Source of the DNA: Promethearchaeota archaeon
GTDB taxonomy: Archaea > Asgardarchaeota > Lokiarchaeia > Sigyniarchaeales > SOKP01
NCBI GenBank assembly: GCA_019894855.1
Contig: JAGXNS010000012.1
Span: 1-39,386 of the forward strand
Reading direction: 5' to 3'
Length of the DNA stretch: 39,386 bases
Below, one piece after another: positions 1 through 39,386 of this stretch. Position numbers and translations under genes: made by a program. The notes under the pieces were generated by a model, which did not search any database, had not been told where the DNA came from, and worked only from the letters and a program-made list of their open reading frames with translations. Numbering within the stretch: position 1 is the first letter of the stretch; each line of letters begins with the position of its first letter.

Positions 1-231
1 AGCATTAATAGCTCTGAGCAGAAATCTGGCGATTTAACTCTTGAGCAAGTGATTGCTGTTACAAACGCTAAAAAGGACATCTTCTTAGCTAAAAATTTTA
101 AAAACGCTGTAAAGACCGTTATAGGAACAGCTCTTTCTATTGGTGCAACAGTTGAGGGTAGTGATCCAAAAGATGTACAAAAAAGAATTGACGCCGGAGA
201 ATATGACGATAAAATCCAGGAGGAGATATAA
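1..231 (+). CDS. rpl11: Ribosomal protein uL11, C-terminal part (cut by window edge)
   Basis: The open frame runs in from the window edge without a start, so this is the last 76 residues of uL11. The helical RNA-binding C-terminal domain is recognisable from LTLEQVIAVTNAKKD and from TALSIGATVEGSDPKDVQK, which match the archaeal/eukaryotic L11 tail. uL11 binds the GTPase-associated centre of 23S rRNA at the base of the P-stalk. A GTG at 49 could be mistaken for a start, but coding similarity continues upstream of it. The stop is followed by ATG of uL1 after 3 bases, and the uL1 ribosome binding site (AGGAGG near 219-224) lies inside the end of this gene, so the two are co-transcribed. Confidence 0.95.
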   Translation, partial: SINSSEQKSGDLTLEQVIAVTNAKKDIFLAKNFKNAVKTVIGTALSIGATVEGSDPKDVQKRIDAGEYDDKIQEEI

Positions 232-234
232 AAC

Positions 235-963
235 ATGAAAGTCGACGATAAATTGTTAAAAAAATCGATTAATGCAGCTATAAAACACTCGGTTATGAAA
301 AAGGAGGGATTTAAAGATAAGGTTAGGAAATTTGACGAATCGATTGATTTAATTATTAATCTGAAAGACCTTAATTTAAACGACCCTAAACAAAGGATAG
401 ACAAGGAAATCTTACTTCCTAATAATACTATAACAAGTGATAAACCTAATGTATGTGTAATAGCTTCAGATGAAATTCTATTAGAAGCACGAAACTTAGG
501 GCTTGAAACGATTGATAACGATGGATTAGTACAATTGAATAACGAGGAGAAAAAAGTAAAGAAGAAATTTGTGAAGAAGTACAATTTCTTTATAGTCGAA
601 GATAAAATGATGCCAAGCGTAGCGCGTTATTTGGCTAGGTTTCTTGGACCATTAGGGAAGATGCCAAAACCATTTCCAACCGGTTATGGTATTGTATCAA
701 GTCCAGAAGATCTAAGAATAGCTATAGAACGATACCTAAAAATAATCAGAATTCAGCTGAAAAAACAGCTCATCATCCAAGTAAAAATAGGGAAAAAATC
801 AATGGAGGAAGATAGGGTCTTCGAAAATTTAAAAGCTGTAGTGGATTATATCGCTGATCAAATGCCCCATAGATACAATAATATCAAATCTATGTTTTTG
901 AAAACAACCATGGGACATCCCATTAAGATTGACGAACAATTTTTAAAGAGTATAGAGGTGTGA
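235..963 (+). CDS. rpl1: Ribosomal protein uL1
   Basis: The 242-residue product matches archaeal L1 along its length. The signature around residues 138-152 (LGPLGKMPKPFP) corresponds to the conserved L1 segment that contacts the 23S rRNA of the L1 stalk, and the C-terminal part VKIGKKSMEEDRVFENLKAV is also typical. L1 forms the mobile stalk that helps release the E-site tRNA; in several archaea and bacteria it also represses its own mRNA, but no such leader site can be judged here. The gene follows uL11 by 3 bases with a strong Shine-Dalgarno and is followed by uL10, whose GTG start lies 5 bases after this stop. Confidence 0.97.
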   Translation: MKVDDKLLKKSINAAIKHSVMKKEGFKDKVRKFDESIDLIINLKDLNLNDPKQRIDKEILLPNNTITSDKPNVCVIASDEILLEARNLGLETIDNDGLVQLNNEEKKVKKKFVKKYNFFIVEDKMMPSVARYLARFLGPLGKMPKPFPTGYGIVSSPEDLRIAIERYLKIIRIQLKKQLIIQVKIGKKSMEEDRVFENLKAVVDYIADQMPHRYNNIKSMFLKTTMGHPIKIDEQFLKSIEV

Positions 964-967
964 AACA

Positions 968-1945
968 GTGATAGGAGAACATAAAATACCTCAATGGAAG
1001 TTAGATGAAGTTGAGCATTTAGTGACTTTGTTTAAAGAAAATAGTAATGTTGCTGTAATAGAGGTGTCAAAACTTAACGATAGGCAAATTCAAGAAATGC
1101 GCAAAATTTTACGAGGAAAAGCAACCATAAGAATGTCAAAAAAGAGCCTCCAACTTAGAGCGATCGATAAATATAGGCGAGAATCTAAAAAAGAAAATTT
1201 AGATGAATTTATTGAGAGAATTCCTGGACAAGCCGCATTCTGTTTCACAAATCTGGACATCTTTGAGATAAAAAAGATTTTTAATCAAAGCGAATGGATG
1301 GTTCCTGCTAAACCTGATGAAATTACACCTGTTGATATTTGGGTAAGCGCCGGCGACACAGGTTTACCTACTGGACAAGTTATTAGCGAATTAAACATGA
1401 CATTACGGCTTCCAACGAGTATTCAAAATGATACTATTTGGATTAGAGAAGATACTCAAACGCATCATGCAGGGGATTTAGTTGATGTCAAACAAGCTGC
1501 TGTTTTAAAGAAGTTAGGAGTAAATCCAATTGAATCTCTTATAAAGATTCATTACGCTTGGAGCGATGGCGAAATTATTCCAGAAGAAATACTATATATG
1601 GACATGAAACAGTTCCAAAAGGACTTAACTTCAGCATATTTCTCTGCTCAGAATTTAGCTTTAGAATTAGGTATTGTAGACAAAGAAACCATAAAACCTA
1701 TGATTCAAAAAGCACACCGAGGAGCTCTTGGATTATTATTCAAATTACCCGTATATTTTGAAGATCTGCGGGATGAATACATTCGAAAGGCTTTCTCAAA
1801 TGCTAACGCTATAAACGCTATGGTTCTTGGCGGAGATCTACCAGTTCCTGAAACGGAAAAAAAAAAAGAGAGTAAAAAAGACGAATCCAAAGATGCCGAT
1901 GGTGAGGAAGATGAAGAAGTCGGAATTGGAGGATTATTTGGATAA
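968..1945 (+). CDS. rpl10: Ribosomal stalk protein uL10 (P0)
   Basis: The 325-residue protein is archaeal P0: an N-terminal rRNA-binding domain (about 1-105), the archaeal/eukaryotic insertion domain containing the PVDIWVSAGDTGLPTGQV region (about 118-135), helical spines that bind P1 dimers, and a highly charged tail ending EEVGIGGLFG. The acidic tail with the terminal GLFG recruits elongation factors and is shared with the P1 protein encoded next. The start is GTG with GAGGTG 8 bases upstream, overlapping the end of uL1. P0 and P1 together make the stalk that activates EF1A, EF2 and, presumably, the EFSec encoded further along. Confidence 0.96.
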   Translation: MIGEHKIPQWKLDEVEHLVTLFKENSNVAVIEVSKLNDRQIQEMRKILRGKATIRMSKKSLQLRAIDKYRRESKKENLDEFIERIPGQAAFCFTNLDIFEIKKIFNQSEWMVPAKPDEITPVDIWVSAGDTGLPTGQVISELNMTLRLPTSIQNDTIWIREDTQTHHAGDLVDVKQAAVLKKLGVNPIESLIKIHYAWSDGEIIPEEILYMDMKQFQKDLTSAYFSAQNLALELGIVDKETIKPMIQKAHRGALGLLFKLPVYFEDLRDEYIRKAFSNANAINAMVLGGDLPVPETEKKKESKKDESKDADGEEDEEVGIGGLFG

Positions 1946-2022
1946 TTAAATAGATTTTTTGATGAAGTAAACTAACATAAATTTTAAAATTAATTGGATA
2001 AAATATAAAAGAGGTTAAAAAA

Positions 2023-2322
2023 ATGGAAACCATATATGCTGCCTTAATATTGCATAAAGCACAAAAAGATATCACCGAAACCAGCATTGAAAAAATATTA
2101 AAAGCTGCCGATGTAACTGTTGATAAAGCACAACTTACGAAAGTTGTGGCTGGGCTTAAAGAGGCTGACATTGAAACGATTATTAGTGCTGCTGCTGCGA
2201 CTCCCGTAATGGCCGCCCCCGCAGCTTCTGCAAAACCCACAAAAGGAGCACCAAAGAAAGCAAAGAAAGAAGAAGAGGAGGAAGAGGAAGAGGAACCCAC
2301 TGGTATTGGATCCTTATTCTAA
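2023..2322 (+). CDS. rpl12: Ribosomal stalk protein P1 (archaeal L12)
   Basis: The protein is 99 residues long, the normal size for archaeal L12/P1. An N-terminal helical dimerisation domain (METIYAALILHKAQKD onwards, residues 1-60) is followed by an Ala/Lys-rich hinge and a run of nine glutamates, ending GIGSLF, which is the factor-binding tail also seen on P0. The start has GAGGTT 7 bases upstream. The gap to uL10 is 77 bases, so P1 may have an additional promoter, which would suit the several copies needed per ribosome. A T-rich tract after the gene probably ends the operon. Confidence 0.96.
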   Translation: METIYAALILHKAQKDITETSIEKILKAADVTVDKAQLTKVVAGLKEADIETIISAAAATPVMAAPAASAKPTKGAPKKAKKEEEEEEEEEPTGIGSLF

Positions 2323-2383
2323 TTCCAAAACGCTAAAACATCTAAAGAAATTGAGTTAGATTTAATTTTGTAATAAACTAAAT

Positions 2384-2407
2384 TATTTTTTTCTATTATT
2401 TTTTTTC
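2384..2407 (+). terminator. T-rich tract after the L11-L1-P0-P1 operon
   Basis: Two runs of T (seven, then eight) follow the P1 stop codon by about 60 bases without a clear hairpin. Archaeal transcription ends at oligo-T tracts, so this is a plausible terminator. The 266-base gap it sits in otherwise holds only AT-rich sequence and the secY promoter region. Confidence 0.5.
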
Positions 2408-2542
2408 TACATTTTATTTATTTAAGCACCTATCTATTTGTTAAGAAATCAGTTATTCAAGTGAAATACTTAATCAAATCAAAAAGTTTTTTTAAAATTC
2501 ACTTTTTAGTTTAATTACATTTCTCATTCGAGAAAATTTAAT

Positions 2543-2552
2543 TTTATATAAA
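2543..2552 (+). promoter_or_regulatory. Candidate TATA box of secY
   Basis: TTTATATAAA lies 37 bases before the secY ATG, about where an archaeal box A would give a short leader. Together with the T-tract at 2384-2407 it suggests that secY and its downstream partner are transcribed separately from the stalk-protein operon. No strong purine-rich BRE element was recognised upstream of it. Confidence 0.4.
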
Positions 2553-2588
2553 ACGAAAATAGTCGTTAAAGATATAAACTGATGAACC

Positions 2589-4040
2589 ATGACGGGCAAA
2601 TTCATAAAAGTCTTTACTCCATTCGTACGGGTAATGCCTGAGATTAAAGCGCCGCAAAGAGAAGTAAGTTTCAAAGAAAAATTATTGTGGACTGTAGTAG
2701 CACTAGTAATTTATTTGATTATGTCAAACATTCCTCTTTACGGGGTAAATGTTACAGAGACAACAGATTATTATTACTGGTTAAGAGTTATACTAGCAAG
2801 TCAGCGAGGAACGCTCACAGAATTAGGAATTGGTCCAATAGTAACAGCTGGATTAATTATGCAGCTATTACTTGGTTCTAAAATTATTAAAGTTGATATG
2901 AGCGATCCCTACGATAGATCGATGTTTAGCGGTTCTCAAAAAGTGTTTGCAATGTTTCTTACAATATTCAATATAGTTGCTTATATTCTTGGAGGAGCTT
3001 TTGGAACTCTTACTGTATCCAACGGAACATTTGTATTTTTACAGTTGTTTCTTGCAGGAATCGTTATCATCTTACTTGATGAATTATTGCAAAAAGGATG
3101 GGGGATCGGTAGCGGAGTTTCTTTGTTTATTGCTGCTGGTGTCGCTGGTCAAATCTTTTGGAATTTGTTTAGCTTTATGGAAGCTGATGATGGTCTCGCG
3201 AGAGGAGTTATCGTAGGTTTTATTCAAGGATTAGGGAAACCAGGCTACAATATTGCAGATTTTATATTCAGAGGCAATAGACTACCATCTCTTTTTGGAG
3301 GAATTACTACCTTAATCATTTTTCTTATTGTAATATGGTTCGAGTCCACCCGGGTCGAAATCCCCTTGGCGTACAAGGGGTATCGAGGTTTCAAGGGTAA
3401 ATATCCAATGAAATTACTCTATGTCTCAAATATCCCCGTCATTTTGGTTAATGCATTATATGCCAATTTTCTGTTTTTTGGACAGATGCTCGCAGGACCT
3501 AATTCTGCCCTTAGAGGACAAGGTTTCGATTTCTTGATAAATCTCATCGGCCGTTTCGACGATATACCGGCTGGAGGAGGAGCAGGTAACTATTTGGTTC
3601 CAAATTATGGCTTGCTTTATTTCCTCACCCCACCTCAAGGTTTGGATCAATTAATAGCCGATCCATTAAGAGCTATTATATACTTGATTTTCTTCATATT
3701 CCTTTGTGTGATGCTCGGCCGTGTCTGGGTCGATGTGTCAGGCTTAGCCCCCCGTGATATAGCTCAGCAGATAATCGATTCGGGGATGCAAATTCCAGGG
3801 TTTAGAAGCTCGGATAAAATTATTGAGAGAATCTTGAAGAGATACATCCCAACGCTAGTGATACTGAACGGAATAATAATTGCAGTAATGAGTTTCTTCG
3901 CCGATTCTCTAGGTGCACTGACTTCAGGTACGGGGCTTCTAATAGCTATAGGAATCGTGCATCAGTACAGCGAGAGTTTAGCTAAAGAAATGGCAGCCAT
4001 GCAATATCCGGGCATGCGTTCGTTCTTGGGTATGGATTAG
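2589..4040 (+). CDS. secY: Preprotein translocase channel subunit SecY/Sec61-alpha
   Basis: The 483-residue polytopic membrane protein matches archaeal SecY: a cytoplasmic N-terminus with PEIKAPQREVSFKEKLLWT before TM1, the plug region after IPLYGVNV, LGIGPIVTAGLIMQLL in TM2, KGWGIGSGVSLFIAAGV in the TM4 area, and the cytoplasmic loop with YKGYRGFKGKYPMKLLYVSNIPVIL ahead of TM7. It forms the lateral-gated export channel with SecE and SecG/Sec61-beta, which are not in this window. The start at 2589 is preferred because the N-terminal sequence aligns with archaeal SecY; ATG at 2634 is an alternative. In most archaea secY follows uL15; here it follows the P1 gene, about 19 kb from uL15. Confidence 0.97.
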   Translation: MTGKFIKVFTPFVRVMPEIKAPQREVSFKEKLLWTVVALVIYLIMSNIPLYGVNVTETTDYYYWLRVILASQRGTLTELGIGPIVTAGLIMQLLLGSKIIKVDMSDPYDRSMFSGSQKVFAMFLTIFNIVAYILGGAFGTLTVSNGTFVFLQLFLAGIVIILLDELLQKGWGIGSGVSLFIAAGVAGQIFWNLFSFMEADDGLARGVIVGFIQGLGKPGYNIADFIFRGNRLPSLFGGITTLIIFLIVIWFESTRVEIPLAYKGYRGFKGKYPMKLLYVSNIPVILVNALYANFLFFGQMLAGPNSALRGQGFDFLINLIGRFDDIPAGGGAGNYLVPNYGLLYFLTPPQGLDQLIADPLRAIIYLIFFIFLCVMLGRVWVDVSGLAPRDIAQQIIDSGMQIPGFRSSDKIIERILKRYIPTLVILNGIIIAVMSFFADSLGALTSGTGLLIAIGIVHQYSESLAKEMAAMQYPGMRSFLGMD

Positions 4041-4110
4041 ATTAAAATTTCTATTACTCATTTTTTTGCTAAAAACTTTATTAAATTATTAAAATTTCTT
4101 CAATATAACT

Positions 4111-4785
4111 ATGCTTTCGTTATTAATACAAGAATCAAATGCTTTTCTAGAGTGGATAAGCTACCCGCCGGGGTCCATGATATTTATCATTTTAATGGCT
4201 ACAACAACGGCTCTTATTAGTACTGGATTAACGAAATGGTTAGTTGATACTGGCGAGATAAATAGAAAACAAGTCATTAAGAAAGCGCACGACGAAGAGA
4301 AAGCCAAAATTATAGAATTAGCTGAGACCGACGCAGAAAAATACAGGAAAATGAGAAAGCGTTGGGAACGGTTAGATAGTATGATCAAAACTTCGCAACA
4401 AAAAATGTCGTTAAAGCGTATGTTGCCTTCGTGCATAACCTTCGTTCCAATGATAGTAATATTTTCTGTAGTAAGAGGCCTGTTTGGAACATCCAATCCA
4501 GTTGCGTTATCACCAATGAATGCAAACGACCTACCACTTATTGGAAGCATGATGGCTGGTTGGACGAGTGCTAGTCCAGAATGGACTGCTCTTGTATATG
4601 GATCGATCAGAACTATTGGAGTAAACGCAGGATGGATAAACTTTACTGGGTGGTATTTTCTCTGTAGCTTTGGAATTAACACCCTTATTCAGAGATTGTT
4701 GAAACTGCAAACCCAAGCACAGGGAGGGATGGAACAAATGATGGGTGGAAGTAAAGCTAAAGGAATGGAGTTTCCGGACGTTTAA
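4111..4785 (+). CDS. EMC3/Oxa1/YidC-superfamily membrane insertase (DUF106)
   Basis: The 224-residue product resembles the archaeal DUF106 proteins, relatives of EMC3, GET1, Oxa1 and YidC. It has TM1 at about residues 22-42 (FIILMATTTALISTGLTKWL), a long charged cytoplasmic coiled coil at about 45-105, and then two or three membrane segments, with a Gly/Met-rich end (GGMEQMMGGSKAKGMEFP). These proteins help insert short membrane proteins beside the Sec channel. Placement 70 bases after secY on the same strand fits the common archaeal pairing of secY with this family. The usual adenylate kinase gene between them is missing. Confidence 0.9.
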   Translation: MLSLLIQESNAFLEWISYPPGSMIFIILMATTTALISTGLTKWLVDTGEINRKQVIKKAHDEEKAKIIELAETDAEKYRKMRKRWERLDSMIKTSQQKMSLKRMLPSCITFVPMIVIFSVVRGLFGTSNPVALSPMNANDLPLIGSMMAGWTSASPEWTALVYGSIRTIGVNAGWINFTGWYFLCSFGINTLIQRLLKLQTQAQGGMEQMMGGSKAKGMEFPDV

Positions 4786-4812
4786 TTAGCTTTTAATCTG
4801 GCAAAATCAAAA

Positions 4813-4912
4813 CGCAGATAGAGGGACTCGAACCCTCGAGTGTTTTCACACACTGGCTTTCTGGTTAAGGTTACCACTCCAAGCCAGCGCCGTACCGCTT
4901 GGCTATATCTGC
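4813..4912 (-). tRNA. tRNA-Ser(GGA) with an 18-base anticodon-loop intron
   Basis: Read on the minus strand, a 7-bp acceptor stem (GCAGATA/TATCTGC) encloses a 3-bp D stem (GCC/GGC), an anticodon stem CTGGC/GCCAG, a long variable arm with the hairpin GTGT-GAAA-ACAC, and a T stem GAGGG/CCCTC with the loop TTCGAGT. The long variable arm plus G at position 73 indicate serine. The loop reads TT-GGA-G before an insert at the canonical 37/38 position, so the anticodon at 4878-4880 is GGA (decodes UCU/UCC). The intron, about 4859-4876, can fold with a TGGT/ACCA central helix, as expected for the archaeal splicing endonuclease. CCA is not encoded. Confidence 0.93.
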
Positions 4913-4946
4913 AAAAAAAAAAGATAGCGACGCTTTTTAGCGGCGT
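4913..4946 (-). terminator. Hairpin and T10 terminator downstream of eL14
   Basis: On the minus strand, the sequence after eL14 forms a stem of about seven pairs with one mismatch (ACGCCGCT with AGCGTCGC, loop AAAA) and is followed by ten consecutive T residues. It ends directly at the 5' end of the tRNA-Ser gene, so it would stop the eL34-cmk-eL14 transcript just before the tRNA, or read-through could feed tRNA expression. Confidence 0.6.
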
Positions 4947-4987
4947 TCACTTATGCTACTTTACTTATTTTGTTTGTGAATTAATTT

Positions 4988-5260
4988 TTATTTTATAGGA
5001 ATGGAAACAGTTTCCTTTAATTTCTTCTCAAGTTTAGCCTTTTTAATAGCTTCCTCTATCTTGTCATGCGAGGCTCCTTTTTTTATATCGATCGTTTCGG
5101 ATATGGGTTCGAGATGCTTGTAATTAGTTCGTCGTCTCCGAACATTCAACCCATCAATTAATACATAATTTTTATCGATAATATCAACCACAACACAATA
5201 TCTTCCAGCTTCCCTTCCTGTCGTTTTAACGCAAACGCGTCCTATGTCATATACACTCAT
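4988..5260 (-). CDS. rpl14e: Ribosomal protein eL14
   Basis: This 90-residue protein matches the archaeal L14e family, which has a KOW-type SH3 barrel: YDIGRVCVKTTGREAGRYCVVVDIIDK is split here as YDIGRVCVKTTGREAG, then KNYVLIDGLNVRRRRTNYKHLEP. It binds 23S rRNA on the large subunit and is found in archaea and eukaryotes only. It is last of a minus-strand block eL34-cmk-eL14, the order usually found downstream of secY in archaea, but here the block faces secY convergently with a tRNA between. A terminator hairpin follows. Confidence 0.95.
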   Translation of the reverse strand: MSVYDIGRVCVKTTGREAGRYCVVVDIIDKNYVLIDGLNVRRRRTNYKHLEPISETIDIKKGASHDKIEEAIKKAKLEKKLKETVSIPIK

Positions 5261-5384
5261 TTAATTCGTCACCAAATTAACTTTTTTAGCTTTATCTTTT
5301 CTGAAAACTAAAAAATTCAGAAAAAATATACTATTTTTAGTAAATTTAGGAATAATTTTAATAATAAATTTTTTACGATTTTTG

Positions 5385-5933
5385 TTAGAAATCGTTTAGT
5401 TTTATTTTTTCTAACTCTTTTAAAATTATTTGTAGCACTTCTTCAATTGACAACCTTTCTGTGTCAATAATTAAATCGAAGAAATTTTGAATAAAGTCGT
5501 TATCACTTAAATCAATGTCATAGAGTTTATTAAAGCGCTTTAACTCAGATTCTTCCCTTAGAGTCGTTTCCTTTAATTTTGCATCGTAGGAGCTCTGATC
5601 TCTGGCTACCATTCTTTTTACGCGAATTTTTAATGGACAGGTTAAGTGTATCTTGAAATCCGCAATGGATTTTAGCAAATATCCACTTAATTGACTATCG
5701 AGAATAATGCTGCCCTTTCTTGCCATACTCAATACCTTTTTATCCAAAGTTTTGTCGATCTCTGGATTCTTCTCAACATAGTTAGTATATTCCTCCAGAG
5801 TCATACCGCTTTCTTCGGCTAAATCCCGAAACGCTTGGCCCGTTGAATAATAGAGTATTCCAAGGTTTTCTGCTAACAATTTGGCAATTGTAGATTTCCC
5901 TGTTCCATGTAATCCAGATAGAGTTATTATCAT
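5385..5933 (-). CDS. cmk: Cytidylate kinase, archaeal type
   Basis: The 182-residue P-loop kinase phosphorylates CMP/dCMP with ATP. The Walker A motif GLHGTGKST is at residues 7-15, and the YYSTGQAFRDLAEESGM segment (about 28-45) is the nucleoside-binding region typical of archaeal CMP kinases that sit between eL34 and eL14. The LID-like region VARDQSSYDAKL is at about 108-120. The neighbours eL34 upstream and eL14 downstream confirm the assignment, because this trio is conserved in archaea. It could also be described as a Cmk/AAA_33-like kinase, but context makes cytidylate kinase by far the best choice. Confidence 0.92.
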   Translation of the reverse strand: MIITLSGLHGTGKSTIAKLLAENLGILYYSTGQAFRDLAEESGMTLEEYTNYVEKNPEIDKTLDKKVLSMARKGSIILDSQLSGYLLKSIADFKIHLTCPLKIRVKRMVARDQSSYDAKLKETTLREESELKRFNKLYDIDLSDNDFIQNFFDLIIDTERLSIEEVLQIILKELEKIKLNDF

Positions 5934-6019
5934 TTTTCTTAATTACAAAAACTAACTGAAACTATTATATGAAATTAGAAAGAGAAAACATTTAATATTA
6001 ATTAAATTTCCAGAGTGAT

Positions 6020-6295
6020 TTATTCTGAAGGTTGCCAAACTGCTTCTTTTAGAAGAGTTTGTAAGCAATTAGCACAATACCTTCCGCTCTCGGGTCGATT
6101 TGCCCTTCTTGAAACGTGATTTGTTTTTTTCATTTTGGAGGGTCTTAATCTTGGAACTGCTTGAAGTGGTTTTTTACAGATAGCACACTCCGCTTTACTA
6201 GGTTTTTTTCTCCAATAATGAGTAACATTAACATTTCCCGGAGTTTTCAACTTTTTTCGATGCTGAGCTTTCGATCTTAAACCTGGTCGTGGCAT
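6020..6295 (-). CDS. rpl34e: Ribosomal protein eL34
   Basis: The protein begins MPRPGLRSKAQHRKK and carries CAICKKPL in the middle and YCANCL near the end, the two Cys pairs of the zinc-ribbon in archaeal/eukaryotic eL34. I place the start at the ATG at 6295 because the family starts at MPRPGLR; an upstream in-frame TTG at 6304 would add only three residues. It is a basic, rRNA-binding large-subunit protein and heads the eL34-cmk-eL14 block. No strong Shine-Dalgarno is visible, which suggests a short-leader or leaderless transcript. Confidence 0.95.
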   Translation of the reverse strand: MPRPGLRSKAQHRKKLKTPGNVNVTHYWRKKPSKAECAICKKPLQAVPRLRPSKMKKTNHVSRRANRPESGRYCANCLQTLLKEAVWQPSE

Positions 6296-6392
6296 TGTAA
6301 ACAATTACTTTTATTGTATTAATTACTTAAATTCGAAACTTTAGTTTCTATACTGTTAAAGCATGAAAAGTTAATTAATTTTTTCATTTTTA

Positions 6393-7019
6393 TTAAAGCT
6401 CCAGATTCAACTTTCTTTTGAAATCATTAAACAGTGCGTATAATTCGTCTGCAATTAAATCTCTATAGTTTTTATTTGTGCTAATTTTTTGAGGGTTATG
6501 CTTATATTCTTGATAGACTTTTTGAAGCTTTACTTTGCTTAATTCCAAACCAGGAAACTTGCCAAATTGATTTTTCAAGTCAGTAAAAAGACCGGAGATT
6601 AAATCTTCATCGTTAAAATCGTTCAATTTTAAGCCGTCCATGAGCGTTATAAACGAAGAAGTTATTTCAGAAGTGAGTTTAGGAATTTCGAGAAAAGAAG
6701 AACTAACCGATTTCGAGTATATTTCAGCAGGAAATTCAAGCGGGGATATTTTATTAATGATATCAATTGCTTGGTAGTATTCGTCTGCATAATTCATACT
6801 TTTCAACATATCTGAAAGTATTAAATTATATTTACTTAATGAGATATTAATTGTAAGTAAATTATTCGTCGCATTTTTTATGGATTTCTGAAAAAAATTA
6901 TCTTTTAAACTACCACTCTTGTATTTATGATCTAAATTTAATATTGTTTTAATTATAGCGTATATTTCGGATTCTAATTTAGATTTTATTTCTAAATCAT
7001 TTTTTCTGTGATTTTTCAT
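6393..7019 (-). CDS. vps28: Vps28-like ESCRT-I subunit
   Basis: This 208-residue all-helical protein aligns, as I remember the family, with eukaryotic Vps28 at both ends. Near residues 18-55, EIYAIIKTILNLDHKYKSG parallels the ELFAVVKTMQALEKAY region of the N-terminal core domain. Near 119-175, SSFITLMDGLKLNDF and LKNQFGKFPGLELSKV parallel the LFITVMDKLRL and MSHLPPDFEGRQTV parts of the C-terminal four-helix domain, and the end (ELYALFNDFKRKL) parallels DLESAYNAFNRFL. Vps28 links ESCRT-I to ESCRT-II in membrane remodelling. Length (about 210-220 in eukaryotes) and domain order agree. It is followed on the chromosome by eL34 and preceded by a Yip1-like gene 24 bases upstream, with which it probably forms an operon. 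No Vps23 or ESCRT-II/III gene is nearby. Confidence 0.82.
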   Translation of the reverse strand: MKNHRKNDLEIKSKLESEIYAIIKTILNLDHKYKSGSLKDNFFQKSIKNATNNLLTINISLSKYNLILSDMLKSMNYADEYYQAIDIINKISPLEFPAEIYSKSVSSSFLEIPKLTSEITSSFITLMDGLKLNDFNDEDLISGLFTDLKNQFGKFPGLELSKVKLQKVYQEYKHNPQKISTNKNYRDLIADELYALFNDFKRKLNLEL

Positions 7020-7043
7020 TATCCAGGGCCTTTCAATCTTGTA

Positions 7044-7943
7044 CTAAAAAATAAAAGTAGGTCGCAAGAAATAAAAGAGTACGGCAACAGTTATTCCTAT
7101 TATTAATGATGATATTAACACTCGGAATGTAGATGAGTTGGATAATTCTCTAATAGAAAGAGAAATTAGAATGGGGATCCAGATTGCAATTGTTAACGCT
7201 TCAATTAGGTGTAGAACAGTCCATACTGGTGAAGCAAACAACGGAGCACTCAAAGTTACAAAAGAAGGAATGTCTGGTGTATCGATGGTAGGGAATCCTA
7301 ATAGAATTATTAAAATCTCAATTGCGTTTATCAATAAATAGGGGGTAAACGCGGTTAGCATCATATTGAATTTTGAAGCCTGTTGTTGATGTAATGTTCC
7401 TCCTTTATAGATGCTAAAAACGCTCATTTCAGCCTCGCTGTATTTCTCGGCTTCATCTTCCTTATCTCCAAAACGAGCTTCTAATCGTTCTGAAAAATCT
7501 ACGGCAATGTTTGCTCCTCTAGAAAAAATCCAAATAAGAATAAAAGCAAAAATGAGATAATACAAAAATCCAAAAGCAAAAAACGCTATGAAAGCCGCCA
7601 AATCAATAATAAACCTCCCTAATGTTAAGGGTGGTATTGAGGTGATATTAATATGTGAAAAAAAAGCTAAACCCATTAAACCATACAACAACGCATTAAA
7701 TAACAGAATTTTCTTACCCGGTGCGTCTTTCCTTTTGTGGTTAATATTCCAAAAAGCTCTATTTGGTTTAGTAAATAACCACAGTATTGTAACATACCAA
7801 CGAGCAGGAGAAGTAAAATCCTCTTCGATACGCTTAAAAATGGAAAAATTCTCTATCCTTTCAATTCTTAGTCGTTTACCGCAAAATGCGCAAACGAAGC
7901 TATCGAGCCTGTTATCGTTACCGCATCTAGGACAGCGAGGCAT
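7044..7943 (-). CDS. Zinc-ribbon membrane protein with Yip1-like domain
   Basis: The N-terminus has a double CxxC zinc ribbon (CPRCG and CAFCG, residues 4-22), followed by a soluble linker and about five membrane segments spread over residues 78-295. A zinc ribbon ahead of a five-helix Yip1-type domain is common in archaea; in eukaryotes Yip1/YIPF proteins act in Golgi and ER vesicle trafficking with Rab GTPases. The assignment to Yip1 is by topology and residue style (the ALLYGLMGLAFF first helix, TPYLLINAIEILIILLG fourth region), not by a diagnostic motif. It lies immediately upstream of the Vps28-like gene, which makes a membrane-remodelling role attractive but unproven. Confidence 0.65.
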   Translation of the reverse strand: MPRCPRCGNDNRLDSFVCAFCGKRLRIERIENFSIFKRIEEDFTSPARWYVTILWLFTKPNRAFWNINHKRKDAPGKKILLFNALLYGLMGLAFFSHINITSIPPLTLGRFIIDLAAFIAFFAFGFLYYLIFAFILIWIFSRGANIAVDFSERLEARFGDKEDEAEKYSEAEMSVFSIYKGGTLHQQQASKFNMMLTAFTPYLLINAIEILIILLGFPTIDTPDIPSFVTLSAPLFASPVWTVLHLIEALTIAIWIPILISLSIRELSNSSTFRVLISSLIIGITVAVLFYFLRPTFIF

Positions 7944-8105
7944 GGTTTTTTAGCACTTCAAATTTTTTATACTAATCATATAATTATCATCCTTTAAAAA
8001 TTTCTTTACTGAAGGTTTTTTTTGAATTTAAAGGTATTTTTAAATTAAATTCGAACAGTTTTCGATTCGAAAATGTAAAACTATTCATTTCGTATAAAGG
8101 TATTT

Positions 8106-9176
8106 CTAAAAATGAATTTTATAGAAGTTGTTAAACTTAACAATTTCATAATCTTTTTTAGTAAATCGTTTAGTTAACTCTAAATTCGTTTTTGTATGAT
8201 TAGTTAATTCTGATACTTTTATACATGATTTTTCTTCTATATATGCCATTAAGGGAATTAATTGATCGCTAAGGTAATTATCTATAGGAATTTCATTTTG
8301 TATAGAAGAGATTATTTTTTGAGCTGTTATGTTACCAAGCTTCTCAGATGAGGTTTTTTTATCCCCTAAAATCGTACCTGTTGAAATTATTCCCCCCTTG
8401 TCTGATTGAGCCCACAGAGTCACTCCTACGCCAGGACTAATTGAATCTACCCATGTGAATTTGATGTCTGTTTCAACATTTAAGTCTCTTTTTAACCTCT
8501 GTTGAATAGTTTTTCTAATTCTAATTCCAATGTTGGCTCGATTCCTCCTTAATTGATTTGTTATAATTATATCGCCATGGATTCTTTCAACATTACCCAA
8601 TTCTGTTAAATTTATTGGATTCAAGGTTTTTTGGGGAGGATAAATATAACAATTTACTTGTGCTCCTCCTTTTGGATAGAATCCATGTTTTAGGATGTCA
8701 ATCTTGAATTTTAATCCTGATGCTTCAAAAATTTTATACGTAACTGCTTTAAGATAATTTAAACCAGGCGCCCATTTGCCAAATGTGCCACCACCCCGAA
8801 TTTTTATCTCAATTTTTTCGGGTTTTTTGAACCCTAAACATGCAATTTGAATTGGTTGTAATAACAAACCAATACTCGCTGCTGTATTAATATTTAAGCT
8901 TATGTTACTCTTTATTTCGTTTTTAATATTAGGTATAAAAGTAATTTCTTCGGTTCCAACATGGCAATTGCTTAATTTGCTATTGGTTAGATCAGCAAGC
9001 GTTTTAAGACCGAGAAGGTGTTGTAGCCTTAAACCCGGATTTGGTCTGTTAGCACGAATATTTTTTATTATTATAGGTTTTTTAAATAAAAAAGAATAAG
9101 CTACGCTAAGGCGTAAAATAGCTCCACCTCCTTCTCCCAGAGAACCGTCGATCTCTAAATAATTCTTATTACTCAA
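8106..9176 (-). CDS. rtcA: RNA 3'-terminal phosphate cyclase
   Basis: The 356-residue protein has the RtcA hallmarks: EIDGSLGEGGGAILRLSVA at residues 8-26, RPNPGLRLQHL (about 44-54), RGGGTFGKWAPG (about 127-138) and GFYPKGGAQV (about 165-174). Near the C-terminus, NHTKTNLELTKRF has the HxxTN pattern around the catalytic histidine (about His327) that is adenylylated. RtcA converts RNA 3'-phosphate ends to 2',3'-cyclic phosphates, consuming ATP and releasing AMP. The start is TTG; its first bases overlap the TGA of the preceding Nudix-NMNAT gene (TTGA), indicating translational coupling. No RtcB ligase lies in the window. Confidence 0.95.
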   Translation of the reverse strand: MSNKNYLEIDGSLGEGGGAILRLSVAYSFLFKKPIIIKNIRANRPNPGLRLQHLLGLKTLADLTNSKLSNCHVGTEEITFIPNIKNEIKSNISLNINTAASIGLLLQPIQIACLGFKKPEKIEIKIRGGGTFGKWAPGLNYLKAVTYKIFEASGLKFKIDILKHGFYPKGGAQVNCYIYPPQKTLNPINLTELGNVERIHGDIIITNQLRRNRANIGIRIRKTIQQRLKRDLNVETDIKFTWVDSISPGVGVTLWAQSDKGGIISTGTILGDKKTSSEKLGNITAQKIISSIQNEIPIDNYLSDQLIPLMAYIEEKSCIKVSELTNHTKTNLELTKRFTKKDYEIVKFNNFYKIHF

Positions 9177-10324
9177 GCTAAATCCACTTTATTAGAAACA
9201 ATTCTGATACGTTCAATTCCATCGTAGTCTTTTATTAAATTTGCAACCTCTTTTGGGACTAAAGTCGTCCAGTTCCTGTTATCCTTGCTTATTAATTTTC
9301 TTACATGTGATGCGTTATATTTTTTCTTAAAAATTCCTATTTTTTCACCTACGGTATATCCCTCATTCTGAAAAAGTTGGCGAACCCAGTCGCTATTAGA
9401 AAAAATAGCATCTAAGCTTCCAACAATAGAAATAACATGATTTACCCACTCACTTGCATTGAAAATATCAGGAATGGGATATATGCTAAACCTTTGTGAG
9501 GTTATACCTCTCTTGTTTAACGCAGATGTTATAAAATTGACCCGCTCTTCATATGTAAAAGGATTGATTTTCGTTTTAGAAAACTGAGAGCTTCCTACTC
9601 CAATTTTAATAAATTTATATAATTTTAATATTTTGTTAAACATGTAAATATGACCGTGATGTAGTGGTTGAAATCTCCCAAGAAATAAAGCTATATCTTT
9701 TTTTGATGAAATTCTCTTATTTTTGCTTGTATTTAGAGTAAGAATTTCGTCTAAATCCACTAATAGTAGTTTATTCCAAATTAAGCTAGAATATTCTACT
9801 GATTTTTCGTTCTTTAATATTGCTGATAATTCAGATTTCGTATAAAAACGACTGCTGCCAACTTCTAATTCATTAGGATTAGGTTTTAATTCTATACCGT
9901 GATTCACTAATCCCAAGAAAACATAAGCAATTTCAGTTGACCCCTTATCTTCCTCTGAGTTTAAATCGTAAAATATAAATCTTTCAAGGTGTTTTGGAAG
10001 TATACCAAATTCTTCTGTTAATTCTCTTTTTGCTTCCTCTTGAATATCAGACAAATTTAGATTTTTCTTATATAAAACATGCCCCGAAGCAGAGTCTGTA
10101 TAGTATTCAGGAAATCTTTTCTTCACTTTACTACGTTTTTGAACTAGATAATAAATTTGGTTATTAGGGGCTACGGTTATTACAAATACGCGAATTATGA
10201 GATGGTTTATTCCTTTTTTATGAGCATCCCCTCTATGCATAGGAAATACAGACTTTTCTATTTGCCCCGAGTGTAAAAATTTTATGTTCTCATCAGAAAT
10301 GCAAGCTATAATTTCTTCATCCAT
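9173..10324 (-). CDS. Nudix hydrolase-NMN adenylyltransferase (NadM) fusion
   Basis: Two enzymes are joined in 383 residues. Residues about 1-195 form a Nudix domain of the isopentenyl-diphosphate-isomerase-like type, with the Nudix box from Gly81 to about 108 ending RELTEEFGI. Residues about 208-375 form an archaeal NadM domain: FLGRFQPLHHGHIYMF (214-229, GRFQPxHxGH), NPFTYEER (254-261) and NASHVR (337-342) in the place of the family's SGTxxR, followed by NWTTLVP. NadM makes NAD from nicotinamide mononucleotide and ATP; the Nudix partner may recycle ADP-ribose or clean up a related nucleotide. GGAGGT overlaps the preceding stop codon and gives a well-spaced start. Sequence is continuous, so this is a true fusion. 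Confidence 0.9.
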   Translation of the reverse strand: MDEEIIACISDENIKFLHSGQIEKSVFPMHRGDAHKKGINHLIIRVFVITVAPNNQIYYLVQKRSKVKKRFPEYYTDSASGHVLYKKNLNLSDIQEEAKRELTEEFGILPKHLERFIFYDLNSEEDKGSTEIAYVFLGLVNHGIELKPNPNELEVGSSRFYTKSELSAILKNEKSVEYSSLIWNKLLLVDLDEILTLNTSKNKRISSKKDIALFLGRFQPLHHGHIYMFNKILKLYKFIKIGVGSSQFSKTKINPFTYEERVNFITSALNKRGITSQRFSIYPIPDIFNASEWVNHVISIVGSLDAIFSNSDWVRQLFQNEGYTVGEKIGIFKKKYNASHVRKLISKDNRNWTTLVPKEVANLIKDYDGIERIRIVSNKVDLA

Positions 10325-10335
10325 GCCTTTACCTC

Positions 10336-11145
10336 CTATAGTTCAATTGTTATAATATCTCCAACCTTTAAACCTAAATCGCTTGCAATATTGCCTTGAT
10401 TTTTCGATATTTCAAGGAATCCGCTCGATCCTATAATAAATAGTAGTGAATTAACAAAAACTTCTTCAAAAAATTTCACAAAATTTCCCCTTATTATTTG
10501 TTCTCCCGTTTTTATTGCCATTTCCGCATCTTCCTCTAAAAGGACAGAATTTCCTTGAATGTTTGTAATTATATTACCAAATTCATCAATATATTGGATT
10601 GTACATCTAATCTCAGTATCTGAAATTTTTTTAAGCTCAATCGGGAAGTCAATTAGTTCTGTAATAGGGAATTCTGAGCCAAATTTATCAATATTAATCC
10701 CCTTTGATAAATAAGCTCCAATAGGAGCCATAATATCTCTTCCGTGGAATGTTTTTGAGACGGGGGTGTTAAAATATTGTTCGTTTTTAATATGAATACA
10801 TTTCAAAATTTCATTAGAGTCAAATACATTCTTTAAAATTCCATTATTTGGACTAATAAAAAAATATCCTGATTTAGTTCTTATTAAAATAATCTCTCGG
10901 CTACTACCTACTCCGGGGTCTACTACAATTATAAAGAGGGTATTTTTAGGGTACAGTGAATATGTAGATTTGATAATATAAGCAGCTTCTATGATTGAGA
11001 AAGGAGTTATGTTGTGAGCGATATCAATGATATTTGCTTTGGGATTAATATTTAGTATAACGCCCTTCATGCTTGCTACATAGTGCTGACCCCTGGCCCC
11101 AAAATCAGTAATCAAACCGATGATTTGGCTATCTAATTTTTCCAT
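10336..11145 (-). CDS. S-adenosyl-L-methionine hydrolase (adenosine-forming)
   Basis: The 269-residue product belongs to the SAM hydroxide adenosyltransferase family (formerly DUF62), which splits SAM with water into methionine and adenosine. Diagnostic segments are LITDFGARGQHYVASMKG (11-28), VVDPGVGSS (74-82) and SPNNG (98-102), with HGRD at about 137-140 and the C-terminal beta-barrel domain after residue 170, including IDEFGNIITNI. It lies 11 bases upstream of the Nudix-NadM gene, which starts on a Shine-Dalgarno inside this gene's end. The purpose of SAM hydrolysis in archaea is not settled; here the neighbours suggest a link to adenosine/nucleotide turnover. Confidence 0.92.
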   Translation of the reverse strand: MEKLDSQIIGLITDFGARGQHYVASMKGVILNINPKANIIDIAHNITPFSIIEAAYIIKSTYSLYPKNTLFIIVVDPGVGSSREIILIRTKSGYFFISPNNGILKNVFDSNEILKCIHIKNEQYFNTPVSKTFHGRDIMAPIGAYLSKGINIDKFGSEFPITELIDFPIELKKISDTEIRCTIQYIDEFGNIITNIQGNSVLLEEDAEMAIKTGEQIIRGNFVKFFEEVFVNSLLFIIGSSGFLEISKNQGNIASDLGLKVGDIITIEL

Positions 11146-11216
11146 CTCGTTGAAATTTTATTAAAAAGTGTTTAAAAATCGTGTTAAAATAAATATATTT
11201 GTTTTTATGAGTAAAG

Positions 11217-12119
11217 TTATTTTTTCTTATATTTTTCATCAACTTTATAGAATTCTTCAAGTGCTTTCGATTTTAATCTGAATTCTTCTTCTTTACTAAA
11301 ATCGACGAGTTTTTTAGAAAGTTCGCTAGCCTTCTTGTAAGATATATACGCTGAATGAAAATCTTCTCCTCTTAGGAAATTTCTTGCCTCTTGAACTAGT
11401 TTATCTCTTGCTTTTGCTATACTTGGGACATCTCCCGAAAAATTAGCCTTCTCTCTTAACGATTCTGCAATATCGATAATATACAATTCTTCAGCAGTTT
11501 CAGCAGCCTTTTTAAATAGTTTCGATGCTTTCTCGTATTCTAACATTTTCAGAGCGTTATTCGCATTAATAAAGTTTTCTGTGATTTTGCTGTGTTCTCC
11601 TTCTTCAACTTTTTTCAATAAATCTTGTGCTATTTTTCTTTCTTGTTTTCCCCCACTTAACATCAATTTCGTTATAGCAATGATACTAGCTTTTAAAGCT
11701 TCAGGCTTAAGGATATCAACTAATGGCTCTAAATGAACTAAGTAGATATCTTTCAATAAAGGTTCAAACTCTTCGCGATCCATTGTTAAAATTTTTAATC
11801 CTAAAACTTCAATCGCCTCAGCTCCTTCTTTTAAAGCGGAACGAAACTTTTCTGGTTGCTCGCTTTCATTAAGTAATAATCCAATGATGGCTCCCGAAGC
11901 TTTTCGCGCTATTTTTCCTTTAAAATTATATAAATATGAAAAAATTCTATGTTCCTTTAGTTTCAATAAGGTAAATTCATCTTTTGAGTGATCTAAATTG
12001 AGTCTGAGAAACAAATCGTTTGTGATTTCAAATTCAGATTTCACTTCTTTATTATAATAACCTAATATCTTGTAATCAGCATCTAAAGGTAATAATACCA
12101 CAAAACTACCAATCGGCAT
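11217..12119 (-). CDS. Unknown protein: possible longin-like N-domain plus helical (TPR-like) repeats
   Basis: I do not recognise a named family. The first 105 residues (PIGSFVVLLPLDADYKILGYY onward, split here for length) look like a mixed alpha/beta domain of the kind found in longin or small signalling folds. Residues 110-300 are helical and contain repeated TPR-like units, for example ALKMLEYEKASKLFKKAAE (about 189-207) and a related unit FLRGEDFHSAYISYKKASE. The C-terminus is very lysine-rich. Downstream lies SAM hydrolase (72-base gap) and upstream two small coiled-coil genes on the same strand with gaps of 67 and 38 bases, suggesting a three-gene unit of scaffold-like proteins. The longin comparison is inference from pattern only. 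Confidence 0.6.
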   Translation of the reverse strand: MPIGSFVVLLPLDADYKILGYYNKEVKSEFEITNDLFLRLNLDHSKDEFTLLKLKEHRIFSYLYNFKGKIARKASGAIIGLLLNESEQPEKFRSALKEGAEAIEVLGLKILTMDREEFEPLLKDIYLVHLEPLVDILKPEALKASIIAITKLMLSGGKQERKIAQDLLKKVEEGEHSKITENFINANNALKMLEYEKASKLFKKAAETAEELYIIDIAESLREKANFSGDVPSIAKARDKLVQEARNFLRGEDFHSAYISYKKASELSKKLVDFSKEEEFRLKSKALEEFYKVDEKYKKK

Positions 12120-12186
12120 AATTAATTAACTTTTTAAATTATTTAATTTCATTAAAAATCAAGCGAAATCATAAAAATTAAGTATT

Positions 12187-12609
12187 TCACTGGTCTTTAC
12201 TACTGATAATCCTATTAGTCTCTTCTCTTATGGACTGAATTACGTTTAATAATTGAGCATAATAGAGATTATTCGAAACGGCTTTCGAAGCTTGCTTTAT
12301 CATTTCAATAGCTTTTTTTTCCTCCTCAGTTATAAGTTCAATAGATTTTTTATCGTACAGTTCTTTTATTTTAGCATTAAAATCGTCTGAAATTTCTTGT
12401 ATGTTCTCACTTGATTTCATACGAAATTGTTTTAAGACTTCCACTATTAGTCTGATGTTTTCATTAACAGAAATCGTTTCCTCAGAAAATCGCTGTGACA
12501 TATTTTGAATTGCAGTACTCATTTGGGTGATCTGAGCAATTGTTCCATCAAGCGATGTTGTAATTTGATTAATTTTAGTTATCATATTTTCCAACAATTT
12601 TTCGGCCAT
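12187..12609 (-). CDS. Small coiled-coil protein
   Basis: The 140-residue protein is almost wholly helical with heptad spacing of hydrophobics, especially residues 1-60 (MITKINQITTSLDGTIAQIT, then MSTAIQNMSQRFSEE) and 95-135. No signal peptide, membrane segment or cysteine is present. Its layout resembles the neighbouring 12648-13052 product: N-terminal heptad helix rich in I, Q and S, acidic central part and a final amphipathic helix, so the two may be partners or distant paralogues. The function is unknown. Confidence 0.7.
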   Translation of the reverse strand: MAEKLLENMITKINQITTSLDGTIAQITQMSTAIQNMSQRFSEETISVNENIRLIVEVLKQFRMKSSENIQEISDDFNAKIKELYDKKSIELITEEEKKAIEMIKQASKAVSNNLYYAQLLNVIQSIREETNRIISSKDQ

Positions 12610-12647
12610 AACATTCTCAACTCTTAAAAATTTACTCGCGTATTATA

Positions 12648-13052
12648 TTAAATTTTAGATTGGTTTGCGTCTTTCATGTTTTTTACTGAACTAATTGCTT
12701 CGGAAAGTAACAGATTAACGGTATCTTGGTTAAGTACTTCTCCCGATAATTTTTCAAACTCTTCCAGATTTGATATTAATGTTGCAAACGATTCCAATCC
12801 TAATCCTTCCTGAATCTTTACCAACTCTCGTTTTGTACCTTCTCCAATTTCTCTTAAAACATCAATATGCTTGCCTTTAGTAGTATCTATTTCAACAGAG
12901 AATTCTTTTAACTTTTCGTTTAAATTGGAGATTTTCTGCTCAATGTTTTGGTTTAGCCCGTCTAAAGACGTTTTCAATCCCTGTATTGCTTGACCAAGTT
13001 GAGCTATTCTTGTGTAAATTGAATTTAATAAATCGGTTAGCATTTCTGCCAT
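12648..13052 (-). CDS. Small coiled-coil protein
   Basis: The product is about 134 residues, strongly helical, with heptads through IYTRIAQLGQAIQGLKTSLD and LNQNIEQKISNLNEKLKEFS. I place the start at the ATG at 13052, because AGGTG lies 6 bases upstream; an in-frame GTG at 13061 would add three residues. It is first of three co-oriented genes (12648-13052, 12187-12609, 11217-12119). No enzyme motif is seen. Oligomeric scaffold or cytoskeletal-accessory roles are possible, but this is only inferred from the coiled coil. Confidence 0.7.
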   Translation of the reverse strand: MAEMLTDLLNSIYTRIAQLGQAIQGLKTSLDGLNQNIEQKISNLNEKLKEFSVEIDTTKGKHIDVLREIGEGTKRELVKIQEGLGLESFATLISNLEEFEKLSGEVLNQDTVNLLLSEAISSVKNMKDANQSKI

Positions 13053-13201
13053 TATGCGCACCTATTTCGTTTTAACGAATTTTTTGAAAGTTCTCTTTTT
13101 ATGATTTTAATTATTAATATAACAGATTACACCAATAAAAAAATTTTTATGTTTTTGTGCTTTTAGATTTTATAATTGAAGTAATTAAAAAATAATTCCA
13201 T

Positions 13202-13350
13202 GGGCCATTTGCTTAGCCTGGTTAACGGCATTACATCAAGCGTGGCCAACAAGCGCAGGTCTTATAAGTGACCCACGATCAGACAAGAAATATAAAATTG
13301 ATCGTGTCAGTAGACGCCTGAGAGCCGGGGTTCAAATCCCCGATGGCCCA
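13202..13350 (+). tRNA. tRNA-Ile(UAU), interrupted by a D-loop insert and an anticodon-loop intron
   Basis: Acceptor strands GGGCCAT and ATGGCCC (7 bp) with A73, T stem CGGGG/CCCCG with loop TTCAAAT, and anticodon stem CAGGT/GCCTG are intact. The D stem GCTT/AAGC closes only if about 26 bases (13225-13250) are removed from the D loop, leaving the AGCCTGGTTA loop typical of archaeal tRNA-Ile. The anticodon loop reads CT-TAT-A (anticodon 13263-13265), then a 48-base insert (about 13267-13314) with an 8-bp helix CACGATCA/TGATCGTG at the canonical 37/38 site. Removing both leaves a normal 75-base tRNA. The anticodon intron is well supported; the exact D-loop boundaries are not. CCA is not encoded. 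Confidence 0.82.
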
Positions 13351-13588
13351 TTTTTTTTAACTTTTAGTATATACATTATTTAATGAATCCACTTATTTTT
13401 AAACCCTCGATTAACCAAGCTATTGGGAGTTCTAAATCTAGTATATTTGTTTTTGTAATCATTGTTGAATTTGGGATGAAAGTGTCGTATTATTACTATA
13501 AGTATTATATATTTCTACTTTCGATATATTTGTAGGTGAGATTTTTGCTGAATAAGTTGTCATCCATTTATTATAAGAATGATGAGAG

Positions 13589-14272
13589 TTACTTATCTAA
13601 GTTAGTACTAATTAAATTCAGGACCCATTTCTTGATTTGAACTAAGTTTTTGAGCAACCCAGCAACAGAGTTATCTGGAAATGGTTTTTCTTGATCGAAT
13701 GTTTGAACGGTGCTCATCCATTTGTTTAGGGCTAACTGAACCAAACTTGCTCCTTCTGCTTCCATGAACATTGGTACGACAGCAGCACTCTCCCTGGCAT
13801 CGCCGATTGCGAAATAGACTTTTCGGTTAATATCTTTTAAAACTACGAAATTTGAACACTCGTCCAGTTTTCGCTCTACTAAAATTGTTTTAAGGAGATC
13901 AGTTTTCATTGCACCATCTTTAGAAGCGAATTTGGTTTTTCTCGTTTTTAGTATTGGGTGTATTTCGGTATTCAATTTATCTCCAGTGCTTCCTTTAGGG
14001 AAATATTTAGTAATTCTTAAGGTATTCTCAAGAGCTTCTATAATTATAAATTTCTTGGTATTAGAATATAACACCGCTTGAGAACCGCTCCTATTCTCGG
14101 AAGGAATAAGCTTTATTAGAATAGTTCTCATTGCTACAGAATTACATGTGTGATACGCCAATTCAAAAAGTTCTCGTTGTGTCAAATTATCGTAGCTCAC
14201 CTCAATTTGCGTAGAAGGCCACTGAGCGGTTATAACAGTATTAAACTGATTTAGAAGACTAATAATAATCAA
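13589..14272 (-). CDS. Conserved-looking hypothetical protein next to SepSecS
   Basis: I do not recognise this 227-residue protein. It appears soluble and mixed alpha/beta; a central segment (about 60-160) alternates strands such as KKFIIIEALENTLRITKYF and NFVVLKDINRKVYFAIGDA, and the C-terminal 50 residues are helical. The start is TTG at 14272; no ATG occurs in the first 45 residues and AAGGG lies just upstream, closer than usual. It follows SepSecS by 92 bases on the same strand, so it could be part of the tRNA-Sec-SepSecS transcript, but nothing in it ties it to selenocysteine chemistry. Confidence 0.7.
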   Translation of the reverse strand: MIIISLLNQFNTVITAQWPSTQIEVSYDNLTQRELFELAYHTCNSVAMRTILIKLIPSENRSGSQAVLYSNTKKFIIIEALENTLRITKYFPKGSTGDKLNTEIHPILKTRKTKFASKDGAMKTDLLKTILVERKLDECSNFVVLKDINRKVYFAIGDARESAAVVPMFMEAEGASLVQLALNKWMSTVQTFDQEKPFPDNSVAGLLKNLVQIKKWVLNLISTNLDK

Positions 14273-14364
14273 ACCCTTAATATTTTATTATAATATAGGT
14301 CTATTAATTTTTATTTATATTTATTTAGCTTAAAATAAAAATTAAGGCTAAGGTAAGAAAATCA

Positions 14365-15738
14365 TCAGGATTTTATTTGATTGTAAGCTTTTTCGAATCT
14401 CTCTACAGCTGAAATAATATCGTTAGAGTTAACTCCTATTGCTGCGTTTAAAACTATATAAGGCGTGGTAAAATCTTCACAACAAGTGCCAAAAATCTTT
14501 TCCTTGGGGTTATATACTCGCGGTCCGGTAACTCTTAAATTATAGAGAGCTCCCCCGAGCGCGTATAGTTGTTCTTTCTTTAAATTATTTAAAGACATAG
14601 CGACAGCTACAGGATTGAAAACGTCAAAAATTTTTTCGTTATTTTTTTCAGCAACGATTTTTAATTTCTCTTCTAATAACTTTCGATTTTGTTGTTGCTC
14701 GTCTAATAATTGTTGATAACCCTCGACGCCTAAAGATAACATTGAAATGAGAAAGTTCACAATTGGAGTCGCAGAGGCTCGACCAGCGTATGCTTGGCTT
14801 ATCTTGGTTATGACCTCTTCTGATGGAGATGTTATAACAGCGCCACCGATAGGTGTCAGGAAATTCTTATCTGTTGATTGAATAATTGCGTCTATTCGAC
14901 CGGCATCGAGACCAATTCGGATTAAGTTCATCCACTCCGGGCTCTGTACGCCGTAAGCATTGATGACAATATGAACTAAATCATGTTCTTTGGCAAATTT
15001 ACTAATCTCTTTTATGTTATCGTGTTCTCGAGGAGGGAAAAAACTCGTTAATGAGAGCACGGCAAAGCAGTCGTCGTCCAAACTGGCTTTAATGTCCTCA
15101 ATTGGGATTCTCACAGCATCTCCAAACTTTTTTCCTTTCACAATTTTCATTTTAGCACCAATTAGAGTAAATGCTTTGATAAGTGCGTTGTGATCAACCT
15201 GTGGCACGATAACAGTTCTTTTGTTGAGCAGTTTTTCATTATCCCAATCCGGACGGAGAGCTCCTAAACATAACGATAATGACATACCCGTACACAGAGG
15301 AACCACTATAGCCTTCTTAACATTTGGCAATCCAAATTTTTTTAGAAAATTAAGAGCTAAGTAATTACTAAGCTCGTACATTATTGATCCACCAGGAGCT
15401 TTAGGTTGTGGAGCTGTTAAGAAACCGCTTCGTCCTATACCATGACAGAACCCTGCCGAAGTTTTCAAATGTAAACTCGACGCGATTCGTGCTTCACGCT
15501 CTCCTACACGAGACGCTTTATCGTCTTTATCGGTGTCCATATTAGAAAGTGTTTGGAGGAGAAATTCGATTTGACTTTCGCTCCAAGGCTTTTGAGGGAC
15601 ATTTTTTTGTTCAAACAAGTTTTGGATAGGTTTCAAAAAATTATTCAAGACTAATTGACCTCTGTTTAACATATTTTGAGGAATCGGTGTACTCTTGAAA
15701 TAATCAATAATTTTACTAAAATCAACCACGATTATCAC
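14365..15738 (-). CDS. spcS: O-phosphoseryl-tRNA(Sec) selenium transferase (SepSecS)
   Basis: SepSecS is the PLP enzyme that turns phosphoserine on tRNA-Sec into selenocysteine, using selenophosphate. The 457-residue protein carries the family's phosphate-binding segment VGEREARIASSL (78-89), GRSGFLTAPQPKAPGGS (102-118), and the Schiff-base lysine in STDKNFLTPIGG (Lys291). Length and order match archaeal/eukaryotic SepSecS, not bacterial SelA. The start is GTG at 15738; a second GTG lies three codons later, and the family begins close to DFSKII. The tRNA-Sec gene ends only 24 bases upstream on the same strand, so tRNA and enzyme may share a transcript. PSTK, needed to make the phosphoserine, is not in the window. 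Confidence 0.97.
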   Translation of the reverse strand: MIIVVDFSKIIDYFKSTPIPQNMLNRGQLVLNNFLKPIQNLFEQKNVPQKPWSESQIEFLLQTLSNMDTDKDDKASRVGEREARIASSLHLKTSAGFCHGIGRSGFLTAPQPKAPGGSIMYELSNYLALNFLKKFGLPNVKKAIVVPLCTGMSLSLCLGALRPDWDNEKLLNKRTVIVPQVDHNALIKAFTLIGAKMKIVKGKKFGDAVRIPIEDIKASLDDDCFAVLSLTSFFPPREHDNIKEISKFAKEHDLVHIVINAYGVQSPEWMNLIRIGLDAGRIDAIIQSTDKNFLTPIGGAVITSPSEEVITKISQAYAGRASATPIVNFLISMLSLGVEGYQQLLDEQQQNRKLLEEKLKIVAEKNNEKIFDVFNPVAVAMSLNNLKKEQLYALGGALYNLRVTGPRVYNPKEKIFGTCCEDFTTPYIVLNAAIGVNSNDIISAVERFEKAYNQIKS

Positions 15739-15762
15739 GGATTTTTGCTTAAAATATAAAAA

Positions 15763-15913
15763 TGGCGGCCCCCAGGGGGATTTTCTTGGAGAAAGGAAGC
15801 CTTTATCCGTATCGAACCCCTATCCCTCCGCAGGATAACTGGGTGTCTTCATTTATAACAATTGCAATGGTTTTGAAGCCCAGCGTCTGGGACCACCCCG
15901 ACCGCCGGGGGCC
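15763..15913 (-). tRNA. selC: tRNA-Sec(UCA) with two introns (anticodon loop and T loop)
   Basis: Read on the minus strand, this gene has all tRNA-Sec features: a 9-bp acceptor stem (GGCCCCCGG with CTGGGGGCC, one G-T pair), a 7-bp D stem with a four-base TGGT loop (GTCGGGG/CCCAGAC, one G-A mismatch), anticodon stem CTGGG/CCCAG, anticodon TCA at 15874-15876, a variable arm TATCC/GGATA, a 4-bp T stem GGGG/CCCC, G73 and an encoded CCA (15763-15765). Two inserts break it: about 28 bases at 15845-15872 (37/38 position), and about 30 bases inside the T loop within 15781-15811, which folds as GGA..AAAGG-CTT-CCTTT..TCC. Removing both leaves 90 bases with the 9+4 fold. Exact T-loop splice points are uncertain. 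Confidence 0.93.
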
Positions 15914-15997
15914 ATATAAAATTTTTCTTTAAAGTATATTATTAGTTATTTTAATAGAATTTTTCGATTTTTATTTAATTATCTAATATTTCACTTA

Positions 15998-16666
15998 CTA
16001 GGATATAATTCTGTCTTTAATATCTTCGCAATTAATTCGACGACAACCAGGCGTCATGAGACCTAAATTGTAGACGGTATCAATAAAATTGACAATTATA
16101 TGAGAAGTCGCTCCAAATATAATATATTTTTTATTTTCTGGAGAGAAATAATTATATTTACCGACACCAATTAGGTCGCCTTTGAGTTCATATGTTCTTT
16201 CCCGGAATTTTTTTTTATCTGCAAAAAATGTGATAGGGATCTTAACAATTTCATTTACTTCGCTATCTTGTTTTACCATTTTTGTATCCTGGCTAATAGA
16301 GGCAACAAACGCAGTTATAACAAAACCTTTAGGTGTAAGGTGATCGTCAATACAACCTAAGATGCTAACCTCACTTTTGGGGATTCCAAGTTCTTCGTCT
16401 AGTTCTCGTAAGGCTGTATCTAGATAAGAGGCGTCTAATGTTTGATCGAATTTTCCTCCAGGAAACGACATCTCACCTGAATGTTTATCTGTAGTGCTTT
16501 TAGTTCTTCGAATTAAAACTAAATCGTATGGTTTATTGTTGTAGGGGATAATCAGAAATATAATAGCGGAATTAACAAAATGCTCGTGGGACATAGCTAG
16601 GCGATCAGGAGAATCAAAATTTTTCAATTTCGTTCTTATCAGTTTTTCGTTAAAAATAAATTCCAT
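15998..16666 (-). CDS. Nudix hydrolase, CoA-pyrophosphatase type (copy 1)
   Basis: This 222-residue protein has the NuCoA signature just before the Nudix box (LIRRTKSTTDKHSGEMSFPG, about 54-73) and the box itself ending LRELDEELGI (about 89-98). The combination defines the subfamily that hydrolyses CoA or acyl-CoA to 3',5'-ADP and phosphopantetheine. The C-terminal part includes IFGATSHIIVNFIDTVY (about 180-196), a pattern also seen in the adjacent gene. It lies 33 bases downstream of its paralogue on the same strand. Substrate beyond the CoA family cannot be read from sequence. Confidence 0.85.
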   Translation of the reverse strand: MEFIFNEKLIRTKLKNFDSPDRLAMSHEHFVNSAIIFLIIPYNNKPYDLVLIRRTKSTTDKHSGEMSFPGGKFDQTLDASYLDTALRELDEELGIPKSEVSILGCIDDHLTPKGFVITAFVASISQDTKMVKQDSEVNEIVKIPITFFADKKKFRERTYELKGDLIGVGKYNYFSPENKKYIIFGATSHIIVNFIDTVYNLGLMTPGCRRINCEDIKDRIIS

Positions 16667-16699
16667 CGTTAAACGCTCTTCACATATGTGGTTAATTTA

Positions 16700-17404
16700 T
16701 TAAAACTTTTTAGTAATATTGTCCCGGTATTTTATGTATTCTTTCAAATCTTTGATTTTTTCTAGCTTAAATCGCTTAAGTCCTAAACTCGATAGAGTAA
16801 ATCCGTATATGGTTTCAATAAAAGTCACGATCATATAGGCAGTAGCTCCCCATACTGTATATTTTTGACCGTTGTCTTTATCTAAGTAATTAAAATAAAA
16901 AACAGGAAACTTATTACCATCTACCTCAATAGCTTGTTCTCGAAATCGAGTTTTGCTTGTGAAAAACTCTATAGGAATTTTCAATATTCTTTGAACTTCT
17001 CTTTCTTCTCTTATTAGCTGTTGATTTTTATCAATAATCGCCACAAAAGGCGTAATAATATACTTGGTCATGGTTGGAAAGTCGTCAAGACACCCAATAA
17101 TCTTTATGCTTTCCCTATTTACTCCAATTTCTTCTCCAGTTTCTCGTAGTGCGGTATCTTTCAATGTTTTATCTTTGTCTTCTTCAAATTTACCTCCAGG
17201 AAATGACATTTCACCCCTATGTCTTGTTCCCAAGTTTGAACGATGAATGAGAACTAAGTCGTAAGGTTTGTTTTCGTAAGGAATTATTGAAAAAAGAACG
17301 GCTGATCGTGTAAAAAAATCATCTTTTAGTGAAATGCGTGAAGGCGAATCGCATTCAAAAAGTTTATTCTTGATAAGAGCTTCGTTGAAAATTAAAGAAT
17401 CCAT
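16700..17404 (-). CDS. Nudix hydrolase, CoA-pyrophosphatase type (copy 2)
   Basis: The 234-residue product is a close paralogue of the next gene: shared N-terminal FNEALIKNKLFECDSPSRIS versus FNEKLIRTKLKNFDSPDRLA, shared NuCoA motif (HRGEMSFPGGKFEEDKD) and Nudix box ending LRETGEEIGV, and shared WGATAYMIVTFIETIYG. The pair therefore arose by tandem duplication. The C-terminus is longer and more lysine-rich than in copy 1. It probably acts in turnover of CoA or oxidised acyl-CoA species; the divergence in box residues may mean the two copies differ in substrate. Confidence 0.85.
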   Translation of the reverse strand: MDSLIFNEALIKNKLFECDSPSRISLKDDFFTRSAVLFSIIPYENKPYDLVLIHRSNLGTRHRGEMSFPGGKFEEDKDKTLKDTALRETGEEIGVNRESIKIIGCLDDFPTMTKYIITPFVAIIDKNQQLIREEREVQRILKIPIEFFTSKTRFREQAIEVDGNKFPVFYFNYLDKDNGQKYTVWGATAYMIVTFIETIYGFTLSSLGLKRFKLEKIKDLKEYIKYRDNITKKF

Positions 17405-17488
17405 TTGTTTTAGGAAAAAATTTAAGATGGTAAATATTTTATGATTATAATATTCATTCCTAATAAAACATTTAGTAAGTGGTTAAAA

Positions 17489-17791
17489 ATGAAGCTGCCT
17501 AAAGAACTTAGAGAAAAAAGTGACTTAAGCGCTACCGCAAGCAAATCTAAAAATTGTTCTATCAAAGATTGTAAAGAAATTGCGATAAGATCTCTATCGG
17601 AAAATAAATGGAAGTCGTATGTAGAGAAGGCGCAATTAATATACATAGAGAACAAGCAACACAAAATATATCTTTGTAAATTACATTATAAAGACGCTAA
17701 TAGGTATAGAAAATCCCAAGAAAAAAGATTTCAAAAGAAAGGATTTTTAGAGAATTCTGTGGGGTCAGCGAAGGGAAAACGCTGGGATTAA
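17489..17791 (+). CDS. Small basic protein with a possible zinc site
   Basis: I do not recognise this family. The product is 100 residues if started at the ATG at 17489 (MKLPKELREKSDLS), which I prefer because an earlier in-frame ATG at 17441 adds an unlikely hydrophobic stretch and would crowd the divergent promoter of the Nudix gene ending at 17404. A pattern of NCSIKDCKEIAIRSL in the middle and LCKLHYKDANRYRK later gives Cys-x4-Cys and Cys-x2-His pairs that could bind zinc. The C-terminal third is very rich in Lys and Arg (KSQEKRFQKKG), suggesting contact with nucleic acid or ribosome. Function unknown. Confidence 0.6.
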   Translation: MKLPKELREKSDLSATASKSKNCSIKDCKEIAIRSLSENKWKSYVEKAQLIYIENKQHKIYLCKLHYKDANRYRKSQEKRFQKKGFLENSVGSAKGKRWD

Positions 17792-17807
17792 CTTTTTTTA
17801 TAGCCAA

Positions 17808-17933
17808 TCAAGGAAGAAAATTCATCTGATCGTAAAGGGAATTAATTATAAGATACTCTCCGTTCATTAACCCTATACTCAGCAAGGAGATAGCGATTAA
17901 AAATATTATTAAACCTATTATTTTTTTTCTCAT
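17808..17933 (-). CDS. Possible 41-residue single-pass membrane protein
   Basis: A short minus-strand frame starts MRKKIIGLIIFLIAISLLSI and continues GLMNGEYLIINSLYDQMNFLP before TGA. The positively charged start followed by about 18 hydrophobic residues is a typical membrane anchor. It sits 50 bases downstream of the zinc-ribbon/coiled-coil gene (17984-18859), with which it could be co-transcribed. There is no Shine-Dalgarno and I know no homologue, so this is a tentative call. Confidence 0.35.
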   Translation of the reverse strand: MRKKIIGLIIFLIAISLLSIGLMNGEYLIINSLYDQMNFLP

Positions 17934-17983
17934 AATAATCAGATGTAATAATATTCCAACTAAATTAAAAATTTAGGTTTGGA

Positions 17984-18859
17984 TTACTTCGTAAGATCTT
18001 CTAATGTCTTGATCTTTACGTCGATCTTTTTAACTTTTATCTCAAATTCCTTGTTTTTTGCGTCGTAAGCTTCATCGGATATTTCTTTTGCTGAAAATCT
18101 TCCTTTGTTAAGATTTTTTTCCGACTGAATCTCAACTTTTTCCATTTTTAGCTCTTTAATCCAAAGCTTCATACCTACTATTAAATCGTTTCTCTCAGAT
18201 TCGAGATTTGCTTTTTCTTCTTTATACTTTTCTCGTAATTTATCAAACGAATCTTTATCCACTTTAAGGAGTTTAAATTCCTTTGAGATGTTCTTTAATT
18301 GATAAATTTTCTTGTCTATATCGTTTTGAATTCTCTGAACTATGAAGGGTTTGTCCATTTTTGCCTCTAATTCGCTCTCTTTCTGTTTTAGCTCTGATAT
18401 TAAAGTCTTAATGGCAGTAACTTTTATGTTAATCGATTTATTATATTCTTCATCTACATCATATCTGGGATCTTTTATTTCTTTTTGAATTTCCTTTAGT
18501 TTGTCGACTAATATTTCTTTATTTAATTTGATATCGTTGTACTCAATGTTTAAAATCATCTGTTCTTTTACTTCAAACGGGAGAGGTTTCTCAATCTGAA
18601 CCGCCTCGCCTTTTTTACCCTTTTTCTTCTTCGATTTTTTATCCGGTTTTTCAGATGAATTTTGGTCGTCATCATATGCAAAACTTTCTTCTATGATTTT
18701 TTCTTTGGGTGTTTTCTTATCCTTAATGAAATCTTTAGCTTTTTCAACTCCAGTTTTTTCTGATTTTTTAACACCTGCTAACACGGGTTTCCCACAGATA
18801 ATACAAAATTTATCCTCATTTTTTAGAGGATTTCCACAATAGACGCAATATTTTGCCAT
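17984..18859 (-). CDS. Zinc-ribbon protein with long coiled coil
   Basis: The N-terminus is a double zinc ribbon (YCVYCGNPL and FCIICGKPV, residues 4-25). A low-complexity basic stretch follows (KPDKKSKKKKGKKGEA, about 72-87), then 190 residues of charged coiled coil. There is no membrane segment. Zinc-ribbon plus coiled-coil proteins are abundant in Asgard archaea and usually lack assigned functions; some act as adaptors. It is divergent from EFSec, with about 210 bases between the start codons, so the two may share a regulatory region. Confidence 0.75.
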   Translation of the reverse strand: MAKYCVYCGNPLKNEDKFCIICGKPVLAGVKKSEKTGVEKAKDFIKDKKTPKEKIIEESFAYDDDQNSSEKPDKKSKKKKGKKGEAVQIEKPLPFEVKEQMILNIEYNDIKLNKEILVDKLKEIQKEIKDPRYDVDEEYNKSINIKVTAIKTLISELKQKESELEAKMDKPFIVQRIQNDIDKKIYQLKNISKEFKLLKVDKDSFDKLREKYKEEKANLESERNDLIVGMKLWIKELKMEKVEIQSEKNLNKGRFSAKEISDEAYDAKNKEFEIKVKKIDVKIKTLEDLTK

Positions 18860-19070
18860 AAACCACTCACTTTTCGGTATGTATTAAAACAAGATATAAT
18901 AAAAAGATATTACATTTGTAATTAAATTTTATTGGAGTCCAATAATTAAAATCGATTCTAGCTTTAAAATTACAGATTTGTCTTTTAGTATTTTTTATAT
19001 TAAAAAATATTAACTTTAAATGACTATTAAATCACATCATAGATTTATTTGGTTTTTACTTGTTGTTCAT

Positions 19071-20504
19071 ATGCCAGAAATTGAGAAGAAAGTGCCTATT
19101 CACTTGGGTTTGTATGGGCACATAGATTCAGGAAAAACCGCCGTCGCTTCTGTGTTAAGCGAAATAATTTCAACTGCAGGAATTGATGCACATCCTCAGA
19201 GTAAAGAAAGGGGAATTACTATAGACCTGGGATTTACCAGTTTCATTTTAGATAATTATTTAATAACTTTAGTCGATGGACCAGGACACGCAGATCTAAT
19301 AAAGATATCCGCAGCTTCCGTAGAAATAATAGACTGTGCTTTATTAGTGATTGATATCAATAAAGGTCCTCAGATTCAAACTGGAGAACATCTTATTATG
19401 GTTGATTCACTCAACATAAAAGATGTTATCGTTGTACTAAATAAAACCGATCTGTTCAAGGGAAATATTGATAATGAAGTTGAAAAAATAAGAAATTTTT
19501 TTAAATCTACTTCTTTTGGCTCAGAAATACCTATTTATACCGTTTCAGCTAAAGAACAGAGTGGATTTGAGGATTTAAAGCGGGGAATATTAGAGAAAAT
19601 CAAGAAATTAAACATTAACAGGGACTATGAGGGTAGCGTAATTATCCCAATAGATCATCATTTTTCGATAAAGGGACGAGGAGCGATAATAACGGGGACA
19701 ATACTAAAAGGGAAATTGAATATTAATCAGAATTTAGATGTTATCCCAGTAAACACATCAGGTAGGGTGAAATCTATTCAAATTTTTCACCATGAAGTTG
19801 GATCTGCAAAAGCAGGAGATAGGGTTGGGATTAATTTAAAAGGCTTAGACATCAAAAAAGTATATCGCGGTTGTTATGCTACAAATAATAAAAATTCGTT
19901 CGAGTTGGGAGATTTAATTGAAATTCAAGTGAATCAGAATAACCTATTTAAACCTATTACCAAATTTGGAACCCAAGTTCATGTAACAGTAGGGATGTTT
20001 ACATTAACGGGATATCTGTTTCCTTATTATGAAGATAAACAAAAAAAGATTCAACTAGAGAGAACTGGAGATTTAAAAAAATACTATGCCTATCTATGGT
20101 TAACTGAGAAGATTTTCTTTAATAAAGATCGATCAACATTGTTAATTAGCAGATTTGACCTTCCACCAACAACTTTAAGGATACTTGGGGCTGCTGAATT
20201 GATTAAAATTCTCCATAAACCTCCTATTTTATACAAATACAAATTGAAAAAAGGATTCGTTCAAAATTCAGAACACCCCCAAGGGGTCGTTTGCCGTGGT
20301 TTAGCGCAAAGTATTGAGGGAGCAAAAAAATTAATAAGTCGAAAATTGGAACCCCCGTTTTCTAAAATTATTGATACATTTGGAACTAAAGGTTTAGTGA
20401 TCGTAACAATTGAAGATAAAAGCAAAACAGTAGAAAATGGGGACACAGTTACTCTAAAAGAATTAAGGAGTTTTACACTGAAATCTAAAAAAGATTTAAT
20501 TTAA
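19071..20504 (+). CDS. selB: Selenocysteine-specific elongation factor EFSec (SelB)
   Basis: EFSec is a GTPase that carries Sec-tRNA-Sec to UGA codons marked by a SECIS element. G1 is YGHIDSGKTA, the switch region KERGITIDLGF is the form diagnostic for SelB rather than EF1A (which has ERGVTIDxxH), then DGPGHADLI (G3), NKTD (G4) and SAK (G5). Domains 2 and 3 follow, then a short C-terminal domain IV with no winged helices, as in archaea and eukaryotes. I start at the ATG at 19071 (MPEIEKKVPIHLGLYGHID); an upstream ATG at 19020 would add a hydrophobic 17-residue tail. The Roadblock gene follows 40 bases later. Confidence 0.95.
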   Translation: MPEIEKKVPIHLGLYGHIDSGKTAVASVLSEIISTAGIDAHPQSKERGITIDLGFTSFILDNYLITLVDGPGHADLIKISAASVEIIDCALLVIDINKGPQIQTGEHLIMVDSLNIKDVIVVLNKTDLFKGNIDNEVEKIRNFFKSTSFGSEIPIYTVSAKEQSGFEDLKRGILEKIKKLNINRDYEGSVIIPIDHHFSIKGRGAIITGTILKGKLNINQNLDVIPVNTSGRVKSIQIFHHEVGSAKAGDRVGINLKGLDIKKVYRGCYATNNKNSFELGDLIEIQVNQNNLFKPITKFGTQVHVTVGMFTLTGYLFPYYEDKQKKIQLERTGDLKKYYAYLWLTEKIFFNKDRSTLLISRFDLPPTTLRILGAAELIKILHKPPILYKYKLKKGFVQNSEHPQGVVCRGLAQSIEGAKKLISRKLEPPFSKIIDTFGTKGLVIVTIEDKSKTVENGDTVTLKELRSFTLKSKKDLI

Positions 20505-20544
20505 ATGTGCTAAATTAATTAATAATATTAATTGAGGAGAAAAA

Positions 20545-20982
20545 ATGGAAAAAATTCAAAAATCGGAAATTAACATCGATCGTGAATTATTAGCTGAGAT
20601 AATGCGCAGTTTAGAACAATTAGAAAGTTCTACAGACTTGGAGGGAAGCGCAATTGTCTCAAAAACGGGATTAAGAATAGCTAGCTCTGAAACTGCTGAT
20701 ATTGTAGCAGACATTTATAGTGCGAGTCCTGCTACTTTAATTTCATTAGGAGAAAAAATCAGTACTGGCTTGGGTCAAGGAGAACTACGAGAAATTGTGA
20801 TTAGGGGAGTAAAAGGTTACACTATTATATTAGTTGGTGATACAGATAATAATTTCATGTTATTTACTAATTGTAGTAAGGGTTATAAATTGGGCTACTA
20901 CTTCCATAAAATACGTAAATCCTTTAGAGAAATGGAACCTGTTCTAAAGCGGATTGAAACGAAAGAATTGCAAACATCGTGA
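20545..20982 (+). CDS. Roadblock/LC7-domain protein
   Basis: The 145-residue protein fits the Roadblock/LC7 fold: a first helix (ELLAEIMRSLEQLESS), strand pair LEGSAIVSKTGLRIAS, a central helix (ADIYSASPATLISLGEKIST), then two strands REIVIRGVKGYTIILVG and NNFMLFTNC and a closing helix (KLGYYFHKIRKSFREME). Asgard archaea carry many such proteins; in eukaryotes and bacteria the fold regulates small GTPases such as Rag and MglA. It has GAGGAG 6 bases before ATG and follows EFSec closely on the same strand, so co-transcription is likely, although a functional link is not established. Confidence 0.85.
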   Translation: MEKIQKSEINIDRELLAEIMRSLEQLESSTDLEGSAIVSKTGLRIASSETADIVADIYSASPATLISLGEKISTGLGQGELREIVIRGVKGYTIILVGDTDNNFMLFTNCSKGYKLGYYFHKIRKSFREMEPVLKRIETKELQTS

Positions 20983-21012
20983 TTTTGTTTAGAAGATTTA
21001 AAATCTTGTTTT

Positions 21013-21435
21013 TTATACATGCTTCCATTTAACAGTATCGTTATCTAGCAAATTGAAATAATTCGCAGCTATATTTGAGAGAGGTTCATTATTAACTGTG
21101 TATATCCAATTAGGAACACTATTTATTTCTGTTACATATATTAACAAACCATAATTTTGAATAGTAATTTCGCAACAATTTAGGAGAAGGAGATACACTG
21201 TAGTTTGATAATTAGTCAAACTAACATTTTCAAATTTCTCATTCGTTTGTACTCCAGAATAATCAATAATTAAGGTAATATTATCAACGCTATATTGCTT
21301 CACAGCTCTTTCTTCCTCGTTTTGAATGATAGGAGATTGCGGATTATTGAGGAGGAGTGAATTAAAAATAAATAGTAAACTAAAGCAAGAAACACCAAGA
21401 AATACCAATAAAATATATTTATTCCTTTTCTCCAT
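21013..21435 (-). CDS. Small membrane-anchored extracellular protein
   Basis: Unrecognised 140-residue protein with a Lys/Arg start (MEKRNKYILL), a hydrophobic anchor at about residues 8-27 (LLVFLGVSCFSLLFIFNSLL) and a polar exterior rich in Asn and Thr. It is probably tethered outside the membrane. A pair of adjacent cysteines occurs at LLNCCEITIQNYG. The next gene upstream (21484-22290) is also an exported protein on the same strand 48 bases away, so the two may act together at the cell surface. Confidence 0.65.
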   Translation of the reverse strand: MEKRNKYILLVFLGVSCFSLLFIFNSLLLNNPQSPIIQNEEERAVKQYSVDNITLIIDYSGVQTNEKFENVSLTNYQTTVYLLLLNCCEITIQNYGLLIYVTEINSVPNWIYTVNNEPLSNIAANYFNLLDNDTVKWKHV

Positions 21436-21483
21436 CTTTCAAAATAAAAATAATTTAAAAAAAGTAATTTGTTATTGTGTAAT

Positions 21484-22290
21484 TTAATTTTTGCTTTTTT
21501 GCTTTTTTTTTGTATTTAGGATTAAGAGTATTGCTGTAATACTAAGAGTAGTGAATGTGATTATTGACGTGTATGAAGGAATTATTTGGGGTTCAGTTTT
21601 TAAGGTTGGGAGATTAATTAATGTCATCTCAAGGTTATAATTTCCTACAGAAATATTTGTATAAATTAATAGTCCTGAAATCTTATCGTAAATAGATTTG
21701 GTTTTCTGAAGGAATCCTACTTCTTGGCGAAAATCAAAGGAAATGTTATTTTGAGTCTCTTCAATGATAACGGTTGCATTCCACCATGGAGGTTCATCTT
21801 GTGCTAACGCTTGCTGTTTTAAGAAAGTAAAATTATTGTTTGGAATTAAAAATCCCGACTTAAAATAATTGTATCCAAGAGCCAAATTCATATCAGCCTC
21901 TCCATTTGAAATATTGTAAAACGTAGTATTTGTAACAAGAACGCCTAGTTGGTTTTCCTTGAACTCTATATTCATGTATGGTATAGGGCTTTCGAAAAGA
22001 TTATAATCATCGTAAGGATCTTTATCGTAAAATCCCGTGAAATTAACTAAAATTTGACCTCCTGGAGTTGTATTGGCGAATCCTCTTGGTGGAGCAACCC
22101 AATTTAATTCTCTCCATTCAAGTGATTTACTAGTATTAAATGATGTAACATTATATACATAAATTTCGCCGAGATCCAATTGATCATTAAAATTATCGGG
22201 CGTTAAAGGAGAAGAAGTCACTGAAATTTTAAAAGTGCAGAAAACCAGCATCACAACAAAAAATCCAAAATACAGCTTCTTATTATTCAT
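21484..22290 (-). CDS. Exported protein with signal peptide and C-terminal membrane anchor
   Basis: The 268-residue product starts with a signal peptide (KKLYFGFFVVMLVFCTFKIS), has a beta-rich external part with many Asn-x-Ser/Thr sites (about ten, for example NTTFYNIS), and ends with a membrane segment SIITFTTLSITAILLIL followed by KKKQKSKN. This tripartite tail (short polar, hydrophobic, basic) is like archaeal C-terminal sorting tails found on Lokiarchaeal surface proteins. The function is unknown. It is divergently placed from the ECF-S-like gene; palindromic half-sites lie between them. Confidence 0.7.
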   Translation of the reverse strand: MNNKKLYFGFFVVMLVFCTFKISVTSSPLTPDNFNDQLDLGEIYVYNVTSFNTSKSLEWRELNWVAPPRGFANTTPGGQILVNFTGFYDKDPYDDYNLFESPIPYMNIEFKENQLGVLVTNTTFYNISNGEADMNLALGYNYFKSGFLIPNNNFTFLKQQALAQDEPPWWNATVIIEETQNNISFDFRQEVGFLQKTKSIYDKISGLLIYTNISVGNYNLEMTLINLPTLKTEPQIIPSYTSIITFTTLSITAILLILNTKKKQKSKN

Positions 22291-22324
22291 AGAATCTATC
22301 TTTTTTTTTAATTAGGTAACTTAT

Positions 22325-22355
22325 CCTATAATTATATAGGTTAAGTTTCCTATAT
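22325..22355. promoter_or_regulatory. Cluster of CCTATA/TATAGG half-sites between divergent genes
   Basis: In the 137 bases between the divergent starts at 22290 and 22428, CCTATA (22325-22330) and TATAGG (22335-22340) form an inverted repeat, and a third half-site, CCTATA, follows from 22349, inverted to the TATAGG arm 8 bases earlier. The last one merges into a TATA-like run. This could be an operator overlapping the promoters of both genes, or simply two opposed TATA boxes. Confidence 0.35.
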
Positions 22356-22427
22356 ATTTAAAAATTGTGAAAAATTATGATATTTACCTTTTAGAGTTCT
22401 AAATAATTCAGCTGAAAACTTAAAACT

Positions 22428-23090
22428 ATGAGTATTAAAAAAGAAACAACCGTAGATCCTTTAAACGCTCAAATTTCCAAAACGGATGATAGAGAGATAT
22501 TGAAATCTGAAAGAGTGAATAGTTCAGTTTGGTTAGAAAGAAAATCTTTTCGGATTTCGCTTACAGCCACGTTTACAGCCTTGTCAATTGTTTTGGGATA
22601 TGCAATGGCATACATTCCCAATATTGAAGTTTTTACTTTGATGATCTTCTTATCAGGTTTTATTATGAGCAAAAAAGAAGGAGCAATAATTGGATTATTG
22701 AGTGCGTCTATATTTACTTTCTTTAACCCATTAGGGCCTTCTCCCCCTCCACTTTTTATTTATCAACTGATACATTATTCTTTAACCGGAATATCTGGTG
22801 GTTTGACAAAAAATTTTATGCTAAATAGAAAATTCTTTCAACCGAAAGAAGATTTATATGTGTACCAAGTAATGGTTATATTTGGTGTTATTGGAGGGAT
22901 TCTTACATTTTTGTTCGATATTTTGAGCACTTTGTTCGGTGGATTTACTGTATCTACTACAATAGATTATTTTATCGCATCATATTTATTCGGAATAGTT
23001 TTTACTACGGTTCACTTAATAGGAAATATATTGGTGTTTGTATTTCTCCTACCAGGATTAATTCAATTAATATTGAAACTAGTGAATTAG
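22428..23090 (+). CDS. ECF-transporter S-component-like membrane protein
   Basis: The 220-residue protein has a soluble 40-residue N-terminal stretch followed by about six membrane segments. The pattern SLTATFTALSIVLGYAMAYI, then FTLMIFLSGFIMSKKEGAII and GLLSASIFTFFNPLG is typical of the substrate-binding S subunits of energy-coupling-factor vitamin transporters. S components can work with EcfAAT modules encoded elsewhere; none is in this window. The cargo cannot be told from sequence. The charged N-terminal extension is unusual for the family. Confidence 0.65.
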   Translation: MSIKKETTVDPLNAQISKTDDREILKSERVNSSVWLERKSFRISLTATFTALSIVLGYAMAYIPNIEVFTLMIFLSGFIMSKKEGAIIGLLSASIFTFFNPLGPSPPPLFIYQLIHYSLTGISGGLTKNFMLNRKFFQPKEDLYVYQVMVIFGVIGGILTFLFDILSTLFGGFTVSTTIDYFIASYLFGIVFTTVHLIGNILVFVFLLPGLIQLILKLVN

Positions 23091-23138
23091 ACCACAGAAA
23101 TATAAATAAGAAATAAGTTAAAATTAAAGGTTAAACTA

Positions 23139-23621
23139 TTATTCTGCTGCTACCAGAAGGGTAACTTTGCCACCAGCGGATTCAATTTTCTCGATCGCTC
23201 GTTTAGATGCCTTGTTAACGGTTATATTGATTTTATTATTGATTTCACCGCGACCCAAGATTTTTTGGACATTAAGGTCTTTCAAATTAATCGTATATGT
23301 CGTTCCTGTTTTTGTAGCGATGTTTTTCTGGGTTAAATCTTCAATTGTTAAATCAAGGTCTTTAATATTTAAGGTGTTTACATGGTAAATCCGTCTAATA
23401 TCTTGTGGTCTCTTAAAACCTTTCTTTCCAAAGTCCCAATCAGGATCGGGAAATCCCAATTCTTTTTGCTTTAGATAATAAGATTTTTTACTCTTTTTCC
23501 ATCCGGTTGTTTTACCTTTTCCAGCCCTTTGGCCTGCTTTTCGGTGTTGGCCAACTCTACCATAGCCTTGAGTTCGAGTTCCTCTCATTTTTCGTATTCT
23601 TTTAGGAAATTTTCTCGTCAT
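23139..23621 (-). CDS. rpl15: Ribosomal protein uL15
   Basis: 160 residues, starting with the basic, Gly-rich segment KMRGTRTQGYGRVGQHRKAG, characteristic of archaeal L15/eukaryotic L27a; the C-terminal fold carries ILGRGEINNKINITV and KASKRAIEKIESAGGKV. This is the last gene of the cluster in transcription order. In most archaea secY comes next, but here the neighbour is a convergent membrane-protein gene. Confidence 0.96.
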   Translation of the reverse strand: MTRKFPKRIRKMRGTRTQGYGRVGQHRKAGQRAGKGKTTGWKKSKKSYYLKQKELGFPDPDWDFGKKGFKRPQDIRRIYHVNTLNIKDLDLTIEDLTQKNIATKTGTTYTINLKDLNVQKILGRGEINNKINITVNKASKRAIEKIESAGGKVTLLVAAE

Positions 23622-23639
23622 TTTATTTAACCCTCTTAA

Positions 23640-24176
23640 TTACATCATTTTTTGAAGTATTACGTTTATAAACTGATCTACATAGCCCAGAGTTCCGCCT
23701 TCATTGTAATGTCTTTTAATCGTTCCGCGGTGTCCTTTTCTTGGTGGATGTAACCGAAAAACTGGTTTTATTTTATATACATCTTGAGTTCGATATTTAA
23801 TTTCTCCAGTTAAAAGCGCTTTTGAAAATTCTTTCAAATCTTTGTATTTAGTTAGATTTTTAATATGTTCATCTGTGAGTGGGTTATTTCCTTCAACTTT
23901 TCCTCTGGTTCTTAATAAGCGTAAGAGCGTTTTTTCGTCAATTTCGCCGTAGGCAATATAATCTTTGCACTTATTAAGCATGCCTAAGTAACTCTTTTCA
24001 CCCCATATAAGGACACCATGGTTTACTTTGTGCATTCTTAACATTTTTAAAGAATCCAATATTGTGCGTTTCATTCCTGGCGCGCCCCTTATACGAATTG
24101 CAAAGTGCAACGCTGGGGGTTTCGGAGTTTTAGTTTTTGATTTTTTACTTACAATTACATTATTTTCAGCCATCAT
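23640..24176 (-). CDS. rpl30: Ribosomal protein uL30
   Basis: 178 residues. After a basic tail, FAIRIRGAPGMKRTILDSLK and MLRMHKVNHGVL mark the L30 core, and the archaeal/eukaryotic C-terminal extension ends in HPPRKGHRGTIKRHYNEGG. Two ATG codons in succession begin the frame, so the first residue is uncertain by one. It sits 18 bases upstream of uL15. Confidence 0.96.
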   Translation of the reverse strand: MMAENNVIVSKKSKTKTPKPPALHFAIRIRGAPGMKRTILDSLKMLRMHKVNHGVLIWGEKSYLGMLNKCKDYIAYGEIDEKTLLRLLRTRGKVEGNNPLTDEHIKNLTKYKDLKEFSKALLTGEIKYRTQDVYKIKPVFRLHPPRKGHRGTIKRHYNEGGTLGYVDQFINVILQKMM

Positions 24177-24192
24177 TTACACCACTCATCAG

Positions 24193-24834
24193 TTATAAAT
24201 TGAAATTAAATTTATGAGCATTCTTAAGAGCATTAAAGGTAGCTTTCACTAGGTTTTCGCTGGTCCTTGTATCTCCAAAGGATTTACTCCATACATCTTC
24301 TATCCCAGCCAACTTTAACACTTGTTTTACTTTATCAGCACACACTAGTCCAACTCCTTGTGGAGCAGGAATTAAGTGTATTTTGACGGAGCCACACTTT
24401 CCATCTACTTTAAAAGGTACGCTATGAGTATGGCCGCAACCACATTCTTTACTACCGCACCCTCTAAGAACAGGAACCACGGCAATCTTCGCTCTGTCAA
24501 TTGCTTTCCTAATTGCTGGTCCAACTTCTCGTGATTTAGCAGAACCTATACCTATAAAACCGTCTGCTCCAACGATAACTACCGCTTTAAATCTAGAACG
24601 CTGGCCACTAGCTGTCATTTGTTGTACCATATTTATAGTTACAACGCTTTCTTGAAGTTGAGGAAGAAGAACATTAATTATTTCTTTTTCTTTTACAACA
24701 AGATTATTCGCAAATATTTTATCTAAAGTGATTAATCCACTTTGTACGAGTTCCCCAAGTTTGGTCTTAGGAATCCAACCTTCATTAATAGGTCTTGGTT
24801 GTCTCGGTTTTCTCTGATTTCTCTGTCGACTCAT
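24193..24834 (-). CDS. rps5: Ribosomal protein uS5
   Basis: 213 residues with the double-stranded RNA-binding N-domain (GQRSRFKAVVIVGADGFIG) and the second domain containing RGCGSKECGCGHTHSVPF, an insertion typical of archaeal/eukaryotic S5 (S2 in eukaryotes), followed by LIPAPQGVGLVCADKVKQVL. It contributes to decoding accuracy at the mRNA entry site. Gap to uL30 is 16 bases. Confidence 0.97.
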   Translation of the reverse strand: MSRQRNQRKPRQPRPINEGWIPKTKLGELVQSGLITLDKIFANNLVVKEKEIINVLLPQLQESVVTINMVQQMTASGQRSRFKAVVIVGADGFIGIGSAKSREVGPAIRKAIDRAKIAVVPVLRGCGSKECGCGHTHSVPFKVDGKCGSVKIHLIPAPQGVGLVCADKVKQVLKLAGIEDVWSKSFGDTRTSENLVKATFNALKNAHKFNFNL

Positions 24835-24846
24835 TTAATTCACCTT

Positions 24847-25440
24847 TTAAGCACTTTCTTCAATTTGTTTTAACGTATTGGAAATAACTTTACTAATTTT
24901 TAATGGATTGACATTATTTTTTTTTAAATACCCTGAGAAAACTTGTTCGTATTTTTCGGGTTCCTCGTTTTTTAGAAGATTTGCATATCTCTCAATATGA
25001 GAGCCATTGACAGTTTCTTCGATATTTTCAGGAAAGAAAGCCTCGTTATGAGGTATCTCTAAACCAGAATTTATAATACCTTTAAATGCTGCCAACACCC
25101 GATTCCTGTGATAAAATATTCCCAAATCAAGGATTGCTTCTTGAACATCTTGCTTTTTTGCTCTTGTTCCTGCTAGAAATCCTGTTAAGTATGCTGCGGG
25201 AATGTTTCCAGTATTTGCATTCCATCCAAATTTGGTTGTTAATTCTTTAGAATGTGCAGAGACAATAATTTTATCTCCTCCTAGCTTAGATTGAATAATC
25301 TGTACTGTGATATGATTACTTGAAGCCCTAATTACAGCTCTTAATTTTTTTGATTTTAATAATTTTAATCTTTTATGGTAATTTGTTTTTCCTTCTGCTC
25401 TCCTTCTGAATGGTCTTCGATATCTTGGTCCCTTTGCCAT
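24847..25440 (-). CDS. rpl18: Ribosomal protein uL18
   Basis: 197 residues, the long archaeal form. The basic N-terminus (MAKGPRYRRPFRRRAEGKTN) and the core segments TNYHKRLKLLKSKKLRAVIR and AAYLTGFLAGTRAKK bind 5S rRNA. A helical extension completes the C-terminus. It follows eL19 with a 2-base gap. Confidence 0.97.
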   Translation of the reverse strand: MAKGPRYRRPFRRRAEGKTNYHKRLKLLKSKKLRAVIRASSNHITVQIIQSKLGGDKIIVSAHSKELTTKFGWNANTGNIPAAYLTGFLAGTRAKKQDVQEAILDLGIFYHRNRVLAAFKGIINSGLEIPHNEAFFPENIEETVNGSHIERYANLLKNEEPEKYEQVFSGYLKKNNVNPLKISKVISNTLKQIEESA

Positions 25441-25442
25441 TT

Positions 25443-25898
25443 TTATCGACCTCTTCTAATTAAATCTTTTTCTTTAATGTAACGGTTCATTTGAGCAACG
25501 CTAGTGAACATTCCGCCTTTTGCGTTTTTATATAGTTTTCTATAAACTGCGGTAGTAATCAATTTTCGATCTCTTAACTTTTTCAGCTCCCGCCTCTGAG
25601 GACGAATTCGATTCATCCACATTTTTTTCTTTGGAAATCGGGCTCTTTTTGTTCCTTTTCGTTTTCCTATGCCTCTAGCCCTACCTTTTTTCTTGCGTTC
25701 ATGAAGTAGGTTCTTTCTATATTTTGAATTGCCTTTTTTATATTTTTTTATAATAATACCTTCTTTTACCAAATTGCGGATGTCTTCTCGAGTGATTGCC
25801 ATTTTTATTTCATCTATTAAGTATGGATCGAAATAAACCCGGTTCTCCCCACATTTCAATACTTCTGCTGCCATTCTTTTTTGGGCTTTTAAACTCAT
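25443..25898 (-). CDS. rpl19e: Ribosomal protein eL19
   Basis: 151 residues matching archaeal L19e: QKRMAAEVLKCGENRVYFDP at the start, ITREDIRNLVKEGIIIKK, and the basic SKYRKNLLHERKKKGRARG stretch. It forms an inter-subunit bridge. Found only in archaea and eukaryotes. Confidence 0.97.
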   Translation of the reverse strand: MSLKAQKRMAAEVLKCGENRVYFDPYLIDEIKMAITREDIRNLVKEGIIIKKYKKGNSKYRKNLLHERKKKGRARGIGKRKGTKRARFPKKKMWMNRIRPQRRELKKLRDRKLITTAVYRKLYKNAKGGMFTSVAQMNRYIKEKDLIRRGR

Positions 25899-25936
25899 TT
25901 CTTATCACATGAAATTATTTAATTATGAGAATTTTG

Positions 25937-26407
25937 TTAATCCTCGTCCTCTTCTTCAAATAAATCTTCATCATCTAGATCTTCAATAGAAGATTTAAGG
26001 GCTGCTTCTAAACTTTCTATCTCTCCTTGCGCTATTCCCATATTAAGGACTTTAAATCCTCTATTTTGAGCATAATCTATTAAATTTATTCTTTTTTTGA
26101 CGCCTAACTTAGTAGAAATTTTAATTGCGTGTTTTTTATTATTTAAGGTTGCCAAATCATCAATGGTTGCGACTCTTACCTCTTCATATCCTGATGGATG
26201 TAATCCACGTATCTTCTTAGGGCCTCTATACCCAACTGAAGGTGACTTGACTCCTGATTTAGATTTTATTCGAGTTCGTGAATCAATTCCTCTTGCTTTT
26301 CGCCAAGAATCTTTCACTCTTACGTATCTCCAAGATTCTACTCTCCTAAAGGAGGGGCGCTTCTTATTTATTTTTTTTCTGAGTTCTATTAATCTTTTTT
26401 GTTCCAT
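25937..26407 (-). CDS. rpl32e: Ribosomal protein eL32
   Basis: 156 residues. The core includes FRRVESWRYVRVKDSWRKAR and SPSVGYRGPKKIRGLHPSGY, which identify L32e. Beyond the usual fold there is an unusual acidic tail (SIEDLDDEDLFEEEDED), paralleling acidic extensions on uS3, uS19 and uL10 in this genome. Confidence 0.96.
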   Translation of the reverse strand: MEQKRLIELRKKINKKRPSFRRVESWRYVRVKDSWRKARGIDSRTRIKSKSGVKSPSVGYRGPKKIRGLHPSGYEEVRVATIDDLATLNNKKHAIKISTKLGVKKRINLIDYAQNRGFKVLNMGIAQGEIESLEAALKSSIEDLDDEDLFEEEDED

Positions 26408-26422
26408 ATCTCCTACCTCTTT

Positions 26423-27001
26423 TTACTTTACCTCCCAGGTAACTTCGTCTCCACTTTGAATTTTATAGAGGTATACACCATCTTGAAAGACTCTTGGGTC
26501 TTTTTTTCTTATTCTACAAGCTTTTTTTATGTTCGCAGCAGTCTGACCTAATGTTTCTTTATCGGGGCCTGTTAATATTACATCTTCGCCGTCAATTTTA
26601 ACATCTACATTTTTCAGATATTTAGTAACTCTTGGAGCTCTCTCTCCAAGGAAGTTAACAACATGAATTTCCATTTTATCGGGTTTGACTTCCACCGTGC
26701 ATGGAAAATGACTATAACATACTTTACAAATGTATTTATAGTTTGTTTGAACGCCATTTATTAAATTTTTAATTAAATTGATAATAGTTTTTGTTAAAGC
26801 AAGGGTTCCACTTTTTGGGAAGTTAGTAGTGAAAGTCATAAGGTTGCCTTCAATTGTAACCTTTATGCCTCTAATATGCGAAAAGTCCTTTGTTATCTTC
26901 CCGTTAGGTCCACTCACTGTAATATGATGGTTTCCATCAAGGGTAACCGTGACTCCCTCCGGAATTTCCTGTTCTTCTTTAAAAAATGCTACTTTTACCA
27001 T
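26423..27001 (-). CDS. rpl6: Ribosomal protein uL6
   Basis: 192 residues with the two repeated L6 domains. The first carries EIPEGVTVTLDGNHHITVSG and the second CTVEVKPDKMEIHVVNFLGE followed by a C-terminal LGQTAANIKKACRIRKKDPR. It binds helix 97 of 23S rRNA near the sarcin-ricin loop. Confidence 0.97.
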   Translation of the reverse strand: MVKVAFFKEEQEIPEGVTVTLDGNHHITVSGPNGKITKDFSHIRGIKVTIEGNLMTFTTNFPKSGTLALTKTIINLIKNLINGVQTNYKYICKVCYSHFPCTVEVKPDKMEIHVVNFLGERAPRVTKYLKNVDVKIDGEDVILTGPDKETLGQTAANIKKACRIRKKDPRVFQDGVYLYKIQSGDEVTWEVK

Positions 27002-27023
27002 TTATCTTTACCTTTTTCCACTA

Positions 27024-27407
27024 TTAATAAACATAACACAATGTCATTCCGCCGATATGTTTCTCTTCGGCTTCTTTCATGGTCATAATACCTTGATTTG
27101 TAGTTAACACGATTATTCCTAAACCAGGCGCTGGAAGTAGTTTCCTTTCAAGTGATTCGAATTGCGAAACATTGTAATTAAGCCTCATTAAACCAGCACA
27201 ATGATTAATTTTACTTAATAACGCAACTTTGAATTTACCTTGTCTGCCATCGTCATATCTTTCAAACTCTCCTACATATGCGTGTTGTTGGAAGATTCTA
27301 AGAACCATTTGGTTTAATTTAGATGCAGGACTAATGGTTACTTCCTTCTTCCTCGCTTTTTCTGAGTTCTTAAGATTATTACACATATCGGCTAATGTAT
27401 TCGTCAT
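27024..27407 (-). CDS. rps8: Ribosomal protein uS8
   Basis: 127 residues, standard archaeal S8: starts MTNTLADMCNNLKNSEKARK and ends with LLPAPGLGIIVLTTNQGIMT and EEKHIGGMTLCYVY. It binds the central domain of 16S rRNA and is a key assembly protein. Confidence 0.97.
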   Translation of the reverse strand: MTNTLADMCNNLKNSEKARKKEVTISPASKLNQMVLRIFQQHAYVGEFERYDDGRQGKFKVALLSKINHCAGLMRLNYNVSQFESLERKLLPAPGLGIIVLTTNQGIMTMKEAEEKHIGGMTLCYVY

Positions 27408-27435
27408 TTTCTACTCCTCATACCAAATTATCGTT

Positions 27436-27582
27436 TTAATCATACCTATAAAATCCAATATCTTTTCCAATTTCGTAAAAACATCTACGACATATATTTA
27501 AGCCATACCTTCTTATCAATCCTCTATGAGTATGACATCGTCTACATTCTCTTTGACCTTTACCTATCTTACCTTGCGGCAT
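27436..27582 (-). CDS. rps14: Ribosomal protein uS14, short zinc form
   Basis: A 48-residue frame too short for standard ORF lists lies between uS8 and uL5, exactly where archaeal S14 belongs. Its product begins MPQGKIGKGQRECRRCHTHR and carries Cys13, Cys16, Cys31 and Cys34, the zinc site of archaeal S14 (eukaryotic S29), ending FYEIGKDIGFYRYD. An upstream in-frame ATG at 27588 could add two residues. Gap to uL5 is about 19 bases. Confidence 0.95.
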   Translation of the reverse strand: MPQGKIGKGQRECRRCHTHRGLIRRYGLNICRRCFYEIGKDIGFYRYD

Positions 27583-27601
27583 AATCATCAATTTTGTTTA
27601 T

Positions 27602-28207
27602 TTAAATATAATCTAACTCCAATTTGTCTACAATTTCGACGCCAAAATTCTTTTTCAAGAAGTATTGTGCTTCAATTCGAGACACATAGTGGTGTTTGGG
27701 AACTTTCGCTTTACTTTTTCTTCTGTATTTTACTCTCATTCCAGGTCTTACGATTCTCCCGACGACATCGAGACCCCAAATACCAATAACATTATCATAT
27801 TCAACTCCGGGAATGGTAATATGTTCGGTTATACCAAAACCGAAATTCCCGTAATTATCAAAACTTTTTCTAAGGAACTTATCATTGTTAACTACAAGTA
27901 ATCGTTTTAGTAATTTTTCTGCTGCTGCTTCCCTCACAGTTACCATAGTGCCTATTGGGCGACCAATTCGCAAATTGAACTCTTTAACATTTTTTTTAGA
28001 AAGAGTTTTCACAGGGGTTTTGCCAGAGATTGTTTGTAACACTGTAGCTGCTCTTTCTAATTCTTCACCACCTGCACCTACTCCAATATTTAGTACAACC
28101 TTTTCTAAATATGGTTTTTTCATAGGGCTAGCCCACATTTCTTCAAATGTCTTCTCTTGTTCTTTGATAGTTTTTTTTTTAATTTCTCTTGCTGCTTTCG
28201 TTGACAT
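27602..28207 (-). CDS. rpl5: Ribosomal protein uL5
   Basis: 201 residues with the L5 signatures KPYLEKVVLNIGVGAGGEEL and LSKKNVKEFNLRIGRPIGTM and the glycine-rich FDNYGNFGFGITEHI. It binds 5S rRNA and contacts the P-site tRNA. The C-terminal extension is archaeal/eukaryotic in type (L11 in eukaryotes). Confidence 0.97.
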   Translation of the reverse strand: MSTKAAREIKKKTIKEQEKTFEEMWASPMKKPYLEKVVLNIGVGAGGEELERAATVLQTISGKTPVKTLSKKNVKEFNLRIGRPIGTMVTVREAAAEKLLKRLLVVNNDKFLRKSFDNYGNFGFGITEHITIPGVEYDNVIGIWGLDVVGRIVRPGMRVKYRRKSKAKVPKHHYVSRIEAQYFLKKNFGVEIVDKLELDYI

Positions 28208-28228
28208 TGTCTAGTTCCTCTCTTAATT

Positions 28229-28981
28229 TTATTCTGAGTTTGGTAAATTAATCTCCGATTGATCCTCTCCTATTATAAAAGTATAATCGTATAATGTTTC
28301 TGTATGTTCTGAATTATCTTGTATAGAAACTGTACTTGCTTTCGGACCAAATCGCTTTAATATTGTTACAACTTTTCCTATCTTTCCTACGTTTTTACCG
28401 GATATTATAATTGCTAGATTTCCTTCTTTAAATTTTAAAACTTTTAGAATTTCTTGTTCTGGAATTGTTATTTTTAAAACATCCATTCGTTTATAGATGT
28501 CTTCTTTAGGATTCTTCGGATCTTTAACACTGATAAAAATATTCCTCCCATCGTGCAAGTTTAATTGTATGTTTCCCCCTTTTAAAGTAGTTTTTTGCGT
28601 TATCCTACAAAGTTTGAATGTGCTTTCTGCTTCAGGAATTTCGTGCAAAATTAATCCATGATGTGAGTCCGGTAATACGCGATAATGTGTATTCGTTTTT
28701 ACGATACTTAACACATCCATCAATCCTACTGGAAATGTTTTGTCCTTAACAACTTTTCCATCAACTTTAAAATTTCCTAAGCCTATTAGCTTTTTTGCTT
28801 CTCTGTGGTTATCAACAATCTCAAAAAGATCTCTCACGATATGTAGTAAAGGCAAGCAGAATCTACTCGGATGAGGCCCCGGTGAAGGGGTCATAAAGAA
28901 TTTACCATGCTTTCTTTTTATCTGTAAGAATTTAGGCGTGTTCAGTCTTTTTAGCGATCTTGAACCTCCATGTCTCGTCAT
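28229..28981 (-). CDS. rps4e: Ribosomal protein eS4
   Basis: 250 residues with MTRHGGSRSLKRLNTPKFLQ, an S4-like RNA-binding domain (RFCLPLLHIVRDLFEI and after), a central domain and a KOW motif (LAIISGKNVGKIGKVV, about 203-218). The ATG follows directly on the stop codon of uL24 (TAAATG), so translation is coupled. Only archaea and eukaryotes have this protein. Confidence 0.97.
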   Translation of the reverse strand: MTRHGGSRSLKRLNTPKFLQIKRKHGKFFMTPSPGPHPSRFCLPLLHIVRDLFEIVDNHREAKKLIGLGNFKVDGKVVKDKTFPVGLMDVLSIVKTNTHYRVLPDSHHGLILHEIPEAESTFKLCRITQKTTLKGGNIQLNLHDGRNIFISVKDPKNPKEDIYKRMDVLKITIPEQEILKVLKFKEGNLAIIISGKNVGKIGKVVTILKRFGPKASTVSIQDNSEHTETLYDYTFIIGEDQSEINLPNSE

Positions 28982-29413
28982 TTAATCCTCTTCCTCCTCT
29001 TTTTGTTTTTTTGGACCTGTTAGCCCCTCTTCTCTGAATCCAAAGATCGCTTTTCTTTCAATCATACTCGCTCTCCATGGATCCATTTTTTTCTCTTTTT
29101 GGAATTTTGTTATAACCATTTTTGAGATGTGGATAGCCGGATGAAATTGAGTCCCATCCGCTTTATCAAAAGTAGCTTCTTTGATTTTTGCTCGCTGACT
29201 TTTAGTGATTTCGATGACTTCTCCTTCAAAATCCTTGAATTCACCTCTTATTATTCTGACTCCATCTCCCACTCTTAAGGGAAGTGTTTTAATCCCGTAC
29301 TCTTCTCGTACGAAATCAGCTACTCTTACTGTTAATAATTTTGACCTCTGATGATTTTTATATCTATACAATGATTTTCTTTGCTTTCGAGGTTGTTTTG
29401 ATTTTACTTTCAT
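28982..29413 (-). CDS. rpl24: Ribosomal protein uL24
   Basis: 143 residues with a KOW motif (VGDGVRIIRGEFKDFEGEVI, about 46-65) and the archaeal-eukaryotic N-terminus KQPRKQRKSLYRYKNHQRSK. It helps start large-subunit assembly. The acidic tail ends KKQKEEEED. Confidence 0.96.
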   Translation of the reverse strand: MKVKSKQPRKQRKSLYRYKNHQRSKLLTVRVADFVREEYGIKTLPLRVGDGVRIIRGEFKDFEGEVIEITKSQRAKIKEATFDKADGTQFHPAIHISKMVITKFQKEKKMDPWRASMIERKAIFGFREEGLTGPKKQKEEEED

Positions 29414-29439
29414 GTCTCTTATCTCTTTATCCTTATTTT

Positions 29440-29865
29440 TTAAATGATTAATGATGAAATTGATGCTAATCTTGGAAATAATTCTGCTGCTTCTCTTGCA
29501 ATAGGCCCACGAATTTCGGTTGCTTTGGGGTCACCTTCCTTAGTTATTATTACACCAGCATTATCCTCAAAACATAATCTCGTACCATCTACTCTCCGAT
29601 AAATCATTTTTTGTCTTACGATAACAGCTTTTACAATGTTTCCCCGCAAATCTGGTCGACCCTTTTTAACAGTTACTGTACAGACATCTCCTACTGATGC
29701 CTTTGGCAATCTTCTTAATCGTGTTTTAGAACCGTCGACATTAATTATTTGAGCAATTTTTGCTCCAGAATTATCGGTAATAAAAATTCTCGTACCATTT
29801 TGGACACCATAACTGGTTCTAGGTTTTGCTAACGTTTTTCTTCCAAGTTTTCTTCTTGTTCCCAT
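29440..29865 (-). CDS. rpl14: Ribosomal protein uL14
   Basis: 141 residues with the L14 signature segments ITDNSGAKIAQIINVDG and KASVGDVCTVTVKKGRPDLR. It sits near the inter-subunit bridge B8 and the factor-binding site. The ATG immediately follows the uS17 stop (TAAATG). Confidence 0.97.
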   Translation of the reverse strand: MGTRRKLGRKTLAKPRTSYGVQNGTRIFITDNSGAKIAQIINVDGSKTRLRRLPKASVGDVCTVTVKKGRPDLRGNIVKAVIVRQKMIYRRVDGTRLCFEDNAGVIITKEGDPKATEIRGPIAREAAELFPRLASISSLII

Positions 29866-30219
29866 TTAATTCGCAGCTCCTTCTTTTATTTTATCTAAGA
29901 CAATAAATGCTTTAGTTTTTGATAGTTTTCTACTTTCTCCTACGCGTACTATATCACCAACTTTAATATCGTTGGTTAAACATTCTGGAAGATGGCAAGA
30001 CAGTCGCGAATTGCGTCTTTCATAACGTTGATATTTCTTTACGAATTGAACATAATCTTGTCTAATTACTATTGTGTTTTTGGATTTTTTATTGACGACA
30101 ACGCCTTGAGTGATTTTACCTCTAATTCGTGTATTCCCATGAAAAGGACAATCTTTATCATTACATTCACGATTTGAAGGAGGATTAACTCCTGGAATGC
30201 CAATATTTCTAACGCTCAT
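29866..30219 (-). CDS. rps17: Ribosomal protein uS17
   Basis: 117 residues, archaeal form, containing the Cys/His part NRECNDKDCPFHGNTRIRGK and the OB-fold with TIVIRQDYVQFVKKYQRYER. Eukaryotic S11 is the counterpart. It lies one base from the Rpp29 gene. Confidence 0.96.
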   Translation of the reverse strand: MSVRNIGIPGVNPPSNRECNDKDCPFHGNTRIRGKITQGVVVNKKSKNTIVIRQDYVQFVKKYQRYERRNSRLSCHLPECLTNDIKVGDIVRVGESRKLSKTKAFIVLDKIKEGAAN

Positions 30220-30220
30220 T

Positions 30221-30514
30221 TTAATATCTCGACCACTTCTTTTTCTTTAAATGTCTTAACCTATTTTCTGGAATGCCGACGATTTTCGATCCATTAACCT
30301 CTAACATTCCATTTTCAAGTGTAAATCTAAAAATATAATCTTTCTTAATGTATTTTTTTATTTCATTATTTTTTTCTGATATTAACATATTTTGAGTATC
30401 ATCAATTACCACACCCACATCCATAAATTTAGAATGAGTTGGCTTCGACTTAAGTTTTGCCTGCACTCTAAAACCTATCAAATCGTGGTAAATCAGATAC
30501 TTTGGGCTTATCAT
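30221..30514 (-). CDS. rnp1: RNase P protein component 1 (Rpp29/Pop4)
   Basis: 97 residues, Sm-like barrel of the archaeal Rpp29 family: YLIYHDLIGFRVQAKLKSKP, MDVGVVIDDTQNMLISE, YIFRFTLENGMLEVNGSKIV and GIPENRLRHLKKKKWSRY. It stabilises the catalytic RNase P RNA that trims tRNA 5' ends. In archaea it is normally found between uL29 and uS17, as here; a separate initiation-factor gene, sometimes also placed there, is absent. Confidence 0.95.
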   Translation of the reverse strand: MISPKYLIYHDLIGFRVQAKLKSKPTHSKFMDVGVVIDDTQNMLISEKNNEIKKYIKKDYIFRFTLENGMLEVNGSKIVGIPENRLRHLKKKKWSRY

Positions 30515-30525
30515 AATAATTTCAA

Positions 30526-30723
30526 CTATTTCTCTTCATTTCTTATTGTGAGAATCCTTGCAATTTGTTTTCTCAGTAATTTCGCTTTCGCGGGATTATC
30601 TGCGATACCACCACCAGTTTGTTGGCTGTATAACATCATCAATTCTTCTCTTAGGGTTACTAAACTTCTTTCTCTTTCTCTTTCATCCATTTCTCGGACC
30701 TTTTTAGCAGTTATAATATCCAA
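30526..30723 (-). CDS. rpl29: Ribosomal protein uL29
   Basis: 65 residues: AKKVREMDERERERSLVTLR, then EELMMLYSQQTGGGIADNPA, which is the standard L29 helical pair. The start is TTG at 30723. It lies between uS3 (37-base gap) and Rpp29 in the classical archaeal order. Confidence 0.95.
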   Translation of the reverse strand: MDIITAKKVREMDERERERSLVTLREELMMLYSQQTGGGIADNPAKAKLLRKQIARILTIRNEEK

Positions 30724-30760
30724 ATTTTAGTCACCATTCATTCTTTTATTTCATATTAAA

Positions 30761-31564
30761 TTATTCGTCACTATTTTCATCAGTATCTGTATCTACTTCT
30801 GGCTCCAGAGAAATTTCAGAAATTTCTTCCTCTTCTACTTCTTCGAACAATTCTTTTTCCGCTTCGGTTAATTCTCTTGTTTCCTCACTTACTTCGTGGT
30901 CTTTTTCCATTTTTGTTTTACTTAGCTCAGCTTCTTTTTTTGCTTGAAGTCTAGCTAATTCTTCATATTTTATTACTATTGTATCACCCATTCTTATATC
31001 AGCATGCATGATTTTCACAATTATCCCTAAAGTTCCAGACTTCATAATACACTGAGCTACTCCCTTATCTACTCCTTCTTGAGCTGGTTGACCTGATTTT
31101 TTCATCGTACCAGCTCTAAACACCGTCGTTCTGGCTCTTTGTGAAGTGACCTTACCCGAAACAATAATTTCTGTACCTTTAGCTCCAGAATCCATGATTT
31201 TACGTAATATATAATAACCTGCTCTCCTATAATGTCTTCCTCGATCTAAGGAATACGCTAAACGTTCCGCCATAATCTGGGCGTTCAAATCGGGATTAGA
31301 AACCTCCTCGACTTCGATCTGAGGCATTTCTAGTTCAAATTTTTCTTGAAGGACATCCGTAATCTCTTGAATACGCTTTCCGCCTTTTCCGATTACAAGA
31401 CCAGGGCGGGAAGTGCGAAGAGTAATTCTTACTCCAAGCGGGGTTTTTTGTATATCAACACCTGCAAATCCTGCGCGAACAAGCTCAGATCTCAAATATT
31501 CATTTATTTGCATTAGCTTGATACCCTGTTCAATAAAATGTTTGGCTAAAGGACTCATATTCAT
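30761..31564 (-). CDS. rps3: Ribosomal protein uS3
   Basis: 267 residues. The KH domain contains the GXXG loop RPGLVIGKGGKRIQEITD and the C-terminal domain has RRAGYYILRKIMDSGAKGTE and GKVTSQRARTTVFRAGTM. After residue 205 the protein becomes a long acidic, Glu-rich tail unusual for archaeal S3 (about 60 residues). It guards the mRNA entry channel. Confidence 0.96.
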   Translation of the reverse strand: MNMSPLAKHFIEQGIKLMQINEYLRSELVRAGFAGVDIQKTPLGVRITLRTSRPGLVIGKGGKRIQEITDVLQEKFELEMPQIEVEEVSNPDLNAQIMAERLAYSLDRGRHYRRAGYYILRKIMDSGAKGTEIIVSGKVTSQRARTTVFRAGTMKKSGQPAQEGVDKGVAQCIMKSGTLGIIVKIMHADIRMGDTIVIKYEELARLQAKKEAELSKTKMEKDHEVSEETRELTEAEKELFEEVEEEEISEISLEPEVDTDTDENSDE

Positions 31565-31607
31565 TAATCTCTTTTATTTTCTAATTTAATCTATTAAGGA
31601 TTTTAAC

Positions 31608-32087
31608 TTAACTTGGAAATTCGTAAACTACAATTTCTACATGACTTAAATGCCCAAACTTAGGAGAAGATCTACCGTGAGCTCGTTGAATGTATCGCTT
31701 AATTATTCTTCCTCTGTGTGTTGCAGCATGAATAATTCTACACTGTTCGGTATCCAAACCTTTAAATTCTGCGTTTGATTCAACGGAAGTGAGGATTTCA
31801 TAGATTCTTGCAGCGGTTTTTTGGGGATATCTACCAGCATACCAGTTATATTGTTTCAAGTCTTTTCTGTGAGCTTGTTTCTTTTTATGTCTTCTAAATG
31901 GTACGGATTGTTTAAGTTGAATAACTTTCTCTAGATACCTCTTGGCTTGCTCTAGCTTCATACCTTTAATTACAGCACAAACTTCTCTTGCAGGTTTTGG
32001 TTTTATTCGCAAGTCTCTTCCCGAAGCTTTAGCCAACCTGTCTGCATCATATTTTTGCTCTACGAAAGAATAACCCCAGTTAGGCAT
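31608..32087 (-). CDS. rpl22: Ribosomal protein uL22
   Basis: 159 residues from the ATG at 32087 (MPNWGYSFVEQKYDADRLAK), which suits the family start; an upstream in-frame ATG at 32096 would add three residues. Core segments KPAREVCAVIKGMKLEQAKR and the exit-tunnel loop around VPFRRHKKKQAHRKDL are typical. It lines the nascent-chain tunnel. Confidence 0.95.
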   Translation of the reverse strand: MPNWGYSFVEQKYDADRLAKASGRDLRIKPKPAREVCAVIKGMKLEQAKRYLEKVIQLKQSVPFRRHKKKQAHRKDLKQYNWYAGRYPQKTAARIYEILTSVESNAEFKGLDTEQCRIIHAATHRGRIIKRYIQRAHGRSSPKFGHLSHVEIVVYEFPS

Positions 32088-32113
32088 TTTTATCATCTTT
32101 TATATTATTTTAA

Positions 32114-32647
32114 TTATTTTAATGGAACATACTTACTAGAGCGTGTGGCTCCAATTCCTGGCGACCCATGTTGAACATGTCTTCTAGTTAACGAGAATTC
32201 TCCTAGATAATGACCAATCATTTCAGGTTTTACTTCTACTATTTCGTAGGATTTCCCGTTATAGACACCAATTTGCAAACCAACCATCTCTGGGAAGATT
32301 ATCATATCTCTAACATGCGTCCGGGTAAGAATATCCTTTCCTCTTTTCTTAGCTCTATAAGCCCTTCTTAACCTTTCAAGAAGTTTTTTTTGTCTGGGAG
32401 GAAGTCCTCTTCTTAACGATCTTCGTGCTCTTGAGGGTAGTAGTCGAACGAACTCGTCCATGTTCATTTTCTTCAGGGCTTCTAAAGTATGACCGCGATA
32501 ATGAAATTTGAGGCGATCTCTTTCTTTTTTTAAGTCTAATTCTTTATCAATTGTTTCTTCATCAGTTTCTTCTGAAGGTTTTTCAGTAGTTTCATCCGGT
32601 GTCATTTCTTTTTGTTCTTCATCGTCCTGTTCTTCATTTGGAGCCAT
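32114..32647 (-). CDS. rps19: Ribosomal protein uS19 with acidic N-terminal extension
   Basis: 177 residues. The first 45 or so are highly acidic ([20 protein letters not shown] onward) and are not in typical archaeal S19, which is about 130-150 residues. The conserved core holds [40 protein letters not shown], then [20 protein letters not shown]. It sits on the head of the small subunit. In transcription order it is the first gene of this ribosomal cluster: uL2, uL23, uL4 and uL3, usually just ahead, are not here. Confidence 0.96.
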
Positions 32648-32882
32648 ATTTCCACCAATCTATTTGTTCCATTCAATATTTTATGATTATTTTTTACGCT
32701 ATTTGTAACACGTGTAATGAAATTAGTTATCTATCAAATTTGAATTTTATTAAAACCAGAGAACCAAAAACCAAAAACTTAAAAGCTTGCGATTTGACCT
32801 TCGAGGAAAATTGTAATATCGATAAACCTCAATTTTTATCGATGTAGTTAAGGGGAGAATTTCACATTTCGTTCACGATTGT

Positions 32883-33557
32883 TTAGTAATAATTATTTGG
32901 ATTATATACTCGAACAATATCTTCTTCATTAAATTTTCCACTCCATCGTTCTTCGACAACAACAAATTGTTCAGGATCGTTATTATGATTCAGTATCGAA
33001 TGATACATCATTTTATCGTTTATGAATTTCGTTCCTGCCTTCACAAAATAATAAACTCTGTTCGCATTTATAACGATTGGCTTACCTTTTAAAATCCTCC
33101 ACACTTCGGTCCTGAACTTGTGTGTTTGGATTGAAATACCTATCCCCGGTTTAATATATATTAAACTGTAGTCTGAGTAGGTGAATTTGATGCTGTACCA
33201 TTTATCTAGTACATCAAGGAATCCATTTGGAACGTCAAATTTCTTTATGAATTGTACGGGGTCAATTTTTACTTTTTCAGATAATTCAAATTTATAGGGA
33301 TTATAAATCGTTCTGTGATTAGAAAAATCGTTACTATAGCTAACTTCTATTTTCTCATCGCTTTTATTAATCAACATGTAACAATCGTTTGGTTTTACAA
33401 TCAAATTAACTTTTATTAAATTTTGAGAGTAAAAATTATTGCCATTTATTAGAAAAACATTATCGAAATGATTAGAATCTAGAATTATCTCAAGTTCTTT
33501 CTGGTCGTTTTCTCTAAGGATTGTTCCTCTACCCGGGTCAATGATTTCTTCCTTCAC
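32883..33557 (-). CDS. Cupin protein related to type II mannose-6-phosphate isomerase
   Basis: 224 residues. The C-terminal half is a cupin of the phosphomannose isomerase/guanylyltransferase type: GIGISIQTHKFRTEVWRILK (the S-x-Q-x-H-x4-E-x-W pattern), a strand ending in MMYHSILNHNNDPEQFVVVE, and the closing WSGKFNEEDIVRVYN, all similar to the C-terminal part of bifunctional mannose isomerase proteins. The N-terminal 110 residues are unassigned. The start is GTG at 33557 with AAGGT 6-8 bases upstream. Together with the ribokinase gene 18 bases upstream it forms a two-gene sugar-related operon. Catalytic activity is not shown by sequence alone. Confidence 0.7.
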   Translation of the reverse strand: MKEEIIDPGRGTILRENDQKELEIILDSNHFDNVFLINGNNFYSQNLIKVNLIVKPNDCYMLINKSDEKIEVSYSNDFSNHRTIYNPYKFELSEKVKIDPVQFIKKFDVPNGFLDVLDKWYSIKFTYSDYSLIYIKPGIGISIQTHKFRTEVWRILKGKPIVINANRVYYFVKAGTKFINDKMMYHSILNHNNDPEQFVVVEERWSGKFNEEDIVRVYNPNNYY

Positions 33558-33575
33558 ATACCTTACCTTTGATTT

Positions 33576-34538
33576 TCATATATTATTATATTCTTTAAAA
33601 CGTTCCTTAATTTCGCTTAAATACGGTAGTGATGCTTGCGCTCCTTTTCGTGTGACCGCTATAGAAGCAGCAGCCGATGCGTATTTAACAGATGTTATTA
33701 GATTCTCGCCTTGGTTTAACAAACTTGCTAATACGCCATTAAAACAATCGCCAGCACCAACGGTATCAACTGTCTGAACTTTTAAGGCAGGGATATCTGT
33801 AATCTTATCTTTTTTTGCATCATATATTAAGGATCCCATGCTCCCAAGGGTTGTGATGATTACATTCACACCATATTCTGATATAGCTCTGGAAGCTTGA
33901 ATTACACGATCTCTTTTCTCACCCTTCAGATCTTTCAGGTTCAATAATGAATGTAAACGTAAAAGTTCTCCCTCGTTGGGGGTTAGAATATCTACATTGC
34001 TTAAAATTGAATGACTAATTGGTTTTAAAGGCGCCGGATTAAGAATTTTTATACAGTTACCTTGAGCTGCTATTTTAAAAATTTGTTCAATAGTTGCTGA
34101 TGGTATTTCCATCTGAACAACTAAACAGTTCGCATTTCTAATAATTTCATTGTTTGCTTTAACGTCATCGGGTATTAAATTGAAATTAGCTCCTGGTGCC
34201 ACACTAATCATATTTTCACCAGTTTTATCTATCAAAATAAAAGCCACACCGCTTAATTCGCTGGAATCCCTAATAATGTGATCAATATTAATTCCCTCAG
34301 ATTTTAATTGAGAAATCATTTGGTCCCCAAATGCGTCTGTTCCAATTTTACCAATAAAAGTAGTTTTGGAACCGGACCTAGCTGAAGCAACTGCTTGATT
34401 CGCACCCTTTCCTCCTAAGAATTGCTTAAAAACGCCTCCAGTTACCGTTTCTCCGGGATTAGGAAATCTTTCAGAGTAAATATTCAAATCCATATTGCTT
34501 GAACCCACGATAAGAACGTAGCGATAAAAATTTGACAT
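33576..34538 (-). CDS. rbsK: Ribokinase (PfkB family)
   Basis: 320 residues with PfkB signatures: SSNMDLNIYSERFPNPGET, GGKGANQAVASARSG (42-56) and DTVGAGDCFNGVLASL (258-273, catalytic Asp about 264). In archaea these kinases act on ribose or related nucleosides; the exact sugar is not determined by the motifs. It leads a likely operon with the cupin gene. The transcript would start in the 188-base divergent region shared with the small membrane gene at 34726, which holds a perfect palindrome. Confidence 0.9.
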   Translation of the reverse strand: MSNFYRYVLIVGSSNMDLNIYSERFPNPGETVTGGVFKQFLGGKGANQAVASARSGSKTTFIGKIGTDAFGDQMISQLKSEGINIDHIIRDSSELSGVAFILIDKTGENMISVAPGANFNLIPDDVKANNEIIRNANCLVVQMEIPSATIEQIFKIAAQGNCIKILNPAPLKPISHSILSNVDILTPNEGELLRLHSLLNLKDLKGEKRDRVIQASRAISEYGVNVIITTLGSMGSLIYDAKKDKITDIPALKVQTVDTVGAGDCFNGVLASLLNQGENLITSVKYASAAASIAVTRKGAQASLPYLSEIKERFKEYNNI

Positions 34539-34670
34539 GATTGAGCTTTTATAAAAACGATTCTTTAAATCATAATTTCTTTTATAATATCAAATTATGG
34601 ATCATCACAATTAAAACCAAATGATCCTTAACGAATGGTTTTAATTTAATATAATTTTAAAAACTATAAT

Positions 34671-34689
34671 AAGCAAGGTAACCTTGCTT
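34671..34689. promoter_or_regulatory. Perfect 19-base palindrome, probable operator
   Basis: AAGCAAGGT and its exact reverse complement ACCTTGCTT are separated by one base. The site lies 36 bases before the ATG at 34726 and 132 bases before the divergent ribokinase start. No T-run follows it, so it looks more like a dimeric repressor or activator site than a terminator. Confidence 0.5.
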
Positions 34690-34725
34690 GAAAATATTTA
34701 AAAAAAAATTAATAAAGTGTTTAAT

Positions 34726-35043
34726 ATGGCAAAAGATAAGATAATTGGAGCAGTCGTTATGGTCCTTGGCATTTTAATCGCTATTATCTACACCATGGGA
34801 AGTGTTGTTGACTTATGGTTTAATACCATAGGGGATAATCCGGGGTGGGATGCAGCGTTTGCTTTGTTTGGTATCGATTGGCTCGATTACAGACTATTTA
34901 CCGTTCTACCACTCTGGATTATGGTTCTTCTAATAGCGATTATTGCTATTTGGATTGGATATTCCATGCTCACCACTCCAGCGCCTGTTCCGCTCGAGGA
35001 ATTGGAAGAGGAATTAGCTGCTGAAGAAGAATCCGGAGCCTAA
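34726..35043 (+). CDS. Small two-pass membrane protein
   Basis: 105 residues. I place the start at the ATG 34726 (MAKDKIIGAVVMVLGILIAI); a GTG at 34717 would add three residues. Two membrane segments are visible (about 6-26 and 62-85, the second LFTVLPLWIMVLLIAIIAIW), then a Pro-rich turn and an acidic tail (LEELEEELAAEEESGA). No family is recognised. The palindrome just upstream suggests it is regulated. Confidence 0.7.
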   Translation: MAKDKIIGAVVMVLGILIAIIYTMGSVVDLWFNTIGDNPGWDAAFALFGIDWLDYRLFTVLPLWIMVLLIAIIAIWIGYSMLTTPAPVPLEELEEELAAEEESGA

Positions 35044-35098
35044 AAAGAAAATTATTTATAAATTTTATTTTTTTTATTTTAAAATTAAGAATATGATT

Positions 35099-35839
35099 CT
35101 AAAAGTTTAATTTCGTGAAGCTCATGTCCAAATTTGCTAATTTAATTTGAATTAAAGAATGATTAGGAATTTCGTTAGCATTATTAGTAAGGGGGGTTGT
35201 GCTTACGATGATTTCGTTGTTATTTCGACTTATGAACAAAGTATGGTACCGACCGTTAAAATTCGTATTGCGATTGGTGATCACATTACAAACATGGGAA
35301 TTAAAGAGAAAAGCGTTGGCACCTGCGCCTATTTCAATTTCCTTAAAGATAAATTCCAAAGCACTTTTTAAATCTTTATTTTCTTGTATTTGATCAATTA
35401 TGGAGCATAAATACTTTCGAGTATCTAAGCCTGTTTCCTTATAAATTCTATCTAATTTAGTGGTATTTAGTTTTTTTTCAGGAAAATTTTTGATTATGCC
35501 ATTATGAGTAATTAGGTACTTCTCACCAATGTCTATAGGGTGTACGTTTTCAAATTTCCTTTTCCAAGGTAGAGTTTTCCTTGCGTGAACTAAAAGAAAT
35601 CGAGTTTTAATCTTGGTAAGGCTTTCCCAATCAGCGTGGTAAATTGGGTTGATATCACGCTTAATTACGAGTTCCTTATTATTTTCTGAGAGATAAGCAA
35701 ACCCCCAACCTAAGCTATGGTGCCCAAATATGTCATACCTTCTAAAATAACGCCAGTGACATGATGCAATAAATTGTTTTAGAATTTCATAATCCATTTG
35801 AAATGGTTCAAGAGAGCACTTGAAGAACATGCGACACAT
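35099..35839 (-). CDS. Class II glutamine amidotransferase domain protein
   Basis: 246 residues with an N-terminal nucleophile Cys2 (MCRMFF), LLVHARKTLPWKRKF, and YLITHNGIIKNF, which together form the Ntn-type glutaminase pocket of the YafJ/GATase_6 type. These stand-alone domains hydrolyse glutamine or remove a gamma-glutamyl group; the acceptor partner is unknown. It follows the beta-propeller gene (38-base gap), and the two may be co-transcribed. Confidence 0.85.
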   Translation of the reverse strand: MCRMFFKCSLEPFQMDYEILKQFIASCHWRYFRRYDIFGHHSLGWGFAYLSENNKELVIKRDINPIYHADWESLTKIKTRFLLVHARKTLPWKRKFENVHPIDIGEKYLITHNGIIKNFPEKKLNTTKLDRIYKETGLDTRKYLCSIIDQIQENKDLKSALEFIFKEIEIGAGANAFLFNSHVCNVITNRNTNFNGRYHTLFISRNNNEIIVSTTPLTNNANEIPNHSLIQIKLANLDMSFTKLNF

Positions 35840-35877
35840 AGTTTCTCAATCGGAAGTTTTTTATCTAAATAAGGAAA

Positions 35878-36999
35878 TTAAGACTTACCTAAAAAGTACG
35901 CGAATAAAGAACCGTCGTCGCAACAAGTAATTAGAGTTTTTTTGTCTAAATCGAATTTTGCGTCATTAACACACGATTTCTTTTTAATTTCTGCTAGGAT
36001 TTTACCTTTATTATCTTCAATGAGCAGTGTTTTACCCTTAGTTGTACCAATGATAAAGAATTTAAGTTCTTTTAAGATAACATGTGATATTGATTCCACA
36101 TTTACATTTTCAATTTTCCAAATCATATCTAAATCTTGATTGAAACACATCAATTTAGAATTAAACTCGAGGTCATCGATGTTTATCTTACTGTCAAAAA
36201 AATCAAAAGAATAGGTACTAACAAGTAGATTATAATTTCTCATAGATTTAAATTGGGAACATTTCCAGACGTACTCTTGGCATTGAATTGTTTTTATTTC
36301 GTTATGAGATTTTTTATCGATAAAGTGAAGCATCTTATCGTCTCCTCCACACACAATAAATTCTTCTTTATTTGATTTGAAAAGCGAAACACAGCGAAGT
36401 TTATCAGTAAATCGCTTAAACCACGATAATTCGCCGTTAATTCCTTTAAAAATTCTTACTGTCCCATCATTACCAGTAGCAATGACTTCTCTCAGAGCGG
36501 GTTCTGAAGGATCTTGCCAAACTATAGCGTCCCCAATTCCATCCTCAAACAATTGTCCCCAAATTAAGGATCCGTCTAAAGGATTTAAAACTCTCAAACT
36601 TTTGTCTATTGAGTATGCAATGATTTCACTCAGATTATCATTATTTATATCAGATAATAAAAATCCACTAATAGATGCTCCAAATTGATGTTTCCAGAAT
36701 ATTTCCAATTCGTAGGAAGAATTACATTTAAAGACGCTTAATAATCCGTCTAATCCGCTTATAATCACTTCATTTTTATCATCACCATCAATGTCTCTTA
36801 CCTCTACTTTCCAAATGGATGATTTTTCCGTTATTTTTTTATCCGCTAAAACTTTTCCGGTTAAAGAAAGAATCAATAGCCTTCCTGATTTTGAAGCTGC
36901 TAGAATTTCATTTTGACCATTATTATTGACATCTCCAATTTCAATTTGTAGAATAGGTTCATCAATTCGATACTGCCACTTTTCTTCTAAATCAATCAT
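35878..36999 (-). CDS. Beta-propeller protein with FG-GAP-like calcium motifs
   Basis: 373 residues with repeated blade units: IGDVNNNGQNEILAASKSGR, VRDIDGDDKNEVIISGLDGL, LSDINNDNLSEIIAYSIDKS, each with Asp/Asn-rich loops followed by hydrophobic strands. This is the calcium-binding pattern of FG-GAP and PQQ/WD-like propellers, about six or seven blades. No signal peptide is seen, so it appears cytoplasmic. Such propellers often mediate protein contacts; no specific role is assigned. Confidence 0.75.
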   Translation of the reverse strand: MIDLEEKWQYRIDEPILQIEIGDVNNNGQNEILAASKSGRLLILSLTGKVLADKKITEKSSIWKVEVRDIDGDDKNEVIISGLDGLLSVFKCNSSYELEIFWKHQFGASISGFLLSDINNDNLSEIIAYSIDKSLRVLNPLDGSLIWGQLFEDGIGDAIVWQDPSEPALREVIATGNDGTVRIFKGINGELSWFKRFTDKLRCVSLFKSNKEEFIVCGGDDKMLHFIDKKSHNEIKTIQCQEYVWKCSQFKSMRNYNLLVSTYSFDFFDSKINIDDLEFNSKLMCFNQDLDMIWKIENVNVESISHVILKELKFFIIGTTKGKTLLIEDNKGKILAEIKKKSCVNDAKFDLDKKTLITCCDDGSLFAYFLGKS

Positions 37000-37138
37000 T
37001 TGTATACTCTCTAATTTATTGTTGCTTAATTATTCAAAAATATCGATATAATCAGTTATGATAAATAAGATATAATTATAAATAAAAATAAATTAATTTC
37101 TATTTAATTAATAAAATTCAGATTAATAGTGATATAAT

Positions 37139-37600
37139 ATGTCAGAAAAGATAAATGAAAATCCGACATCAACATTTTTTGTTGGGGCGTTAATCACCAG
37201 TGCTATAGGTGGAATTTTACTATTAGCTTTAGATTTTGGGGGATGGAACGGTTCAAATTATTACCTCGGAGTATATATATGGGGCAGTATTGGTGCATGG
37301 AACGGTGTTCTTAGCATTCCAATTGTAATTTCAGGATTGTTGCTTTTGTACTGCATGGGTATTTCAATCTTAGTACTTAGATTCCCCGGAAAAATACCTG
37401 ATAAGAAGTATGTTAAATATGGATTGTATGCTTCAATTTTAGTTTTTATCTTATGTTTAATCGGGGGAATAGTTTTCGCTGTTGAACTGACCATTGACGA
37501 CGCTTGGTGGTGGTTTGACGCAGGATTTTATGGGGGAATAATAGGTAGTTTTTTAACAGCATTTTTATTTTTCCTCGGTTTGAAAGACCTTGAATTATAA
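37139..37600 (+). CDS. Four-pass membrane protein of unknown function
   Basis: 153 residues with membrane segments at about 13-33, 54-80, 97-120 and 130-150, for example TSAIGGILLLALDFGGW and ASILVFILCLIGGIVFAVEL. Short loops and no charged active site are visible. No family recognised. A T-rich stretch follows the stop. Confidence 0.65.
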   Translation: MSEKINENPTSTFFVGALITSAIGGILLLALDFGGWNGSNYYLGVYIWGSIGAWNGVLSIPIVISGLLLLYCMGISILVLRFPGKIPDKKYVKYGLYASILVFILCLIGGIVFAVELTIDDAWWWFDAGFYGGIIGSFLTAFLFFLGLKDLEL

Positions 37601-37612
37601 CAATTTTATACC

Positions 37613-37630
37613 ATTTTTTCTTTTTTTTTT
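37613..37630 (+). terminator. T-rich terminator after the four-pass membrane protein gene
   Basis: Seventeen of eighteen bases are T, starting about 13 bases after the stop codon of 37139-37600. No hairpin precedes it, as usual for archaeal oligo-T termination. Confidence 0.5.
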
Positions 37631-37782
37631 GTTCTGGTACTTTTATAGATTTTAAAAGATCATTTCGTAAAATAAGAAGGAAATTTAAATCTTTTACACA
37701 ATTCCTATAAACAAAGGTAATTATTTTATCAATTCGAGAATTACTTAATTACGAAAAAAAATAGATAAGGAGTCGAAAACGA

Positions 37783-37980
37783 ATGAGCTTTCAAATTAAG
37801 CTAGATTTAGATGGATGCACTGGTTGTGGAACTTGTTACGAAGTCTGCCCAAGTGAATGTTTCGGGGAACCAGAAGGTGGAAAGGTAAATGTAATCGAAG
37901 ACAACAGAGATGATTGTGTCGGTTGTAGAGCCTGTGAAACCCAGTGTCCTGAAGAAGTAATCGAGATTATTGAGGAATAA
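37783..37980 (+). CDS. 2[4Fe-4S] ferredoxin
   Basis: 65 residues with two cluster-binding motifs, CTGCGTCYEVCP and CVGCRACETQCP, each Cys-x2-Cys-x2-Cys-x3-Cys-Pro. It is a small, acidic, low-potential electron carrier, as used by archaeal oxidoreductases. AAGGAG about 9 bases before the ATG supports this start. It is a single-gene unit with T-rich stretches after it (38012-38037). Confidence 0.95.
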   Translation: MSFQIKLDLDGCTGCGTCYEVCPSECFGEPEGGKVNVIEDNRDDCVGCRACETQCPEEVIEIIEE

Positions 37981-38011
37981 AAATTACAAAACCTCTTAGA
38001 TATTTTAGCGT

Positions 38012-38037
38012 ATTTTTTTTTTAACTTATTTTTTTTA
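38012..38037 (+). terminator. T-rich terminator after ferredoxin
   Basis: Two runs of T (eleven and nine) lie about 32 bases after the ferredoxin stop. The remaining 160 bases before the next gene hold a 7-bp hairpin at 38079-38098 and otherwise no recognisable feature. Confidence 0.5.
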
Positions 38038-38078
38038 TTATTATTAGATGCTATAATGCTTATTTAAGGAATTAGATC

Positions 38079-38098
38079 GTGAAACCGGCCTTTCACGA
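38079..38098. repeat. Short inverted repeat between convergent genes
   Basis: CGTGAAA and TTTCACG flank the GC-rich loop CCGGCC. It is one of the most stable-looking hairpins in the local AT-rich sequence and lies between the convergent ferredoxin gene and the gene at 38200-39312. It may be a terminator or mRNA end-protecting structure; there is no T-run directly after it. Confidence 0.4.
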
Positions 38099-38199
38099 AG
38101 AATGTACCTTATTTAGATAATATGCTGGTATATCCTCTGATATTATTATTTGAAAAAGTTACGATTTGAATAAAATTTTTAGAAATTAGGATTTAAAAT

Positions 38200-39312
38200 T
38201 TACCAGAGCAAAATGTTTCCACAATTTTTGCACGTACCTTCGTTAATTTGCATGTTGAGACAATTTTCGTGATATGTAGTCCCACATGATTGGCACTTAT
38301 AAATTTTCCCTGTATATTCGCCATAATCGTATCCACAATAACTACATTTCTCTCCAAATGAGAAGTCAGCACTATTTGCGTCAACTTCAACTATTTGAGC
38401 CGTACCCGTTAAACCCATATTTGCACTAGATGGATTTAGGTATTGATCATTTTGTGCATAAGAGGTTTCCTGTTGCGGTTGAGTATAAGTCTGAGGCTGT
38501 TCCCAATCTGAAACATATCCTTTTGCAGGTTTTTTTGAAATTCCCATTTTAGCAGATACTTTTTCATCTAATATATTGGTTAAAATTAAGGCTGAAGCGT
38601 ATTTACCCTTTGCTCCTCCTTTCTGTAAGTGTGTATGGGAAATTAAATGAATAACGCGGCCTCCCGCATTTCCATGATCAAAATAACATAATACAGATTC
38701 CTCACCCCATTTCTTTTGAATATGATAAGAGCGGATTAGGACACGAACTGCTGGGCTGAGAATTTGAATAGGAAAAGACCTATTTTCAAGCCACCACTTA
38801 AATTCAGCTTTCTTTGTATCTTTAGCTGTCATTTTTTGCCATTTTGCTTGCTGTATTTCGCTTAATACACCGTCTAAGAAAGGATGATCTGGTTCAACAA
38901 TTTGACATGGAACGACAGCATCAGCAGTTTTTTGTCCGTTCCATCGAATATAACCGGGAAAGATTTTTTCAACGATATGTTTTATAGCCCAATCCGTTGT
39001 TATTAACCACCCTCCTTTTAGAGACACATACTCGCTGATTTTTGGGAAAGCTGAATGCGGAATTTTGTCTCCAGGGCATCCGATTAAAACAACATCGTAA
39101 TCACTTAAATTATGTTTCATTATATCGGTTGGTTTAATAGTTATATGTTTTGCGGCATACATGTGATCTATCACCTTTCTAGGGTGTTCGTAGCGACCTT
39201 CCACCGCAAGGATTTTACCGTGCGTTTCAACCGCTTTTACAACATCTTTTTTATCAAGTGCTTCCATTTTGCGACGTTTAACTTCAGAATACAGATCCTT
39301 CCAACTGCTCAT
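38200..39312 (-). CDS. Class I amidotransferase-like domain with C-terminal C4HC3 zinc finger
   Basis: 370 residues. Residues about 30-270 look like a flavodoxin/class I amidotransferase-like fold (YDVVLIGCPGDKIP, KGGWLITTDWAIKHIV, GGRVIHLISHTH), as in ThuA or DUF4350 proteins. A Gln/Tyr-rich linker (about 278-320) follows, then a zinc finger with Cys323, Cys326, Cys340, Cys343, His348, Cys351, Cys361 and Cys364: Cys-x2-Cys-x13-Cys-x2-Cys-x4-His-x2-Cys-x9-Cys-x2-Cys. That C4HC3 order and the x4-His spacing recall PHD and RING-like fingers. Role unknown; a ubiquitin-type ligase or chromatin-reader function would be speculation. Confidence 0.65.
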   Translation of the reverse strand: MSSWKDLYSEVKRRKMEALDKKDVVKAVETHGKILAVEGRYEHPRKVIDHMYAAKHITIKPTDIMKHNLSDYDVVLIGCPGDKIPHSAFPKISEYVSLKGGWLITTDWAIKHIVEKIFPGYIRWNGQKTADAVVPCQIVEPDHPFLDGVLSEIQQAKWQKMTAKDTKKAEFKWWLENRSFPIQILSPAVRVLIRSYHIQKKWGEESVLCYFDHGNAGGRVIHLISHTHLQKGGAKGKYASALILTNILDEKVSAKMGISKKPAKGYVSDWEQPQTYTQPQQETSYAQNDQYLNPSSANMGLTGTAQIVEVDANSADFSFGEKCSYCGYDYGEYTGKIYKCQSCGTTYHENCLNMQINEGTCKNCGNILLW

Positions 39313-39386
39313 TTTATATCCTCTATTACAATTGTTATAAGGAATTAAATATTATTTTGTATAAGTAATAAAAAATAATTCATATT

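Follow-up and report, generated by a model that had tools for sequence, protein, structure and literature searches.

Introns of archaeal tRNAs are cut at a bulge-helix-bulge (BHB) motif, in which a 4-bp central helix pairs four exon bases with four intron bases and the bulges are 3 nt long. The motif is named in PMC8450103 and PMC12397907, the latter including relaxed forms at non-canonical introns. Non-canonical introns occur, among other places, in the D arm and at 59/60, a known archaeal tRNA intron site (PMC4090602), with up to three introns per tRNA (PMC4090602; PMC4033280; PMC8450103; PMC12397907). According to the same four papers, multi-intron archaeal tRNAs are linked to broad-specificity endonucleases, and intron gain through mobile elements has been proposed (PMC3293823). 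The tRNAs of Thermoproteales and other multi-intron cases resemble the gene described here in having several introns and non-canonical sites. However, the available text of these descriptions contains no tRNA-Sec with more than one intron, and the host here is an Asgard archaeon.

For tRNA-Sec, a 31-nt intron in the T arm of a Lokiarchaeal gene was reported by Mariotti et al. (2016), as cited in PMC5330540 and PMC9499178. The tRNA-Sec of Daphnia pulex has an anticodon-loop intron, as does the gene studied here, but it is eukaryotic, with introns of 25 and 16 nt at the canonical site only (PMC5330540). Among Asgard archaea, the Atabeyarchaeia and Freyarchaeia harbor introns in 92-95% of their tRNA genes, often at non-canonical positions and in over half of the cases several; a Sec tRNA is present. 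They thus share intron-rich tRNAs and selenocysteine use with our host, but the main text is silent on tRNA-Sec introns (PMC11291895). Unusual insertions and deletions were noted in some Lokiarchaeia tRNA-Sec in a study whose main text does not use the word intron (PMC9723677), and the word is likewise missing from the available text of a survey of more than 400 Asgard genomes (PMC11227280).

Here, we describe a tRNA-Sec gene interrupted by two inserts in a 39,386-nt stretch of a Lokiarchaeial genome (contig JAGXNS010000012.1 of assembly GCA_019894855.1), which we call the window. It shares with the case of Mariotti et al. the host group and a T-arm intron of about equal length, but only one intron was described there, whereas the window gene has a second at 37/38. 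Relatives of the gene add a site in the D stem, and genes of another Asgard family carry inserts in the D loop, anticodon loop, and T loop, compared with the single T-arm intron in the published record as cited. A first-pass annotation of the window had presented the T-loop intron as a rarity. The intron is present, but a Lokiarchaeal T-arm intron was published in 2016 and 59/60 is a known archaeal site; on the evidence of the citing papers, the T-arm intron in Lokiarchaeal tRNA-Sec is not new. What is added here is its pairing with a 37/38 intron, the third (D-arm) site, the three-intron genes in another Asgard family, and the dense record of turnover. In the main text available to us on archaeal and Lokiarchaeal tRNA-Sec introns, we came across no tRNA-Sec gene credited with two introns.

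The tRNA-Sec gene of the window and its relatives

The gene lies on the minus strand, from 15913 (5') to 15763 (3', encoded CCA), and consists of three exons (table 1). Once spliced, it is 93 nt long, and of the 32 pairs that make up the archaeal 9/4 cloverleaf, 31 can form. With both introns removed, all pairs of the 9-bp acceptor stem and of the 4-bp T stem are standard, the UCA anticodon and the discriminator G73 are present, and the long variable arm has six pairs (columns 49-54 with 60-65). The first-pass annotation had announced this 9+4 fold, anticodon, and encoded CCA, all of which are found in the spliced gene. It had also given the D stem 7 bp: there are indeed seven positions, closed by the loop TGGT, but pair 15-26 is G.A, hence six standard pairs. 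This G.A is shared by L004-L009, with A.A in L010 and in the intronless L067, and the literature regards a 7-bp D stem as usual but not universal in tRNA-Sec. In three other intronless genes (L036, L135, and L137), C and A face each other as a mismatch in the sixth pair of the acceptor stem (columns 6-84), which may correspond to the U6:U67 reported from eukaryotic and Bathyarchaeal tRNA-Sec.

Table 1. Positions of the tRNA-Sec gene parts and selenocysteine genes in the window, and of intron-bearing tRNA-Sec genes outside Lokiarchaeia
Feature	Position	Strand	Description
tRNA-Sec exon 1	15873..15913	-	41 nt; 5' acceptor strand, 7-position D stem, 4-nt loop, 5' anticodon arm
Anticodon TCA of tRNA-Sec exon 1	15876-15874	-	
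Intron 1	15845..15872	-	28 nt; anticodon loop, 37/38; boundary from L011 and L023, without insert at the same base
tRNA-Sec exon 2	15811..15844	-	34 nt; 3' anticodon arm, long variable arm, 5' T stem, T loop up to TTCGAT
Intron 2	15781..15810	-	30 nt; T loop, 59/60; boundary from L022 and L023, without insert at the same base
tRNA-Sec exon 3	15763..15780	-	18 nt; 3' T stem, 9-nt acceptor strand, G73, encoded CCA
SepSecS (O-phosphoseryl-tRNA(Sec) selenium transferase)	14365..15738	-	457 aa from GTG; TIGR03531, 480.3 bits (cut-off 224.85)
Putative selenocysteine system protein, NF045535 Sel_Asgard	13589..14272	-	227 aa; 215.4 bits (cut-off 132); next after SepSecS
EFsec/aSelB (selenocysteine-specific elongation factor)	19020..20504	+	494 aa; PF21440 aSelB_III, 38 bits (cut-off 19)
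Three-intron tRNA-Sec genes of family f19	L148:199-337; L149:172-314; L150 (143-nt gene, minus strand)		introns of 12-20 nt; helices 4/4 in 8 of 9; hand-placed boundaries
Bathyarchaeota-labelled tRNA-Sec	L236:3381-3493; L237:3372-3485		20- and 21-nt insert at the same T-loop base; 4/4 helix; just after SepSecS

With the gene as query, BLAST hit 63 of the 83 genomes in the class (its own among them). Of the 67 loci obtained, 62, from 60 genomes including that of the window, are complete. Five loci whose contigs end inside the gene (L019, L020, L051, L052, and L063) were left out of the intron counts. Introns are present in 42 of the complete loci and absent from 20, and all intron-bearing genes are interrupted at the same three points: in the D stem after nucleotide 17 of the mature tRNA (D), in the anticodon loop after nucleotide 41 (37/38; C), and in the T loop after nucleotide 75 (59/60; T). 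The combinations are D+T (21 loci), none (20), C+T, the type of the window (9), D only (9), C only (2), and T only (1). Where a gene lacks one of the introns, its exons run on uninterrupted, so that homology sets the boundaries. The inserts, which the first-pass annotation had put at about 28 bases at the standard anticodon-loop site and about 30 in the T loop, could thereby be placed to the exact base; an alignment of related Asgard loci was among the checks that the annotation had suggested.

The clade of the window comprises eight genomes, all with the same two introns at the same bases. Their exons are 98.4% identical, with 6 of 93 columns variable, against 79% for the T intron and 65% for the 37/38 intron (in 21 of 28 pairs, those of equal length). 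Locus L172, from bin41, has a tRNA-Sec sequence equal to that of L005. Since bin41 is reported, in the text available to us, to have 19 selenoprotein genes, the most known in archaea (PMC13188914), this ties a two-intron tRNA-Sec to that archaeon. In genome G043, two different tRNA-Sec genes, both with a D intron, are found on one contig (L109 and L110), and behind L110 the SepSecS match covers no more than about 87 residues of the N-terminal part, as if a block had been duplicated.

Pairing and covariation of the introns

RNAfold gave the same cloverleaf for the unspliced gene, with both inserts as side hairpins (-60.5 kcal/mol). As the first-pass annotation had stated, the T-loop insert folds on its own as a stem ending in CTT, namely the hairpin GGATAAAGG-CTT-CCTTTCTCC, with CTT as the loop and one T.C mismatch. 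At 37/38, the BHB has a complete central helix, CTTC/GAAG (4/4 pairs), with bulges AA|A and AC|A, whereas the central helix of intron 2, TTCG/AGAA, forms three of four pairs. Of the two junctions at which the first-pass annotation wanted BHB folding checked, the first thus has its full central helix and the second three of four pairs, in the window as in the rest of its clade.

Over distinct exon/intron pairs of the class, the central helix is complete in 20 of 24 cases at the D site, 10 of 10 at 37/38, and 13 of 29 at the T site, where at least three of the four pairs form in all 29. Shuffled introns reach 4/4 in 2.6%, 0.6%, and 2.5% of cases at the D, 37/38, and T sites, respectively, and introns swapped in from other sites in 0%. 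A score of 3/4 at the T site is less telling, being reached by 21% of shuffled and 58.5% of other-site introns; when the register is shifted, up to 17 of 31 T and 21 of 30 D introns still attain it. In 13 of 21 aligned T introns, the fourth pair is non-standard. A blind scan of the window gene by pairing ranked the true junctions 148 and 388 (counted from 0) among 4755 placements; finding the junctions from pairing alone in the window sequence thus failed, and it is the comparison with relatives alone that fixes them.

For the hairpins inside the introns, the counts were restricted to 30-nt introns, with 21 distinct sequences at the T site and 8 at the D site. In the T introns, all nine pairs show changes on both sides and 90.8% of cells pair. 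Their covariation of 0.463 exceeds that of slid structures (at most 0.193) and was reached by none of 500 shuffles; two other measures do not stand out, namely how many pairs changed on both sides (38 of 500 shuffles reach it) and how many extra pair types occur (365 of 500). In the D introns, both-sided changes are seen at seven of nine pairs, 93.3% of cells pair, and the covariation is 0.497, against at most 0.176 for slid structures. For the 37/38 intron, L003-L006 and L010 have a weak outer hairpin. We also considered the T-loop intron as an inserted mobile element and rejected this: at 30 nt, it is too short to code for one.

The relaxed central helix of the T intron in the clade of the window leaves room for a mature tRNA in which only the anticodon-loop insert is spliced and the T-loop insert stays behind, enlarging the T loop. 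As folded before splicing, the gene would let the hairpin cap the T arm with the other stems unbroken. However, 31 of the 62 loci lack the insert and have TTCGAT|T intact; one of them, L022, has flanks almost identical to those of the intron-bearing L037. In addition, a TTCG/CGAA helix is formed at the same site in seven of eight genes of the families f19, f20, and f26, and the published Lokiarchaeal case is termed an intron by its authors, as cited (PMC5330540; PMC9499178). We consider retention of the T-loop insert very improbable.

Detection of the gene and the selenocysteine apparatus

Whether a genome can read UGA as selenocysteine is determined by its tRNA-Sec. A covariance model, R1, was built from 20 intronless relatives (alignment A2), the window being left out. 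An earlier MAFFT alignment of 35 whole unspliced genes (A1) was dropped because it wrongly aligned exon 1 in genes with a D intron, and because the 3' parts of genes lacking a T intron did not line up with those of genes having one. The structure of R1 is backed by covariation, with 98.1% of cells paired, 17 pairs changed on both sides, and a score reached by none of 500 shuffles. In a search of 227 genomes of the phylum, R1 matched the unspliced window gene from end to end (positions 1-93) with 81.1 bits (E = 1.6e-14); the next match listed in the same genome, at 33.3 bits, is a tRNA-Leu by ARAGORN. With filters off, the R1 score for a 281-base stretch was no more than 40.9 bits, confined to positions 10-80 and with a wrongly closed T stem. 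On 281 bases, at relaxed thresholds, the Rfam tRNA-Sec model (RF01852) scored 13.4 bits, below its gathering score of 47. A match to Rfam RUF6-5 at the locus (14.3 bits against 70) was dismissed as chance, and two weak Rfam tRNA-Sec matches in the same genome are tRNA-Leu by ARAGORN.

ARAGORN at default settings reported no tRNA in the window, and Rfam at gathering thresholds solely an ordinary tRNA at 4813-4912. When both inserts were removed by script, ARAGORN returned a tRNA-SeC(TCA) of 93 bases; with neither or just one removed, it returned nothing, even with introns of 0-60 nt allowed. With ARAGORN, a complete tRNA-Sec thus appears only once the two inserts are taken out, as the first-pass annotation had said of the fold. 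Across the 62 complete loci, ARAGORN run with no intron option recovered all 20 intronless genes and a single one of the 42 with introns, that one with wrong ends; Rfam at its gathering score recovered 8 of 8 and 0 of 10, respectively (18 loci tested). Because both lose the intron-bearing gene, calls of absence for Asgard genomes made with them are unsafe. The suggestion that such genes are invisible to standard finders holds for these two tools but may not extend to Secmarker and tRNAscan-SE 2.0, which search differently: Secmarker detected the first Lokiarchaeal intron-bearing tRNA-Sec, according to the papers citing it, and tRNAscan-SE 2.0 is described as searching iteratively for non-canonical introns (PMC8450103). 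Likewise, selenocysteine could be overlooked in relatives by the two tools, but a published survey already assigns its use to 85.9% of Lokiarchaeia/Helarchaeales, according to the text available (PMC11227280). The ordinary tRNA at 4813-4912 (minus strand, 100 nt) has an anticodon-loop intron of its own; it is a tRNA-Ser(GGA) by ARAGORN with introns allowed and is missed at default settings.

The gene lies in a selenocysteine neighborhood (table 1). SepSecS starts 24 nt downstream of it, and a SepSecS match is present in 60 of the 67 class-level stretches, two of them matches of just 87 and 50 residues; none was found in seven further stretches of family f3. The window EFsec scores 237.1 bits against TIGR00475 (selB), just below the cut-off of 242.25, and a PSTK-like gene elsewhere in the genome scores 167 bits, below its cut-off of 290.5. 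Two adjacent SelD genes (L161 and L162, contig C117 of the same genome) each contain one in-frame TGA at G-U-S/N-C-K. A FlpD frame has two TGA, and an HdrA-like frame beside it, named from its motif, has TGA after TDDCSI. With genes for selenocysteine synthesis and insertion and TGA-containing genes in one genome, UGA decoding is expected, as judged from gene content.

The genome also encodes two paralogues of the PF01974 splicing endonuclease. In an alignment, the one closest to the 3p1z/3ajv chains keeps a histidine, which we take to be catalytic, where the other, closest to 1a79, has a serine. This suggests that the two may act as catalytic and structural subunits. An RtcB is present (564 bits). 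An RNA 3'-terminal phosphate cyclase gene is located about 6.6 kb from the tRNA-Sec, at 8106-9176 of the window (minus strand; PF01137, 204.4 bits).

The gene structure, the exon boundaries, the conserved pairing of the introns, the enzyme genes, and the TGA-containing selenoprotein genes are established. Judged on these sequence features, the gene is a real and very probably functional two-intron tRNA-Sec, and we infer its transcription, cutting, ligation, and charging. The transcript would fold with both introns looped out as hairpins. The two-subunit archaeal tRNA-splicing endonuclease would then cut the canonical BHB at 37/38 and the relaxed one at 59/60 in the T loop, and RtcB would ligate the exons into the 93-nt tRNA. 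This tRNA would be serylated, phosphorylated, and turned into Sec-tRNA by SepSecS, which EFsec would bring to UGA. We hold with high confidence that the gene works in this manner, both introns being spliced by the endonuclease and RtcB and the Sec-tRNA being made and delivered to UGA.

That the gene is a pseudogene or a copy in decay, and that the genuine tRNA-Sec is encoded elsewhere or was not assembled, is very improbable. The genome is 84% complete in 170 contigs, which leaves room for another tRNA-Sec, the D stem has its G.A mismatch, and a few relatives have two copies or two fragments. On the other side, neither BLAST nor R1 found a second tRNA-Sec in this genome, let alone the better one that the first-pass annotation had named as a refutation; the arrangement is the same in all eight genomes of the clade, with the few variable exon columns noted above; and the gene adjoins SepSecS in a genome with TGA-containing selenoprotein genes. 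The chance that a mixed-strain metagenome assembly joined unrelated sequence into the tRNA gene is negligible: such genes do break assemblies, as contigs end inside tRNA-Sec in G020, G040, and G068, but the two introns sit at the same bases in the eight clade genomes, seven of them matched to records of different isolates, and the T-intron hairpin covaries.

Introns in other families and intron turnover in Lokiarchaeia

Outside the Lokiarchaeia (family f1), the phylum-wide R1 search of 227 genomes used stricter filters, so that absences mean little. Judged by match length, there is no room for an intron in any of the 37 f28 genes (47 genomes; 91-92 nt) or of the seven f3 genes (eight genomes; 91-93 nt), nor in three of four in f4, the one of f5, and one of two in f7. 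Among these short-match families, the genes read were three of f28, two plus five of f3, three of f4, the f5 gene, and one of f7. Inserts were found in ten genomes, at 37/38 in one f7 and one f4, in the T loop in three f26, in both the D loop and the T loop in two f20, and in the D loop, at 37/38, and in the T loop in three f19. A complete central helix is formed by 17 of these 18 introns, the exception being one T site with 3/4; their boundaries were placed by hand without intronless relatives of the same family, and the pairing is partly by construction. The three-intron f19 genes could come from lineages such as the Atabeyarchaeia or Freyarchaeia.

From a wider contig set, 41 of 80 loci were taken into the tRNA-Sec search. 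Two of four Bathyarchaeota-labelled contigs gave a tRNA-Sec match (L236 and L237); the remaining fold suits our model poorly (23 of 32 pairs).

Within the Lokiarchaeia, intron states were mapped on a SepSecS tree of 58 rows, from which matches shorter than 260 residues had been dropped. The tree was computed quickly, 17 of its 55 inner branches are open, and it is unrooted for this purpose. It requires at least 11 changes for the D intron (scored on 56 rows, two having no D state to score), 3 for C, and 13 for T. The eight C+T genomes of the window form one clade (SH-aLRT 98), sister to five D+T genomes. On this unrooted tree, it is therefore probable that the C intron was gained and the D intron lost in the clade of the window.

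Three sister pairs, L023/L106, L031/L032, and L030/L116, differ in D and T at once. Exon columns 14, 68, and 78 then differ as well, joined by one or two others in two of the three pairs, and so do the 45 bases upstream. By eye, the upstream sequences of D+T genes are alike, as are those of the intronless L030 and L031, with no clear fit for L023. Downstream, the sequence is close in L023/L044 and L030/L053 and less so in L031/L032. In these last three pairs, as in L022/L037, differences in introns coincide with differences at the same few exon positions; the three pairs differ upstream as well. The comparison points to a possible replacement of promoter-plus-tRNA alleles rather than to losses of introns only.

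Tentatively, and with low confidence, we propose that the 59/60 intron is old in archaeal tRNA-Sec, predating the divergence of the Asgard lineages (and perhaps of Bathyarchaeota), and was lost many times; that 37/38 and D-arm introns turn over; and that in Lokiarchaeia turnover took place largely by recombination that swaps whole promoter-plus-tRNA alleles, and less by gains or losses of the introns alone. Related species with zero, one, two, or (elsewhere) three introns in one tRNA gene provide a dense natural series for testing intron gain and loss. The wider contig set also contains a Lokiarchaeal SepSecS with a D+T intron tRNA-Sec (L207:1806-1962) on a contig filed under Chlamydiae bacterium SM23_39, which is probably misbinned.
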